Assembly (NCBI RefSeq): GCF_003627055.1
Contig: NZ_CP032624.1
Span: 3,286,001-3,350,000 of the forward strand
Direction of reading: 5' to 3'
Source of the DNA: Gryllotalpicola protaetiae
GTDB lineage: Bacteria; Actinomycetota; Actinomycetes; Actinomycetales; Microbacteriaceae
DNA: 64,000 nt
In this document: piece by piece, positions 1-64,000 of the stretch
How the letters are laid out: each line of letters starts with the position of its first letter
Position numbering within the stretch: the first letter of the stretch is position 1
Translations under genes and position numbers: made by a program
Notes under the pieces: generated by a model
The model's database searches: none
What the model was told of the DNA's origin: nothing
Seen by the model: the letters and a program-made list of their open reading frames with translations, nothing else

Positions 1-1
1 C

Positions 2-1453
<1,452 letters not shown>

Positions 1454-1466
1454 TGCGCCGCCAATG

Positions 1467-1958
1467 CTACGACCGCCGAGGCAGCAGCCTCACGAACAGC
1501 AGAGCGCCGAGTGCGAGCAGGGCGAGGGCGGCGACCAGCACGGCGGGCTGCCAGGTGGCGTGGGGCGTCGCGCGCAGCCAGAGCGCAAGCGCGAGCAGGC
1601 CCTCGCATGGCACGACAGCGGCAGCGATGACGCGCAACGGCCTGACGAAGACGCCGACCGCGACCCGGGCGCGTGGAGGGATCAGTGCGACGCGTGCTGC
1701 GAGCAGCTGTGCGAGCGCGACACCGGCGAGGATCACGTAGGGGCGCCAGTTCGCCGGGTCGGCCGGGGCGACGATCTCGCTCAGGGCGAGGCTCAGCATC
1801 GCCACCCACGCGAGCTGCACCCAGGGGGTCGCCACCGCCACGAGGGCGGCGACGGCCGCGATCCAGCCCCAGGCATCCCCCGCATGCACACCGGCGAGCA
1901 CGAGCAGCAGCACACCGAGCCCTGCGCGCGCGGCCCATGCAGGGATCTCCGTGCTCAC
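1467..1958 (-). CDS. small multi-pass membrane protein at the end of the MoxR/DUF58 operon
   Basis: A 163-residue protein, almost entirely hydrophobic Ala/Leu/Val stretches, which I read as about five membrane helices with short Arg-rich loops and a C-terminal Arg-Arg-Ser. I do not recognise a named family. The start is GTG at 1958, whose GTGA overlaps the stop of the upstream DUF58 gene; an earlier ATG in the same frame would run into the DUF58 gene. It is the last gene of a run whose members overlap by 4 bases or lie close together, so it probably works with the MoxR/DUF58 system at the membrane. Confidence 0.75.
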   Translation of the reverse strand: MSTEIPAWAARAGLGVLLLVLAGVHAGDAWGWIAAVAALVAVATPWVQLAWVAMLSLALSEIVAPADPANWRPYVILAGVALAQLLAARVALIPPRARVAVGVFVRPLRVIAAAVVPCEGLLALALWLRATPHATWQPAVLVAALALLALGALLFVRLLPRRS

Positions 1959-3322
1959 CGCACGGCTCCGGCTCGCTGCTGCCGCGGCCTCGACAGAGAG
2001 AGCAGCATCGCCTCGCGCTCGGCGTCGATGACGTCGAGCCCCCACGGCAGCAGCTCGACGCCGCCACGGGCGAGCGCCGTAAGCCGGTTCGCACGGTCCA
2101 TCATGATGAGCCGGTGCGCGATGCGGCGCTCAGTCGTGAGCGTGTCGGTTCGGGCGGGCGGCAATACGTCGACGGCGATGACGCGGTGGCCGGATGCCGC
2201 GAACTGCAGCGCAGCGACAGCGGGGTGGTCGTCGAGGAACGTCGAGAGCAGGAACACCGCGGCCCCTGGCGTCACGAGCGGCGCACGCCGCGTCGTGCGC
2301 TGCGCCCCGGACGGCGCCGTCGCCGCGATCGAGCGCAGCAGGCGGTCGAGGTGCCGCGTGCCGGCACCCGGTCGGACGACGCGGCCGGGCACGGCCAGGT
2401 CGGTGAGCGCGACGCGGTCGCCCTGGCGCAGGTAGCCCGCCGCGATCGAGGAGGCGGCCGAGCGCGTGACGTCGAGCGACGTCGTTCCGCTCTCCACGGG
2501 GTTGAAGACCGCCCAGGTGTCGACGTTCTCACCGACGTCGTCTGCGCTGTCGATGATGACGAACACGGTCGCGTCGGCCTGCGCGCGCGTGCGGCGTACA
2601 TACAGCTCACCAGGGTCGCGGGCGAGCCTGGCGGTCGTCTTCCAGTCGATGCGGCGCAGCCGGTCGCCGGGGCGGAAGCGGTCGATGTCGTGGAAGTCGC
2701 CGCCGTCGCCGGGGCGGGAAGAGTCGTGGCTGCCGGTCATGCCGGTGAGACGCCGCGGCAGCGGCAGCGCGCCGATCGGCGCGAACGCGGGGGTGATCGT
2801 GCGATCGAACGAGACCGGTCCGTCGATGTCGCTGAGGAACGCCCCACCGCTCGCGACGAGCCGCCACTCGATCGCGACGACGCGCTGCGGGCCGGAGTGC
2901 GGTGTGCGCACCCGCCCGCGGAACTCGACGGGACGGCCGGGCGAAGAGGCCACCACGTGCACACGCGGGCGCACGCCCAGTTCGAGCACGCGCAGCTGCA
3001 CGGCTTCGACGCCGGGCGCGGCGTCGAGCCGCAGGCGATAACCGAGCGCCCCGTCGCGCGGGGTGCGGTCGCCGATGAGCTCGACCGTTGTGGGAGCGCT
3101 CGGTGCGGCATCCATCGCCTGCTCGCCTGACGCCGCGCGCGGCCGCCTGTCCCATGCCCAGGCCGCGAGAATGAGCAGCGGCAGCCCCATGACGACCGCG
3201 TCGGCGTGCCCGCTGACGATGCCGGCGGCGACCGTGACGATGCCGACGATGACCGCGCCGGTCTGCCCGACGGTCAACCGCCAGCGCGGGTGCGGTGCTG
3301 CCGGCCCCGAGCCTGCGCTCAT
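1955..3322 (-). CDS. DUF58 domain protein
   Basis: 455 residues. Two adjacent hydrophobic helices near residues 18–57 anchor it in the membrane. The cytoplasmic part contains the DUF58 hallmark RPGD-x(2)-RRIDWK-x(2)-ARL, followed by a von Willebrand A-like fold. DUF58 proteins nearly always sit beside a MoxR AAA+ ATPase, thought to act with them as a chaperone or remodelling pair; the molecular substrate is not established. The start ATG (3322) overlaps the MoxR stop in an ATGA, and its own stop overlaps the next gene, so expression is probably coupled across the operon. Confidence 0.9.
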   Translation of the reverse strand: MSAGSGPAAPHPRWRLTVGQTGAVIVGIVTVAAGIVSGHADAVVMGLPLLILAAWAWDRRPRAASGEQAMDAAPSAPTTVELIGDRTPRDGALGYRLRLDAAPGVEAVQLRVLELGVRPRVHVVASSPGRPVEFRGRVRTPHSGPQRVVAIEWRLVASGGAFLSDIDGPVSFDRTITPAFAPIGALPLPRRLTGMTGSHDSSRPGDGGDFHDIDRFRPGDRLRRIDWKTTARLARDPGELYVRRTRAQADATVFVIIDSADDVGENVDTWAVFNPVESGTTSLDVTRSAASSIAAGYLRQGDRVALTDLAVPGRVVRPGAGTRHLDRLLRSIAATAPSGAQRTTRRAPLVTPGAAVFLLSTFLDDHPAVAALQFAASGHRVIAVDVLPPARTDTLTTERRIAHRLIMMDRANRLTALARGGVELLPWGLDVIDAEREAMLLSLSRPRQQRAGAVR

Positions 3323-4299
3323 ACGCTCGGCGCGCCGACCGCGGGCGGCCCTGCGACGACGCCGACCAGCTCGGTGACGACGTCGAGCGGGTTCACTCCG
3401 GTGGCCCAGGCCTGCGCGGTGAGCGACAGGCGGTGCGCGAGCACCGGGATCGCGATCGCCTTGATGTCGTCGGGCGTCACGAAGTCGCGGCCGGCGATCA
3501 CGGCACGGGCACGGGCGACGAGCATGAGGCCCTGCGAACCGCGCGGCGAGGCGCCGACCTGAACGGCTGCGTGGCGGCGGGTCGCCGTCGCGAGGTCGAC
3601 ACAGTACGCCGCGATGTCGGGGTCGACGTGCACCGTCTCGACGCCCGCCTGCATCGCGGCGAGCGTGCCGACAGAGACGACGGGCTCGACCGTCGCGACC
3701 TCGTGTCGGCGCGCGACTCGGGCGAGCAGGACCTGCTGCTCCCCCGCGCGGTCGGGGTAGCCGACCGACAGGCGCACCATGAAGCGGTCGAGCTGCGCCT
3801 CGGGCAACTGGTAGGTGCCCTCGAACTCGATCGGATTGCTCGTCGCGATGACGTGGAACGGCTTCGGCAGCGGGAAGCTGCTGCCCTCGACGGTCACCTG
3901 TCCTTCCGCCATCGCCTCGAGCAGCGCCGATTGGGTCTTCGGCGCGGTGCGGTTGATCTCGTCGGCGAGGAAGAGGCCGGTGAACACCGGCCCCGGCCGG
4001 AACACGAACTCGGCGGTGCCCGGCTGGTAGATGTACGAGCCCGTGATGTCGGAGGGCAGCAGGTCGGGCGTGCACTGCAGCCGGCGGAAGTCGAGGCCGA
4101 GAGCCGATGCGATGCTGCGGGCCGCGAGCGTCTTGCCGAGCCCCGGGACGTCTTCGAACAGCACATGACCGCCCGCGAGGATCGCCGCGAGCGCCGTCGT
4201 CAACGGTGCGCGCATGCCGACCACGACGGTGCCGACGCGGTCGAGCACCTCGTTCGCGAGGCGAGAGATCTCGGCGACGGGCAGGGCTTGGTCGGTCAT
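3319..4299 (-). CDS. MoxR-family AAA+ ATPase
   Basis: 326 residues. Walker A is GLGKT at residues 53–57; the Walker B region reads LFLADEINR, and sensor and arginine-finger regions follow as in AAA_3 (MoxR) ATPases. It probably remodels or assembles partner proteins in an ATP-dependent way together with the adjacent DUF58 protein. The start ATG at 4299 is chosen over an in-frame start 36 bases upstream because a Shine-Dalgarno AAGGAG sits a few bases before it and the alternative adds a non-conserved tail. It overlaps DUF58 by ATGA. Confidence 0.93.
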   Translation of the reverse strand: MTDQALPVAEISRLANEVLDRVGTVVVGMRAPLTTALAAILAGGHVLFEDVPGLGKTLAARSIASALGLDFRRLQCTPDLLPSDITGSYIYQPGTAEFVFRPGPVFTGLFLADEINRTAPKTQSALLEAMAEGQVTVEGSSFPLPKPFHVIATSNPIEFEGTYQLPEAQLDRFMVRLSVGYPDRAGEQQVLLARVARRHEVATVEPVVSVGTLAAMQAGVETVHVDPDIAAYCVDLATATRRHAAVQVGASPRGSQGLMLVARARAVIAGRDFVTPDDIKAIAIPVLAHRLSLTAQAWATGVNPLDVVTELVGVVAGPPAVGAPSV

Positions 4300-4309
4300 C
4301 GGTGCTCCT

Positions 4310-4783
4310 TTACGCGGTGATGCCGTCAAGCGCATCGAGGCAGGCCAGCACCGCGGACTGGCTGGGCATGCTCGACACGTTAGCGTGCAACGTCGCGTAT
4401 GCGCGCTTCCCGATCAGGGCCTCGATCTCACTGCGATCGGATGCCGCGTCGAGGTCGAGCCCGCGCTGCGCCAGCCGGTTGCGGGCCACCTCGCGCACGC
4501 GGTGGAAGGCGCGCTGCTGCACGTGCCCGTGCAGATCGGCGACCGCCCAGCCGAGCACGTGCACGTCGTCGCGCGAACCGTCGGCGGGTTCCGGCCGGTG
4601 CTTCGGCCAGATCGGCTCTTCGAGCGAGGGTGCTGCACGCCACACCGCTACCAAGGCGGCGGCCACCATGCCGATCGTGAAGCCCCACCACGGACCGGCG
4701 CCGAAGAACCAGATCGCCGCGCCCGCGATGACACCCACGAGAACGGCGGGGCCGAGCACACGCCCGCGCACGAGGGCGCTCAT
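4310..4783 (-). CDS. two-helix membrane protein in the MoxR operon
   Basis: 157 residues. Two hydrophobic helices lie near residues 8–45, separated by an aromatic Gly-Pro-Trp-Trp-Gly turn, followed by a soluble tail of about 110 residues that looks helical and charged. Its place between the DUF4129 protein and MoxR suggests a MoxR-cluster accessory protein, but I recognise no named domain. The start at 4783 overlaps the upstream stop as ATGA, which rules out the in-frame ATG 30 bases upstream. Confidence 0.75.
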   Translation of the reverse strand: MSALVRGRVLGPAVLVGVIAGAAIWFFGAGPWWGFTIGMVAAALVAVWRAAPSLEEPIWPKHRPEPADGSRDDVHVLGWAVADLHGHVQQRAFHRVREVARNRLAQRGLDLDAASDRSEIEALIGKRAYATLHANVSSMPSQSAVLACLDALDGITA

Positions 4784-5466
4784 CGCCGCGCCCGCAGGAC
4801 CGGCTCGTGCCACGAGTCGAGCAGCTTCTCGATCGCAGCGCGCGCCCTGCGCACCTCTGCCGAGGTGATCTCGTGCGCGCCGAAGCGCACACTCTGGTAG
4901 ACCTCGACGAGCTGTGCGGCGGCCGCTCCATCGGCCTGCACGCGGGTGATCACCCGCGTCGTGAACTCCGTCGGCGTCTCGGCCGCGCGCCGCTCGACGC
5001 CCGAGTCCTCGGCGGCGGCCTGCAGCCCGAGCCAGGCACGCACTACCGCGTCGGCGGGCTCGCGGTCACCCGCGAGCTCGTCGAGCGCGAGCCGCAGGCC
5101 CCGGTGCACGATCGGCGCGTCCGGTTCGGCCTCTGGCTCGGCGCTCTCGTCGGGGGCGAGCGGCGGCTCGTCGTCTGCGACGGCGCCGATCACGGGTTGC
5201 GCAGTGCGCGTCGCCCACAGGCGCAGCAGCACGCGCACCACCAGCCAGCCGACCAGGACCGCCGCTGCCGCGACGACGACCCCCAGAACGATGGGCGCCA
5301 GCGGCGACGTCTGCGCATGATCGGGGTGCTGCTCCGGCGGCAGCGTCGGCGCGCTCGTGACCGCGGGCGGCGGCTCGGTGCCGAAGAGCCCGGGGTTCCA
5401 GATCGGCCCGCCGAAATGTAGGCCGCGCGCGAACGCCACCGCCGCGAACAGCACGGCGCCGAGCAT
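4780..5466 (-). CDS. DUF4129 domain membrane protein
   Basis: 228 residues. One hydrophobic segment at the N-terminus, a Pro-rich extracytoplasmic loop, a second strong helix near residues 57–87, an acidic Asp/Glu/Pro linker, then the DUF4129 region with TPTEF, a helix, and Y-x(2)-VRFG near the end. DUF4129 also occurs at the C-terminus of transglutaminase-like proteins in MoxR/DUF58 clusters, which fits this neighbourhood. The frame stays open upstream into the end of uvrB without another ATG or GTG, so the first helix may be slightly longer if a non-standard start is used. First gene of the operon. Confidence 0.82.
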   Translation of the reverse strand: MLGAVLFAAVAFARGLHFGGPIWNPGLFGTEPPPAVTSAPTLPPEQHPDHAQTSPLAPIVLGVVVAAAAVLVGWLVVRVLLRLWATRTAQPVIGAVADDEPPLAPDESAEPEAEPDAPIVHRGLRLALDELAGDREPADAVVRAWLGLQAAAEDSGVERRAAETPTEFTTRVITRVQADGAAAAQLVEVYQSVRFGAHEITSAEVRRARAAIEKLLDSWHEPVLRARR

Positions 5467-5504
5467 GGCGCAGCCGATCAGCGTGCGGAAGCCGGCTGCG
5501 CGGT

Positions 5505-7577
<2,073 letters not shown>

Positions 7578-7586
7578 GCAATCAGT

Positions 7587-10500
7587 CTAGGAAGAGGGTG
7601 TGACATTGAGGCGGGCGGATGCCTGCCCGCCCAGCTCCAGCACGGTGCCCGCGCCCCGGAAGCGCGCGTCGTGCGTCACGAGCACCTGCGTCTTCTGGCG
7701 CAGGGCGACGCCGAGATCGACGATGAGCGCCTCGGCGGCCTCACTGTCGAGGTGAGCGGTGGGCTCGTCGAGCAGCACCACGTCGGCATCGGCGAGCAGC
7801 GTGCGCGCGACCGCGACGCGCTGCCGCTGCCCGCCGGAGAGGAAGGCGCCGCCCGAGCCGATCGGGGTGTCCAGCCCCAGCGGCAGCGTTGCGAGCAGCG
7901 GCCCGAGGCCGACCTGCTCGATGACGTCGATCAGCTCGGCATCCGTCGCCTGATCGTCGCGCCCGCGCGCGATCTGCAGATTGCCGCGCAGCGTCGAGTC
8001 GAACAGGTGCCCTTCCTGAGGGCACCAGGCGACGCGGCGGCGCAGGCCATCGGGGTCGAGAAGCGCGGCATCCGCCTCGCCGAGCAGGTAGCGGCCGGCC
8101 GTCGGTGCGAGATAGCGCAGCAGCACGCCGAGCAGCGTCGTCTTGCCGCTGCCGGACGGCCCGGTGACGACGAGCGTCTCACCCGCCGCCGCGCGCGCCG
8201 AGACGTGCGCGAACACGTCGCGCTCAGCCTGTGGGTAGCGGTAGGCGAGATCGGCGAGCCGGATGCCGCGCACCGGCGCCACCGGAAGGCCCGGCTCCTC
8301 GTGCTCGGCCGTGTCGGCGGCTGCCGTGACGGGAGCGACGCGACGCAGCACCTGCGCGAGCTCAGGCCAGTGCTGGGCGGCGCCGATCGCCTCGAGCACC
8401 GGCTCGATGAGCGCAAGCGGCGTCAGCACGAACACGGCGATGAGCGGCACGGGCAGCGTGCCGGCCGCATGCGCGGGCACGGCGATCAGCAGCATGCCCA
8501 TCGCGGTGGCCGCGCAGGCGAGCGTGGCGAGGGCGGCGCCCGCGCCCAGCGCGGTCGCCGAATGCCGGGCGGATGCCGCGGCGCGCGCACCCGCCCGCGA
8601 CACCGCCTCGAGCTCGCCCGCCGCCGCGCCGTTCGCGGCGAGGTCGTCGCGCGCGGCGAGCAGCGCCGCGACGCGGCGCACGATGGCCGAGCGGTCGAGG
8701 TCGCGGCCGCGCGACGCGCGCGCGTCGGCGGCGACGGCGACGGCTGCTCCCCCGCCGAGGGCGACGACGCAGCACGCGAGCAGCAGTACGCCGGCCGGCG
8801 CCCACAGCACCCAGAGGGCGACGACCGCGGCGAGGAGCGCGATGACGCCCGACGCGAGCGGGACGACGACGCGCGGCGCGAGGTCGCGCACTCGGTCGCC
8901 GTCGCCGATCAGCCGGTCGAGGGTGTTCGCGGCGGTGAGCTCCACGCGGCCGGCAGGGCCCTGGGCTGCGAGGCCGCTCCACAGCCGCATCCGCAACTCG
9001 GTGAGCGACGCGAATACGGCGTCATGTGTGACGAGCCGCTCGGCGTAGCGCAGTGCCGCGCGCCCCAAGCCGAAGAAGCGCACGCCGACGATGGCGACCT
9101 CGAGGAACAGGATCGGCGGATGCTCGGCCGCGCGCACGATCAGCCAGCCCGACAGTGCGGTGAGCGCGGTGGCGAAGAGCGCCGCGAGCGTGCCGAGCCC
9201 GATCGCTCCGGCGAGCTTCCAGCCGGCCGGCGCCAGTACGCGCGCGAGCTCGCGCAGCGCGCCGCCCCCATCGCCCGTTCCCCCGGTCGTCACGAAGTCG
9301 CGCTGCGCCGGGTCGTTGCGCGCACTTTCTGACGATCGAGCGGCCGCCCCCTCGGCTCGGTCGTCAGAAAGTCGGCCATGAGGGGCGGAACTCGGTGAGA
9401 AAGTGACGACCGCGGCGGTCGTGGGCTCGCCGAGGGTGACGCGCTCGTCGGCCAGCGCGCGCAGCTCGGGGTCGTGCGAGGCGACCACGACGGCGACGCC
9501 TCGCGCGCGCAGCCCACCGATCTCGGCGCGCACCAGCGCGGCCGAGGCCGGGTCGAGGTGAGCCGTCGGCTCGTCGAGCAGCGCGACGCGCACGCCGTCG
9601 TCGACGCGCGCGAGCACGCGAGCGAAGGCGAGGCGGCGCTGCTCCCCCGGCGACAGCCGCGCGGGGTCAGCGTCGGGGAGGCCGAGCCGTTCGAGCAGGG
9701 TGCGGGCTACGGCATCCGTCGCCCCGTACGCGATCAACTCGGCGACGGCGCCCTCGCGGGCGAACTGCGGGTGCTGCGGCAGCCACGCGAGCTCGGTCGG
9801 CGCCGCGATCGCCCCCGACACGAGAGCGTCGTCGTCGAGCTCTGCCCCGCGTCCTGCGAGAACGCGCAGCGCGGTCGATTTTCCGGCGCCGCTCGGCCCG
9901 TCGATGGCGACCACGGTGCCGGGCCGCGCGGTGAACGACAGCCGCGAGACGGCGTCGGAGGCCCGCCCAGCATGCCGCACCGTGAGCCCGGTCACGGCGA
10001 TGCCGTCCTCGGCGGCGGTGCGAGCCAGATCAGCCCCGCCGGATGCCTGATCGAGCACCTCCTGCACCCGCCGCCGCGCGTCGAGCCCGGTCTGCGAGGC
10101 GTGGAACGCCGAGCCGATGTCGCGGAACGGCGCGTAGCACTCCGGCGCCAGCACAAGCGCGAGCAAGCCCGCCTCGAGCGTCATGGTGCCTGAGACGAGC
10201 CGCACGCCGACGAACACCGCGACGAGGGCCACCGACAGGGTCGCGATCAGCTCGAGCGCGAGCGCCGACTGGAAGGCCGTGCGCAGCGTGCCGAGCGAGG
10301 TGACCCGCCAGTCGTCGGAGAGCTTCCGCAGCGCGGCGCTCTGCTCGCGCTCACGACCGAGCCCGATCAGCACGGGCAGCCCGCGCGCGAGTTCGACCAG
10401 GTGGTCGGAGAGCCGCGCGAGCGCGCTCGTCGCCTGCGCCACCGAGTCGCGCGTGTGCAGCCCGATGAGCGCCATGAACACCGGGATCAGCGGGATCGTC

Positions 10501-10955
10501 AGCACCACGATCAGCGCCGAGACCCAGTCGGCCGCGAGGATGCGCAGGCCCACGAGCAACGGCACCGCCACGGCACCGACCAGCGTCGGCAGGAACACCG
10601 TGTAGTAGCGGTCGAGCTCGTCGAGGCCGGCCGTGGCGACGGTCGTCGTCGCGCCGACGGAGCCTCTGGCATCCGTCACCGCACGATCCAGCACGCGCGC
10701 GCGCAACTTCTCCTTCACGCCGAGAGAGATCCGAGCGGATGCCGCCTGCAGTGCCCACGTCGAGAGGCCGCGCAGCGCTGCTCCGAGCAGTCCGATCCAG
10801 AGGGCGGATCGCCAGGCGTCCGTGTGGCTGAACAACGACGCCAGCCCGCTGGCGACCCCCTGCGCCACGAGCACCAGCCCGGCGGCCTTGACGGCCCCGA
10901 GCAGCCCCAGAAGATAGAGGGCGGGCCGCCCGAGGTCGCCCCGAACGGGCTTCAC
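7587..10955 (-). CDS. cydDC: CydDC fused ABC exporter (cytochrome bd assembly)
   Basis: 1122 residues: CydD and CydC fused in one chain, as usual in actinobacteria. Exports cysteine/glutathione and is needed to assemble cytochrome bd. Half 1: six-helix membrane domain, Walker A GPSGAGKST (about 353–360), signature LSPGE, Walker B with DEPTAHLD. Half 2: membrane domain, Walker A GPSGSGKTT (about 932–939), LSGGQRQR, DEPTAHLD. The start GTG at 10955 overlaps the cydB stop as GTGA. Odd: the linker between halves (about residues 515–557) is encoded by palindromic repeat DNA of the same family as the array before rpsA. Confidence 0.95.
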   Translation of the reverse strand: MKPVRGDLGRPALYLLGLLGAVKAAGLVLVAQGVASGLASLFSHTDAWRSALWIGLLGAALRGLSTWALQAASARISLGVKEKLRARVLDRAVTDARGSVGATTTVATAGLDELDRYYTVFLPTLVGAVAVPLLVGLRILAADWVSALIVVLTIPLIPVFMALIGLHTRDSVAQATSALARLSDHLVELARGLPVLIGLGREREQSAALRKLSDDWRVTSLGTLRTAFQSALALELIATLSVALVAVFVGVRLVSGTMTLEAGLLALVLAPECYAPFRDIGSAFHASQTGLDARRRVQEVLDQASGGADLARTAAEDGIAVTGLTVRHAGRASDAVSRLSFTARPGTVVAIDGPSGAGKSTALRVLAGRGAELDDDALVSGAIAAPTELAWLPQHPQFAREGAVAELIAYGATDAVARTLLERLGLPDADPARLSPGEQRRLAFARVLARVDDGVRVALLDEPTAHLDPASAALVRAEIGGLRARGVAVVVASHDPELRALADERVTLGEPTTAAVVTFSPSSAPHGRLSDDRAEGAAARSSESARNDPAQRDFVTTGGTGDGGGALRELARVLAPAGWKLAGAIGLGTLAALFATALTALSGWLIVRAAEHPPILFLEVAIVGVRFFGLGRAALRYAERLVTHDAVFASLTELRMRLWSGLAAQGPAGRVELTAANTLDRLIGDGDRVRDLAPRVVVPLASGVIALLAAVVALWVLWAPAGVLLLACCVVALGGGAAVAVAADARASRGRDLDRSAIVRRVAALLAARDDLAANGAAAGELEAVSRAGARAAASARHSATALGAGAALATLACAATAMGMLLIAVPAHAAGTLPVPLIAVFVLTPLALIEPVLEAIGAAQHWPELAQVLRRVAPVTAAADTAEHEEPGLPVAPVRGIRLADLAYRYPQAERDVFAHVSARAAAGETLVVTGPSGSGKTTLLGVLLRYLAPTAGRYLLGEADAALLDPDGLRRRVAWCPQEGHLFDSTLRGNLQIARGRDDQATDAELIDVIEQVGLGPLLATLPLGLDTPIGSGGAFLSGGQRQRVAVARTLLADADVVLLDEPTAHLDSEAAEALIVDLGVALRQKTQVLVTHDARFRGAGTVLELGGQASARLNVTPSS
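9285..9411. repeat. alternating palindromic repeat inside the cydDC linker
   Basis: Four copies of a 16-base word in alternating orientation at 9285, about 9321, 9359 and about 9396, roughly 36 bases apart. The clearest is GGTCGTCACGAAGTCG at 9285–9300. ACTTTCTGACGA (9324–9335) and TCGTCAGAAAGT (9361–9372) are perfect inverted partners, and the outer GGTCGTCAC / GTGACGACC (9285–9293, 9403–9411) pair as well. The block is read through in frame by cydDC and makes a Ser/Asp/Arg/Ala-rich, probably disordered linker. It is related to the array at 15986–16109. Confidence 0.8.
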
Positions 10956-12025
10956 TTGGCGAACGGCTGGCTCGCGGCGTCCGACCGCCCGGCCGCTGCC
11001 GCGACCGCGGCCTGGAACGGCGTCGCGTCGGGGATCGAGTCGCTGGTGAGCCGCTTGCGGAACACCCAGTACGTCCACGCCTGGTACGCGAGCACGAGTG
11101 GCACGCCGATCAGCGCGACCCACGACATCACCTCGAGCGTGTACGGCGCGGCCGAGGCGTTCGACACCGTGAGGTCCCAGGCGTGATTCGTCGACGACGG
11201 CAGCACGACGGGATACATGGCCTCGAAGATCGTCGCGGTGCCCGCCACGATGAAGATGCCGAGGCCGAGGAATGCGAGCCCTTCCTTCCGTGCCCGCGCT
11301 TCGATCGCCCACCACACGACGGCCGCGACACCGATGAGGAGGGTGACCCAGGCGACCGGGTGCCCGCTGCGCACCGTCACCCAGATCGCCCAGAGCGCGA
11401 TCGGCACGAGGCAGATGATGCCCCACGGCCAGGCGAACGCCGCCGCGCGTTCGCGCACCGGCCCGTCCGTCTTGAGTGCGAGGAAGTCCGCGGAGTGCAC
11501 GAGCGCGAAGCCGACGACGGCGAGTCCGCCGAGGACGGCGTAGCCGTTGAACCACGCGAACGGGCCGCCGGTCAGGTCGCCGTTGTGGTTGAGCGGCAGG
11601 CCGGTCGAGGTGAGGGCGAGGCCCGCGCCGATGCCGAACGCGGCGACGAACGAGCCGAGGCCGAGGCACCAGGTCCACACGTCGACCCAGCGCTGCGAGT
11701 TGCCTTTGCCCCGGTACTCGATGGCGACGGCGCGCAGGATCAGGCCGAGCAGCACGAGGATCAGCGGAATGTACAGGGCCGAGAACAGTGACGCGTACCA
11801 GAACGGGAATGCCGCGAAGGTCGCGCCGCCCGCCGTCAGCAGCCACACCTCGTTGCCGTCCCAGACCGGGCCGATGGTGTTCAGCATCACGCGGCGCTCG
11901 CGCTCGTTGCGGGCGAGCAGCAGCATGTGCATCGCGACGCCGAGGTCGAAGCCCTCGAGGAACAGGTAGCCGGTCCACAGCACGGCGATGAGGATGAACC
12001 AGAGGGTGGGCAGGAAATCAACCAT
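10952..12025 (-). CDS. cydB: cytochrome bd ubiquinol/menaquinol oxidase subunit II
   Basis: 357 residues with about eight or nine membrane helices. Subunit II of the high-affinity bd-type terminal oxidase, structurally paired with CydA. Family features: N-terminal LEGFDLGVAM, GPVWDGNEVWLL, and the C-terminal AYQAWTYWVFRKRL stretch. The start ATG at 12025 has GAGAGGA about 8 bases upstream. It lies 17 bases after cydA, and its stop overlaps the cydDC start. Bd oxidases support respiration at low oxygen or when the bcc-aa3 branch is blocked. Confidence 0.97.
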   Translation of the reverse strand: MVDFLPTLWFILIAVLWTGYLFLEGFDLGVAMHMLLLARNERERRVMLNTIGPVWDGNEVWLLTAGGATFAAFPFWYASLFSALYIPLILVLLGLILRAVAIEYRGKGNSQRWVDVWTWCLGLGSFVAAFGIGAGLALTSTGLPLNHNGDLTGGPFAWFNGYAVLGGLAVVGFALVHSADFLALKTDGPVRERAAAFAWPWGIICLVPIALWAIWVTVRSGHPVAWVTLLIGVAAVVWWAIEARARKEGLAFLGLGIFIVAGTATIFEAMYPVVLPSSTNHAWDLTVSNASAAPYTLEVMSWVALIGVPLVLAYQAWTYWVFRKRLTSDSIPDATPFQAAVAAAAGRSDAASQPFAK

Positions 12026-12042
12026 GATCGGATTCCTCTCGC

Positions 12043-13608
12043 CTAGTACGCGAACGCCAGTACGTCATCGGGCGATTTGGTGCCGCCCGAGGCATCCGTA
12101 TCGTCGGGTTTCTTGCCGAGCTCGGGGATCGCGCTGGCCGCGCCGCCGCGCACGTACTTCGTGATCAGCCAGACCTCGACGATCATCAGGATCAGGTACA
12201 GGCCGCCGAGGGATGCCAGCGAGAACACCAGCTCGCCCGCGGTGACGCTCGGCGAGTTCGCGACCTGCGTGAGCAGGAAGATCTTGTCGTTCCCCGTCGG
12301 GTTCGGCGCGACCACGAACGGCTGCCGCCCCATCTCGGTGAAGACCCAGCCTGCAGAGTTGGCGGCGAAAGGCGCAAGGATGCCGAGCAGGGCGAGCCGC
12401 ATGATCCACGGGTTCCTCGGCACGGTGCCCTTGCGCGTCAGCCACAGCGCGACGAGGGCGGCGAACGCCGAGAGCGCGCCGAGGGTGATCATCACGCGGA
12501 ATCCCCAGTACGTGACCGGCATCAGCGGCACGTAGTTGATCTCGTTGCCGTTGGAGGCGTGCGTGCCGTAGCGCTCCTGGTAGATGGGGATGAGCTGGTT
12601 GACGCCCTTGACCGGGGTGTCGAAGTTGCCGTTCGCGAGGAACGAGAGCACGCCGGGCACGGTGATCACGTCGCGCACGCTGTGGCAGCTCTCGGCGTTC
12701 CAGGCGCCGAACGACAGCAGCGAGAAGTCGGTGGTGGTGTCGCACGCGGCCTCGGCGGCAGCCATCTTCATCGGCTGCTGCACGAACATGAGCTTGCCCT
12801 GCTGGTCGCCCGTCAGGAACACGAACACGAAGGCGACGATCGCGACCCAGGCGCCGGCGCGCAGCGAGCCGAGCCAGAGGCGGTGGTCCTCCTTGTCGCG
12901 GCCGGCGATAGCGGCGTTCTCGCCTGCGATGACCCGGCCGTCGGCCGCCATGATGTCGATGCCGTCCTTGCGGCGCTGCCAGAGCTGGTACCAGCTGATG
13001 CCGAGCAGGAACATGCCGCCGACCATCAGCGACCCGAGGATCGTGTGCAGGAACGACCAGATCGCGGTGTTGTTGCCGAGGACCGCCCAGATGTCGTTCA
13101 TGACCGGCTGCCCGTGCTCGAGCACGACGCCGACCGGATGCTGCATCCACGAGTTCGCGACGATGATGAAGTACGCCGAGACGATCGACCCGGCTACCGC
13201 GATGCACAGGGTCGCGGTGTGCAGCGCCTTGGGCAGGCGGCCCCAGCCGAAGATCCACAGGCCGAGGAAGGTCGACTCGAGGAAGAAGGCGAGCAGCGCC
13301 TCCATCGCGAGCGGCGCGCCGAAGATGTTGCCGACGAAGCGCGAGTACTGCGCCCAGGCGAGGCCGAACTGGAACTCCTGCACGATGCCGGTGGCGACAC
13401 CCATGATGAAGTTGATCAGGTAGAGCTTCCCCCAGAACTTCGTCGCCCGGTAGAAGCGGTCGTCCCCCGAGCGGTGCCAGCGGATCTGGAAGTAGGCCAC
13501 CAGCGGCCCGAGGCCGATCGTGAGCGGCACCATCCAGAAGTGGTAGACGGTCGTGATGCCGAACTGCCAGCGGGCGACCAGTACGGGGTCCAGCGCGGTC
13601 AGATGCAC
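12043..13608 (-). CDS. cydA: cytochrome bd oxidase subunit I
   Basis: 521 residues. Haem-carrying subunit of cytochrome bd; oxidises quinol and reduces oxygen. Visible: haem ligand His23 in the TTVYHFW motif (the E. coli His19 position), WMQHPVG, a second His in SFLHTILGS, and GRQPFVV near the third ligand region. The quinol-binding loop appears short compared with the long-loop E. coli type (inference from length). First gene of cydA–cydB–cydDC. The 5' side faces a BlaI-type repressor gene across about 115 bases holding two operator-like palindromes. AGAGGA precedes the start by about 9 bases. Confidence 0.97.
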   Translation of the reverse strand: MHLTALDPVLVARWQFGITTVYHFWMVPLTIGLGPLVAYFQIRWHRSGDDRFYRATKFWGKLYLINFIMGVATGIVQEFQFGLAWAQYSRFVGNIFGAPLAMEALLAFFLESTFLGLWIFGWGRLPKALHTATLCIAVAGSIVSAYFIIVANSWMQHPVGVVLEHGQPVMNDIWAVLGNNTAIWSFLHTILGSLMVGGMFLLGISWYQLWQRRKDGIDIMAADGRVIAGENAAIAGRDKEDHRLWLGSLRAGAWVAIVAFVFVFLTGDQQGKLMFVQQPMKMAAAEAACDTTTDFSLLSFGAWNAESCHSVRDVITVPGVLSFLANGNFDTPVKGVNQLIPIYQERYGTHASNGNEINYVPLMPVTYWGFRVMITLGALSAFAALVALWLTRKGTVPRNPWIMRLALLGILAPFAANSAGWVFTEMGRQPFVVAPNPTGNDKIFLLTQVANSPSVTAGELVFSLASLGGLYLILMIVEVWLITKYVRGGAASAIPELGKKPDDTDASGGTKSPDDVLAFAY

Positions 13609-13674
13609 TGCGTGTCCTCTCGGACGTTTCGCCTCAAGGGGCGATGGATGAGAAAGGTGTCGACTCGCGCCGAC

Positions 13675-13691
13675 TTCTACATGACGTAGAA
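13675..13691. promoter_or_regulatory. operator-like palindrome 1 (cydA / blaI-type intergenic)
   Basis: TTCTAC-N5-GTAGAA, a perfect 6-base inverted repeat with a 5-base centre. The same element recurs 26 bases downstream. The resemblance to BlaI/MecI/CopY operators (TACA-N-TGTA dyads) and the position between cydA and a BlaI-family gene suggest that this repressor binds here. The site lies in the likely promoter of cydA on the minus strand. Binding itself is inference. Confidence 0.7.
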
Positions 13692-13700
13692 CTTGTTACT

Positions 13701-13717
13701 TTCTACCACGCGTAGAA
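13701..13717. promoter_or_regulatory. operator-like palindrome 2 overlapping the repressor promoter
   Basis: Second exact copy of TTCTAC-N5-GTAGAA. Its right arm overlaps TAGAAT (13713–13718), a good -10 box that ends 6 bases before the GTG start of the repressor gene. Binding here would block transcription of the repressor's own leaderless mRNA (autoregulation, inference). Confidence 0.72.
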
Positions 13718-13724
13718 TAGCGCC

Positions 13725-14066
13725 GTGGCGTCGCTAGGGGAACTGGAACGCGCGGTGATGGATCTGCTCTGGCAGTCCCCGACCGCGCTCGCGGCGGCGG
13801 AGGTGCGCGAGACCCTGCCGGGCTCCCCCGCGATCACCACCGTGCTCACGGTTCTCACCCGCCTCGAGGCCAAGGGTTTCGTCTCGCGCGACCGCAGCCG
13901 CCGCCCACACCTGTTCGGCGCGACCCTCACGCGCGACGACTACATGGCCGAGCTGATGCACGAGGTGCTGGGCTCGTCGCCCGATCGAGAGGCGGTGCTG
14001 GCGCGGTTCGTCGGCCGTGCGAGCAAGAGCGAGACGGATCATCTCCGTAAGCTTCTCGGGTCATAG
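13725..14066 (+). CDS. BlaI/MecI/CopY-family transcriptional repressor
   Basis: 113 residues. Winged-helix DNA-binding N-terminus: LGELERAVMDLLW, then a recognition helix region TTVLTVLTRLEAKGFV and a short wing. A short C-terminal helix would mediate dimerisation. The family represses target genes until a membrane M56 protease or a metal signal inactivates it. The GTG start is fixed by the -10 box TAGAAT ending 6 bases upstream, which leaves no room for a ribosome-binding site. An M56 metalloprotease gene follows after 12 bases, the classic BlaI–BlaR1 arrangement. Divergent from cydABDC. Confidence 0.93.
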   Translation: MASLGELERAVMDLLWQSPTALAAAEVRETLPGSPAITTVLTVLTRLEAKGFVSRDRSRRPHLFGATLTRDDYMAELMHEVLGSSPDREAVLARFVGRASKSETDHLRKLLGS

Positions 14067-14078
14067 GGCGCTCACGCC

Positions 14079-14765
14079 GTGACCAAAGTCCTGATCCTCG
14101 GCCTGGTTGCCGTTCTGCTGGCCTGGCCGGTGCCCGTGCTGCTCGCGCGGGCACGATGGACGATGCGGATGCCTGCCGTGGCCATGCTCTGCTGGCAGGC
14201 CGTCGCCGTGGCCGGCGGCCTGTCGATGATCGGCGCGCTGTGGTTCGTGTCGATCGGCGCAGCGGCCCTGCTCGCCCTGCACCTGCTGCTGAACCTCGGG
14301 CTCACAGCGGTCGGCACCTCGCGTCAGCGTCGCCGTCACCGGCAGCTCGTCGATCTGCTGTCGACGCCCATGCCCGACCGGCCGGGCACGCGCCTCATCG
14401 AGAACGAAGCACCGGTCGCCTACTGCCTGCCTGGCGCGCCGCGTTCGGTCACCGTGCTGTCCGACGGCCTGCTGCGCCTCCTCTCGGACGATGAGCTCGC
14501 CGCGGTCGTCGCCCACGAGCGCGCGCACATGACCCAGCACCACCACATCGTGCTGATGGCGTTCAAGGCCTGGCGGACCGCGCTGCCGTGGTTCCCGATC
14601 GCGAGCCGCGCGGAAGACGCCGTGGCTCTGCTCGTCGAGCTGCTCGCCGACGATGACGCGCGTCAGGTCGTGCCCGACAGCGTGCTCGCGTCAGCGGTCA
14701 CCGCGGTGGCAGGAACGGATGCGGCGGCGGTCGCCCCGCGCGTAGCCCGCCTCCGCGGCGCGTAG
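14079..14765 (+). CDS. M56-family (BlaR1-like) membrane metalloprotease, short form
   Basis: 228 residues. Membrane helices near residues 1–20 and 32–75, then a cytoplasmic zinc protease domain with HERAH at 146–150 and the third zinc ligand Glu187 in ELLADDD. Unlike BlaR1/MecR1 it has no extracellular penicillin-binding sensor domain, so the signal it perceives is unknown. The likely role is cleavage or inactivation of the adjacent BlaI-type repressor (family knowledge plus context). GTG start; co-transcribed with the repressor. Confidence 0.88.
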   Translation: MTKVLILGLVAVLLAWPVPVLLARARWTMRMPAVAMLCWQAVAVAGGLSMIGALWFVSIGAAALLALHLLLNLGLTAVGTSRQRRRHRQLVDLLSTPMPDRPGTRLIENEAPVAYCLPGAPRSVTVLSDGLLRLLSDDELAAVVAHERAHMTQHHHIVLMAFKAWRTALPWFPIASRAEDAVALLVELLADDDARQVVPDSVLASAVTAVAGTDAAAVAPRVARLRGA

Positions 14766-14785
14766 CGGGCCGTCGTCGGCCGGGT

Positions 14786-14853
14786 GGGCCGATCGGGCGC
14801 AATCGGGTCGATCGGGCAGCCCCTCTGCGTTGAACGGTGTGCCCGATCGGCCC
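14786..14853. terminator. inverted repeat between convergent genes
   Basis: GGGCCGATCGGGC (14786–14798) and its exact reverse complement GCCCGATCGGCCC (14841–14853). A near-copy of the left arm, GGGTCGATCGGGC, lies at 14805–14817. The M56 gene and the ASCH gene converge here, so a bidirectional terminator is plausible. There is no clear T-run on either side, so it may instead be a dispersed repeat. Confidence 0.5.
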
Positions 14854-14870
14854 GTTTCCGTGTCAGCGGT

Positions 14871-15350
14871 TCAGAAGTCGGCGCGCCAGCTGGCGTAAAC
14901 GACCCGGAATCGCTCGCACACGACCGGCATATCAGGAGCGAACCCTCGTTCGTTCTCCGAATGCAGCCGCCAGAAGGACTCGTGAAATCTGCGCCAGGAG
15001 TCCAGCGTGCGATCGCCCTCTCCTTCGGCCGCCGCATGGGCCGCGTCGACGCAATCAAACGACACGACCGAGACCTGCGTGGTTTCAAGAACGGCGCGAG
15101 GCGCGCCGGCGCCGTCGAGCACGATACTGCGCGTGCCGACGACGGGCAGCGGCTCGCGCGCCGCCTCGTAGTCCCACAGCGACGACGCTGTCGCGGTCTT
15201 CCCGCCGCGGAGGACCAGCGTCAGCAGCTCGTCGGCTTGACTTCGGTCGCCTTCAGCTCCGAAGGCCCAGGAATCGGGCGGCTCGGCGGGCAGGGCAGGA
15301 ACCGCGGCGCGCGCCTCGTCCCAGAAGCGCCGGATCGCGGCATCCGTCAT
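14871..15350 (-). CDS. ASCH domain protein
   Basis: 159 residues. Recognised from the spaced motifs of ASCH proteins: GGKTATASSLWDYE, LPVVGTRSIVLD, AVLETTQVSVVSFDCVD, and EGEGDRTLDSWR followed by a helix and FRVVY. ASCH folds resemble PUA and probably bind RNA or modified nucleosides; no specific substrate can be assigned. The start ATG overlaps the stop of coaE as ATGA, so it is translated from the same message. Confidence 0.85.
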   Translation of the reverse strand: MTDAAIRRFWDEARAAVPALPAEPPDSWAFGAEGDRSQADELLTLVLRGGKTATASSLWDYEAAREPLPVVGTRSIVLDGAGAPRAVLETTQVSVVSFDCVDAAHAAAEGEGDRTLDSWRRFHESFWRLHSENERGFAPDMPVVCERFRVVYASWRADF

Positions 15351-15949
15351 GCCGACAGCGTCGCCCAGAGCTCGTCGACCGCGGCGAGGAGCTCTTCGCG
15401 AGTTCCGTCGTTGTCGAGGACCACGTCGGCGACCGCGAGGCGCTCGGCATCCGTCGCCTGCGACCCCACGCGCGCCTCCGCCTCGGCCTGACTCATCCCC
15501 CGGTCCGCGACGAGCCGCCTGATGCGCTCGTCACGGCTCGCGCTGACGACGATCACCTTCTCGAAGTGCATGGGGCGATCGGCGGATGCTTCGACCAGCA
15601 GCGGCACGTCGTAGACCACGATCGCGTCAGGGTTCTCGGCCTCGGTCGCCGCGAACAGCTCGTTGCCGCGCTTCCACACCGCCGGGTGCGTGATGGCGTT
15701 GAGCTTGAGGCGCGCCGCCTCGTCGTTGAAGACGATCGCGCCGAGCGCCGGCCGATTGAGCGAGCCATCGGGCAGCAGCACACCGTCGCCGAACTCCGCG
15801 GCGATCTGCGCGAGCGCCGGCCGCCCCGGCTCGACGACCTCGCGGGCGAGCTTGTCGGCGTCGACGACGACGGCGCCGTGCTCGGCGAGGCGGGCCGACA
15901 CGGTGGATTTGCCAGAGGCGATGCCGCCGGTGAGCGCGATGATCTGCAC
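15347..15949 (-). CDS. coaE: dephospho-CoA kinase
   Basis: 200 residues. Last step of coenzyme A synthesis (phosphorylates the 3'-OH of dephospho-CoA). The N-terminus IIALTGGIASGKST holds the P-loop; VVDADKLAREVV, the NAITHPAV lid region and VVYDVPLLVEA are family motifs. The GTG at 15949 is chosen because the P-loop begins directly after it and a -10 box TAGCGT (15957–15962) ends 7 bases upstream (leaderless). An in-frame GTG 45 bases further upstream would translate the neighbouring repeat DNA. Confidence 0.95.
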   Translation of the reverse strand: MQIIALTGGIASGKSTVSARLAEHGAVVVDADKLAREVVEPGRPALAQIAAEFGDGVLLPDGSLNRPALGAIVFNDEAARLKLNAITHPAVWKRGNELFAATEAENPDAIVVYDVPLLVEASADRPMHFEKVIVVSASRDERIRRLVADRGMSQAEAEARVGSQATDAERLAVADVVLDNDGTREELLAAVDELWATLSA

Positions 15950-15985
15950 GGAACCCACGCTACTCGGCGCGTCGGGAGGGCGCCG

Positions 15986-16109
15986 GGTCGTCACAAGGTC
16001 GCTCGAACAGCCTCAGTTCGCCGACTTAGTGACGACCGGGGCGGACTTCGCAGATCGGGTCGTCACAAAGTCGCCTGACGACGCGGCATTGGACGACTTA
16101 GTGACGACC
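15986..16109. repeat. 36-base-period alternating-orientation repeat array
   Basis: Four 16-base words at exact 36-base steps, alternating in orientation: GGTCGTCACAAGGTCG (15986), CGACTTAGTGACGACC (16022), GGTCGTCACAAAGTCG (16058), CGACTTAGTGACGACC (16094). The 20-base spacers are unrelated to each other. Neighbouring pairs can fold into hairpins. The array lies between coaE and rpsA outside any convincing gene. A diverged copy is found in cydDC (9285–9411). Confidence 0.88.
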
Positions 16110-16135
16110 CGGTCGGCCGCCGCCCGAGGCCCAAC

Positions 16136-16170
16136 GCAAAAGGGGCCGGACCCCGAAGGATCCGGCCCCT
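16136..16170 (-). terminator. rho-independent terminator of rpsA
   Basis: Perfect 10-base stem AGGGGCCGGA / TCCGGCCCCT (16141–16150, 16161–16170) with a 10-base loop. On the minus strand the stem is followed by TTTTGCG. It lies 15 bases beyond the rpsA stop. Confidence 0.9.
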
Positions 16171-16184
16171 GTCAGCTATTCAGC

Positions 16185-17633
16185 TCAGTTGCTCGAGAGC
16201 TTCTCGCGCAGAGCCGCGAGCGACTCGTCATCGGCGAGGGTTCCGGTCGCAGCCGACTCGGTCGAGAACGACGACGAGCTGGACTGGCCAGTCGTGTTCG
16301 CCTCTTCCTCGAGCTGGCGCGCGACCTGCTTCTTGTGGGCCTCCCAGCGGGCCTGAGCGGCCGCGTAGTCGGCCTCCCACTTGGCGCGCTGCTCGTCGAA
16401 GCCTTCCTTCCACTCGCCGGTCTCCGAGTCGAAGCCCTCGGGGTACTTGTAGTTTCCCTGCTCGTCGTACTCGGTCGGCATGCCGTAGAGCGCCGGGTCG
16501 AACTCGGTGCCCTCGGGGTCGACGCCGTCGTTGGCCTGCTTCAGCGAGAGGCTGATGCGGCGACGCTCGAGGTCGATGTCGATGACCTTGACGAAGACCT
16601 CTTCGCCGACCGACACGACCTGCTCGGCGAGCTCGACGTGCTTGCCCGACAGCTCGGAGATGTGGACGAGACCCTCGATGCCGTCGGCGACGCGGACGAA
16701 CGCACCGAACGGAACGAGCTTCGTGACCTTACCCGGGGCGACCTGGCCGATCGCGTGAGTGCGGGCGAAGACCTGCCACGGGTCCTCCTGGGTGGCCTTG
16801 AGCGACAGCGAGACGCGCTCGCGGTCGAGGTCCACCTCGAGGATCTCGACCGTGACCTCCTGGCCGACCTCGACGACCTCGCTGGCATGCTCGATGTGCT
16901 TCCAGCTGAGCTCGGAGACGTGGACGAGGCCGTCGACGCCGCCGAGGTCGACGAACGCACCGAAGTTGACGATCGACGAGACGACGCCCTTGCGGACCTG
17001 GCCCTTGTGGAGGTTGTTGAGGAAGGTGGTGCGCGACTCGGACTGCGTCTGCTCGAGCAGGGCGCGGCGCGAGAGGACCACGTTGTTGCGGTTCTTGTCG
17101 AGCTCGAGGATCTTCGCCTCGATCTCCTGGCCGAGGTACGGCGTGAGGTCGCGCACGCGGCGCAGCTCGATCAGCGACGCGGGCAGGAAGCCGCGAAGGC
17201 CGATGTCGACGATCAGGCCGCCCTTGACGACCTCGATGACCTGGCCGGTCACGACGCCGTCGGCTTCCTTGATCTTCTCCACGTCGCCCCAGGCGCGCTC
17301 GTACTGAGCCCGCTTCTTCGACAGGATCAGGCGGCCTTCCTTGTCCTCCTTCTGGAGAACGAGGGCCTCGACGGTGTCGCCGACGCCGACGACCTCGCTG
17401 GGGTCGACGTCGTGCTTGATGGAAAGCTCACGGGAGGGGATGACACCCTCGGTCTTGTAGCCGACGTCGAGGAGCACCTCGTCGCGGTCGATCTTCACAA
17501 CGGTGCCTTCGATGAGGTCACCGTCGTTGAAGAACTTCAGAGTCTTCTCGACCGCGGCAAGAAAGTCTTCAGCAGAGCCGATGTCGTTGATGGCGACCTG
17601 CTTGGCTGCCTTTTCGGTCGTAGTGGTAGTCAT
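16185..17633 (-). CDS. rpsA: 30S ribosomal protein S1
   Basis: 482 residues with four S1 (OB-fold) RNA-binding repeats (roughly residues 36–105, 122–188, 209–277, 294–363), the actinobacterial layout, against six in E. coli. The tail after about residue 365 is acidic, aromatic and Ser/Thr-rich. It helps mRNA binding to the 30S subunit, which is notable in a genome where many mRNAs look leaderless and do not need it. It has its own promoter, a leader of about 95 bases, GGAG before the start, and a strong terminator, so it is monocistronic. Confidence 0.98.
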   Translation of the reverse strand: MTTTTTEKAAKQVAINDIGSAEDFLAAVEKTLKFFNDGDLIEGTVVKIDRDEVLLDVGYKTEGVIPSRELSIKHDVDPSEVVGVGDTVEALVLQKEDKEGRLILSKKRAQYERAWGDVEKIKEADGVVTGQVIEVVKGGLIVDIGLRGFLPASLIELRRVRDLTPYLGQEIEAKILELDKNRNNVVLSRRALLEQTQSESRTTFLNNLHKGQVRKGVVSSIVNFGAFVDLGGVDGLVHVSELSWKHIEHASEVVEVGQEVTVEILEVDLDRERVSLSLKATQEDPWQVFARTHAIGQVAPGKVTKLVPFGAFVRVADGIEGLVHISELSGKHVELAEQVVSVGEEVFVKVIDIDLERRRISLSLKQANDGVDPEGTEFDPALYGMPTEYDEQGNYKYPEGFDSETGEWKEGFDEQRAKWEADYAAAQARWEAHKKQVARQLEEEANTTGQSSSSSFSTESAATGTLADDESLAALREKLSSN

Positions 17634-17735
17634 TGAGTGGTTACTCCGGGATGGACATGAATCAGGCCCGATACGAACTCTTTGGTTTGTTCCGCATCAG
17701 GCGAGCGGATAGAGAAGTCACGAATGTGACGTTCA

Positions 17736-17765
17736 AGTTTACCTGATTTGAAACGGATGCCTCAA
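17736..17765 (-). promoter_or_regulatory. rpsA promoter
   Basis: On the minus strand: -35 TTGAGG (17765–17760), 18-base spacer, -10 TAAACT (17741–17736). The predicted start near 17729 gives a leader of about 95 bases before rpsA, one of the few leadered housekeeping genes here. It is the best two-box promoter I can see in the window. Confidence 0.65.
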
Positions 17766-17781
17766 CGTCGGCATTCCCGCG

Positions 17782-18756
17782 TCAATCGGCGTTTTCTCGG
17801 TGCTTCCCCACGGCATCGGCCAGCGCGCCAGGCAGCTCGGGGAACCGGAACTCATAGCCGGCCGCGAGCAGCTTCTCGGGCAGCACCCATCGGCTCTTGA
17901 GCATCAGCTCGGCCTCGGTTCTGAGCGCGAAGGACGCGGACTCCAGCATCCAGCGCGCCGATGGCAGCCCGATCGGAACGCCGAGCGTGCGCCGCAGCTC
18001 GCGCATGAACCCGGCGTTGTCGGTGGGGTTCGGCGAGCCGGCGATGACGGGGCCGTCGAGCTCGGGGTGATCCTGGGCGAAGCGGATGATGCCGACGATG
18101 TCGTCGACGTGGATCCAGCTGAACTTCTGGCGGCCGGCGCGCGTGCGCGGCGGCAGGTAGGTGCGCGCGGCGATGCGGCTGTGGGTCGCCGGCCACCAGC
18201 CGTCGTGGTTCGCGCCGCCGAGGCCGACGCGCGCGAGCAGGCTGAGCGGGCCGAGCGCGCTGCCGTCGCCGAGCGCGATCGTGATGCGCAGCGGGATGCG
18301 CCTCGTCGCGGGCAGCTCGGCCTCGAAGAGCGCCGCCTCCCATGCTTTGGCGATGTCCTCGCTGAACAGCTCGGTGCCGTACTCGCCGGTCGACTCGGTC
18401 TGCGGGCGATCGTCGGCGTGCCGGTAGATCGTCGCGGTCGACGCGTTCACCCACAGCGGGGTCGAGCGGGCGGATGCCGCGATCGCGGCCCCCAACGCCC
18501 GGGTCGTGTCGACCCGCGAGCGCACCAGCTCGGCGCGGTTCGCCGCCGTGTAGCGGCTGTTGACGCTCTTGCCGGAGAGGCCGACGACGAGGGCTGCCCC
18601 GTCCACGGCATCCGTGATCGCCGCCGCGTCGTCCCATGGGATCTCACCCGGGGCGCGCCCGACCGTCACCACGTCCGCGCCGTCGGCGCGGTAGGCGGCG
18701 GCGAGGCGCTGCCCGATGAAGCCGGAGGCGCCTCCGATGACGACGCGCTGAGACAT
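17782..18756 (-). CDS. TIGR01777-type NAD(P)-dependent epimerase/SulA-like protein
   Basis: 324 residues. N-terminal Rossmann nucleotide-binding motif GGASGFIGQRL (residues 8–18), GLSGKSVNSRY, an active-site-like region with NASTATIYRH in place of the usual YxxxK, and WIHVDDIVGIIRF. The C-terminal region of about 45 residues is the DUF1731 part typical of the family. Enzymatic role unknown in most bacteria; assigned as an extended short-chain reductase. It begins 17 bases after the DUF885 gene and is probably co-transcribed with it. Confidence 0.9.
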   Translation of the reverse strand: MSQRVVIGGASGFIGQRLAAAYRADGADVVTVGRAPGEIPWDDAAAITDAVDGAALVVGLSGKSVNSRYTAANRAELVRSRVDTTRALGAAIAASARSTPLWVNASTATIYRHADDRPQTESTGEYGTELFSEDIAKAWEAALFEAELPATRRIPLRITIALGDGSALGPLSLLARVGLGGANHDGWWPATHSRIAARTYLPPRTRAGRQKFSWIHVDDIVGIIRFAQDHPELDGPVIAGSPNPTDNAGFMRELRRTLGVPIGLPSARWMLESASFALRTEAELMLKSRWVLPEKLLAAGYEFRFPELPGALADAVGKHRENAD

Positions 18757-18773
18757 CCGCTCGATCTCGCCGC

Positions 18774-20447
18774 TCAGCCGAGCAGGGCGGTGCGCAGGGT
18801 GTCGAGGCCGATGCCGCCCAGGTCGAGCGCCTTCTTGTGGAACGCCTTCACGTCGAAGGCGTCGCCCTCGCGCGCCTTGAGCTCGTCGCGCAGCTGCTGC
18901 CACACGCGCTGGCCGACCTTGTAGGCGGGCGCCTGGCCCGGCCAGCCGAGGTAGCGGTTCACCTCGAAGTCGACGAAGCCCTGGTCCATGTTGACGTTGC
19001 GGCCCATGAAACTGAAGGCGTAGTCGCCGGTCCAGATGCCGCTTCCGTCGGGCAGCGGCTTCTCGAGGTGCACGCCGAGGTCGAGCACAACGCGCGCGGC
19101 GCGCATGCGCTGGCCGTCGAGCATGCCGAGGCGGTCGGCGGGGTCGCTGAGGTAGCCGAGCTCGTCCATCAGGCGCTCGGCGTAGAGCGCCCAGCCCTCG
19201 CCATGGCCCGAGACGAACTGGTTGCGGCGCCACGCGTTCAGCTTCGCGGTGTTGTAGACCCCGATGCCGAGCTGCAGGTGGTGGCCCGGGACGCCCTCGT
19301 GGTAGACGGTTGTCATCTCGCGCCAGGTGTCGAACTCGGTGACGCCCGGCGGAACGCTCCACCACATGCGGCCGGGGCGTGAGAAGTCCTCTGAGGGGCT
19401 CGTGTAGTAGATGCCGCCGTTCTGCGTCGGCGCGATCATGCACTCGATGCGGCGCAGCGGCTCGGGAATGTCGAACTGGGTCGCGGCGAGGTCGGCGATG
19501 GCCTGGTCGGCCGTCTCCTGCATCCACGCCTTGAGGGCGTCGGTGCCCTTCAGCTTGCGCGACGGGTCCTTGTCGAGGAATTCGATCGCCTCGCGAACGG
19601 AGGCGCCCGGCTTGATCTCGTGCGCGATCGCCTCTTGCTCGGCGACCATGCGCGCGAGCTCTTCGATGCCCCACTCGTAGGTCTCGTCGAGGTCGATCTT
19701 CGCGCCGATGAAGCCGCGGCTCGCGAGCGCGTAGATGTCACGGCCGACCGCGTCGCGCTCGGGCGCCTCGTGCTGCAGCTCGTCGTCGAGGAAGTAGCTG
19801 AGCTCGCCGTAGGCCGCCGCGGCCGCCTGCGCGCCGCGCGCCAGGTCGGCCTTGACGGACTCGGGCAGCTCGCTGCCGTCGGCCGTCTTGGCGTCGCCCG
19901 CGAGTTTGAAGAAGAAGCCGTCGCGGGCGTTCAGCTCGTCGGCCTGCTGGATGCCGATGCGCACCTGGCGGACTGCGGGGGCGTTGCCGCTCGACATGCC
20001 GACGCGCAGCGACTCGATGTACCCGCGGATCGCGGCCGGGACGTTCCCCATCCGCTTCGCGATGACGGACCAGTCGTCGGCCGTCGCCGTGGCCGACAGG
20101 TCGAAGATGTCGCGCAGATTCTGCAGGGGGGACGCGATGTTGTTGAGGTCGCGCTGCCAGAAGCCGGCGTCGTGCTTCTCGAGCTGGAGCTCGAGGTCGC
20201 GGGTGAGGTCGAGCTTCGTGATCGCGTCGGTCTCGTCGAAAGGCTCCGCCGCCCGGATCTCGGAGAGAGCCGCGCGTGCGGCGTCGGCGGCGGCCTGGTG
20301 GCCTGCCGGCGAGGTGTCGCCGTACTCGCCCTCGCGACCGGGACGGCCGATGTACACCCTGCCCTCCGGGTACAGGTCGAGCTCGGTGTCGAGCCAGCGC
20401 TCGGCGATGCGATCGATCTCGGTCGGAGTGCGTTCGGCGTCCGTCAT
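18774..20447 (-). CDS. DUF885 family zinc-peptidase-like protein
   Basis: 557 residues, the usual length. Contains HEGVPGHH near residues 383–390, an HExxxGHH-like zinc-binding motif of DUF885, plus GHGEGWALYAERL, typical of the family's second metal region. No signal peptide: begins MTDAERTPTEIDRIAE, so cytoplasmic. Probably a metallopeptidase or carboxypeptidase-like hydrolase; substrate unknown. The start is supported by -10 TAGGCT (20454–20459) ending 6 bases upstream, a leaderless promoter that overlaps the stop codon of polA. Confidence 0.93.
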   Translation of the reverse strand: MTDAERTPTEIDRIAERWLDTELDLYPEGRVYIGRPGREGEYGDTSPAGHQAAADAARAALSEIRAAEPFDETDAITKLDLTRDLELQLEKHDAGFWQRDLNNIASPLQNLRDIFDLSATATADDWSVIAKRMGNVPAAIRGYIESLRVGMSSGNAPAVRQVRIGIQQADELNARDGFFFKLAGDAKTADGSELPESVKADLARGAQAAAAAYGELSYFLDDELQHEAPERDAVGRDIYALASRGFIGAKIDLDETYEWGIEELARMVAEQEAIAHEIKPGASVREAIEFLDKDPSRKLKGTDALKAWMQETADQAIADLAATQFDIPEPLRRIECMIAPTQNGGIYYTSPSEDFSRPGRMWWSVPPGVTEFDTWREMTTVYHEGVPGHHLQLGIGVYNTAKLNAWRRNQFVSGHGEGWALYAERLMDELGYLSDPADRLGMLDGQRMRAARVVLDLGVHLEKPLPDGSGIWTGDYAFSFMGRNVNMDQGFVDFEVNRYLGWPGQAPAYKVGQRVWQQLRDELKAREGDAFDVKAFHKKALDLGGIGLDTLRTALLG

Positions 20448-20456
20448 GGTTCGAGC

Positions 20457-23144
20457 CTAATCGTGCGCGGCGGACTGCCAGTCGGCGCCTCGGCCGACCT
20501 GCACTGTGAGCGGCACGCTCAGATCCGCGGCACCCGCCATACGACGGCGAACGATCTCTTCGAGCGTGTCCCACTCCCCCGGAGCGACCTCGAAGATGAG
20601 CTCGTCGTGCACCTGCAGCAGCATGCGGGAGCCCAGCGAAGCACTCGCCATGTCGCTCGCCACCCCCAGCATCGCGATCTTCATGACGTCGGCCGCCGAG
20701 CCCTGGATCGGCGAGTTGAGCGCCGCCCGCTCGGCGTTGTCGCGCAGCACCCGGTTCAGGCTGTTGAGGTCGGGGAACGGGCGGCGGCGGCCGAAGATCG
20801 TCTCGGTGTAGCCGTCGACCTTGGCCTGCGCGACGACGTTGCGCAGGTAGTCGCGCACCCCGCCGAAGCGCTCGAAGTAGTCGGCCATGAGCTGCTTCGC
20901 CTCACCCTGCGAGATGCGCAGCTGCTTCGCGAGGCCGAACGGGCCGAGGCCGTACGCCAGACCGTACGACATGGCCTTCACCTTCGAGCGCATCAGCGGC
21001 GTGACATCCTCCGGTGCGACGCCGAAGACGTGCGATCCGACGAAGCGGTGCAGGTCCTCGCCCTCGTTGAAGGCGGCGATGAGGCCGGCGTCGCCCGAGA
21101 GGTGCGCCATGATGCGCATCTCGATCTGCGAGTAGTCGGCCGTGAGCAGGCACTCGAAGCCCTCGCCCGCCACGAACGCCGACCGCACGCGGCGGCCGGT
21201 GTCGGAGCGAACCGGGATGTTCTGCAGATTCGGGTCGTTCGACGAGATGCGGCCCGTCGCGGCGCCCACCTGGTCGTAGGTGGTGTGGATGCGCCCGTTC
21301 GCGTCGATCGCCTTCTCGAGCGTCTCGATCATCTGCTTGAGCTTCGTCGCATCGCGGTGCCGCAGCAGCGCGTCGAGGAACACGTAGCCCTCGGTGTCCG
21401 AGCTGACCTGGTCCTTCAGGTCGGCGAGCGACTCGGCATCCGTCGAATAGCCCGTCTTGGTCTTGCGTGTGAACGGCAGGTGCAGGTCTTCGAACAGCAC
21501 CGTCTGCAGCTGCTTGGGGCTGCCCATGTTCACCTCGCGGCCGATCGCGAGATACGCGGCCTGCTGGTACTCGTCGGCCTGCGCCGTGAGCGCCTCGCGC
21601 TGGCCCTTCAGCACCTCGCCGTCGACGGTGATGCCCGTCAGCTCCATCTGGGCGAGCACCTCGACGAGCGGCACCTCGATCGTCTCGTAGACCCGCTTGG
21701 TGCCCTCGGCGAAGGCGAGGGCGAGGTCGTCGGCGATGCGCAGCACGTACCACGCCTGGCTCGCGACGCTGATCGGCTCGGAGTCTGGGACGAGCTGGTT
21801 CGGGTCGGGCGTCGGCAGGTTCTCGCCGAGCACCTCGTAGACCTGGTCGGCGAGGCTCGCCGGCGCCTTCGCCGGGTTGAGGATCGCCCCGGCGACGCGC
21901 GTGTCGCCCGCGACGCCGCGCACCGGCAGGCCGACGCGGGCGGACGCCTCGATCTGCGCCTTCGCGTTGAAGAACAGCTTCGGCTGGGTCGCGGCGGCGA
22001 GCCACCCGGCGAACGCCTCGTAATCCCCCGTTCCCTGCTTGAACGGGACGTAGACGCTGTCGTCGCTGACCGAGAGGCCATAGCCGGCGATGCCGGCCGG
22101 GCCGTAGTCGAGCTGCACCGCGACCGGCTTCCCCGACGTCTTCGCGAGCCAGTGCGCGAGCTCTTCGTCGACCAGCGTCTTCACCGGCGGCGCGGTCTCG
22201 ATCTGTGGCTCGGCGACCGGCTCCGTCGACACGCCCCCGGCTGCGGCATCCGCCGGCGCACTCTTCAGCACCCGGTCGAGGAGGGTGCGGAACTGCAGGC
22301 GGCCGAACACGTCGCGCACCGCCTGCTCGTTGACGGCGCGACGCTCGAGATCGGCGGGGCCGACGGGCAGCTCGACGTCGGTCAGCAGGCGGTTGAGGCG
22401 CCGGTTGCGCAGCGCGTTCTCCTTCTGCTCGCGCAACTTCTCGCCGACGACGCCCTTGATCTCGTCGGCGTGGGCGACGATCTCGTCGACGGTGCCCCAC
22501 TGGGCGATCCACTTGGCAGCCGTCTTCGGGCCGACCTTGTCGACGCCGGGCAGGTTGTCGGCCTTCTCGCCCGTGAGCGCCGCGAGCTCGGGGTACTGGT
22601 GGGGCCACACCTCGTACTTGTCGAACACGGCCTGAGCGTCGTAGCGCTTCAGCTCGCTGACGCCGAGCACGCTCGGGTAGAGCACGGTAGTGCTGTCGTT
22701 CACGAGCTGGAAGCTGTCGCGGTCGCCCGAGACGACGAGCACCTCGAAGCCCTGCTGCGACCCTTGCGCGGCGAGCGTCGCGAGGATGTCGTCGGCCTCG
22801 AAGTCCTCCTTCTGGAGCCACTGCACGTTCATCGCCGTCAGCGCCTCTTGCAGCAGCGGCACCTGCCCGATGAACTCGGGCGGCGTCTCGCCGCGGCCGC
22901 CCTTGTACTCGGGGTACTCGCGCGTGCGGAACGAGTACCGGCTGATGTCGAAGGCGACGCCGAGGTGGGTCGGCTCGTAGTCCTTGAGAAGCTTCAGCAG
23001 CATCGAGATGAAGCCGTGGATCGCCTCGGTGTGCTGCCCGTCGTCGGTGATGAACCGGCCGGCCGGCAGCAGGGCGAAGAACGCCCGGAACGCCAGCGAA
23101 TGGCCGTCGATGATCATCAGGGTTGGCTTGCGGGCGTCGGTCAC
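20457..23144 (-). CDS. polA: DNA polymerase I
   Basis: 895 residues. N-terminal 5'-3' exonuclease domain (about 1–300: IIDGHSLAFRAFF, VSGDRDSFQLV, LPGVDKVGPKTAAKWI), a central domain resembling an inactive 3'-5' exonuclease, and a polymerase domain from about residue 500 with motif A (TADYSQIEMR), motif B (RSKVKAMSYGLAYGLG) and motif C (VHDELIFE). Fills gaps in repair and Okazaki processing. The GTG at 23144 is preferred over longer frames because the -10 TAGGCT (23152–23157) ends 7 bases before it and the exonuclease domain starts at once. Confidence 0.97.
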   Translation of the reverse strand: MTDARKPTLMIIDGHSLAFRAFFALLPAGRFITDDGQHTEAIHGFISMLLKLLKDYEPTHLGVAFDISRYSFRTREYPEYKGGRGETPPEFIGQVPLLQEALTAMNVQWLQKEDFEADDILATLAAQGSQQGFEVLVVSGDRDSFQLVNDSTTVLYPSVLGVSELKRYDAQAVFDKYEVWPHQYPELAALTGEKADNLPGVDKVGPKTAAKWIAQWGTVDEIVAHADEIKGVVGEKLREQKENALRNRRLNRLLTDVELPVGPADLERRAVNEQAVRDVFGRLQFRTLLDRVLKSAPADAAAGGVSTEPVAEPQIETAPPVKTLVDEELAHWLAKTSGKPVAVQLDYGPAGIAGYGLSVSDDSVYVPFKQGTGDYEAFAGWLAAATQPKLFFNAKAQIEASARVGLPVRGVAGDTRVAGAILNPAKAPASLADQVYEVLGENLPTPDPNQLVPDSEPISVASQAWYVLRIADDLALAFAEGTKRVYETIEVPLVEVLAQMELTGITVDGEVLKGQREALTAQADEYQQAAYLAIGREVNMGSPKQLQTVLFEDLHLPFTRKTKTGYSTDAESLADLKDQVSSDTEGYVFLDALLRHRDATKLKQMIETLEKAIDANGRIHTTYDQVGAATGRISSNDPNLQNIPVRSDTGRRVRSAFVAGEGFECLLTADYSQIEMRIMAHLSGDAGLIAAFNEGEDLHRFVGSHVFGVAPEDVTPLMRSKVKAMSYGLAYGLGPFGLAKQLRISQGEAKQLMADYFERFGGVRDYLRNVVAQAKVDGYTETIFGRRRPFPDLNSLNRVLRDNAERAALNSPIQGSAADVMKIAMLGVASDMASASLGSRMLLQVHDELIFEVAPGEWDTLEEIVRRRMAGAADLSVPLTVQVGRGADWQSAAHD

Positions 23145-23151
23145 GGATGCC

Positions 23152-23190
23152 AGCCTAGCCAGCGCCCCCGACATCGGTTCCGGCGATAGT
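23152..23190. promoter_or_regulatory. divergent leaderless promoters of polA and the thioesterase gene
   Basis: Minus strand: -10 TAGGCT (23157–23152), 7 bases before the polA GTG. Plus strand: -10 GATAGT (23185–23190), 8 bases before the thioesterase GTG at 23199. The whole intergenic space is 54 bases. No convincing -35 boxes. Confidence 0.55.
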
Positions 23191-23198
23191 GTCGCTGG

Positions 23199-23615
23199 GT
23201 GAGCAACGACGACACCGCCTGGTACACCTCCCGCGGGCAGGGCGCCCTGGCCGATCGCATGGGCATCGAGATCCTCGAATTCGACAGTGAGCACGCGGTC
23301 GCGCGGATGCCCGTCGAGGGCAACACGCAGCCCCTCGGACTCCTGCACGGCGGCGCCTACTGCGTGCTCGGCGAGTCACTCGGCTCGATGCACGCGAACT
23401 ACCTCGCGCAGCAGGGCGGCGAGGGCCGCTTCGCCGTCGGCGTCGACATCAACGCGACCCACACGGGCTCGGCGACCTCTGGGTGGGTGACCGGCACGGC
23501 GCGAGTGATCCATGCCGGGCGCACGCTGACGGTGCACGAGATCGTCGTCACCGACGAGACGGGGCGGCGCTGCTCGACGCTGCGCATCACGAACGTCATC
23601 CGCGAGCCGAAGTAG
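23199..23615 (+). CDS. PaaI-like hotdog-fold thioesterase
   Basis: 138 residues, a single hotdog domain. Family signs: GNTQPLGLLHGGAYCVLGES (active-site helix region with conserved HGG), GVDINATHTGSATSGWVTG, and a C-terminal strand CSTLRITNV. Hydrolyses acyl- or aryl-CoA thioesters; the exact substrate is open (menaquinone pathway and proofreading thioesterases belong to the same group). GTG start, leaderless. Divergent from polA. Confidence 0.9.
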   Translation: MSNDDTAWYTSRGQGALADRMGIEILEFDSEHAVARMPVEGNTQPLGLLHGGAYCVLGESLGSMHANYLAQQGGEGRFAVGVDINATHTGSATSGWVTGTARVIHAGRTLTVHEIVVTDETGRRCSTLRITNVIREPK

Positions 23616-23620
23616 GGCGC

Positions 23621-24262
23621 ATGGCCCGCAGGTCGTCGTCTCGTGCGGCGTCGCCCGTGTGGTCGCGAGAACTGGCGATGACGTCGCTGGTGCTCGTCGG
23701 GGCGGTGCTGGGAACGGCTGAATTCCTGCACTGGCGCGCGAGCTGGAGCGAGCTCGGCGCCGAGGGCTCCCGGGGCGGCAGGGAAGCCGTCGTCGTGCTC
23801 GGCTACCGCAATGCGGGCGGCCGGGCCAACTGGATGAATCGGTGGCGGGTGCGCGCAGGCATCCGCTCTTTCGATCCCAGGGCGGAGGAGAGCCTGCTCG
23901 TGCTGTGCGGCGGCGCCGTCGGCGGCCCGGTCCCCGAGGCCGAGCTGATGGCCGCGTATGCGCGCGAGCGGGGCTACGCGGGTGCGATCGGACGGGATGG
24001 CGCGAGCCGCACGACGTGGGAGAACGTCACGAACGCGATCCCGCTGATCGAGGATGCGGCGACCATCAAGGTCGTCTCCAACTCGCTGCACGCCGCGAAG
24101 GCGCGCGGATTCCTGCGGCAGCAGCGCCCCGACCTCGCCGCCCGCCTCGTACGGGGCGCCGACTACCGCTTCGGCGAACAGCTGTGGCTCAGGCCGATCG
24201 CAGTGGTCATCGACCTGCGTCATTCGCTGCGCTCGCGCCGAGGCGCCCGCCCGGTTCCGTAA
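23621..24262 (+). CDS. YdcF/SanA-like DUF218 membrane-anchored protein
   Basis: 213 residues. One membrane helix near residues 19–37, then a DUF218 domain: AVVVLGYRNAGGR, LLVLCGGAV, the family's E-x-x-x-M helix, and SRTTWENVTNA, corresponding to the conserved S-x-x-T-x-E-N stretch. DUF218 proteins act at the envelope (SanA, ElyC); their chemistry is unsettled. The ATG start at 23621 lies 6 bases after the thioesterase stop, so both are probably one transcript. Confidence 0.85.
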   Translation: MARRSSSRAASPVWSRELAMTSLVLVGAVLGTAEFLHWRASWSELGAEGSRGGREAVVVLGYRNAGGRANWMNRWRVRAGIRSFDPRAEESLLVLCGGAVGGPVPEAELMAAYARERGYAGAIGRDGASRTTWENVTNAIPLIEDAATIKVVSNSLHAAKARGFLRQQRPDLAARLVRGADYRFGEQLWLRPIAVVIDLRHSLRSRRGARPVP

Positions 24263-24272
24263 TCTTGAGGTG

Positions 24273-24854
24273 ATGAATGACAGTCTGTGGGCGGCGCGCG
24301 CCGAGGATCTGCTGAACAGGACCGCCTCGGCGGACCCGACCCCCGGGGGCGGTTCGATCGCCGCGATCTGCGGGGCGTTCGGCGTCGGGCTCGTGCAGAT
24401 GGCGCTCGCCGTCACCGGCGACGCGGCGCTCGATGCGCAGGCCGCACGACTGGCAGCGCTGCAGGAGGGCATCCGCCCCGCTGCCGACGGCGACGTCGCC
24501 GACTTCAGCGCCGTGATGTCCGCCTACAAGCTGCCGCGGGCCGACGACGCCGCTCGCGCCGTTCGGGCCGCCGCGATCGAGGCGGCGAGCATCGGGGCGA
24601 CCGAGCGGCCGCTCGCACTCGCCGCGGCGTTCGTCGACGCGATCGCGCTCTCGCGCGAGGTCGAGCCGCTCGTGAAGGCGTCGATCGTGAGCGACGTGCT
24701 CGCCGGCCGCGACCTCGTCATCGGCGCGGCGCGGGCCGCGATCCGCACCGCCGACATCAACATCGCGCAGCTCGAGCGTCTCTCCTCCCCCGCGGCGGCC
24801 GGCCTGCGCGGCCGTCGCATCGCCATCGAGACCCAGCTGGAGGAGCTCGCATGA
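24273..24854 (+). CDS. cyclodeaminase/cyclohydrolase family protein (FchA-like)
   Basis: 193 residues, the FTCD-C fold. PTPGGGSIAAICGAFG near residues 22–37 is the family signature, followed by long Ala-rich helices (an all-helical dimer). Relatives deaminate formimino-THF or, as FchA in methylotrophs and acetogens, act as methenyl-THF cyclohydrolase. No histidine-utilisation genes are nearby, and the next gene is a methylene-THF dehydrogenase lacking the cyclohydrolase lysine, so the cyclohydrolase role is preferred (inference). Start fixed by -10 TAATCT (24260–24265) ending 7 bases upstream. ATGA overlap with the dehydrogenase gene. Confidence 0.88.
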   Translation: MNDSLWAARAEDLLNRTASADPTPGGGSIAAICGAFGVGLVQMALAVTGDAALDAQAARLAALQEGIRPAADGDVADFSAVMSAYKLPRADDAARAVRAAAIEAASIGATERPLALAAAFVDAIALSREVEPLVKASIVSDVLAGRDLVIGAARAAIRTADINIAQLERLSSPAAAGLRGRRIAIETQLEELA

Positions 24855-25768
24855 CCGCCGTCGTCCTCGACCCGTCGCCCGTCGCCGCCGAGTATCAGGC
24901 GCAGGTGCGCGTCGATGTCGCACGGCTCACCGAGGAGGGCGGGCGTCGCCCCCGCATCCTCGGCCTGCTCGGCGAGGAGCATGGACCGGCCGCGACCTAC
25001 GCCCGCTACGCACGCCGCGGCTGCGAGGCCGTCGGCATCGAGCTCGAGGTGCGCCACGTCGAACCCGATTCGGTCGAAGCCGCCATCGCCGCCGCGAACG
25101 TCGACGCCGAGGTCGACGGCATCTTCCTCTACTACCCCTTGATGGACCGGGCAGGCGACCGCTGGCTGCGCGAGCTCGTCGACCCCCGTAAGGACGTCGA
25201 GGGCCTGCACTCCTTCTGGAGCCGCCAGCTCTACGAGAACCACCGCTACCTCGACGAGGCGCACACGATCCGCGCGATCCTGCCGTGCACGCCGCTCGCG
25301 ATCCTGAAACTGCTGCAGCATGCGGGCATGCGCGGTGATGGCGGCGACGCGCCTCTCGAGGGTGTCACCGCCTGCATCATCAACCGCAGCGAGCTCGTCG
25401 GCCGCCCCCTGGCCGCGATGCTCGCCAACGACGGCGCGCGCGTGCACTCGCTGGACATCTCGGGCGCCGTGACCTTCGAGCCCGCGATCGGCCGGCACGC
25501 GCACGACGTGCGCGACTCGGGAATCGACCGGGCGAGCGCGCTCGCGGCCGCCGACGTCGTCATCTCGGCGGTGCCGTCGAAGTCGTTCGAGCTGGTGCGG
25601 GGCGATGAGATCCGCGAGGGCGCGATCTGCGTCGACGTGGCCGAGTTCACGAACTTCGACGAATCCGTCATGGAGCGCGCGAGTGTCTTCGTGCCGCGTG
25701 TCGGTCCGCTCACGATCGCGATGGCGGCGCGCAACCTGACGAGACTCGCGGCGGTCAGCGGCCGCTGA
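24851..25768 (+). CDS. methylene-THF dehydrogenase, yeast Mtd1-like
   Basis: 305 residues. FolD superfamily: LPCTPLAILKLL, INRSELVGRPLAAMLANDGA (Rossmann NAD(P) site), KDVEGL. From memory it follows yeast Mtd1 (NAD-dependent, dehydrogenase only) more closely than bacterial FolD, sharing GIFLYYPL, DVEGLHSFWSRQLYENHRYLD-type spacing and the LANDGA stretch. The substrate Tyr is present (Tyr50), but the catalytic Lys four residues later, needed for cyclohydrolase activity in FolD, is Ala54. The FolD end motif PGGVGPMT is replaced by PRVGPLT. It is coupled by ATGA to the FchA-like gene, which would supply the missing cyclohydrolase step. Confidence 0.85.
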   Translation: MTAVVLDPSPVAAEYQAQVRVDVARLTEEGGRRPRILGLLGEEHGPAATYARYARRGCEAVGIELEVRHVEPDSVEAAIAAANVDAEVDGIFLYYPLMDRAGDRWLRELVDPRKDVEGLHSFWSRQLYENHRYLDEAHTIRAILPCTPLAILKLLQHAGMRGDGGDAPLEGVTACIINRSELVGRPLAAMLANDGARVHSLDISGAVTFEPAIGRHAHDVRDSGIDRASALAAADVVISAVPSKSFELVRGDEIREGAICVDVAEFTNFDESVMERASVFVPRVGPLTIAMAARNLTRLAAVSGR

Positions 25769-25775
25769 AATGCGA

Positions 25776-25802
25776 AGAGCGGATGCCTCAGGCATCCGCT
25801 CT
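25776..25802. terminator. bidirectional hairpin terminator built from GGATGCC
   Basis: Perfect 12-base stem AGAGCGGATGCC / GGCATCCGCTCT with a 3-base loop (TCA), between the convergent Mtd1-like gene (ends 25768) and the ANTAR regulator gene (ends 25818). No long T-run. The stem is made of the window's over-represented word in both orientations. Confidence 0.7.
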
Positions 25803-25817
25803 CTCGCTCGGTATGCC

Positions 25818-26429
25818 CTACTTCTTGGCCGTGCCGGGCGCGAGCTGGTCGATGATCGCCTTCGCGACGTCGTGCATGGTGAGGCGGCGGTCCATCGAGG
25901 CCTTCTGGATCCAGCGGAACGCCTCGGGCTCGGTGAGGCCCATCTTCTCGTTGAGCAGGCCCTTGGCGCGGTCGACGAGCTTGCGGGTCTCGAAGCGCTC
26001 GGCGAGGTCGCTGACCTCAGCCTCGAGCTGGATGATCTGCGCGTAGCGCGCCAGCGCGATCTCGATCGCGGGCAGCAGGTCGTTGGGTGTGAACGGCTTC
26101 ACGACGTAGGCGAGGGCGCCGGCCTCTGAAGCCCGCTCGACCAGTTCCTTCTGGCTGAACGCGGTCAGCAGCACGACGGGCGCGATGTGGTTCTTGTTGA
26201 GACGGTCGGCGGCCTCGATGCCGTCCATCTTGGGCATCCGCACGTCCATCACGACCAGGTCGGGGCGCAGCTCGGTCGCGAGCGCCACGGCGGTCTCGCC
26301 GTCGCCCGCCTCACCGACGACCTCGTAGCCGTTGTCGCGCAGGATCTCGACGATGTCGAGGCGGATGAGGGATTCGTCTTCGGCGACGACGACGCGGCGA
26401 GGCGCGTTGTTCTCCGGCTGGTCAGTCAC
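25818..26429 (-). CDS. ANTAR-domain response regulator (PdtaR-like)
   Basis: 203 residues. Receiver domain with acidic pocket Glu17/Asp18, phospho-acceptor Asp62 (VVMDVRMP) and KPF switch Lys, a coiled helix, then an ANTAR RNA-binding domain (about 140–195) with conserved Ala/Lys and M-x-L-x-E-x-EAFRWIQKASM. ANTAR proteins bind paired hairpins in nascent RNA and prevent termination. Close in layout to mycobacterial PdtaR, whose partner histidine kinase PdtaS is encoded elsewhere; no kinase is seen here. GTG start, with TATACG ending 8 bases upstream. Confidence 0.95.
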   Translation of the reverse strand: MTDQPENNAPRRVVVAEDESLIRLDIVEILRDNGYEVVGEAGDGETAVALATELRPDLVVMDVRMPKMDGIEAADRLNKNHIAPVVLLTAFSQKELVERASEAGALAYVVKPFTPNDLLPAIEIALARYAQIIQLEAEVSDLAERFETRKLVDRAKGLLNEKMGLTEPEAFRWIQKASMDRRLTMHDVAKAIIDQLAPGTAKK

Positions 26430-26494
26430 GGTTCAAGCGTATACGGCGCGCCGGTGCGGATGCTTCGCTGCGATATCGTTGACGGGCAGTGTCG

Positions 26495-26577
26495 GCCGGC
26501 ATGGCGGAATGGCAGACGCGGAGCACTCAAAATGCTTTGTCCGAGAGGGCGTGAGGGTTCGAGTCCCTCTGCCGGCA
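26495..26577 (+). tRNA. tRNA-Leu (anticodon CAA)
   Basis: 83 bases, class II with a long variable arm. Acceptor GCCGGCA pairs with TGCCGGC (26570–26576), discriminator A at 26577. The anticodon loop is CTCAAAA, giving CAA, which reads UUG. T-arm loop GGTTCGAGTCC. CCA is not encoded. Leu tRNAs are common integration sites, but no integrase or repeat of the tRNA 3' end is seen. Confidence 0.97.
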
Positions 26578-26729
26578 CTGTTTGGGTTCGAGCCGTCTTT
26601 GTCGGCCTTCCAGCTGAGATCAAGAAGCGCCTGGCGACCAACTGATCGTTTCCAGGTCAGGATCAGCGCGAAGAGCTCCCGCGGAAGGCCGCCGCTGTGT
26701 TGACTGGGCGGAGATTCCTGAGGAGAAAA
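26578..26729. other. intergenic stretch with no recognised element
   Basis: 152 bases between the tRNA and the aldo/keto reductase gene. I see no convincing promoter, hairpin or gene. Its 3' end carries the reductase ribosome-binding site AGGAG (26721–26725). Confidence 0.5.
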
Positions 26730-27614
26730 ATGATCACCCTGAACCTGAACAACGGCGTCGAACTGCCGGCCCTCGGCTTCGGCGTCTTCCAGACACCGCC
26801 TGAGGAGACGGTTCGCGCCGTCGAGGTCGCGTTGCAGACCGGCTATCGGCACATCGACACGGCGGCCGCCTACGGCAACGAGCGCGAGGTCGGCGAAGGC
26901 ATCCGTCGCTCCGGAACCCCCCGCGACGAGGTGTTCATCGAGACCAAGGTGTGGGTCTCCGACTACGGCTATGACGAGACGCTGCACGCGTTCGACAAGG
27001 CGATCGGGAAGCTGGGCGTCGAGCAGCTCGACCTGCTGATCCTGCACCAGCCCGCCACCGACCGGTTCGAGAAGACCATCGCGGCGTACCGAGCGCTCGA
27101 GACGCTTCTCGCCGACGGACGGGTGCGCGCGATCGGCGTCAGCAACTTCATGCCGCACCACCTCGAGCGGCTGCTGGCCGAGACCTCCGTCGTGCCCGCC
27201 GTGAACCAGATCGAATTGCATCCGTACTTCACCCAGCCCGCCGTGCAGCAGGCGGATGCCGAGCACGGCATCCTCACACAGGCGTGGTCGCCGATCGGCG
27301 GGATCACCTTCTACCCCGGTTTCGGCGACGAGCGCCGCAGCGTCATGGACGAGCCGGTGCTCACAGAGATCGCCGCCGCCCACGGCAAGAGCGCGGCTCA
27401 GGCGATGCTGCGCTGGCATCTGCAAGAGGGGCGCTCGGCGATCCCGAAGTCCACCAACCCCGCGCGCATCGCTGAGAACCTCGACGTCTTCGACTTCGAG
27501 CTGTCGGCGGACGAGCTCGCACGCATCGACGGGCTCGACACCGGGGTGCGCAGCGGCCCCGACCCGGACACGCCGCGGCCCGAGCGCTTCGCGATGGTGA
27601 TCTCCGAGCCCTGA
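26730..27614 (+). CDS. aldo/keto reductase (2,5-diketo-gluconate reductase-like)
   Basis: 294 residues, single TIM barrel. The catalytic tetrad is intact: Asp43, Tyr48, Lys73, His106; the NADPH-binding IPKSTNPARI segment is near the C-terminus. Reduces carbonyls with NADPH; resembles bacterial AKR5-type enzymes such as 2,5-diketo-D-gluconate reductases, but substrate cannot be fixed from sequence. The start at 26730 is chosen for AGGAG 4 bases upstream and because the protein then begins as the family does (ITLNNGVELPALGFG-like). Same strand as the decayed gene that follows. Confidence 0.93.
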   Translation: MITLNLNNGVELPALGFGVFQTPPEETVRAVEVALQTGYRHIDTAAAYGNEREVGEGIRRSGTPRDEVFIETKVWVSDYGYDETLHAFDKAIGKLGVEQLDLLILHQPATDRFEKTIAAYRALETLLADGRVRAIGVSNFMPHHLERLLAETSVVPAVNQIELHPYFTQPAVQQADAEHGILTQAWSPIGGITFYPGFGDERRSVMDEPVLTEIAAAHGKSAAQAMLRWHLQEGRSAIPKSTNPARIAENLDVFDFELSADELARIDGLDTGVRSGPDPDTPRPERFAMVISEP

Positions 27615-27645
27615 GCTGCTGCGGGGCCCGGGTGGCGTTCCGAGC

Positions 27646-27838
27646 ATGAGCCCCGAGCCCACGACCACCGAGATCGAGCACGTCGCCGACGGAGTCCTGT
27701 TCGATATGGACGGGACGCGCTGTCGTCACCTCGGCCCCGCGCGAGCTCGCCGTGCGGCGCATGGAGGCCGCAGGGCTGGAGGTGCCCGCCGTGATCGTGG
27801 CCGCCGAGGATGTCGCCGCCGGCATTGCGCTACGACAC
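27646..27838 (+). pseudogene. remnant of a HAD sugar-phosphatase gene
   Basis: An ATG frame from 27646 reads to VLFDMDGT, HAD motif I. Immediately after (about 27718) the homology jumps to another frame reading AVVTSAPRELAVRRMEAAGL and PAVIVAAEDVAAG, the later segment of GPP/SgpP-type HAD phosphatases, which normally lies about 100 residues downstream. The middle of the gene is deleted with a frameshift, and the C-terminal part after the GKP position is missing, where the convergent 107-residue gene begins to overlap. Non-functional. Confidence 0.72.
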
Positions 27839-28153
27839 GGCGTAGCCGGCGCTCTCCAGCGCGCGGATTATGCGCCCTCGTCGAAACGAGGAGACGAAGG
27901 CGATCGCCTCGCCCGCGCCGTACTCCCAGTGGATGCGCACCCCGAGCGGCACGCGCGTGATGAGCATGAGCTCGCCGCGCTCGATGAACTCCTCCACGGT
28001 GAGCGCCCGGACGAGCAGGCCGTTCTCGTACACCTCGAGGCGTCGCGGCGCCGGGAAGCCCGCGGTGACGGGCAGGCCCGCGAGGTTGACGCCGACGCTC
28101 CACGGGCGGATGCGCGCGAGCAGCGCGCCCCGTTCGACCTCATCTTCGATCAC
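27830..28153 (-). CDS. hypothetical protein, 107 residues
   Basis: Soluble, no membrane helix. Acidic N-terminus, then mixed strands (VGVNLAGLPVTAGFPAPRR, LEVYENGLLVRALT) ending in REALESAGYAV-like helix. It looks like a compact beta-rich fold of unknown family. GTG start at 28153 overlaps the upstream small membrane gene as GTGA, so the two are one translational unit. Its 3' end overlaps the tail of the HAD remnant on the other strand. Confidence 0.65.
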   Translation of the reverse strand: MIEDEVERGALLARIRPWSVGVNLAGLPVTAGFPAPRRLEVYENGLLVRALTVEEFIERGELMLITRVPLGVRIHWEYGAGEAIAFVSSFRRGRIIRALESAGYAVS

Positions 28154-28350
28154 CGGGCGACCGGCTCCTTCTCCGGTTCCTTCTTCTCCACGGGCGGCCA
28201 AGTGACGAGCAGGAGGGCCGCGAACGGGCCGAAGACCAGGGTCCACACGAACCAGGCCCAGGCGCCCCGGCCGCGGGTGCGTGCGTAGCCGCCCGAGAGC
28301 AGCGCGAGCCAGATCCAGACCAGGCCTATTCCGGCGGTGGCGTTGTCCAT
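28150..28350 (-). CDS. small membrane protein, 66 residues
   Basis: One helix near residues 6–20, a short Arg-rich loop (ARTRGRG), a second Trp/Phe-rich helix near 31–51, then a charged Lys/Glu/Pro tail. No named family recognised. ATG start; coupled to the 107-residue protein by GTGA. The pair is divergent from rlmN. Confidence 0.62.
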   Translation of the reverse strand: MDNATAGIGLVWIWLALLSGGYARTRGRGAWAWFVWTLVFGPFAALLLVTWPPVEKKEPEKEPVAR

Positions 28351-28494
28351 GGGGCTGACCCTAACGGCGCCGCGCGTACGAGCGGCGATTTTCGGCGACA
28401 CGCCGTCTGAGAGACAACGAGAGGCGCAATCGACCGAAGGATTGCCGCTCGAATGCGCGCGGGGTTCTTCAGGGGCGCCTGAGACAATGGAGCC

Positions 28495-29706
28495 ATGACT
28501 GAGCACACGACGGCCGCGCACCGCACGCGCCCGCAGATCCGCCCCAAGGCCGAGGGCTGGACGCAGGCGACGGATGCCGGCGGCCGGCCGCTGCTGCAGT
28601 TCCAGAGCCCCCGCCGCACACAGCCAGAGACCCACCTCGCCGATCTGAGCCTCGATGAGCGCAAGGCGAAGCTCGTCGAGCTGGGCCACCCGGCCTTCCG
28701 CGCGACCCAGCTCAGCACGCACTACTTCGAGCACTACACGGTGGACCCCGACGAGATGACGGATCTGCCGGCATCCGCCCGCCATGAAATCGTCGAGAAA
28801 CTGCTGCCGCCCCTGCTCACCGAGGTGCGCCGGCTGCGCACCGACAAGGGCGAGACGATCAAATTCCTGTGGCGCCTGTTCGACGGCGCGCTCGTCGAGT
28901 CGGTGCTCATGCGCTACCCCGGCCGCGTGACCCTGTGCGTGTCGAGCCAGGCCGGCTGCGGCATGAACTGCCCGTTCTGCGCGACCGGGCAGGCCGGGCT
29001 TACCCGCAACCTGTCGGCGGCAGAGATCGTCGACCAGGTCGTCGCCGCCAACCGCGCCATCGCCAACGGCGAGCTGGGCGGCCTGCGGAAGGACGGCGGC
29101 TTCGACTCGCCGCGTGTCACCAACATCGTGTTCATGGGAATGGGCGAGCCGCTCGCCAACTACAAGCGCCTCATGACCGCCCTGAACCGCATGGTCGCGC
29201 CAGCGCCGGAGGGACTCGGCATGAGCGCCCGGCACATCACCGTGTCGTCGGTGGGGCTCGTGCCCGCCATCCGCAAGCTCGCCGACGAGGGTCTGCCGCT
29301 CACGTTCGCGCTCTCGCTGCACGCACCGGACGACACGCTGCGCGACGAGCTCATCCCCGTCAACGACCGGTGGAAGGTCGATGAGGCGCTGGATGCCGCG
29401 CGGTACTACTTCGAGAAGACCGGCCGCCGCGTCTCGATCGAGTACGCGCTCATCAAGGACATGAACGACCACGCCTGGCGCGCCGACCTGCTGGCGGAGA
29501 AGCTCAACGCGCGCGGGCGAGGCTGGGTGCACGTGAATCCGATTCCGCTGAACCCGACGCCCGGGTCGATCTGGACCTCTTCCGAGCCGGCGGTGACGAA
29601 CGAGTTCATCCGGCGCCTGGAGGCCGCGGGCATTCCGACGACGCTGCGCGACACCCGCGGCAAGGAGATCGACGGGGCGTGCGGGCAGCTGGCTGCTGCC
29701 GAATAG
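28495..29706 (+). CDS. rlmN: 23S rRNA A2503 / tRNA A37 C2-methyltransferase
   Basis: 403 residues. Radical SAM enzyme methylating C2 of A2503 in 23S rRNA (and A37 of some tRNAs). Cluster cysteines CX3CX2C at 155, 159, 162; catalytic cysteines Cys148 and Cys396 at the positions of E. coli C118 and C355; GMGEPLANY and SLHAPDD motifs. A disordered N-terminal extension of about 45 residues. The start may be leaderless: GACAAT (28483–28488) ends 6 bases before the ATG, although GGAG also occurs in that gap. About 140 bases upstream hold no other gene. Confidence 0.97.
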
Positions 29707-30420
29707 CTACGCTCGCTCTGCCGCCATCAGGATGATGTAGGCCGCGTCGCGCAGATCATGGGCGATGCCGTTGGATGCCGGCGAGTGCACGAGCACCGTG
29801 CCGAAGCCGAGCCGGGTCGCGGCCTCGATGTCGGCCTCGAAGTTGTCGCCCACCATCCAGACGGGGCCGGGCGGGTCGGGCTCGCCGAGCGCGCGCAGCG
29901 CGATGCGGAAGATCTCGGGGTGGCCCTTCTCGTAGCCGACGTCGGCGCTCGCGATGATCGCGTCGAAGTAGCCGGCGATGCCGAGGCCCTTCACCGTGCG
30001 CCGCAGCTCGGGGACGGCGTTGCTCACGATGGCGAGCCGCCAGCCCTCTTCCTGCAGGGCCTCGAGAGCATCGAGGGTCTCGGGGTACAGCTCCCACTCG
30101 GCCGGGTCGGAGAAGCGCGGCCGCACCTCGGCGACCGCCGCCCGCGCCAGCTCGGCATCGACGCCCGCGTACACGCACGCCATCAGCAGCACCTGCTCGA
30201 GACGCTGCCACCAGGCATCCGCGTCGCCGTTGAGCTCAGGGTGCGCCTGGTCGGGGTGATGCCAGGGGAAGCCGTCCTCGAGTCCGGCCCACAGGTCGCT
30301 CGCGGTCACGACGGTCTCTGGCTGCGCCTTCCTGATCGCGTCGAGCAGGATGCGGCCGAAGCTGATCCAGGGCCGCCGCGCAAGGGTGCCGTCGAAGTCG
30401 AACAGGACGATCCCGGCCAT
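29707..30420 (-). CDS. HAD-family hydrolase
   Basis: 237 residues. All four HAD motifs: DFDGT (Asp8, Asp10), IVSNA, EKGHPE with the conserved Lys, and VGDNFEADIEAA. The alpha-helical cap lies between motifs I and II (type C1). Likely a phosphatase of small phosphate esters; substrate unknown. Start supported by -10 TACAGT (30427–30432) ending 6 bases upstream. Converges with rlmN, whose stop abuts it. Confidence 0.9.
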   Translation of the reverse strand: MAGIVLFDFDGTLARRPWISFGRILLDAIRKAQPETVVTASDLWAGLEDGFPWHHPDQAHPELNGDADAWWQRLEQVLLMACVYAGVDAELARAAVAEVRPRFSDPAEWELYPETLDALEALQEEGWRLAIVSNAVPELRRTVKGLGIAGYFDAIIASADVGYEKGHPEIFRIALRALGEPDPPGPVWMVGDNFEADIEAATRLGFGTVLVHSPASNGIAHDLRDAAYIILMAAERA

Positions 30421-30456
30421 GCGCTGACTGTAACGCTGCGAGCGAGCCTGCGGTCG

Positions 30457-30846
30457 TCACCCGTTCTCGTGTCGCGCCCGGCGTCGCTCGAAAGAATCGC
30501 GGCGACGGCGCGCGATGACAGCCGCCTCGGGGTCGCGCTCGGCTCCTGCCTCGTCGTTCGCCTCGTGCGCGGCGGCGGTGCGGGCCGCGTTCGCCGCGGC
30601 GAGACGGGCGAGCAGTTCGCCTCTGCCCCGCGACTCTGCCGTCGTGGGAGCCGACTTGCGCGCGGACCGCGCGGCGTTGAGGAAGGCCGTGCGCGCGGCA
30701 TCCGTATCGATGACCGGATGCCTGGCCGCGATCTCGCGCCACGCATCGAGCACCTCCTCCGGCACCCAGCTGGCGCCCGCCGGCCATAGCTCGCGGCCGA
30801 CGCGTCGGCCCTCGACGTCGGGGTCAGCCTGGTCGAAATCGCTCAC
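30457..30846 (-). CDS. hypothetical protein, 129 residues
   Basis: Acidic N-terminus (SDFDQADPDVEG), then an Ala/Arg-rich charged helical C-terminus with low-complexity Arg clusters. No recognised domain. GTG at 30846 is preferred because CAGAAT (30854–30859) ends 7 bases upstream, matching other leaderless genes here; an ATG 21 bases further up has no ribosome-binding site. Same strand as the following HAD gene. Confidence 0.6.
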   Translation of the reverse strand: MSDFDQADPDVEGRRVGRELWPAGASWVPEEVLDAWREIAARHPVIDTDAARTAFLNAARSARKSAPTTAESRGRGELLARLAAANAARTAAAHEANDEAGAERDPEAAVIARRRRDSFERRRARHENG

Positions 30847-30933
30847 GGAAGGGATTCTGCTCGACATGCCGACCGGGCGACGCGACACGCCGGTGGGGCG
30901 CCAAGATCCCTTCCGCTGGAGAGGCCGCGCAGC

Positions 30934-31593
30934 CTACTCGACCCGCTCGCCGGTCGGGTCGACGGCGAACTGGTCGGCGAGCTGTTCACCGCCAACGGGC
31001 GTGCCGGCCCAGCTGACCAGCTCCCATCCGTGCGTGAGCGAGCCCTCGAGCACGGCGACGCCCGTGTTGTCGATCGGATTCTTGAGGGTGAACTCGCCGC
31101 TGACGTTCAGCGCCCGCGCGCCGACCCAGGCGCGGATCGCAGCGCCGTGGCTGAACACGGCCGCCGTATCGTCATGAGTCTCGGCGACCTGGGTGATGGC
31201 CGCGTCGAAGCGGCCGAAGAACTCGTGGCCGTCGAAGGCGCCCGGCATGCGCGCGTCGAGCTCGCCGGTGCCCCACTTGATGATCGTTCCGAGATACGCC
31301 TTCACCGAGTCGTCGTCGGTCCTGGCCTCAAGCGCGCCCGCCTCGATCTCGTGCAGGCCATCGTGCACGACGACGTCGAGCGCGAGCGATCGCGACAGAG
31401 GCGCGGCGGTCAGCTGAGTGCGCACGAGACGCGACGCGTAGATGCCCTGCACGTTCTCGTCGCGCAGCGCGTGCGGGACGGCCAGAGACTGCTGCTCCCC
31501 CAGCTCTGTCAGTCCCGGGCCGGGCGCCGCCGTGTCGAGCGCGCCGGCGACGTTGGCGGGGGTCTGACCATGACGGATGAGGAGGAGACGCAC
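30934..31593 (-). CDS. histidine phosphatase (phosphoglycerate-mutase-like)
   Basis: 220 residues. Catalytic RHG at residues 7–9 (LLLIRHGQT) and the second histidine in FSHGAAIRAW; SRLVRTQLTA matches the S-R-x-x-R-x-x-x-T motif. A broad-specificity phosphatase rather than a glycolytic mutase, judging by length and neighbours. GTG start at 31593; -10 TAGCGT (31601–31606) ends 7 bases upstream, so leaderless. A longer in-frame start would run across the divergent promoter. Confidence 0.9.
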   Translation of the reverse strand: MRLLLIRHGQTPANVAGALDTAAPGPGLTELGEQQSLAVPHALRDENVQGIYASRLVRTQLTAAPLSRSLALDVVVHDGLHEIEAGALEARTDDDSVKAYLGTIIKWGTGELDARMPGAFDGHEFFGRFDAAITQVAETHDDTAAVFSHGAAIRAWVGARALNVSGEFTLKNPIDNTGVAVLEGSLTHGWELVSWAGTPVGGEQLADQFAVDPTGERVE

Positions 31594-31649
31594 CCTCTCG
31601 ACGCTAGCCGACGAAGATGCATGTCGTTGACCGCAAATAGGCTGTGACG

Positions 31650-32537
31650 GTGAGTGCACCCCGCCGCCTGTGGAGCGGCTCCGTGGTGCAGCTCGGCAGC
31701 CTCATCAGCGTCAACTTCGGGTCGGCCGTCGCGGGTCTGCTGATCCCCGCCGTCGGCGTCGTCCCCGTCGTGGCCGCGCGCCAGCTCGTCACGGTCGCGA
31801 CCCTGGTGCCCTTCTGGCGTCCCACACGAGCAGGCCTCAGCTGGAGGCGCCTGTGGCCGGCCGTTGTGCTCGGCCTCGCCCTGGTCGGCATGAACCTGAC
31901 CTTCTACCTCGCGGTGCACCTGCTCGGACTCGGCATCGCCGCCGTCCTCGAGTACCTCGGCCCGTTCGCGCTCGCGGTGCTCGGCTCGCGCCGGCTGGTC
32001 GACGGGCTGTGCGCCGTCGCGGCGGCTGCGGGCGTGGTGCTGCTGTCCGAGGCATCCGGCCACCTGAATCCCCTCGGTGTCGTGTGCGCGCTGCTCGCCG
32101 CCGCGTTCTGGGCCGCGTACATCCTCTTCAGCCGCCGTGTCGCACTCGCGCTGCCGGGGCTCGAGGGCATCACGGTCGCGAGCATCGTGACCACCGTGCT
32201 CTCCGTTCCGGTGGCGCTCGCCACGATCGCCTGGCAGCAGGTCAGTGTGCGCGAGTGGCTGCTGTTGCTCGCCCTCGGTGTGCTGTCGAGTGCCGTGCCG
32301 TACAGCCTCGACGCGTTCGTGCTGCGGCGGCTGACACCGCGCATCTACGCGGTCGTCACCGCGTTCGGGCCGGCGGTCGCCGCCGTGTTCGGCTGGCTGG
32401 TGCTGCACGAGCGCTTCACACTCTCGATGATCGCGGGCATCGCGCTCGTCGTCGCGAGCGCGTCCGTCGCGATCTTGAGCCATCGCGAACCCGATTCACA
32501 GCCGCGCACCATGCCGCAGCAGGCGGGCCCGGCGTAG
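31650..32537 (+). CDS. EamA-family (DMT) transporter
   Basis: 295 residues, ten predicted membrane helices in two five-helix EamA repeats (first about 10–130, second about 145–275), with the family's EYLGPFALAVLGSR at the end of the first. Exports or imports small metabolites such as amino acids; closest in layout to RhtA-like threonine/homoserine exporters, but substrate is not fixed. GTG at 31650 is chosen over GTG at 31644 because TAGGCT (31638–31643) must be the -10 box, which puts the transcript start at 31650. Divergent from the phosphatase gene. Confidence 0.88.
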   Translation: MSAPRRLWSGSVVQLGSLISVNFGSAVAGLLIPAVGVVPVVAARQLVTVATLVPFWRPTRAGLSWRRLWPAVVLGLALVGMNLTFYLAVHLLGLGIAAVLEYLGPFALAVLGSRRLVDGLCAVAAAAGVVLLSEASGHLNPLGVVCALLAAAFWAAYILFSRRVALALPGLEGITVASIVTTVLSVPVALATIAWQQVSVREWLLLLALGVLSSAVPYSLDAFVLRRLTPRIYAVVTAFGPAVAAVFGWLVLHERFTLSMIAGIALVVASASVAILSHREPDSQPRTMPQQAGPA

Positions 32538-32546
32538 CCTGCGAGC

Positions 32547-33026
32547 GTGCTGTTCCGCGATCGCGATGAGGCGGGAGAGATGCTCGCCGACGTGCTCCTC
32601 AACCTGAGGGGCGCGCGGCCGGTCGTTCTCGGCATCCCCGCCGGTGGGGTGCTGATCGCCCGCGTCGTCGCCGGCCGGCTCGGTGCGCCGCTGGGCGCCG
32701 TGGCCGAGGGATTTGTCACGGCCGACGCCCTCGCCGGCCGCACCGTCGTCGTGGTCGACGAGGGCATCTGCACGGGCGCGACGATGCACGCTGCGCTCGA
32801 GGCGATCGCCGCCGCGCACCCGGCGCGGGTCGTGGCCGCCGTGCCCGTGGCGCCGCAGCGGCACAGCCTCGGTCGACTTGCGGCTGACCTCTATGCGGTC
32901 GCGCGGCCCGACCCCGTGTCAAGCATCCGCCGCTGGTATTCGCAGCTGCCGGACGTCACAGAGGCCGAGGTGCGGGCCGTGCTCGCGGGTCAGGACTGGG
33001 CGTACGCCGGCGCGACCTCGTTGTGA
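32547..33026 (+). CDS. short phosphoribosyltransferase-like protein
   Basis: 159 residues against about 210 for the usual family. PRPP-binding loop VVVVDEGICTGAT at residues 67–79; N-terminus FRDRDEAGEMLADVL and VVLGIPAGGV (normally PRGGV) as in ComF/Eryth-PRT-like proteins. The hood region of about 50 residues that should lie between residues 52 and 62 is absent. Leaderless GTG: TAGCCT (32535–32540) overlaps the EamA stop and ends 6 bases upstream. Its last 37 bases overlap the end of pyk on the opposite strand. May be a degenerate but maintained copy. Confidence 0.78.
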   Translation: MLFRDRDEAGEMLADVLLNLRGARPVVLGIPAGGVLIARVVAGRLGAPLGAVAEGFVTADALAGRTVVVVDEGICTGATMHAALEAIAAAHPARVVAAVPVAPQRHSLGRLAADLYAVARPDPVSSIRRWYSQLPDVTEAEVRAVLAGQDWAYAGATSL

Positions 33027-34435
33027 GCGTGACCCACCGTGTAGACACGCATGTCGTTGGTGGTGCCGGGCAGGCCGGGGGGCGAACCGGAGATCACAAC
33101 GACCTTCTCGCCGTAGCTCGCGATGCCCTCGCCGAGCAGCACGTCGTCGACCTGGCGGAAGTACTCGTCGGTGTAGGTCACGTGCTGGACGAGCGACGAC
33201 TGGACGCCCCACACGAGCGCCATGCGGCGCTGGATGGCGGGATCGGTCGAGAAGGCGTGCATCGGGATGCGGTGGCGCAATCGCGACATGCGGCGCGCGG
33301 TGTCGCCGGACTCGGTGAAGATGCACACGAACTTGGCATCGACGAACTCGGCCACTTCGGCGGCAGCGAGCGTGATCGCACCGCCCTGGGTGCGCGGCTT
33401 CGTGCCGAGCGGGGGCACGCGCTCAAGGCCGTGCTCCTCCGTCGACTCGATGATGCGGGCCATGGTCTGCACGGTGATGGTCGGGAACTCGCCGACGCTC
33501 GTCTCGCCGGAGAGCATGACGGCGTCTGCGCCGTCGAGGATCGCATTGGCGCAGTCGGATGCCTCGGCGCGCGTCGGCCGCGGGCTCGAGATCATCGACT
33601 CAAGCACCTGGGTGGCGACGATGACGGGCTTCGCCATGCGGCGCGCCAGCTCGATGGCGCGCTTCTGCACGATCGGGACCTGCTCGAGCGGCAGCTCGAC
33701 GCCGAGGTCGCCGCGGGCGACCATGATCGCGTCGAAGGCGTCGATGATCTCCTCGAGGGCATCCACCGCCTGCGGCTTCTCGATTTTGGCGATCACGGGG
33801 ACCTTGCGGCCCTCTTCGGCCATGATCTCGTGAACGCGGTCGATGTCCTTCGCGTTGCGCACGAAGGACAGCGCGATGTAGTCGGCGCCGAGGCGCAGGC
33901 CCCAGCGCAGATCGGCCTCGTCCTTCTCGCTGAGCGCGGGCACGTTGACCGCGACGCCGGGCAGGTTGATGCCCTTGTTGTTCGACACGGCGCCGGGGAC
34001 GGTGACCTCGGTGACGACGCGCGGGCCGTCGACAGAGACGACCCGCAGGCCGACCTTGCCATCGTCGATGAGCAGCGGGTCGCCCGGCTTCACGTCCTGC
34101 GGGAGACCCTTGAACGTCGTTCCGGAGATCTCCTGGTTGCCGACGATGTCCTCGGTGGTGATCGTGAAGGTGTCGCCCTCGCGCAGGTCGTACGGGCCCG
34201 CCTCGAACTTGCCGAGGCGGATCTTCGGACCCTGCAGGTCGACCATCACCGCGACCGGCTTGCCCAGGTCGTCCGCCGCCTTGCGCACGTTGGCGTAGAC
34301 GCCCTCATGCACGTCGTAGCTGCCGTGGCTCAGGTTCATGCGGGCCACGTCGACGCCGGCCTCGATGATGGCGCGGATCGCCTCGTAGCTCGAAGTTGCG
34401 GGGCCGAGTGTTGCGACGATCTTGGCGCGTCTCAT
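32990..34435 (-). CDS. pyk: pyruvate kinase
   Basis: 481 residues. Final ATP-forming step of glycolysis, phosphoenolpyruvate to pyruvate. Visible: MNLSHGSYDVH, VDLQGPKIRLG, the active-site lysine in IAKIEKPQAV, MVARGDLGVE, ATQVLESM, and a C-terminal regulatory domain. The last residues (HAHNEVAPAYAQS) are encoded where the gene overlaps the convergent phosphoribosyltransferase gene. No clear Shine-Dalgarno before the ATG. Confidence 0.98.
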   Translation of the reverse strand: MRRAKIVATLGPATSSYEAIRAIIEAGVDVARMNLSHGSYDVHEGVYANVRKAADDLGKPVAVMVDLQGPKIRLGKFEAGPYDLREGDTFTITTEDIVGNQEISGTTFKGLPQDVKPGDPLLIDDGKVGLRVVSVDGPRVVTEVTVPGAVSNNKGINLPGVAVNVPALSEKDEADLRWGLRLGADYIALSFVRNAKDIDRVHEIMAEEGRKVPVIAKIEKPQAVDALEEIIDAFDAIMVARGDLGVELPLEQVPIVQKRAIELARRMAKPVIVATQVLESMISSPRPTRAEASDCANAILDGADAVMLSGETSVGEFPTITVQTMARIIESTEEHGLERVPPLGTKPRTQGGAITLAAAEVAEFVDAKFVCIFTESGDTARRMSRLRHRIPMHAFSTDPAIQRRMALVWGVQSSLVQHVTYTDEYFRQVDDVLLGEGIASYGEKVVVISGSPPGLPGTTNDMRVYTVGHAHNEVAPAYAQS

Positions 34436-34508
34436 GATCTACCGTGTTCAGCTTTCTGGACTCGTGTCGGATTGCGTGCGGAGGGCGGGGCGATCGCCTT
34501 CAGCGCAT

Positions 34509-35958
34509 TTACAGGCTAATGCCTCGCTCCGTCGCCTTGATAGGCGAAGGGAGCTCGGTGTCGCCCTCGAGGTACCGGTCGACGGCCGCCGCCGCCGCGC
34601 GGCCCTCGGCGATCGCCCAGACGATGAGCGACTGGCCGCGGCCGGCGTCGCCTGCGACGAACACGCCAGGCTCCGCGGTCGCGTAGTCGGCGTCGCGCAC
34701 GGTGTTGCCACGACCGTCGAAGCGCAGGCCGAGCTGGTCGGCGAGGAACTGCTGCTCGGGGCCGGTGAAGCCGAGGGCGAGCAGCACGAGGTCCGCGGGG
34801 ATCTCGCGCTCGGTGCCCGACTTCGGCACGCGGCGGCCGTCGACGAACTCGGTCTCGGCGACGCGGATCGCGCGCACCTCGCCGGCGTCGTTGCGCAGGA
34901 ACTCGACGGTCGAGGCGAGGAACTCCCGCTTGCCGCCCTCTTCGTGCGCGCTCGAGACCTCGAACAGGCGCGGGTCCATCGGCCACGGCTCGTGCTCTGC
35001 GCGCTCGAGCGGCGGGCGGGTGCCGATGGCGAGATTGGTGACGGATGCCGCACCCTGCCGGTGCGCCGTGCCGATGCAGTCCGCGCCGGTGTCGCCGCCG
35101 CCGATCACGATGACGTGCTTGCCCTCGGCGGTGATCTGGTTCGCGACGGTGTCGCCCGCGCCCGCGCGGTTCTGCTGGGTGAGGTACTCCATGGCGAAGT
35201 GCACGCCGGGCAGGTCGCGGCCGGGGATCGGCAGGTCGCGCGGCACCATCGCGCCGGTGGCGACGACGATCGCGTCGTAGCGGGTGCGCAGCTCGTCCCA
35301 CGTGATGTCGGTGCCGATGTCGATGCCGGCGCGGAAGCGTGTGCCCTCCGCCGTCATCTGGGCGAGGCGCTGGTCGAGGCGCTTCTTCTCGAACTTGAAG
35401 TCGGGGATGCCGTAGCGCAGCAGGCCGCCGATGCGGTCGTCGCGCTCGTACACGGCCACGGTGTGGCCGGCACGGGTGAGCTGCTGCGCGGCGGCGAGGC
35501 CCGCGGGGCCGGAGCCGACGACCGCGACGGTCTTGCCGGTCAGGCGCTGCGGCGGGTTCGGCTCGACCCACCCTTTGCTCCACGCCTCGTCGATGATCGA
35601 GATCTCGACCTGCTTGATGGTCACGGCGGGCTGGTTGATGCCGAGCACGCATGACGACTCGCAGGGCGCAGGGCACAGGGTCCCCGTGAACTCGGGGAAG
35701 TTGTTGGTCGCGTGCAGCCGCTCGATGGCCTGGTGGCCCTCGCCGCGCCAGGTGAGGTCGTTCCACTCGGGGATCAGGTTCCCGAGCGGGCAGCCGCGAT
35801 GGCAGAAGGGCACACCGCAGTCCATGCAGCGGCCGGCCTGGCGGCGCAGCTGGGTCGGGTCGCCCTGTTCGTAGACCTCTTTCCAGTCCATGAGGCGCAC
35901 CGACACGGGCCGCCGCTTGGGCAGCTCGCGCTCGGTGGTCTTCAGGAATCCCTTGGGG

Positions 35959-35966
<8 letters not shown>
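34509..35966 (-). CDS. gltD: glutamate synthase small subunit
   Basis: 485 residues. Transfers electrons from NADPH via FAD and iron–sulfur clusters to GltB. N-terminal cysteine clusters [14 protein letters not shown] and [12 protein letters not shown]-binding [18 protein letters not shown]-binding GGGDTGADC, and a final FAD motif [18 protein letters not shown]. The ATG lies inside the last codons of gltB (8-base overlap), so translation is coupled. Followed by pyk, same strand. Confidence 0.98.
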
Positions 35967-40524
<4,558 letters not shown>

Positions 40525-40624
40525 TTTCAACCGTCCTCACATGAGTTGGGGAGAGTGACTATTGGGACGCCATCGGCCCTCAAGTAGTCGGGCTGAGTGG
40601 TGCGGGTGCCGTGCCGACTGTGCG

Positions 40625-41596
40625 TTACGAGCCGGAGCGGCTTGTGGCCTCGGCTTCCCCCTCGATGGGGTCTTTCGAGTCTACGTCATCGCTCTGGCCG
40701 CTCTCGTCGCCCTGGGCGTCGTCGCCGGGCGTCCACTCGAAGCCGCGGCGGTACACGCTCGGCTCCGCCCCGGGGTGCCGGTGGTGCTGCACGGCGATGA
40801 TCACGATGCCCAGCACGACCGCGGCGAACGCCGCCCAGACGTTGCTCGCGATGCCGGCGAAGCCGAACTCGCTCGGGTCGATGCGGATCGACTCGAGCCA
40901 GCTGCGGCCGAGGCCGTACCAGATCAGGTACATGCCGAAGAAGATCCCCCAGCGCGGTTTGAACTTCCGCTCGATGGCGAGCAGCACGATGATGCCGATG
41001 ACGTTCCAGATGATCTCGTACAGGAACAGCGGGTGGAACACGGTGCCGTCGGGCAGGCCGGCCGGGTACGCCTTGTTGGAGCTCGGGATCTCGAGGCCCC
41101 ACGGCAGCTTCGTCGGCAGTCCGAACAGCTCGTTGTTGACGTAGTTGCCGAGGCGGCCGATCGACTGGGCGAGCAGCAGGCCGGGGACCAGCGCGTCGGC
41201 GAACGACCAGAAGCGCAGCTTGTGCTTGGGCAGCGCGCACGCAAGCCACAGGCCGACGGCGCCGCCGATCAGCGAGCCGAAGATCGCGTTGCCGCCGTCC
41301 CAGATCGCGAAGACGTTCCAGAAGTTGTCGCCCGCGGCGAAGTAGTCGTGCGGGTGCGTGACGACGTGGTACGCACGGGCGCCGATGATGCCGAGCGGCA
41401 CCGTCCACAGCACGACGTCGAGCACGATGCCCGGCTCACCGCCGCGCTTCGTGAGGCGGGCGTGCGTCCACCAGGCCGCCGCGATGATGCCGGCCAGGAT
41501 CAGCAGCGCATAGATGTGGATCGTGATCGGACCGATCGGGAACGACTGCCATGAGGCGGGCGGGCTCGGGATGCTCGAGACAAGCGCTTCCTGCAA
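40625..41596 (-). CDS. lgt: prolipoprotein diacylglyceryl transferase
   Basis: 323 residues, seven membrane helices. Transfers diacylglycerol to the lipobox cysteine of prelipoproteins. Signature GRLGNYVNNELFG with the essential Arg/Asn, plus PHDYF and HPLFLYEIIWN. The C-terminal 45 residues are an acidic Asp/Glu/Ser tail in the cytoplasm. TTG start at 41596 with AAGGAAGG about 10 bases upstream. It follows trpA on the same strand after 94 bases that include a TAGGG/CCCTA dyad (41654–41668). Confidence 0.96.
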   Translation of the reverse strand: MQEALVSSIPSPPASWQSFPIGPITIHIYALLILAGIIAAAWWTHARLTKRGGEPGIVLDVVLWTVPLGIIGARAYHVVTHPHDYFAAGDNFWNVFAIWDGGNAIFGSLIGGAVGLWLACALPKHKLRFWSFADALVPGLLLAQSIGRLGNYVNNELFGLPTKLPWGLEIPSSNKAYPAGLPDGTVFHPLFLYEIIWNVIGIIVLLAIERKFKPRWGIFFGMYLIWYGLGRSWLESIRIDPSEFGFAGIASNVWAAFAAVVLGIVIIAVQHHRHPGAEPSVYRRGFEWTPGDDAQGDESGQSDDVDSKDPIEGEAEATSRSGS

Positions 41597-41690
41597 GGTG
41601 ATGGTGCCTTCCTTAGGGGTCGACCCGGCCGTGGTGCGGGGCCGGGAGAAGTCTAGGGCGCGACCCTATGTGATCTGTTACGCAGCGGCG

Positions 41691-42484
41691 TCAGCGGCGG
41701 GTGCCGGCTGCGAGGGACTCGGCGGCGGCGCGAACTCCCGCCACTCCCCCGTCGGCGAGCGACTTGACGAGCATCGAGCCGACGATCGCGCCGTCGGCGT
41801 ACGACAGCACCTCGCCGACCTGCTCGCCCGTCGAGATGCCGATGCCGACGCAGACCGAGTCGGCGCCGGCATCGCGCAGGCGGCCGACGAGCACCCGTGC
41901 GGCGTCATCGACGGATGCCCGGGCGCTCGTCACCCCCATGGTCGAGACGGCGTACACGAAGCCCCGCGAGGCCGCCGTGGCCTGGCGCAAACGCTCGTCG
42001 GTCGAGGTCGGCGCGGCGAGGAACACGCGGTCGAGCCCGGTGCGCTCGCTCGTGGCGATCCAGTCGGCTGCGGAGTCCGGCGTGATGTCGGGCGTGATGA
42101 GCCCCGCGCCCCCCGCCTCGGCGAGCTGGTCGGCGAAGCGGTCGAGCCCGAACTGCACGACCGGGTTCCAGTAGGTCATGACGAGGGCGGGCGCGTCGAC
42201 CTGCGCACGGATCTGCTTCACGGCTTCGAAGACGTGCGTGACCCGGAATCCGTTCGCCAGCGCCTGCTGCGTCGCCGCCTGGATGACCGTGCCGTCCATG
42301 ACGGGGTCCGAGTAGGGCAGGCCGAGCTCGAGCACGTCGACGCCGGCCTCGACCAGGGCGACGGCCGCATCGATCGAGGTGCTGAGGTCGGGGAATCCGA
42401 TCGGCAGGTAGCCGACGAGCGCACCCGTGCGGGTCTCGCGGGCGGCTGCGACGGCTGCGGCCACCGGCGAGGTGGTGGTGTCGG

Positions 42485-42488
<4 letters not shown>
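41691..42488 (-). CDS. trpA: tryptophan synthase alpha subunit
   Basis: 265 residues. Cleaves indole-3-glycerol phosphate to indole and glyceraldehyde-3-phosphate. Catalytic Glu in [17 protein letters not shown] and Asp in the same loop; GIGISTGEQ near the phosphate site. The ATG overlaps the trpB stop (ATGA), so indole-channelling partners are coupled in translation. Confidence 0.98.
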
Positions 42489-43699
<1,211 letters not shown>

Positions 43700-43708
43700 C
43701 AGTGGTTC

Positions 43709-44488
43709 CTAAACAGACAAGAACTTCTCGAGCGTGCGGATCGGGTCGCCGTCGGTGACGAGCGCCTCGCCGACCAGCACGACGTCGGCGCCCGCATCGC
43801 GGTAGCGCGCGACATCTTTGCGCTTGAGAACGGCGGATTCCGCGACCCGGACGACGCCGGAGGGGATGCGGTCGGCGACGCGCCCGAACAGCTCCTTGTC
43901 GAGCTCGAGAGTGGTGAGGTCGCGCGCGTTGACGCCGATGAGGCCGGCGCCGACGTCGAGCGCGCGGTCGATCTCCTCCGCAGAGTGCGTCTCGACGAGC
44001 GCGGTCATGCCGAGCTCGCGCACGAGCTCGTGCAGGCTCGCGAGCTTCTTCTGGTCGAGCGCCGCGACGATGAGCAGCACGAGGTCGGCGCCCGCGGCGC
44101 GCGCCTCGAACACCTGATACTCGGTGGCGACGAAGTCCTTCCGAAGCACCGGGATGGTGACGGCGGAGCGCACCGCCTCGAGGTCGGCGAGCGAGCCCTT
44201 GAACTTGCGCTCCTCGGTGAGCACCGAGATCGCGCTCGCGCCACCGGTCTGGTACGTCACGGCGAGCTGCGCGGGGTCGGGGATCTCGGAGAGGTGGCCG
44301 CGCGACGGGCTCGCGCGCTTGACCTCGGCGATGATCTTGATCTGCTCTGCCGGCTGCAGCAGCTCGAGCGCGTCGAGGGCAGGCTTCTGCTTCAGCGCGG
44401 CCTTCTCGACGGCGGCCTTCGGGCGCTTCGCTTTCCGGGCGTTCGCGTCGGCGACCGACCCGGCGGTCAGCTCGGCGAGATGGGACAC
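43709..44488 (-). CDS. trpC: indole-3-glycerol phosphate synthase
   Basis: 259 residues, a monofunctional TIM barrel (no fused TrpF). Catalytic Lys in IAEVKRASPSRG, VLRKDF, the Glu in VAESAV, and INARDL (here GVNARDL). The GTG start at 44488 shares its last base with the stop of the small upstream membrane gene. trpD and trpF are not in this window. Confidence 0.97.
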   Translation of the reverse strand: MSHLAELTAGSVADANARKAKRPKAAVEKAALKQKPALDALELLQPAEQIKIIAEVKRASPSRGHLSEIPDPAQLAVTYQTGGASAISVLTEERKFKGSLADLEAVRSAVTIPVLRKDFVATEYQVFEARAAGADLVLLIVAALDQKKLASLHELVRELGMTALVETHSAEEIDRALDVGAGLIGVNARDLTTLELDKELFGRVADRIPSGVVRVAESAVLKRKDVARYRDAGADVVLVGEALVTDGDPIRTLEKFLSV

Positions 44489-44736
44489 TAGTGGCCCTTG
44501 GGCTGGTATTTCTCCCCGCCCACGCCGTAGCCGGCCCGCTTCAGGATCCAGCCGACGATCAGGCCGACGACCACGAGGCCGCCGCCGACGATGGCGACCA
44601 ACCACGGCTGGTCGAACCAGAAGAACAGGGTGCCGAGGGTGAACCCGAGCAGCATGATGATCACCGCCGTCCACGCAGCCGGCGAGTGGCCTTCGCCGAG
44701 TTCCTCGTGTTCGGGGGCGTTCGTGGTGCCGCTCAT
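44488..44736 (-). CDS. small actinobacterial membrane protein linked to trp genes (DUF6704-like)
   Basis: 82 residues. Motif GHSPAAWTAV before two helices (about 22–41 and 46–67), then a Lys/Gly tail. Short proteins with an H-G-x-S-x-AAW motif commonly sit just before trpC in actinobacteria; function unknown. ATG at 44736 overlaps the stop of the nickel/cobalt transporter gene (ATGA). Confidence 0.85.
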   Translation of the reverse strand: MSGTTNAPEHEELGEGHSPAAWTAVIIMLLGFTLGTLFFWFDQPWLVAIVGGGLVVVGLIVGWILKRAGYGVGGEKYQPKGH

Positions 44737-45827
44737 GTCTCTCCTGGTCTCGAACTACTGGCTGAGAGTCTACCGGGCCGCCACCGCGCGAACCGCCCTA
44801 CGGCGAGCGCGATCAGCCATGCCGCCGCGAACACGCCCGCGAGCGCATATCCGGCATAGTCGAGATCGATGCGGGCGACCGCCGCGAGGGGCGCCGCGGT
44901 GATCACGTGGCCGTCCACGAGCACTCCGAGCAGCTCGATGCTTCCGATCAGCAGCGCGGTCGCGACGGAGATCGACGTGACCGTGAGGTTGTACACGATC
45001 TTGCGCACCGGCTTGGCGGCGGTCCAGCCGTACGCCCCCATCATCAGCATCCCGTCCGCCGTGTCCATGAGGCACATGCCTGCGGCGAAGAGAGTCGGGA
45101 GCACGAGGATCGCGTATGACGGAACCGCGAAGGTCGCCGCGCCTCCGGCGAGGACGAGGAGCCCGACCTCCGTCGCGGTGTCGAAGCCGAGACCGAAGAG
45201 CACGCCGACCGGATAGATCTGCCACGGCTTCGCCGCCCGCCGGGTGAGACCGCCGAGGATTCGGTTGAGGAGTCCCCGCGACGCGAGCCGCCTGTCGAAC
45301 TCGGCGTCGTCGAACGTCCCCGCGCGCAGCTTGCGGAGGGCGCGGACGATGCCGATGAGTACCGCCAGGTTGAGGGCTCCCAGCAGCCAGAGGAATCCGC
45401 CGGAGACGGACGGCCCGATCACATCGGCCATGGCGTGCAGCCTCGAACCGCCGTCCTCCAGGGGGCCGACGATCGACTTCACCCCGACCGCGAGGAGCAG
45501 CGCCAGCGCGAACACGACGGTCGAGTGGCCGAGGGAGAACCAGAACCCCACCGAGAGCGGTCTCTGGCCGTCTGCGAGCAGCTTGCGGGTCGTGTTGTCG
45601 ATGGCGGCGATGTGATCGACGTCGAAGGCATGCCTGAGCCCGAAGCTGTAGGCCAGCACGCCGACTCCGACGGTGAACGCCTGATGAGCGTCGCCGAGCC
45701 GGTAGTGCTCCGGTGCGACGGCGATGATGAGCAAGCCGAAGCCGATCACATGCAGAAGGACGACGAGACCGGCCATGCGGCCGACTCTGCGCCGTTCGGC
45801 ACCGGTGAGGGAGCGCCAGAACTTCAT
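44733..45827 (-). CDS. NiCoT-family nickel/cobalt transporter
   Basis: 364 residues, eight predicted membrane helices. Signature motifs of HoxN/NixA: RHAFDVDHIAAIDN in helix II, GFWFSLGHSTVVF, and LGFDTATEVGLL. Imports Ni2+ or Co2+ with high affinity; the choice between metals is not decided by the motifs. ATG at 45827, 19 bases after the DUF4331 gene. Its stop overlaps the next gene in the trp cluster. No nickel enzyme or NikR-type regulator is seen in the window. Confidence 0.93.
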   Translation of the reverse strand: MKFWRSLTGAERRRVGRMAGLVVLLHVIGFGLLIIAVAPEHYRLGDAHQAFTVGVGVLAYSFGLRHAFDVDHIAAIDNTTRKLLADGQRPLSVGFWFSLGHSTVVFALALLLAVGVKSIVGPLEDGGSRLHAMADVIGPSVSGGFLWLLGALNLAVLIGIVRALRKLRAGTFDDAEFDRRLASRGLLNRILGGLTRRAAKPWQIYPVGVLFGLGFDTATEVGLLVLAGGAATFAVPSYAILVLPTLFAAGMCLMDTADGMLMMGAYGWTAAKPVRKIVYNLTVTSISVATALLIGSIELLGVLVDGHVITAAPLAAVARIDLDYAGYALAGVFAAAWLIALAVGRFARWRPGRLSASSSRPGET

Positions 45828-45846
45828 CGCGAGACCAGGCCGGCGC

Positions 45847-46875
45847 CTAGAGGCCGGGCACGGGGACGACGTAGGGGAACTGGGCCGCACGCAGATGCTC
45901 GGAGACCGAGGCCTTGAGCCCCGAGGCGACGGCGGTGCCGGTGACGAGGCTGAGCATCGCCTCAGGGGCGTTGTCCGCCATGGACCGGCCGTTGCGTCCG
46001 GCGAAGCCGTATCCGGCGGGCGTGCCGACGACGTAGCGCATGACGTCGGGCAGCAGGATGTGCGCGACGGCGCGGCCGTAGGCGTCAGGGTCGCCGGCGG
46101 TCCCGGACGCGGCGACGGTCTGGGAGATCAGGCCGGCCAGCTCCTCTCCGTCCTGCTCGAAATCCACCGAGGGATGACGGCTGTTGGCCGGATGGGTGAA
46201 CTGGATGTCGTCCGGCCAGAAGATCGGCCACAGCATCGGGTGCCCGAAGCGATTGATCTGGTGCCAGCCGTCGCCCTCGTCGATCTTCGTCGAGCACCAC
46301 ACGGCGATCTCGGTGCCCGGCTGAAGTGGAGCCGAGATGTTCGGCACTTCGAGCACGATGGTGTCGACCGTGGTGTTCGCGAAGCTGTTGGTCGCGGCGT
46401 CGGGATGCCACGTCGACAGGTCGAGCGCGGTCCCGCTGCGTACGGCGCCGTTGACCAGCCCGAGCAGCGAGAGGTCGATGTAGAACGAGTCCGCGCTGCG
46501 TCCGGCCCACACTCTGAGACCGTTCGCCTCAGCGAGCTGCCCTGTGCGCCCTGTGACCGCCACAGCTCCTGTGGCCTCGTCGCTGGCGGCGTCGTCGTCG
46601 GTGAGCACGCTCAGCTCGAAGTCCTGCGCACCGTCTTCCGCCGCCTGGCCGAATACGAAGCGGTACGCGAGCGACTCGTGGGGCGCGTCCGCGAGATGGA
46701 TCTTGAACTCGTAGCGCGTCTCCGGAAGGAACGACGGCTCCGCCCGCTCCTGAGTGACATTGGAGTTGACGTTCATGATGAAGACCGTGCTGTCGCGGCC
46801 GGGGAACACGTACATGTCGTCGATGTAGAGCTGCCCGATCGTGCCGGCGCGGGCTGCGGCGAGGTGGTGGGACAT
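45847..46875 (-). CDS. DUF4331 family protein
   Basis: 342 residues. The N-terminus HHLAAARAGTIGQLYIDDMYVF and VFIMNVNSN matches DUF4331, a beta-propeller-like family of unknown function. Other stretches: YEFKIHLAD, VWAGRSADSFYIDLSLLG, VLEVP, and GFAGRNGRSMADNAPEAML near the end. No signal peptide, although many relatives are exported. GGAG lies 6 bases before the ATG. Operonic with the transporter downstream, divergent from the LuxR-type regulator, suggesting metal- or stress-related control, but this is inference. Confidence 0.85.
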   Translation of the reverse strand: MSHHLAAARAGTIGQLYIDDMYVFPGRDSTVFIMNVNSNVTQERAEPSFLPETRYEFKIHLADAPHESLAYRFVFGQAAEDGAQDFELSVLTDDDAASDEATGAVAVTGRTGQLAEANGLRVWAGRSADSFYIDLSLLGLVNGAVRSGTALDLSTWHPDAATNSFANTTVDTIVLEVPNISAPLQPGTEIAVWCSTKIDEGDGWHQINRFGHPMLWPIFWPDDIQFTHPANSRHPSVDFEQDGEELAGLISQTVAASGTAGDPDAYGRAVAHILLPDVMRYVVGTPAGYGFAGRNGRSMADNAPEAMLSLVTGTAVASGLKASVSEHLRAAQFPYVVPVPGL

Positions 46876-46940
46876 TTCGGCTCCTTCTTCCGTGGAGGTG
46901 GATGTCCTCACGGTCGCGCAGCCCGAGCGGCCCGAGCCAG

Positions 46941-46983
46941 CGTCAAATGACGTCTCTGGGCGCATTACGTGATTCGACTCACG
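46941..46983. promoter_or_regulatory. two palindromes in the DUF4331 / LAL-regulator intergenic region
   Basis: CGTCA-AA-TGACG (46941–46952) and CGTGA-N6-TCACG (46968–46983). Both lie in the 165 bases between the divergent starts. The spacing and dyad form fit operator sites for a dimeric regulator, possibly the LuxR-type protein encoded next door. Confidence 0.45.
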
Positions 46984-47040
46984 GCGGTAGCCTCCTGCCA
47001 GAACACTGCGCGCTCGCACGCGGCGGTGGAGGTGTTGCGC

Positions 47041-49788
47041 ATGGTCCTCGTCGGCAGGGACGCCGAGCTGGCGTTCGTATTCGACCTGCTCAGGCGATCG
47101 TCTGCGGCCGGAGAGGCACTGGTCCTCGCCGGTGACCCCGGCGTGGGGAAGACGGCGCTTCTGCAGGAGGTCGCGCGCGAAGCGCGCACCAGCGGGGCTC
47201 GTGTCGTCCGCGGAGTCGGCTCTGAGGTCTCCGATATCAGCCTGTCCAGTCTGACGCCGGCCGTCATGCCGCTGATGGCGTACGCGGGCGAGCTGGCGGA
47301 CGCGCACCGTGAAGCGATCTCCATCGCGGCCGGTTTGACGGACGGCCGGCTCGCCCGCCCGGCGGTCGTCGGCCAAGCTCTGCTCATGCTGCTGATGGCG
47401 GCCGCCACGGACTCGCAGGTTCTCTTCCTCGTCGATGATGCGCAGTGGCTGGACCCGTACAGTGGCGAAGTCCTGCGATTCCTTGCGCAGCGTGTGGGCG
47501 GTGGCCGGGTGGGTATCGTCGCGGCAGCGAGAACGCCCGCCGTGGAGAGCGTCAACCTGCCCGGCATCCCCCGTCTTGACATCGCGGCCCTGAACACGGA
47601 GGCGGCGGAGTCGCTCATCCGCTCCCGTTTCCCCAACCTCGCAGACCGTGTCGTGCGCCGCGTCGTGATCGAGGCGCAGGGGAACCCACTCGCCCTCCTC
47701 GAGCTGCCGCCGGCGCTGAGCGGCCCCCAGCGCGCGGCAGTCGAGGCTCTGCCGAGCATCCTCCCCATGAGCGAACGGCTGCAGGCGGTGTTCGCGTCAC
47801 GGATCGCACAGCTCCCTGAGCAGACGAGGGAGCTCCTGCTGCTCGCGGCTCTCGACGGCACCTCTGACCTGATGGTCCTGGCCGCCGCCTCAACGAGTGC
47901 CGATGTGCTCAAAGATCTCGGCCCCGCCGAACGCGACCGGCTCGTCCAGGTCGACAACGAACGCCACCGCATCGATTTCAGACACCCGCTCACGCGATCC
48001 GCGGTCATAGAGCTCTCGACGGCGGCTCAGCGCCGGGCGGCCCATGCCGCACTGGCGCGCGCTTTGGCAGAACAGCCTCTCCGACGGGCACCGCACCTCG
48101 CCGCTTCGGTCGACAAGCCTGACGAGGAAGTGGCCGGGCAGCTCGAGAGCTGTGCGCAGCATCTCGCGCACCGCGGTGAGGCGACCTCGGCGGTGACGGC
48201 GCTGACCAGGGCGGCCGACCTCAGTCCTCACGCCGCAGATCGCAGCAGACGCCTTGCTCGGGCGGCGTTCATCGGCAGTGACATGGCCTGGCAGTTCAAC
48301 GCCATGGCCGAATTGCTGGATCAGACCAGGGACACCCAGCTCGATCCGGGTTCCGCGCTTCTGCTCGCTGCGGCTGCTGCCGTCATCATGGCGAACGGCG
48401 ACTACGACTTCGAAGCCACCCACCGCCTGCTCGTCGCCGCGATCGAGGCGCACGCCGGCGACTACGACACGTCGAGTGAGGGGTTGCGGGCCGCGGTCGG
48501 CTCGCTGACCATGCTGTGCATCTTCGCCGGCAAGCCGAATCTGTGGCCGGCGTGCGTCGCTGCACTCGGCCGTATGTCGCCAGAGCCGCCCCTCGGCCTG
48601 CGCCTTCAGGCCATGACGCAGTTCGACCCCGCGCGCACGGCACATGCGGCACTCGACGAGCTGGATCGGGCCATCGTCGCGCTGAACGACCAGGTCGACC
48701 CGGAAGAGCTGCTGCGCATCCCCACGGCGGCCGTGTACGTCGACCGTCTGGCGGGCTGCCGTGATGCTCTGCGCCGTCAGATCGCCGACACCGGCGGCAG
48801 CGGCGCGACCGCGCGCATCGCCGTGGCCCGCATGAACCTCTGGGTCGACGCGTTCGGAAGCGGGCGCTGGGATGAGGCGCAGCAACTCGCGCAAGACGGG
48901 TTGGACGAGTGCATCGCGGCCGGCGCCGGCCTGTACGCGCAGATCAGCGGCTTCCAGCTGGCCATGCTCGCCGCGGCGCGCGGAGACCACTCCGAGACGG
49001 CGCGCCTGACCGACGAGCTGATCGCGTGGGGCTCGGCGCGCGGCGCGCGACTCGGCCAGGTCTTCGCCTGGCATGCTCGGACCGTGGATGCGCTGGGCAG
49101 AGGCGACGTCGAAGAGGCGTATCAGTACGCGGCCGCGATCAGCGCGCCCGGTACTTTCCCTCCTTATGAAGCGACTGCGCTCTGGGTGTGCTTCGACCTC
49201 GTGGTCGCCGCAGCTCTCTCCGGGCGCCTCGATGCGGCGAAGGCGCACGTGGCTGCGATCGAGGCCGCGAGGCTCGGCGAGCTCTCACCCCGCCTGATGC
49301 TGTTGGCATGCGGCGCAGCCGGAGTCGCGGCATCCGACGAAGGCGCCGCGCGCGCAGCGTTCGAGCGCGCTCTTGCGGTCGGTGCGGCCGACCGCTGGCC
49401 GTTCGAGAAGGCCCGGGTCCAGCTGGCCTACGGTCGGCGTCTCGCGCGCGCCGGGGCGCGCCTCGAGGCACGTGCCGTCTTGCAAGCTGCTCACGCGACC
49501 TTCGATAAGCTCGGCGCGCGGCCGTGGGTGGCGCTTGCGCTTCGCGAGCTGCGCGTGGTGCGATCCGGCCCCTCGGCGCCAGGGCCCGACGCGGTCGCCG
49601 GTCTCACCGCACAAGAGCTCCAGATCGCCCAGCTCGCCGCGCAGGGGTACAGCAACAAGGAGATCGGGGCGCGGCTGCACCTCTCCCACCGCACGGTGAG
49701 TACGCACCTCTATCGGCTGTTCCCGAAGCTCGGTGTGACCGCGCGCGCCGGCCTGCGCGACGCCCTGACGAAGGAGCGCAAGGACTAG
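47041..49788 (+). CDS. LuxR-family regulator of the LAL (MalT-like) type
   Basis: 915 residues. N-terminal AAA/NTPase with Walker A GDPGVGKT at 31–38 and a Walker B-like LFLVDDAQWLD, a long helical repeat middle (TPR-like) of about 500 residues, and a C-terminal LuxR HTH (about 855–915: GLTAQELQIAQLAAQGYSNK, then IGARLHLSHRTVSTHLYRLF). LAL proteins are ATP-dependent switches that activate neighbouring genes on binding an inducer. ATG at 47041 is preferred to an upstream GTG (46969): GGAGG lies 8 bases before it and LVGRDAEL begins directly. Likely controls the divergent DUF4331–NiCoT operon. Confidence 0.92.
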   Translation: MVLVGRDAELAFVFDLLRRSSAAGEALVLAGDPGVGKTALLQEVAREARTSGARVVRGVGSEVSDISLSSLTPAVMPLMAYAGELADAHREAISIAAGLTDGRLARPAVVGQALLMLLMAAATDSQVLFLVDDAQWLDPYSGEVLRFLAQRVGGGRVGIVAAARTPAVESVNLPGIPRLDIAALNTEAAESLIRSRFPNLADRVVRRVVIEAQGNPLALLELPPALSGPQRAAVEALPSILPMSERLQAVFASRIAQLPEQTRELLLLAALDGTSDLMVLAAASTSADVLKDLGPAERDRLVQVDNERHRIDFRHPLTRSAVIELSTAAQRRAAHAALARALAEQPLRRAPHLAASVDKPDEEVAGQLESCAQHLAHRGEATSAVTALTRAADLSPHAADRSRRLARAAFIGSDMAWQFNAMAELLDQTRDTQLDPGSALLLAAAAAVIMANGDYDFEATHRLLVAAIEAHAGDYDTSSEGLRAAVGSLTMLCIFAGKPNLWPACVAALGRMSPEPPLGLRLQAMTQFDPARTAHAALDELDRAIVALNDQVDPEELLRIPTAAVYVDRLAGCRDALRRQIADTGGSGATARIAVARMNLWVDAFGSGRWDEAQQLAQDGLDECIAAGAGLYAQISGFQLAMLAAARGDHSETARLTDELIAWGSARGARLGQVFAWHARTVDALGRGDVEEAYQYAAAISAPGTFPPYEATALWVCFDLVVAAALSGRLDAAKAHVAAIEAARLGELSPRLMLLACGAAGVAASDEGAARAAFERALAVGAADRWPFEKARVQLAYGRRLARAGARLEARAVLQAAHATFDKLGARPWVALALRELRVVRSGPSAPGPDAVAGLTAQELQIAQLAAQGYSNKEIGARLHLSHRTVSTHLYRLFPKLGVTARAGLRDALTKERKD

Positions 49789-49799
49789 GGGGCGGCGTC

Positions 49800-50426
49800 T
49801 CAGTCCGCAGTCGGGTCGTCGCCGCGGGTCAGCTCGTCCCAGTCGTCGACGGCGCTGTCACCAGGTCGCTCTTCCGGCCTCTTCGAGGTCGCGGACGCCT
49901 TGCCGTCGGCTTCTTCGAAACGGACCGCGTTGTAGCGGCGCGACCCGCCCGGCCAGCGGCCGCCGGTGACGAGGGCCGCGAGAGAGCCGAGGGCGATGAG
50001 GATGCCGCCGATGAGCGCCAGCGTCGGCCAGGCACTCGCGGCGACGGTGGCGATGAGCGCGTGCACGGACGAGTCGCCGGTGATGCCCGTGGCCGTCGAG
50101 ACCGCGTTGCGCACCCCGAGCGAGGTCTTCGGGTCTCCCGCCGAGGCGAAGATCACCGTCGCGCCGAGGATCACGCCGATGACGCCCACGATGATGCGGG
50201 CCACCCGGCCCGCGATGGCGAATGCGAGGGCGAGCGCAAGGGCGGCCAGCGACAGCGCGGTGAGGGCGGGCGAAGCATCAGATCCCGTGACGACGACGGG
50301 TGCAGGGTGCCCTGCGGCATGCGTGAGCGTGACGGTGAACCAGGTCTGCGTCGCACCGGCGAGGCCGAGGCCCGCGCCGATCACGACCACGAGGATCGTC
50401 AGGAGCTTGAGACGGCCGCCGGTCAC
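49800..50426 (-). CDS. Trp-biosynthesis-associated membrane protein
   Basis: 208 residues, four hydrophobic helices (about 6–25, 50–70, 76–95, 135–158) then a charged tail. Recognised by its fixed place right after trpE in actinobacteria and by the QTWFTV motif after helix 1; function unknown. GTG at 50426 overlaps the trpE stop. It is separated from its usual partner before trpC by the inserted regulator/transporter segment. Confidence 0.85.
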   Translation of the reverse strand: MTGGRLKLLTILVVVIGAGLGLAGATQTWFTVTLTHAAGHPAPVVVTGSDASPALTALSLAALALALAFAIAGRVARIIVGVIGVILGATVIFASAGDPKTSLGVRNAVSTATGITGDSSVHALIATVAASAWPTLALIGGILIALGSLAALVTGGRWPGGSRRYNAVRFEEADGKASATSKRPEERPGDSAVDDWDELTRGDDPTAD

Positions 50427-51949
50427 GCCGTGACCCTTCGCATGGCGTTGGCGACCGCGACGGCGCGCAGCGGTGCTGCGGCTTTGTTGCGGCACTCCTC
50501 GTACTCGCTCGCGGGATCCGAGTCGGCGACGAGGCCGGCGCCGGCCTGCACATAGGCCATGCCGCCGATGAGCGTCGCGGTGCGGATCGCGATCGCGAGG
50601 TCGGCGTCGCCGGCGAAGCCGAAGTAGCCGACCACTCCCCCGTAGACGCCGCGCTGCGCCGGCTCGAGCTCGTCGATGATCTCGAGTGCGCGCGGCTTCG
50701 GAGCGCCCGAGAGCGTGCCTGCCGGGAAGGTCGCGCGGAAGACGTCGACGGCCGAGGCATCCGGCCGCACATCGCCCTCGACGCTCGAGACGAGGTGCAT
50801 GATGTGGCTGAACCGCTCGACCCGCATGAACTCGGTGACCTCGACCGAGCCGGCGCGGCAGACCTTGGCGAGGTCGTTGCGGGCGAGATCGACGAGCATC
50901 AGGTGCTCCGCGCGCTCCTTCGGGTCGGCGATGAGGCTCGCCTCGAGCTCGGCGTCGGCCTCGGGCGCCGCGCCGCGCGGGCGGCTGCCGGCGATCGGGT
51001 GCGAGTATGCCCGGCCGTCCTCGACCTTGACGAGCGCCTCGGGACTCGAGCCGACGACCGTGTACGGCTCGCCGGCCGGGGTCGCGAGCTGCAGCAGATA
51101 CATGTACGGGCTCGGGTTGAGGCTGCGCAGCACCCGGTAGACGTCGACCGGGTCGGCGGTGACCGGCTGCTGGAACCGCTGCGAGATGACGACCTGGAAC
51201 ACGTCGCCCGCGGTGATGAAGTCCTTCGAGCGCTCGACAGCGGCGAGGTAGTCGTCACGCGGCGTGCGGTTCTCGGCGTTCGGCTCGGCCGCCAGGTCGA
51301 CGACCGCGAGCTGCGCGTCGAGCGGCTGGGCGAGCTGCGACTGCAGGCGGTCGAGACGTGCCTGCGCGTCAGACCACAGCCCGTCGGCATCCGCCTCGCC
51401 GTCGTTCAACGCATTCGCGATCAGCTGCACCACACCCGTGCGGTGGTCGATCACGACCAGCTCGGCGACGAAGCTGAAGGCGAGGCCCGGCACGTCGAAA
51501 TCGGCGGGCGGCTGGTGAGGCAGGCGCTCGAGCTGACGGACGGCCTCCCACCCGATGAAGCCGACCAGGCCGCCCGTGAGAGGTGGCAGACCGGGGATGC
51601 GCGGTGTCTGCCAGCGCGCGTAGAGCGCGGCGAGCACGTCGAGCGGCGCGGCACTGGAATCGACGGATGCCCCGAGCGCGCGCTGCGCGGACAGACCGTT
51701 GCTCTGCCACTGCGCCGATTCGCCCGTCTGCGTGAGCACCCCGAACGCGTTGGCGCCGACGAACGAGTAGCGCGACCAGATGCCTCCCTGCTCTGCGGAT
51801 TCCAGCAGGAAGGTGCCCGGCCGGCCGGTCGCGAGCTTGCGGTAGATGCCGACCGGGGTCTCGCCGTCGGCGAAGAGCTCGCGCACGACGGGGACGACGC
51901 GATGGCCGTCAAGCAGCGCGTTGAACGCCGAGCGCGAGGTGCCCGTCAT
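50423..51949 (-). CDS. trpE: anthranilate synthase component I
   Basis: 508 residues. Makes anthranilate from chorismate with glutamine amidotransferase TrpG (not in the window). N-terminal feedback-inhibition element LLESAEQGG, then chorismate-binding domain motifs [30 protein letters not shown] and [14 protein letters not shown] overlaps the hisI stop. No leader peptide or attenuator can exist upstream because of this overlap. Confidence 0.98.
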
Positions 51950-52329
51950 TCGGCGGCCGCGCCTTCGACCGGGTCGAGCTGGTCGGCGTCGAAGCAGGTG
52001 CGGTCGCCCGTGTGGCAGGCCGCGCCGATCTGGTCGACCTCGACGAGCAGCGTGTCGCCGTCGCAGTCGAGCGCAGCCTGGTGCACGTACTGCACGTGGC
52101 CGCTGGTATCGCCCTTGCGCCAGTACTCCTGCCGAGAGCGCGACCAGAACGTCACGCGGCCCTCGGTGAGCGTGCGGCGCAGCGCCTCGGCGTCCATGTA
52201 GCCGAGCATGAGCACCTCGCGGGTGTCGTGCTGCTGGATGATCGCCGGCATCAGCCCGTCGGCGCCGAATCGCACACGGGTCAGGATGCTGTCGACATCA
52301 GGGATCTTGGTCACGTCGGGGGTCGTCAT
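51946..52329 (-). CDS. hisI: phosphoribosyl-AMP cyclohydrolase
   Basis: 127 residues. Third step of histidine synthesis, opens the adenine ring of PR-AMP. Zinc/Mg ligands in [21 protein letters not shown] and a final Cys in RTCF. Separate from HisE, which is encoded elsewhere in this window. Overlaps hisF and trpE by ATGA. Confidence 0.97.
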
Positions 52330-53090
52330 GGCCGTACCTCCAGCCCGGCGGCGCGCAGCTCGCCCTTCACATCGCCGATGGTGAGCTCGCCGTAGTGGAA
52401 CACCGAGGCGGCGAGCACGGCGTCGGCTCCCGCCTGGATCGCCGGGGCGAAGTCGGCGAGCTTGCCGGCGCCGCCGCTCGCGATCACGGGGACGCGCGAC
52501 AGTTCGCGCATGAGCTGGGTGAGCTCGAGGTCGTATCCGGCCTTGGTGCCGTCGGCGTCGATCGAGTTGACGAGCAACTCGCCCGCCCCCCGCTCGATGG
52601 CCTCGCGCGCCCAGGCGAGGGCGTCGAGGTCTGTCTCGGTGCGGCCGCCGTGCGTGGTCACAACGAAGCCGGACGGTGTGCGCGGGCTACGTGTGATGTC
52701 GAGGGAGAGCACGAGCACCTGCGCGCCGAAGCGGTCGGCGATCTCGCCGATCAGCTCGGGGCGTGCGATGGCGGCCGAGTTCACGCCGACCTTGTCGGCG
52801 CCGTGCGCGAGCAGCTTGGCGACGTCCTCGGGTGAGCGGACTCCCCCGCCGACGGTCAGCGGCACGAACACCTGCTCCGCGGTGCGGCGCACCATGTCGT
52901 ACGTCGTGGCTCGGCCCTCGACGGTCGCGGTGACGTCGAGGAAGGTGACTTCGTCTGCGCCCTGCTCGTAGTACTTCCTGGCGAGCTCGACGGGATCGCC
53001 GGCATCCGCCAGATTCAGGAAGTTGACACCTTTGACGACGCGACCGTCTGCCACGTCGAGACACGGGATGACGCGGACTGCGACGCCCAC
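52326..53090 (-). CDS. hisF: imidazole glycerol phosphate synthase, cyclase subunit
   Basis: 254 residues, TIM barrel. Makes imidazole glycerol phosphate and AICAR using ammonia from HisH. Catalytic Asp12 in [12 protein letters not shown] and the second Asp in LSLDI; phosphate loops GGGVRS and SGGAG. HisH is not in the window. Starts 1 base after hisG ends. Confidence 0.98.
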
Positions 53091-53091
53091 G

Positions 53092-53931
53092 TCAGAGCCT
53101 CGCCGCGTGGATCGGCGTGACGAGGATCGCTCGGGCGCCGAGCTCGTAGAGCGCGTCCATGATGTGGTTGATCTCCTCGCGGGGGATCATGACGCGTACC
53201 GCGACCCAGGCCGCGTCGCGGGTCGGCGAGATCGTCGGCGACTCCATGCCGGAGGCGATCGCTGTCGCCTGCTCGATCAGCTCGCTCGGCAGGTCGTAGT
53301 CCATCAGCACGTAGCGGCGGGCGACCATGACGCCCTCGAGGCGGCGGTGCAGCGTGTCGAGGCCCGGCGCCTCGTTCGGGCCGGCGATGAGCACGGCCTC
53401 CGAGCGCAGGATCGGCTCGCCGAAGATCTCAAGGCCCTGCTTGCGCAGCGTGGTTCCCGTCTCGACGACGTCGGCGATCACGTCGGCGACGCCGAGGCGG
53501 ATCGCGGATTCGACCGCGCCGTCGAGCTTCACGAGGTGCACATCGATGCCGCGCTCAGCGAGGTAGCCGCCGACGAGCACCGGGTAGCTGGTGGCCAGCC
53601 GCTTGCCGCGCAGGTCGTCGAGCGCGGCGAACTGCCCGGCGGGGCCCGCGAAGCGGAAGGTGGAGACGGCGAAGCCGAGGGGCTCGTCCTCGTGGGCGTC
53701 GGAGCCCGAGTCGATCAGCAAGTCGCGGCCGGTGATGCCGACGTCGAGCGCGCCGCTTCCGACGTAGGTCGCGATGTCGCGCGGGCGCAGATAGAAGAAC
53801 TCGACGTCGTTCTTCGGGTCGGAGACGATCAGCTCTTTGGGGTCGCGGCGGCCGTTGTAGCCGGCTTCCTTGAGGTATTCCGCAGCGGTCTCGGCGAGGG
53901 CGCCCTTGTTGGGCACGGCGATTCTGAGCAT
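53092..53931 (-). CDS. hisG: ATP phosphoribosyltransferase, long form
   Basis: 279 residues, the long HisG with C-terminal ACT/PII-like regulatory domain for histidine inhibition. First step of histidine synthesis. PRPP loop EDLVIGSG-like stretch ([15 protein letters not shown]) and N-terminal [15 protein letters not shown] at 53931; weak or no ribosome-binding site. hisE lies 51 bases upstream. Confidence 0.96.
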
Positions 53932-53982
53932 GGGGTGGGGTTCGCTTTCAGGGTCGAGGTGAGGTCAGGTCAGGCATCCGAT

Positions 53983-54246
53983 TCACAGATGTCGGTAGAC
54001 GTCCTCGAGGGTCAGGCCCTTCGCGATCAGCGCGACCTGCAGGTGATAGAGCAGCTGGCTCGCCTCTTCGGCGAACTCGTCGTCGCTCTGGTACTCGGCT
54101 GCCATCCACACCTCGGCGGCCTCTTCGACGATCTTCTTCCCGATCTGATGGATGCCCGCGTCGAGCTCTGCCACCGTGCGGGAGCCCTCAGGGCGGGTCT
54201 TGGCCTTCTCGCTCAGCTCGGCGAAAAGGTCGTCGAAGGTCTTCAC
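53983..54246 (-). CDS. hisE: phosphoribosyl-ATP pyrophosphatase
   Basis: 87 residues, all-helical MazG-like fold: [12 protein letters not shown], then [15 protein letters not shown] with the metal-binding Glu/Glu/Glu/Asp set. Second step of histidine synthesis. Leaderless GTG: TAGGCT (54253–54258) ends 6 bases upstream and runs up to the rpe stop. It begins the his–trp block. Confidence 0.97.
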
Positions 54247-54259
54247 CCTCTCAGCCTAG

Positions 54260-54922
54260 CTAGTGGAGGTGAGCGGATGCCGCAGACCGCAGCCCCGCGA
54301 TGGCAGCCCCCGCGTCGTCTGCCCCGAAGACGCTCGAGCCTGCGACGAAGGTGTCGGCGCCGGCATCCGCCGCGATGGTGATCGTGTCGAGCGTGACGCC
54401 GCCGTCGACCTGCAGCCAGACATCCGTGCCCTGCCTCGTCGCAGCCTGCCGCAGGGCGGTGAGCTTCGGCATCACATGCGGCAGGAACGATTGGCCGCCG
54501 AAGCCCGGCTCGACCGTCATGACGAGCACCTGGTCGAATTCGGGCAGCAGCTCGAGATAGGCGCCGACGTCGGTCTTCGGGCTCAGCGCGATGCCCGCGC
54601 GCGCGCCGAGCTTCCGCAGGGTGCGCGCGAGGGTGATCGGCGCGGTCGCGGCCTCCGCATGGAACGTGACCGAGAAGCAGCCGAGCTCGGCGTACTGCGG
54701 CGCCCACCGGTCGGGGTCTTCGATCATCAGGTGCACATCGAGCGGCACCGGGCTCGTCGCCTGCACCCGCTCGACCATCTGCGGCCCGAAGGTGAGGTTC
54801 GGCACGAAGTGGTTGTCCATCACGTCGACGTGCACGTAGTCGGCCGTGCTGATGCGCTCGAGGTCGCGCTGCATGTTGGCGAAATCAGCGGAGAGGATGC
54901 TCGGGTTGATGCGGGCGGCCAT
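54260..54922 (-). CDS. rpe: ribulose-phosphate 3-epimerase
   Basis: 220 residues, TIM barrel. Interconverts ribulose-5-P and xylulose-5-P. INPSILSADFANM, HVDVMDNHFVPNLTFGP and VMTVEPGFGGQSF are diagnostic, holding the metal-binding His/Asp residues. Leaderless ATG: -10 TAGGCT (54930–54935) ends 7 bases upstream and shares two bases with the -10 box of the divergent gene. Confidence 0.98.
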   Translation of the reverse strand: MAARINPSILSADFANMQRDLERISTADYVHVDVMDNHFVPNLTFGPQMVERVQATSPVPLDVHLMIEDPDRWAPQYAELGCFSVTFHAEAATAPITLARTLRKLGARAGIALSPKTDVGAYLELLPEFDQVLVMTVEPGFGGQSFLPHVMPKLTALRQAATRQGTDVWLQVDGGVTLDTITIAADAGADTFVAGSSVFGADDAGAAIAGLRSAASAHLH

Positions 54923-54929
54923 GACCTCG

Positions 54930-54939
54930 AGCCTAGCCT
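54930..54939. promoter_or_regulatory. overlapping divergent -10 boxes (rpe / DUF2087 gene)
   Basis: AGCCTAGCCT: minus strand -10 TAGGCT (54935–54930) for rpe, plus strand -10 TAGCCT (54934–54939) for the DUF2087 gene. They share the TA at 54934–54935. Start codons lie 7 and 6 bases away, so both mRNAs would be leaderless. Only one polymerase could sit here at a time. Confidence 0.65.
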
Positions 54940-54945
54940 TGGGCC

Positions 54946-55443
54946 ATGGCTGACGAATGGCGGCGCGTGATCGCCGCGCTCGCGAACCCTGATCTGCGGC
55001 TCACGTGGGCGCGGCTCGTCTTGGGGGCAGGCGAGGCGGATGCCACGGCCGGCCTCTCCCCCGCGCGGCGGCGCAAGGTGCTCGACGGATTGCGCGGCGC
55101 AGGGCTCGTCGACGAGTCGTTCGCTCCGCGTGCCACTGTGTTCGCCGAGGCGCTCGCCGCAGCCCCGGTGCCCGTGCAGCCGAAGGGGCCCGAGAGGTTC
55201 CTGCGCGACGGGCGCATCACGCAGTACCCCGCGTCGCAGAGCGAGCGCGCCGAACTTCTCGCGCTGGTCGCTTCCCGCGCGTTCGGCTCAAGCGAGGTGC
55301 TCGACGAGCGCGAGGTCAACGAGCGGCTGGCGCGGTTCCACGATGACGTCGCAGTGCTGCGCCGCTACCTGGTCGACTTCGGCCTGCTAGTGCGCACCCG
55401 CTCCGGCTCGTCCTACGCGCTGGCGGACGAATCCGTCGAGTGA
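54946..55443 (+). CDS. DUF2087 domain protein
   Basis: 165 residues. An N-terminal helical part resembling a winged helix (ARRRKVLDGLRGAGLVDES), then DUF2087: RFLRDGRITQYPASQSERAE, EREVNERLARF, DVAVLRRYLVDFGLLVR and a final Gly-Ser-Ser-Tyr. DUF2087 occurs in putative ArsR-like or metabolic transcription regulators; target unknown. Start fixed by the overlapping -10 box 6 bases upstream. Confidence 0.87.
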   Translation: MADEWRRVIAALANPDLRLTWARLVLGAGEADATAGLSPARRRKVLDGLRGAGLVDESFAPRATVFAEALAAAPVPVQPKGPERFLRDGRITQYPASQSERAELLALVASRAFGSSEVLDEREVNERLARFHDDVAVLRRYLVDFGLLVRTRSGSSYALADESVE

Positions 55444-55453
55444 CGTTCCGAGC

Positions 55454-55520
55454 GACACCGATTCGGTCCTCGCGTGCCTGACACGCCGCACGGGCGCGCC
55501 TCTGCGACAGAATCGGTGTC
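55454..55520. terminator. inverted repeat between convergent genes
   Basis: GACACCGATTC (55454–55464) and exact reverse complement GAATCGGTGTC (55510–55520) with a 45-base loop. Lies between the convergent DUF2087 and phosphotransferase genes. Plausible bidirectional terminator, but the loop is long and there is no T-run. Confidence 0.45.
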
Positions 55521-55526
55521 TTGCGG

Positions 55527-56528
55527 TCAGGGCTCCCGGCGGGCGCTCTCGTCGAGCCGGGCTAGTTGAGCCAGCGCGGCGTCGCGCCAGCCTTGCGGGT
55601 CGTCGCCCGCAGGGATCATCGCCAGCGAGATCCACAGCACGAGCGCGTCCCACCAGCCGGCCTCCGTCTCGGTGAGCTCGCGCACGGACTCGTAGCCGGC
55701 GCGATACTGCCTGCGCACCTCGCCCGAGACCGGGCCCCAGTCGTGGAAGAGCGTGCCCAGCAAGACGGACGAGCGCGCGAGCTCGACGATACGATGGTCG
55801 AGCCAGGCCTCTTCGAAATCGAGGATCGCGCTGATCTCACCGCCTTCGACGAGGATGTTGGCCGCACGGTAGTCGCCGTGCACGAGTTGGAGCGGCAGTG
55901 GCTCGGCGCCCGCCGCGGCGATGAGACGCTGCAAGGTCTCGCGGCCGTCGGCAGGCAGGTGGCCGGGGCTGGACGCGAGCCAGTCCGACACCCGCTTCGC
56001 GAGTGGCTGCGTCGGCGCCTCGATGCTCGGCAGCGAGTCCGCCGGGACTGAGCCGAGCGACTCGTGCAGCCGTGCAAGCGCGGCGCCCGCGGCAAAAACC
56101 TGCTCCGGATCGTCCACGTCGAGCAGCTCCCCGGGCGCCTTGCGTTGCAGGCCAAGCGAGGCCCCGCCGAGCTCGAGCTGGATCTCTCCGTCGAGTGCCG
56201 GCACCAGTGCAGAGACCGGGATGCCGCGCGACGCCAGCCCGTTCGTGAGCTGGGCCACCGCGGCGAGGCGCGCGAAGCGCTCCGGCGCGACCGACCACTT
56301 GAGCAGCAGTGGCCCAGATTCCGAACTGACCCACGCGAGGGCGTTGCGGCCGCTCATGACGATCCGTTCGCAGGCATCCGCTCGTATGCCCCAGTTGTCG
56401 TTCAGCGCATCGATCACCCATCGGGAGGCCGCCCCAGGGTTTGCGAAGCCGAACCGGGACTCGAGGACTTCGTGAGGGCTGTCCGCCTCCCACAGCATCT
56501 TCACCGCGGTGGCGTTCGGCTCGGCCAT
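55527..56528 (-). CDS. APH-type phosphotransferase
   Basis: 333 residues, kinase-like fold. Catalytic loop LVHGDYRAANILVEGG and metal-binding DFEEAWLDHR in the usual APH spacing. Many such proteins phosphorylate small molecules (homoserine-, choline- or aminoglycoside-like); this one cannot be assigned. ATG at 56528, 7 bases after the rsmB stop, so it is the last gene of the fmt–rsmB transcript. Confidence 0.85.
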   Translation of the reverse strand: MAEPNATAVKMLWEADSPHEVLESRFGFANPGAASRWVIDALNDNWGIRADACERIVMSGRNALAWVSSESGPLLLKWSVAPERFARLAAVAQLTNGLASRGIPVSALVPALDGEIQLELGGASLGLQRKAPGELLDVDDPEQVFAAGAALARLHESLGSVPADSLPSIEAPTQPLAKRVSDWLASSPGHLPADGRETLQRLIAAAGAEPLPLQLVHGDYRAANILVEGGEISAILDFEEAWLDHRIVELARSSVLLGTLFHDWGPVSGEVRRQYRAGYESVRELTETEAGWWDALVLWISLAMIPAGDDPQGWRDAALAQLARLDESARREP

Positions 56529-56535
56529 GCGCACC

Positions 56536-57918
56536 TCAGGCTTTCCGAAGCAGCGCGATGAACATCGCATCGGTGTTGTGGCGGTGCGGCCACAGCTGCA
56601 CCTGGGCGGGGTCGCCCGCGAGGTCGAGGGGCGTCTTGACGGCGCCCTGCAGGATCTCCTGCGTCGGCAGCTCTTCGAGCACGCCGGGGTGGCGCTTCAG
56701 CGCCTCGGCGACGGCGATGCGCGTCTCGCCGAGGTGGGGAGAGCAGGTGACGTACGCCAGGATGCCACCTGAGCGCAGCGCGTCGACGGCAGCGTCGATC
56801 AGCGAGGCCTGCAGGCGGGTGAGTTCCGCGACGTCGCGCGGGTGCTTCCGCCAGCGCGACTCTGGGCGGCGGCGCAGTGCGCCGAGGCCGGTGCACGGAG
56901 CGTCGAGCAGGACCCGGTCGAACTCTCCAGAGTGCTCGGCGGGGATGCCGCGCCCGTCGCCCTCGACGACCTCGACCGCGTCACCGAGCGGGGCGACGGC
57001 GTTGCGCACGAGTCCCGCTCTCGTCGGGACGATCTCGTTCGCGACCAGGGTCGCGCCGCCGCGCCGCGCCTCCGCACCGAGCAGCGCCGCCTTCCCGCCG
57101 GGGCCGGCGCACAGGTCGAGCCAGCGCTCCCCCGAGCGCACGGGTCGGGCGGCGATGAGAGCGAGGGCGGCGAGCTGCGATCCCTCGTCCTGCACACGGA
57201 CCCAGCCGCCCGAGTCGCGGACGTGCCTGAACGGGTCGCCGGAAAGCGTGAAGCCGTACGGGGAGTACGGGTCGGGCTCGGCGCCCTCGGGCACGCCTTC
57301 GCCGCCCGGCAGCGCTACGAGGTTCACCCGCGGGGCCGCATTGTCGGCCTCGAGCAGCGCCTCGAGCTCGGCCTCGACGTCGGTCCCTGGCCGGCGCTCG
57401 GCCGTGAGCGACTGGCGCAGCGCCCGCACGATCCACACCGGGTGGGAGCCGAGCTCGGCGATCGCCTCGTCGCGGGTGCCAGCATCGGCGAGCACCCGCT
57501 CGCGCCACGTGTCGGGCTTGGTGCGTGCGATGCCGCGCAGGACGCCGTTGACGAAGCCGACACGGCCCCGGCCGAGCGCCTGCGCGGCGACGCTGACGGT
57601 CTCGTTGACGGCCGCGTGCGACGGGACGCGCATCGAGAGCAGCTGATGCGCGCCGAGGCGCAGCACATCGCGCACGGCTGGCTCGATCTGGTCGATCTCT
57701 CGGTGCGCGGCGATGCGGATGACGGCGTCGTAGTACCCCTGCATGCGCAGCGTGCCATAGGTGAGCTCGGTCGCGAGCGCCGCATCGGCCGATGAGAGGC
57801 CGGAGCGCTCGAGCCTCACTGGCAGAAGCAGGTTCGCGTAGGCATCCGATTCACGCACTGCGGCCAGCACGTCGTACGCGATACGCCGAGGGCTCGGAGT
57901 GCGAGGCAGGTCGTTCAT
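56536..57918 (-). CDS. rsmB: 16S rRNA m5C967 methyltransferase
   Basis: 460 residues. NusB-like N-terminal domain (RRIAYDVLAAVRES, ATELTYGTLRM), SAM-binding LDLCAGPGGKAALL, and the two catalytic cysteines in DAPCTGLG and VTCSPHLGE. ATG at 57918 overlaps the fmt stop (ATGA). Confidence 0.97.
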   Translation of the reverse strand: MNDLPRTPSPRRIAYDVLAAVRESDAYANLLLPVRLERSGLSSADAALATELTYGTLRMQGYYDAVIRIAAHREIDQIEPAVRDVLRLGAHQLLSMRVPSHAAVNETVSVAAQALGRGRVGFVNGVLRGIARTKPDTWRERVLADAGTRDEAIAELGSHPVWIVRALRQSLTAERRPGTDVEAELEALLEADNAAPRVNLVALPGGEGVPEGAEPDPYSPYGFTLSGDPFRHVRDSGGWVRVQDEGSQLAALALIAARPVRSGERWLDLCAGPGGKAALLGAEARRGGATLVANEIVPTRAGLVRNAVAPLGDAVEVVEGDGRGIPAEHSGEFDRVLLDAPCTGLGALRRRPESRWRKHPRDVAELTRLQASLIDAAVDALRSGGILAYVTCSPHLGETRIAVAEALKRHPGVLEELPTQEILQGAVKTPLDLAGDPAQVQLWPHRHNTDAMFIALLRKA

Positions 57919-58856
57919 TCCGCCACCAGTCCTTCCGTGAGCTTCTGGCCGCGCCACCAGTCGGCCGCGGCCATGGCCTTCTTGCCGGCGGGCTGCACGG
58001 TGAGCAGCTCGAGCGGGTGGGTCGCCGTGCCGAGATAGACGCGCCCGGCACGCGCGCCGAACCCCCCGGGCGCGAGCCGCTCGGCGCCGCGGGCGAGGCG
58101 CGCGGCGTGGATCTTGAACCGCTCGCCGCCGACGAGCACGAAGGCGCCCGGCTCGGGCGTGACGCCGCGCAGGCGGGCGTACACCTCGTCACCGGCATCC
58201 GTCAGCACCAGTCGCGCGTCGTCGAGCGTGAGCTTGGCTGCCAGCGTTGGGGTGCCGGTCTGCGCGGTCGCGACCGCGCGCCCGTCGGCGATCTGATCGA
58301 CGACGGATGCCAGTTGAGCGGCGCCGCTCACCGAGAGCGCCTCGAGCACGTCGCCCGAGGTCTCGTCGCCGCCGATCGGCCGCCGTTCGAGCGAGAAGAC
58401 GTCGCCCGCGTCGAGCTCTTCGACGAGCTGGAAGACGGCCGAGCCGGTCTCTGAGTCGCCCGCCATGACGGCCCGCTGCACCGGGGCGGCGCCGCGCCAG
58501 CGCGGAAGCAGAGAGAAGTGCAGGTTGATCCAGCCGAGTCGCGGAGCTGCGAGCATCGGAGCGCGCAGCAGGCCGCCGTAGGCGACGATGACCCCGAGGT
58601 CGGGTTCGAGGGCGGCGACCGCGTCGGTCTCGGCGTCGCGCAGCCGGTTCGCCTTGATGGTCGGCAGCGCGAGCTCTGCTGCACGCGCAGCGACCGGCGA
58701 AGGGGTCAGTTCGCGCTTGCGGCCGAGTGGCGCGTCGGCGCGGGTGACGACGCCGACGACGTCGTGCCTGCTCTCCGTGAGCGCGTCGAGGGTGGGAACG
58801 GCCACGGGCGGGGTGCCTGCGAAAACGATGCGCAGGGAAGGTGCGTTGCTCGGCAT
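57915..58856 (-). CDS. fmt: methionyl-tRNA formyltransferase
   Basis: 313 residues. Formylates initiator Met-tRNA. Catalytic Asn/His pair in INLHFSLLPRWRGAAP and DAGDVF; FAGTPPVAVPTLDAL at the N-terminus. Uses 10-formyl-THF, the product of the pathway of the Mtd1-like/FchA-like pair elsewhere in this window. No clear ribosome-binding site within 10 bases of the ATG. Confidence 0.98.
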   Translation of the reverse strand: MPSNAPSLRIVFAGTPPVAVPTLDALTESRHDVVGVVTRADAPLGRKRELTPSPVAARAAELALPTIKANRLRDAETDAVAALEPDLGVIVAYGGLLRAPMLAAPRLGWINLHFSLLPRWRGAAPVQRAVMAGDSETGSAVFQLVEELDAGDVFSLERRPIGGDETSGDVLEALSVSGAAQLASVVDQIADGRAVATAQTGTPTLAAKLTLDDARLVLTDAGDEVYARLRGVTPEPGAFVLVGGERFKIHAARLARGAERLAPGGFGARAGRVYLGTATHPLELLTVQPAGKKAMAAADWWRGQKLTEGLVAE

Positions 58857-58878
58857 GTCGTGCGGTTTTCCTACGTAT

Positions 58879-60951
58879 CTAGAGGATCTCGGGGTCGTCC
58901 AGCTTGACCCTCAGTGTAGGAGCGGGACGGCCCCGTCTGCGTCCGGCAGGCGGCCTGCGCGCGCCGGTCGCCTGCCGCACGATCACGCCGCGCAGCGCGG
59001 CGGCGACCGCATCGCCGTGGGCGTACTCGAAGCGCACGATGGCGCGCACCTGGTCGTCGTCGAGGGTGCGCGGCCCGTCGGCCGGCACCGGCGCAGGGCC
59101 GAGCACGTCGCGGATCGGCACGTGCTCGGCCGCATCGAGAGCCGCCTGCACCGCGGCCGGCCGCCCGGTGACGGATGCCACGCGTAGCGCGGGCGGAAAG
59201 CCGAGCGCGCGCCGGTCCTGCAGCTGCGCGGCCGCGTAGCTGTGCTGCTGCCAGAGCGTGAGCGCTTGCGCGAGCGGGCCGCCGACTCCGGCGAGCACGG
59301 TCGGCGCGCCGGGGGCCGCGAGAGCCGCCGCGTTCGACCACCAGCGCAGGCAGTCGTCACCGACGTGCAGGCTCTCGCGCTGAAGCATCCGCTCGCCGTC
59401 GAGCAGGATGATCGCCGCATAGCCGCCCGCCGCGATCGGCTCAGCCCCCCGGGTCGCGACCACCAGCGTGCGGGGCTCGTCGTCGACCCGGGTGAGCGGC
59501 CGCTCGCCGTCGCTCACCACGACCCGCGTGCCGGGGAAGGCGCGCCCGAGCTCTTCAGCCGTGCGGCCCGAGCCGCGTGTCACCATGCGGTACGTCGTGT
59601 TGTTGCATTCGCTGCAGGCCCAGTCCCCCACGAGCCGGCCGCACCATGCGCAGCTCGGCACGGCGTGCGACGAGGCGAGCTGCAAGGGGCCTGCACAGTT
59701 CGTGCACCGCGCTGCCTGGCCGCAGCGGCGGCAGGCCAGCAGCGAGACGTAGCCGGGGCGCGCGACCTGCACCAGAACGGGGCCGGCGAGCAGCGCCTCG
59801 GCCGCGGTGCGGAACGCCGCGGACGGCACGCGGCCGCCGTCGCCCGCCTGCTGCCTCTGCTGCGCCGCCGTCGGCACCACCTTCGGTGTGACGAGCGGCA
59901 CCGGGGCGACGTCGCTCAGGTAGCCGAGCTCGACGAGGCGCTGCACCTCGACCGTGCGGGTATGGCCGGCGAAGATGACGGCGCACTCCTGCTGCTGCTG
60001 GCGCACCAGTGCGACGTCTCGGGCGTGCGCGTATGGGGCGAGCGGCTCGGCGAACAGAGGATCGCCGTCGTCGTAGAGGGCGATCAGCCCGAGCTTCGCC
60101 GCAGGAGCGTAGAGCACCGACCGGTTGCCGACGATGATGCGCGGCGTGCTCACGCCGTCATCGGGCTGCGGCAGGCAGGACAGGAAAGCGGCGTAGCGCT
60201 GCGCGTTAGTGCGGCGCGCGTCGAGCGACGCGACAGAGCCGGCCGGCGCGACGGTGCGCAGCACCGCCTCGAGCTGCTCCTGGTCGCGGTAGTCGGGCAC
60301 GGCGATGATCGCGCTGCGCCCAGAGATCACCGCACGGACAGCCGCCTGTGCGAGCGTCACCGCCCATCGGCCGACCCACGCGCCGTCGGACAGCTCCACC
60401 ACGCCGGGCAGCGATCGCAGGGCGAGTCGGCCGCCGCCGTCGACGGCCGACTCGATGAGGCCGCCCTCATAGCCGGCGACCGGGTGCGCCAGCTGCGGCA
60501 CGTCGCGCGGCGAGCCCTGCGCGAGCCACTTGCGCTCGACCGCGACCGAGCGCCGCGGGATCGCGAGGCGCAGCACGTCGTTCGCGCTGCCTGCCTGCCG
60601 GTCGCTCACGCGTCGTGCGAGCGACCACACCTCGGGCGCGAGCACGCGCGCGGGCGACACGACGGATTCCAGGGGCGTCAGCGCCCCGTCGAACTCCGTC
60701 GTGTCACCGACGTCGACGACGAGCCCGTCGGCGAGCCGCCCCTCTGCGCGTAGAGGAGCCGTCACGCGGACGCCGGGAACGACCTGCTCGGCGATCGCAG
60801 GCGGGATCGCGTAGTCGAACAGTCGGTCGAGCTGCGGCAGCGGCGTGTCGAGGACGACGCGCGCCACGCGCGGGGCGCCCGCAGACCGCGCAGCCGTTTC
60901 CGGCTGCGCGCCGCTGCCGCCGAGCGGCGTCTCGCCGCTCGGTCCGGTCAT
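58879..60951 (-). CDS. priA: primosomal protein N', helicase-dead form
   Basis: 690 residues. DNA-binding N-terminus (LPQLDRLFDYAIP, GVRVTAPL), the zinc-binding cysteine pairs (CRRCGQAARCTNC, CAWCG, ACSECN) and the family C-terminus are present. Walker A (GSGKT) and DEEH are missing: the Walker B position reads YDDGD. Actinobacterial PriA is generally like this, keeping DNA binding without ATPase. GGAAGG precedes the ATG. Same strand as metK upstream. Confidence 0.93.
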   Translation of the reverse strand: MTGPSGETPLGGSGAQPETAARSAGAPRVARVVLDTPLPQLDRLFDYAIPPAIAEQVVPGVRVTAPLRAEGRLADGLVVDVGDTTEFDGALTPLESVVSPARVLAPEVWSLARRVSDRQAGSANDVLRLAIPRRSVAVERKWLAQGSPRDVPQLAHPVAGYEGGLIESAVDGGGRLALRSLPGVVELSDGAWVGRWAVTLAQAAVRAVISGRSAIIAVPDYRDQEQLEAVLRTVAPAGSVASLDARRTNAQRYAAFLSCLPQPDDGVSTPRIIVGNRSVLYAPAAKLGLIALYDDGDPLFAEPLAPYAHARDVALVRQQQQECAVIFAGHTRTVEVQRLVELGYLSDVAPVPLVTPKVVPTAAQQRQQAGDGGRVPSAAFRTAAEALLAGPVLVQVARPGYVSLLACRRCGQAARCTNCAGPLQLASSHAVPSCAWCGRLVGDWACSECNNTTYRMVTRGSGRTAEELGRAFPGTRVVVSDGERPLTRVDDEPRTLVVATRGAEPIAAGGYAAIILLDGERMLQRESLHVGDDCLRWWSNAAALAAPGAPTVLAGVGGPLAQALTLWQQHSYAAAQLQDRRALGFPPALRVASVTGRPAAVQAALDAAEHVPIRDVLGPAPVPADGPRTLDDDQVRAIVRFEYAHGDAVAAALRGVIVRQATGARRPPAGRRRGRPAPTLRVKLDDPEIL

Positions 60952-60966
60952 AGCCGCGCCTTCCCT

Positions 60967-62160
<1,194 letters not shown>

Positions 62161-62216
62161 GAGTCTCCCTAGTTTCGGGGCCGTATGCGTCTGGTTCGCG
62201 TCAGGCGGTTGATTCT

Positions 62217-63530
62217 CTACGGGACGCGGGACAGCGTCGCGTCGAGAATACGATCGGCCACCGACAACTTCGTTCCCGAGGCCTCCATCACGATATCGCC
62301 CGCCCTGTTCAACACGATGACGTCGTTGTCATCTGTTGCGAATCCGTGGTTCCAGCCCACGTTGTTGACGACCAGGAAGTCGCAGCCCTTTCGCGCGATC
62401 TTCGACCGGCCCAGCTCGAGCAGCGTCGCAGGGTCCTTCTCGGTCTCGGCGGCGAAGCCGATGACCAGCTGCCCTTCGGGGCGCGCGGCCGACAGCTCGG
62501 CGAGGATGTCGGGGTTCACGACGAACTCGACCGTGAGCCGGTCGCCCGTGTGCTCCTTCTTGATCTTCCCCTGCTGCACCTGCGCAGGCCGGTAGTCGGC
62601 CACGGCGGCCGCCATGATGACGACGTCGGCATCGCCCGCGGCATCCGTCACGGCCTTCTCGAGCTCGAGCGTGGTGCTGACGGATTCCACAGCGATCCCG
62701 TCCGGCACCGCATCGGTCCCGACGTTCGCCGCGATCAGCGTGACGACGGCGCCGCGAGCAGCGGCGGCAGCGGCGATCGCCATGCCCTGCTTCCCGCTCG
62801 AGCGGTTGCCCATGAAGCGCACCGGGTCGAATGGCTCGCGCGTGCCGCCCGCGGTCACGACGACGCGCAGGCCGTCGAGGTCGAGTCGGGTGCCGGCGCT
62901 CGCGCTGTCGACACGGGCGCGGCGCGAACGGGCGGCGGATGCCGGGGCGGCGCTTCCTTGCGTCGCGGGCGCTTGGCCGAGGACGTGCGTGAGCGCTGCC
63001 CGTGCGATGTCGTCGGGCTCCTCCATCCGGCCGGGGCCGGAGTCGCTGCCGGTGAGCTGACCGGAGGCAGGCCCGACCACGACGACTCCGCGCTCGCGCA
63101 GCGTGCGCACATTCGCCTGCGTCGCGGGCGCCTGCCACATTCCGGTGTGCATCGCGGGGGCGATCACGACGGGGGCCTTCGAGGCGAGCACGGTGTTGGT
63201 GAGCAGGTCGTCGGCGATTCCGTGCGCGAGCTTCGCGATGGTATTCGCGGTCGCAGGGGCGATGACGATCAGGTCGGCTTTCTGGCCGAGGGCCACGTGG
63301 CGCACCTCGTCGACGCCGTCGTATAGGTCGGCGGTGACCGGGTTGCGGCTGACCGCCTCCCACGTCGGCGTGCCGACGAATCTCAGCGCCGCCTCGGTCG
63401 GCACCACGTGCACGTCGTGGCCCGCGAGCACGAAGCCGCGCACCAGCGAGACGGTCTTGTATGCGGCGATGCCGCCGGTCACCCCGACGACGATGGTCAG
63501 ACGGGGCGCCTCGGCGGCATCGGAGGTCAC
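62217..63530 (-). CDS. coaBC: phosphopantothenoylcysteine decarboxylase/synthase
   Basis: 437 residues. N-terminal flavin decarboxylase (Coa[44 protein letters not shown]) and C-terminal CTP-dependent ligase (Coa[26 protein letters not shown]). The linker between about residues 185 and 220 is Ala/Ser-rich. Makes 4'-phosphopantetheine for CoA, later used by CoaE. GTG start at 63530, 18 bases after the rpoZ stop. Confidence 0.97.
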
Positions 63531-63548
63531 GTGCGCGGCGTTCGAGGA

Positions 63549-63812
63549 CTAGGCCTGCTCGGCGATCGGCTTCACGACGAGCTTGTCCTCGTTGATCTCG
63601 TGAAGGGCGACCGACAGCGGCTTGTCGTCGACGGACGAGTCGACCAGCGGGCCGACGTTGTCGAACAGGCTGCCCTCGTGCAGGTCGGCGTAGTAGTCGT
63701 TGATCTGGCGAGCGCGCTTGCTCGCGAAGATGACCAGCGCGTACTTCGACTCGACCTTGCTCAGCAGCTCGTCGATCGGCGGGTCGATGATGCCCTTCTG
63801 GGACGTCGCCAT
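63549..63812 (-). CDS. rpoZ: RNA polymerase omega subunit
   Basis: 87 residues. Helps fold and assemble beta'. [17 protein letters not shown] holds the conserved helix that wraps beta'; [11 protein letters not shown] at the N-terminus is actinobacterial. AGGAG lies 6 bases before the ATG. Same strand as gmk upstream and coaBC downstream. Confidence 0.98.
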
Positions 63813-63865
63813 GGGGTGCTCCTAACGGGTCTGTGTCGACCAGGGATTGGTCGGGGGTGCCGCGG

Positions 63866-64000
63866 TCAGTCGCGCGTTTGCGCGCGAATCGGCACAGACA
63901 TCAAGTCTACGACTTCGCGCGCGGCCTCCGGCACGGTGGTGTTGACGACGGTGCGGTCGAACTCGTCTTCAGAGGCGAGCTCGACCTTGGCGGTCTCGAG
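63866..64000 (-). CDS. gmk: guanylate kinase, C-terminal fragment (5' end outside window)
   Basis: The last 44 residues plus stop, open to the right edge. EFDRTVVNTTVPEAAREVVDL matches the end of GMP kinase (F-D-x-x-V-x-N). Gmk–rpoZ–coaBC–metK is a common order. The catalytic P-loop lies outside the window. Confidence 0.85.
   Translation of the reverse strand, partial: LETAKVELASEDEFDRTVVNTTVPEAAREVVDLMSVPIRAQTRD

Follow-up and report, generated by a model that had tools for sequence, protein, structure and literature searches.

Organization of the locus

The window, i.e. the whole stretch of 64,000 nucleotides of Gryllotalpicola protaetiae DNA analysed here (contig NZ_CP032624.1, positions 3,286,001 to 3,350,000 of the forward strand), contains trp genes between which three further genes are found, encoding a LAL-type regulator, a DUF4331 protein and a NiCoT-family transporter, referred to below as NicT (Table 1). 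The preliminary description of this DNA had placed these three genes between the trpE-side and the trpC-side membrane genes, and its coordinates, strands and families agree with the present ones. The same holds for its report that the transporter stop overlaps the next trp-cluster gene: the TGA of NicT and the ATG of DUF6704 share the letters ATGA at 44733-44736. The LAL gene lies 11 nt from the stop of the Trp_oprn_chp gene, tail to tail, and head to head with the DUF4331 gene, which is separated by 19 nt from NicT; both of the latter are codirectional with DUF6704-trpCBA. The translated reading frames across the locus are all intact. Misassembly at the cassette site is unlikely, because the locus is internal to a 3.65 Mb contig of an assembly that is 99.7% complete. 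The Trp_oprn_chp protein scored 39 bits against TIGR02234, under the cut-off of 71.15. No riboswitch was matched in Rfam at gathering score between positions 40000 and 55000. The convergent LAL and Trp_oprn_chp genes have only the 11 nt at 49789-49799 between them, with no terminator-like site, and his-trpE transcripts may continue into the LAL gene as antisense RNA.

Table 1. Features of the trp locus and of the genes found within it (positions in the window)
Feature	Position	Strand	Basis or remark
trpE	50423-51949	minus	PF00425
Trp_oprn_chp membrane protein, final gene of the upstream his-trpE unit	49800-50426	minus	PF09534, 128.3 bits
LAL-type regulator, 915 aa	47041-49788	plus	PF13191 AAA_16 ATPase and C-terminal PF00196 GerE (LuxR helix-turn-helix)
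-10-like CGGTAGCCT of the LAL gene	46985-46993	plus	47 nt upstream of LAL
Short dyad CGTGAttcgacTCACG in divergent region	46968
Short dyad CGTCAaaTGACG in divergent region	46941
Divergent control region LAL/DUF4331, 165 bp	46876-47040
DUF4331 protein, 342 aa	45847-46875	minus	PF14224, 56.8 bits (cut-off 27)
NicT, NiCoT-family nickel/cobalt transporter, 364 aa	44733-45827	minus	NCBIfam NF052500 'Nickel transporter NicT', 487.9 bits (cut-off 450)
CGGTAGACT, retained -10-like element of the DUF6704-trpC-trpB-trpA unit	44767-44775	minus
DUF6704/HGxxPAAW small membrane protein, heads the downstream trp unit	44488-44736	minus	PF20447
trpC	43709-44488	minus	PF00218; Pfam/NCBIfam profile scan
trpB	42485-43699	minus	Named by place and translation
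trpA	41691-42488	minus	Named by place and translation

Products of the three genes

LAL proteins (large ATP-binding LuxR proteins) are about 900 residues long, combine an N-terminal ATPase carrying a Walker A motif with a C-terminal LuxR helix-turn-helix, and are usually transcriptional activators. The protein encoded in the window has 915 residues, GDPGVGKT at position 31 and both the AAA_16 and the GerE domain; the strict Walker B pattern gave no match, and VLFLVDD was read by eye. The DNA upstream of DUF4331 in G287, a genome of the same family (locus L012), and in Intrasporangium oryzae (L013) showed neither of the two dyad types of the divergent region, and on these two loci an operator shared by DUF4331 loci was dropped as an explanation.

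NicT scored 277.8 bits against PF03824 NicO (cut-off 27.7) and 332.9 against TIGR00802, just below 333.05; the NicO domain and the NF052500 equivalog match assign it to the NiCoT family. Like the NiCoT transporters (TC 2.A.52; HoxN/NixA/NicT/NhlF), it has the NicO domain and signature motifs of the kind described in a passage of PMC7689651, three of the four, those of TM3, TM5 and TM6, being exact (FSLGHSTVV at 97, LGFDTATE at 213 and GMCLMDTAD at 250). Unlike them, it lacks the exact TM2 motif (R/K)HAxDADH(I/L), with RHAFDVDHI at 65 differing by a single A to V substitution, and it ends in a C-terminal tail of ancestral trp-leader origin. No solved relative of NicT was found by sequence. Regarding the substrate, a passage of the same paper states that sequence identity does not predict Ni/Co specificity (PMC7689651). 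Neither urease alpha (PF00449) nor [NiFe] hydrogenase (PF00374) was matched in six genomes, own genome included, nor was Ni-SOD (PF09055), a weak absence in that the controls were silent too; the idea that a nickel enzyme accounts for the transporter was rejected on these searches. The own genome has one B12-binding match, and the ORF that contains it shows MetH-type methionine-synthase domains in Pfam. With a MetH-type B12 enzyme but no urease or [NiFe] hydrogenase match in the own genome, cobalt is a reasonable guess for the substrate.

The PF14224 match of the DUF4331 protein, which passes the gathering threshold, spans only residues 116-317, and no N-terminal hydrophobic segment is apparent by eye. 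A structure model with a pLDDT of 89.7 and a pTM of 0.90 had no PDB or viral structural match at E <= 0.001. In a second structural look the top row had a Z of 8.3 (Sas6, CBM74 stretch), and most of the rows after it were beta-sandwiches of the immunoglobulin type with Z 5.7-6.8; nothing functional was drawn from these matches to a predicted fold. Searches by sequence returned no solved relative (one chance-level row, E 0.28), and the literature search found no paper on DUF4331 or PF14224.

Of 35 DUF4331 loci inspected, four have the gene directly upstream of a NiCoT gene, one of these on an alphaproteobacterial plasmid, and with just this share a general DUF4331-NicT pair was rejected. (The loci are the window, L008, L012, L013-L038, L100-L102 and L131-L133, several of them on short contigs; of 17 plasmid records, 3 were included.) As in the window, DUF4331 of G287 lies directly upstream of a NiCoT gene, at a distance of 14 nt and with two LAL genes nearby, and so does that of Rhizobium bangladeshense plasmid p4 (L132), with a gap of about 160 nt; in contrast to the window, both DUF4331 proteins are only about 40% identical to its own and neither pair is in a trp operon. 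Other neighbours include alpha/beta hydrolases, an annotated SDR and a plasmid-borne tellurite/C4-dicarboxylate-type transporter. An alpha/beta hydrolase gene adjoins DUF4331 in Ktedonobacteria, in Thermoplasmata MAGs and on the Rhizobium plasmid (L014-L017, L132), and lies two genes away in Intrasporangium (L013) and about 11 kb off in G287. On a Streptomyces plasmid (L131, 8001-10318) DUF4331 is followed by the annotated tellurite resistance/C4-dicarboxylate transporter, not by NicT. The recurrence directly upstream of NiCoT genes points to a role of DUF4331 with metal uptake, and its other neighbourhoods argue that metal uptake is not its sole role. That DUF4331 is a partner of NiCoT transporters, e.g. 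a cytosolic Ni/Co-handling factor beside the permease, and that LAL-DUF4331-NicT forms a mobile metal-uptake module, is a tentative and rather doubtful proposal; such a module was not found in the literature searched.

Comparison with relatives

The trp locus was compared in 64 relatives from the same family, the window not counted. Besides the three genus-mates, these were the 26 genomes that followed as best trpC matches and 35 more, mostly one per genus, all chosen among the best trpC matches listed, which leaves distant trpC versions under-represented. In 61 of the 64 the two membrane genes were both detected (the Trp_oprn_chp gene was not detected in three), and 60 of those 61 have no more than 172 nt between the two genes. 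The sole exception is the genus-mate G003, with about 943 nt between the membrane genes. This genome (L011) has an independent insert of that length at the same Trp_oprn_chp/DUF6704 place as the window cassette, with an ORF of 198 aa (L011 5838-6434, minus strand) that weakly matches an HNH endonuclease (PF01844, E 0.013, below cut-off); in this genome, too, a -10-like TAGGCT is retained before DUF6704.

The cassette is absent from the trp locus of all three genus-mates (G001-G003), and none of the other genomes examined showed its layout within the trp operon. DUF4331 is present in 3 of 299 genomes of the family and in 4 of 297 of the order, both counts including the own genome; G287 and G261, which have it as the two further members of the family, show the compact trp layout (L095, L098). 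NicT is present in 30 of the 299 family genomes (own counted; some matches weak or partial), and no match to it was found in any of the three genus-mates. For LAL, G001 and G002 were searched and gave marginal best matches only (E 1.4e-12 and 1.3e-9). At about 67-69%, the GC content of DUF4331-NicT is slightly below that of the flanks, which is about 69-72%. The junctions, compared over 140 and 160 nt, have no common direct or inverted repeat of at least 8 bp, and no mobile-element scar was seen.

Separate trees were computed for DUF4331 (30 rows) and for NicT (12 rows, nine of them other genomes of the family). The window was grouped with Intrasporangium oryzae in both, with support of 100/99 for DUF4331 and 100/98 for NicT, and stood apart from the family homologues included. 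In I. oryzae NRRL B-24470 (L013, NZ_AWSA01000011.1) the two genes have the same order and direction as in the window, with 68% identity for DUF4331 and 64.6% for NicT, and there is likewise a LAL gene on the opposite strand, 42-43% identical to the window LAL. This gene (L013 844-3567), the best match of this genome to the window LAL, sits about 5.4 kb upstream of the pair. Unlike in the window, a BTAD/NB-ARC regulator, an alpha/beta hydrolase and a ferritin-like gene lie in between, the DUF4331-NicT gap is about 200-265 nt as against 19 nt, and no trp gene was matched within its 19 kb. In G287 the LAL at the DUF4331-NicT pair ranks as the second-best match to the window LAL.

Judged by trees and gene order, the DUF4331-NicT pairs of the window and of Intrasporangium are of common origin, and since both trees join Intrasporangium, whose best LAL match is near its pair, the three genes most likely share one history. 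DUF4331 proteins that are 58-60% identical to that of the window occur in Chloroflexota, Thermoplasmatota MAGs and Bradyrhizobium (L014-L017, L022), which suggests wide horizontal transfer of DUF4331. The preliminary description had suspected an inserted cassette and had proposed to compare the trpE-trpC content across relatives; with that content compact in 60 of 61 relatives, the genus-mates free of the cassette, DUF4331 patchy and the trees joining Intrasporangium, the suspicion is borne out. The LAL-DUF4331-NicT block is an insertion into the trp operon, not an ancestral layout. The three-gene cassette is a recent gain.

Junction and retained promoter-like element

In the genus-mate locus L009, the DNA between the membrane genes reads ...CCCGATAGACT...AGGAGAGACATGAGC; in the window, ...CCCGGTAGACT...AGGAGAGACATGAGC stands immediately after the NicT coding sequence. 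It follows from this comparison that the cassette landed upstream of TAGACT, and that the final 14 or so codons of NicT, with which the surviving element is now read, come from ancestral intergenic DNA; the profile match of NicT ends at residue 348 of 364, short of this leader-derived tail. The window still has an undamaged start region of DUF6704, AGGAGA ribosome site included. Because L009 has the same AGGAGAGACATGAGCGGC start with no transporter in front, the ATGA overlap looks like an accidental by-product of the landing.

The DNA upstream of DUF6704-trpC was surveyed in 65 loci, 63 of them anchored (window in both counts), with expectations taken from shuffles. Exact TAGACT occurs in 47 of the 63 anchored loci (0.85 expected) and the looser CGNTANNNT in 55 (4.8 expected), the strict form of the latter pattern being missing in eight. 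Columns flanking the hexamer are nearly random, save a CG before it, and its distance to the start varies from 24 to 69 nt in relatives. Among the loci with one mismatch in their best 75-nt match, 10 of 11 keep T1, A2 and T6. No conserved -35 was seen upstream of DUF6704 in relatives; in the window the -35 region of the retained element is replaced by NicT sequence, with which the element may be weaker.

Of the five TAGACT occurrences in the window, four have a called start on the same strand no more than 100 nt downstream (0.2 expected), and in 464 kb of the own genome, window included, this is true of 8 of 15 (0.63 expected; starts from a simple gene caller). The latter enrichment is 12.6-fold; 179 permutations of the letters had a median of 2.2-fold, and five of them exceeded 12.6-fold, each on 2-6 upstream hits. 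The fifth TAGACT of the window, at 40678-40683 (minus strand) in the 3' end of lgt, precedes the called start of gltB by 195 nt and might serve gltB as an internal promoter. To meet one CGNTAGACT in 64 kb is not surprising (0.51 expected; 41 of 100 shuffles contained at least one), and the promoter argument is carried by where CGNTAGACT stands and by its conservation, not by its mere presence. In Corynebacterium glutamicum, according to a passage of PMC3890552, TAnnnT is found at about 97% of start sites and -35 regions are weak. TAGACT has this form of an actinobacterial primary-sigma -10, is conserved and lies upstream of a gene start; it is read here as the surviving -10 of a DUF6704-trpCBA promoter, promoter-like by its sequence.

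Alternative explanations

An ancestral five-gene layout that was lost in the relatives has next to no probability, in view of the 60 compact loci among 61, the presence of DUF4331 in just 3 of 299 family genomes, and the placement of the pair with Intrasporangium and not with the family homologues included. The conserved TAGACT could also be a cis element of another kind, e.g. a regulator site, and conservation of the CGn ahead of the hexamer would agree with that; such a role is nevertheless unlikely, as T1, A2 and T6 are the positions kept in one-mismatch loci (10 of 11) and unrelated genes of the own genome also have the hexamer upstream more often than expected.

As to the transcription of trpCBA, the preliminary description had proposed that it now depends on the DUF4331 promoter, linking metal import to tryptophan synthesis. 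A scan for terminator-like sites gave five over both strands (1.5 expected), of which the sole one on the minus strand lies inside NicT at 45548-45560 and none between NicT and DUF6704. With no such site there, added read-through from DUF4331-NicT into trpCBA is possible; a TTGACA/TATAAT-type site (9/12) inside NicT at 45067-45040 (0.5 expected) likewise makes other transcription starts possible. Transcription of trpCBA solely from the DUF4331 promoter, with translation coupled via ATGA and tryptophan synthesis tied to metal import, would agree with the missing terminator-like site, with DUF4331, NicT and DUF6704-trpCBA being codirectional and 19 nt apart or overlapping, and with the opposed gene, which cuts off the upstream his-trpE unit. 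It is very improbable all the same: the ancestral -10-like element and the AGGAGA site are retained, the genus-mate that lacks the transporter has the same ATGAGC start, and the terminator-like site within NicT is on the same strand. The proposed dependence is thus not supported, the coupling finds no support where TAGACT is conserved upstream of DUF6704-trpC in 47 of 63 loci, and a separate promoter before trpC, named in the preliminary description as speaking against the coupling, is present at sequence level only, as the element at 44767-44775. Somewhat less than even credence is given to an additive coupling, in which trpCBA would have its own promoter and, when LAL is active, read-through would let metal or stress signals raise trpCBA slightly. 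The common orientation, the lack of a terminator-like site between NicT and DUF6704 and the intact retained element are all consistent with it; against it stands the lack of any sign of selection, no other examined genome having shown the arrangement. It is probable that the tryptophan genes were not brought under control by metal.

Interpretation and significance

The explanation preferred here, a horizontally gained cassette of about 5 kb inserted beside a retained trp promoter-like element, is considered likely as a whole. The cassette, with LAL in one direction and DUF4331 and NicT in the other, would have entered between the Trp_oprn_chp stop and the -10-like element of DUF6704-trpC-trpB-trpA; NicT, which reaches the junction without a stop codon, would then run in frame through the old leader to the TGA inside the DUF6704 start ATGAGC. 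The polarity of the insertion, the cassette-free trp loci of the genus-mates, the common origin with the Intrasporangium pair, and the retained promoter-like element and ribosome site are borne out by the comparison of sequences. From family and position, the LAL protein would control the divergent DUF4331-NicT unit and presumably switch it on, NicT would import Ni2+ and/or Co2+, and DUF4331 may assist NicT. Transcription of trpCBA would still start at its own promoter and at most be supplemented by read-through, and the former his-trpE transcript would now continue into the LAL gene in antisense.

The finding is a modest one: a small transferred module was truly inserted in a core operon, and the proposed coupling to trp is weakened by the retained promoter-like element. 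A foreign gene block can thus enter a core biosynthetic operon with no obvious damage, here at a point that shortly precedes an internal promoter-like element strongly conserved in relatives. The conservation of this element suggests that DUF6704-trpCBA is a separate transcription unit across the family. If the cassette is a mobile metal-uptake module, as tentatively proposed above, its landing beside the retained promoter would represent a natural operon split with no loss of downstream expression. The main lead left is DUF4331, for which the recurrence next to NiCoT genes in actinobacteria and on an alphaproteobacterial plasmid provides a first testable lead.
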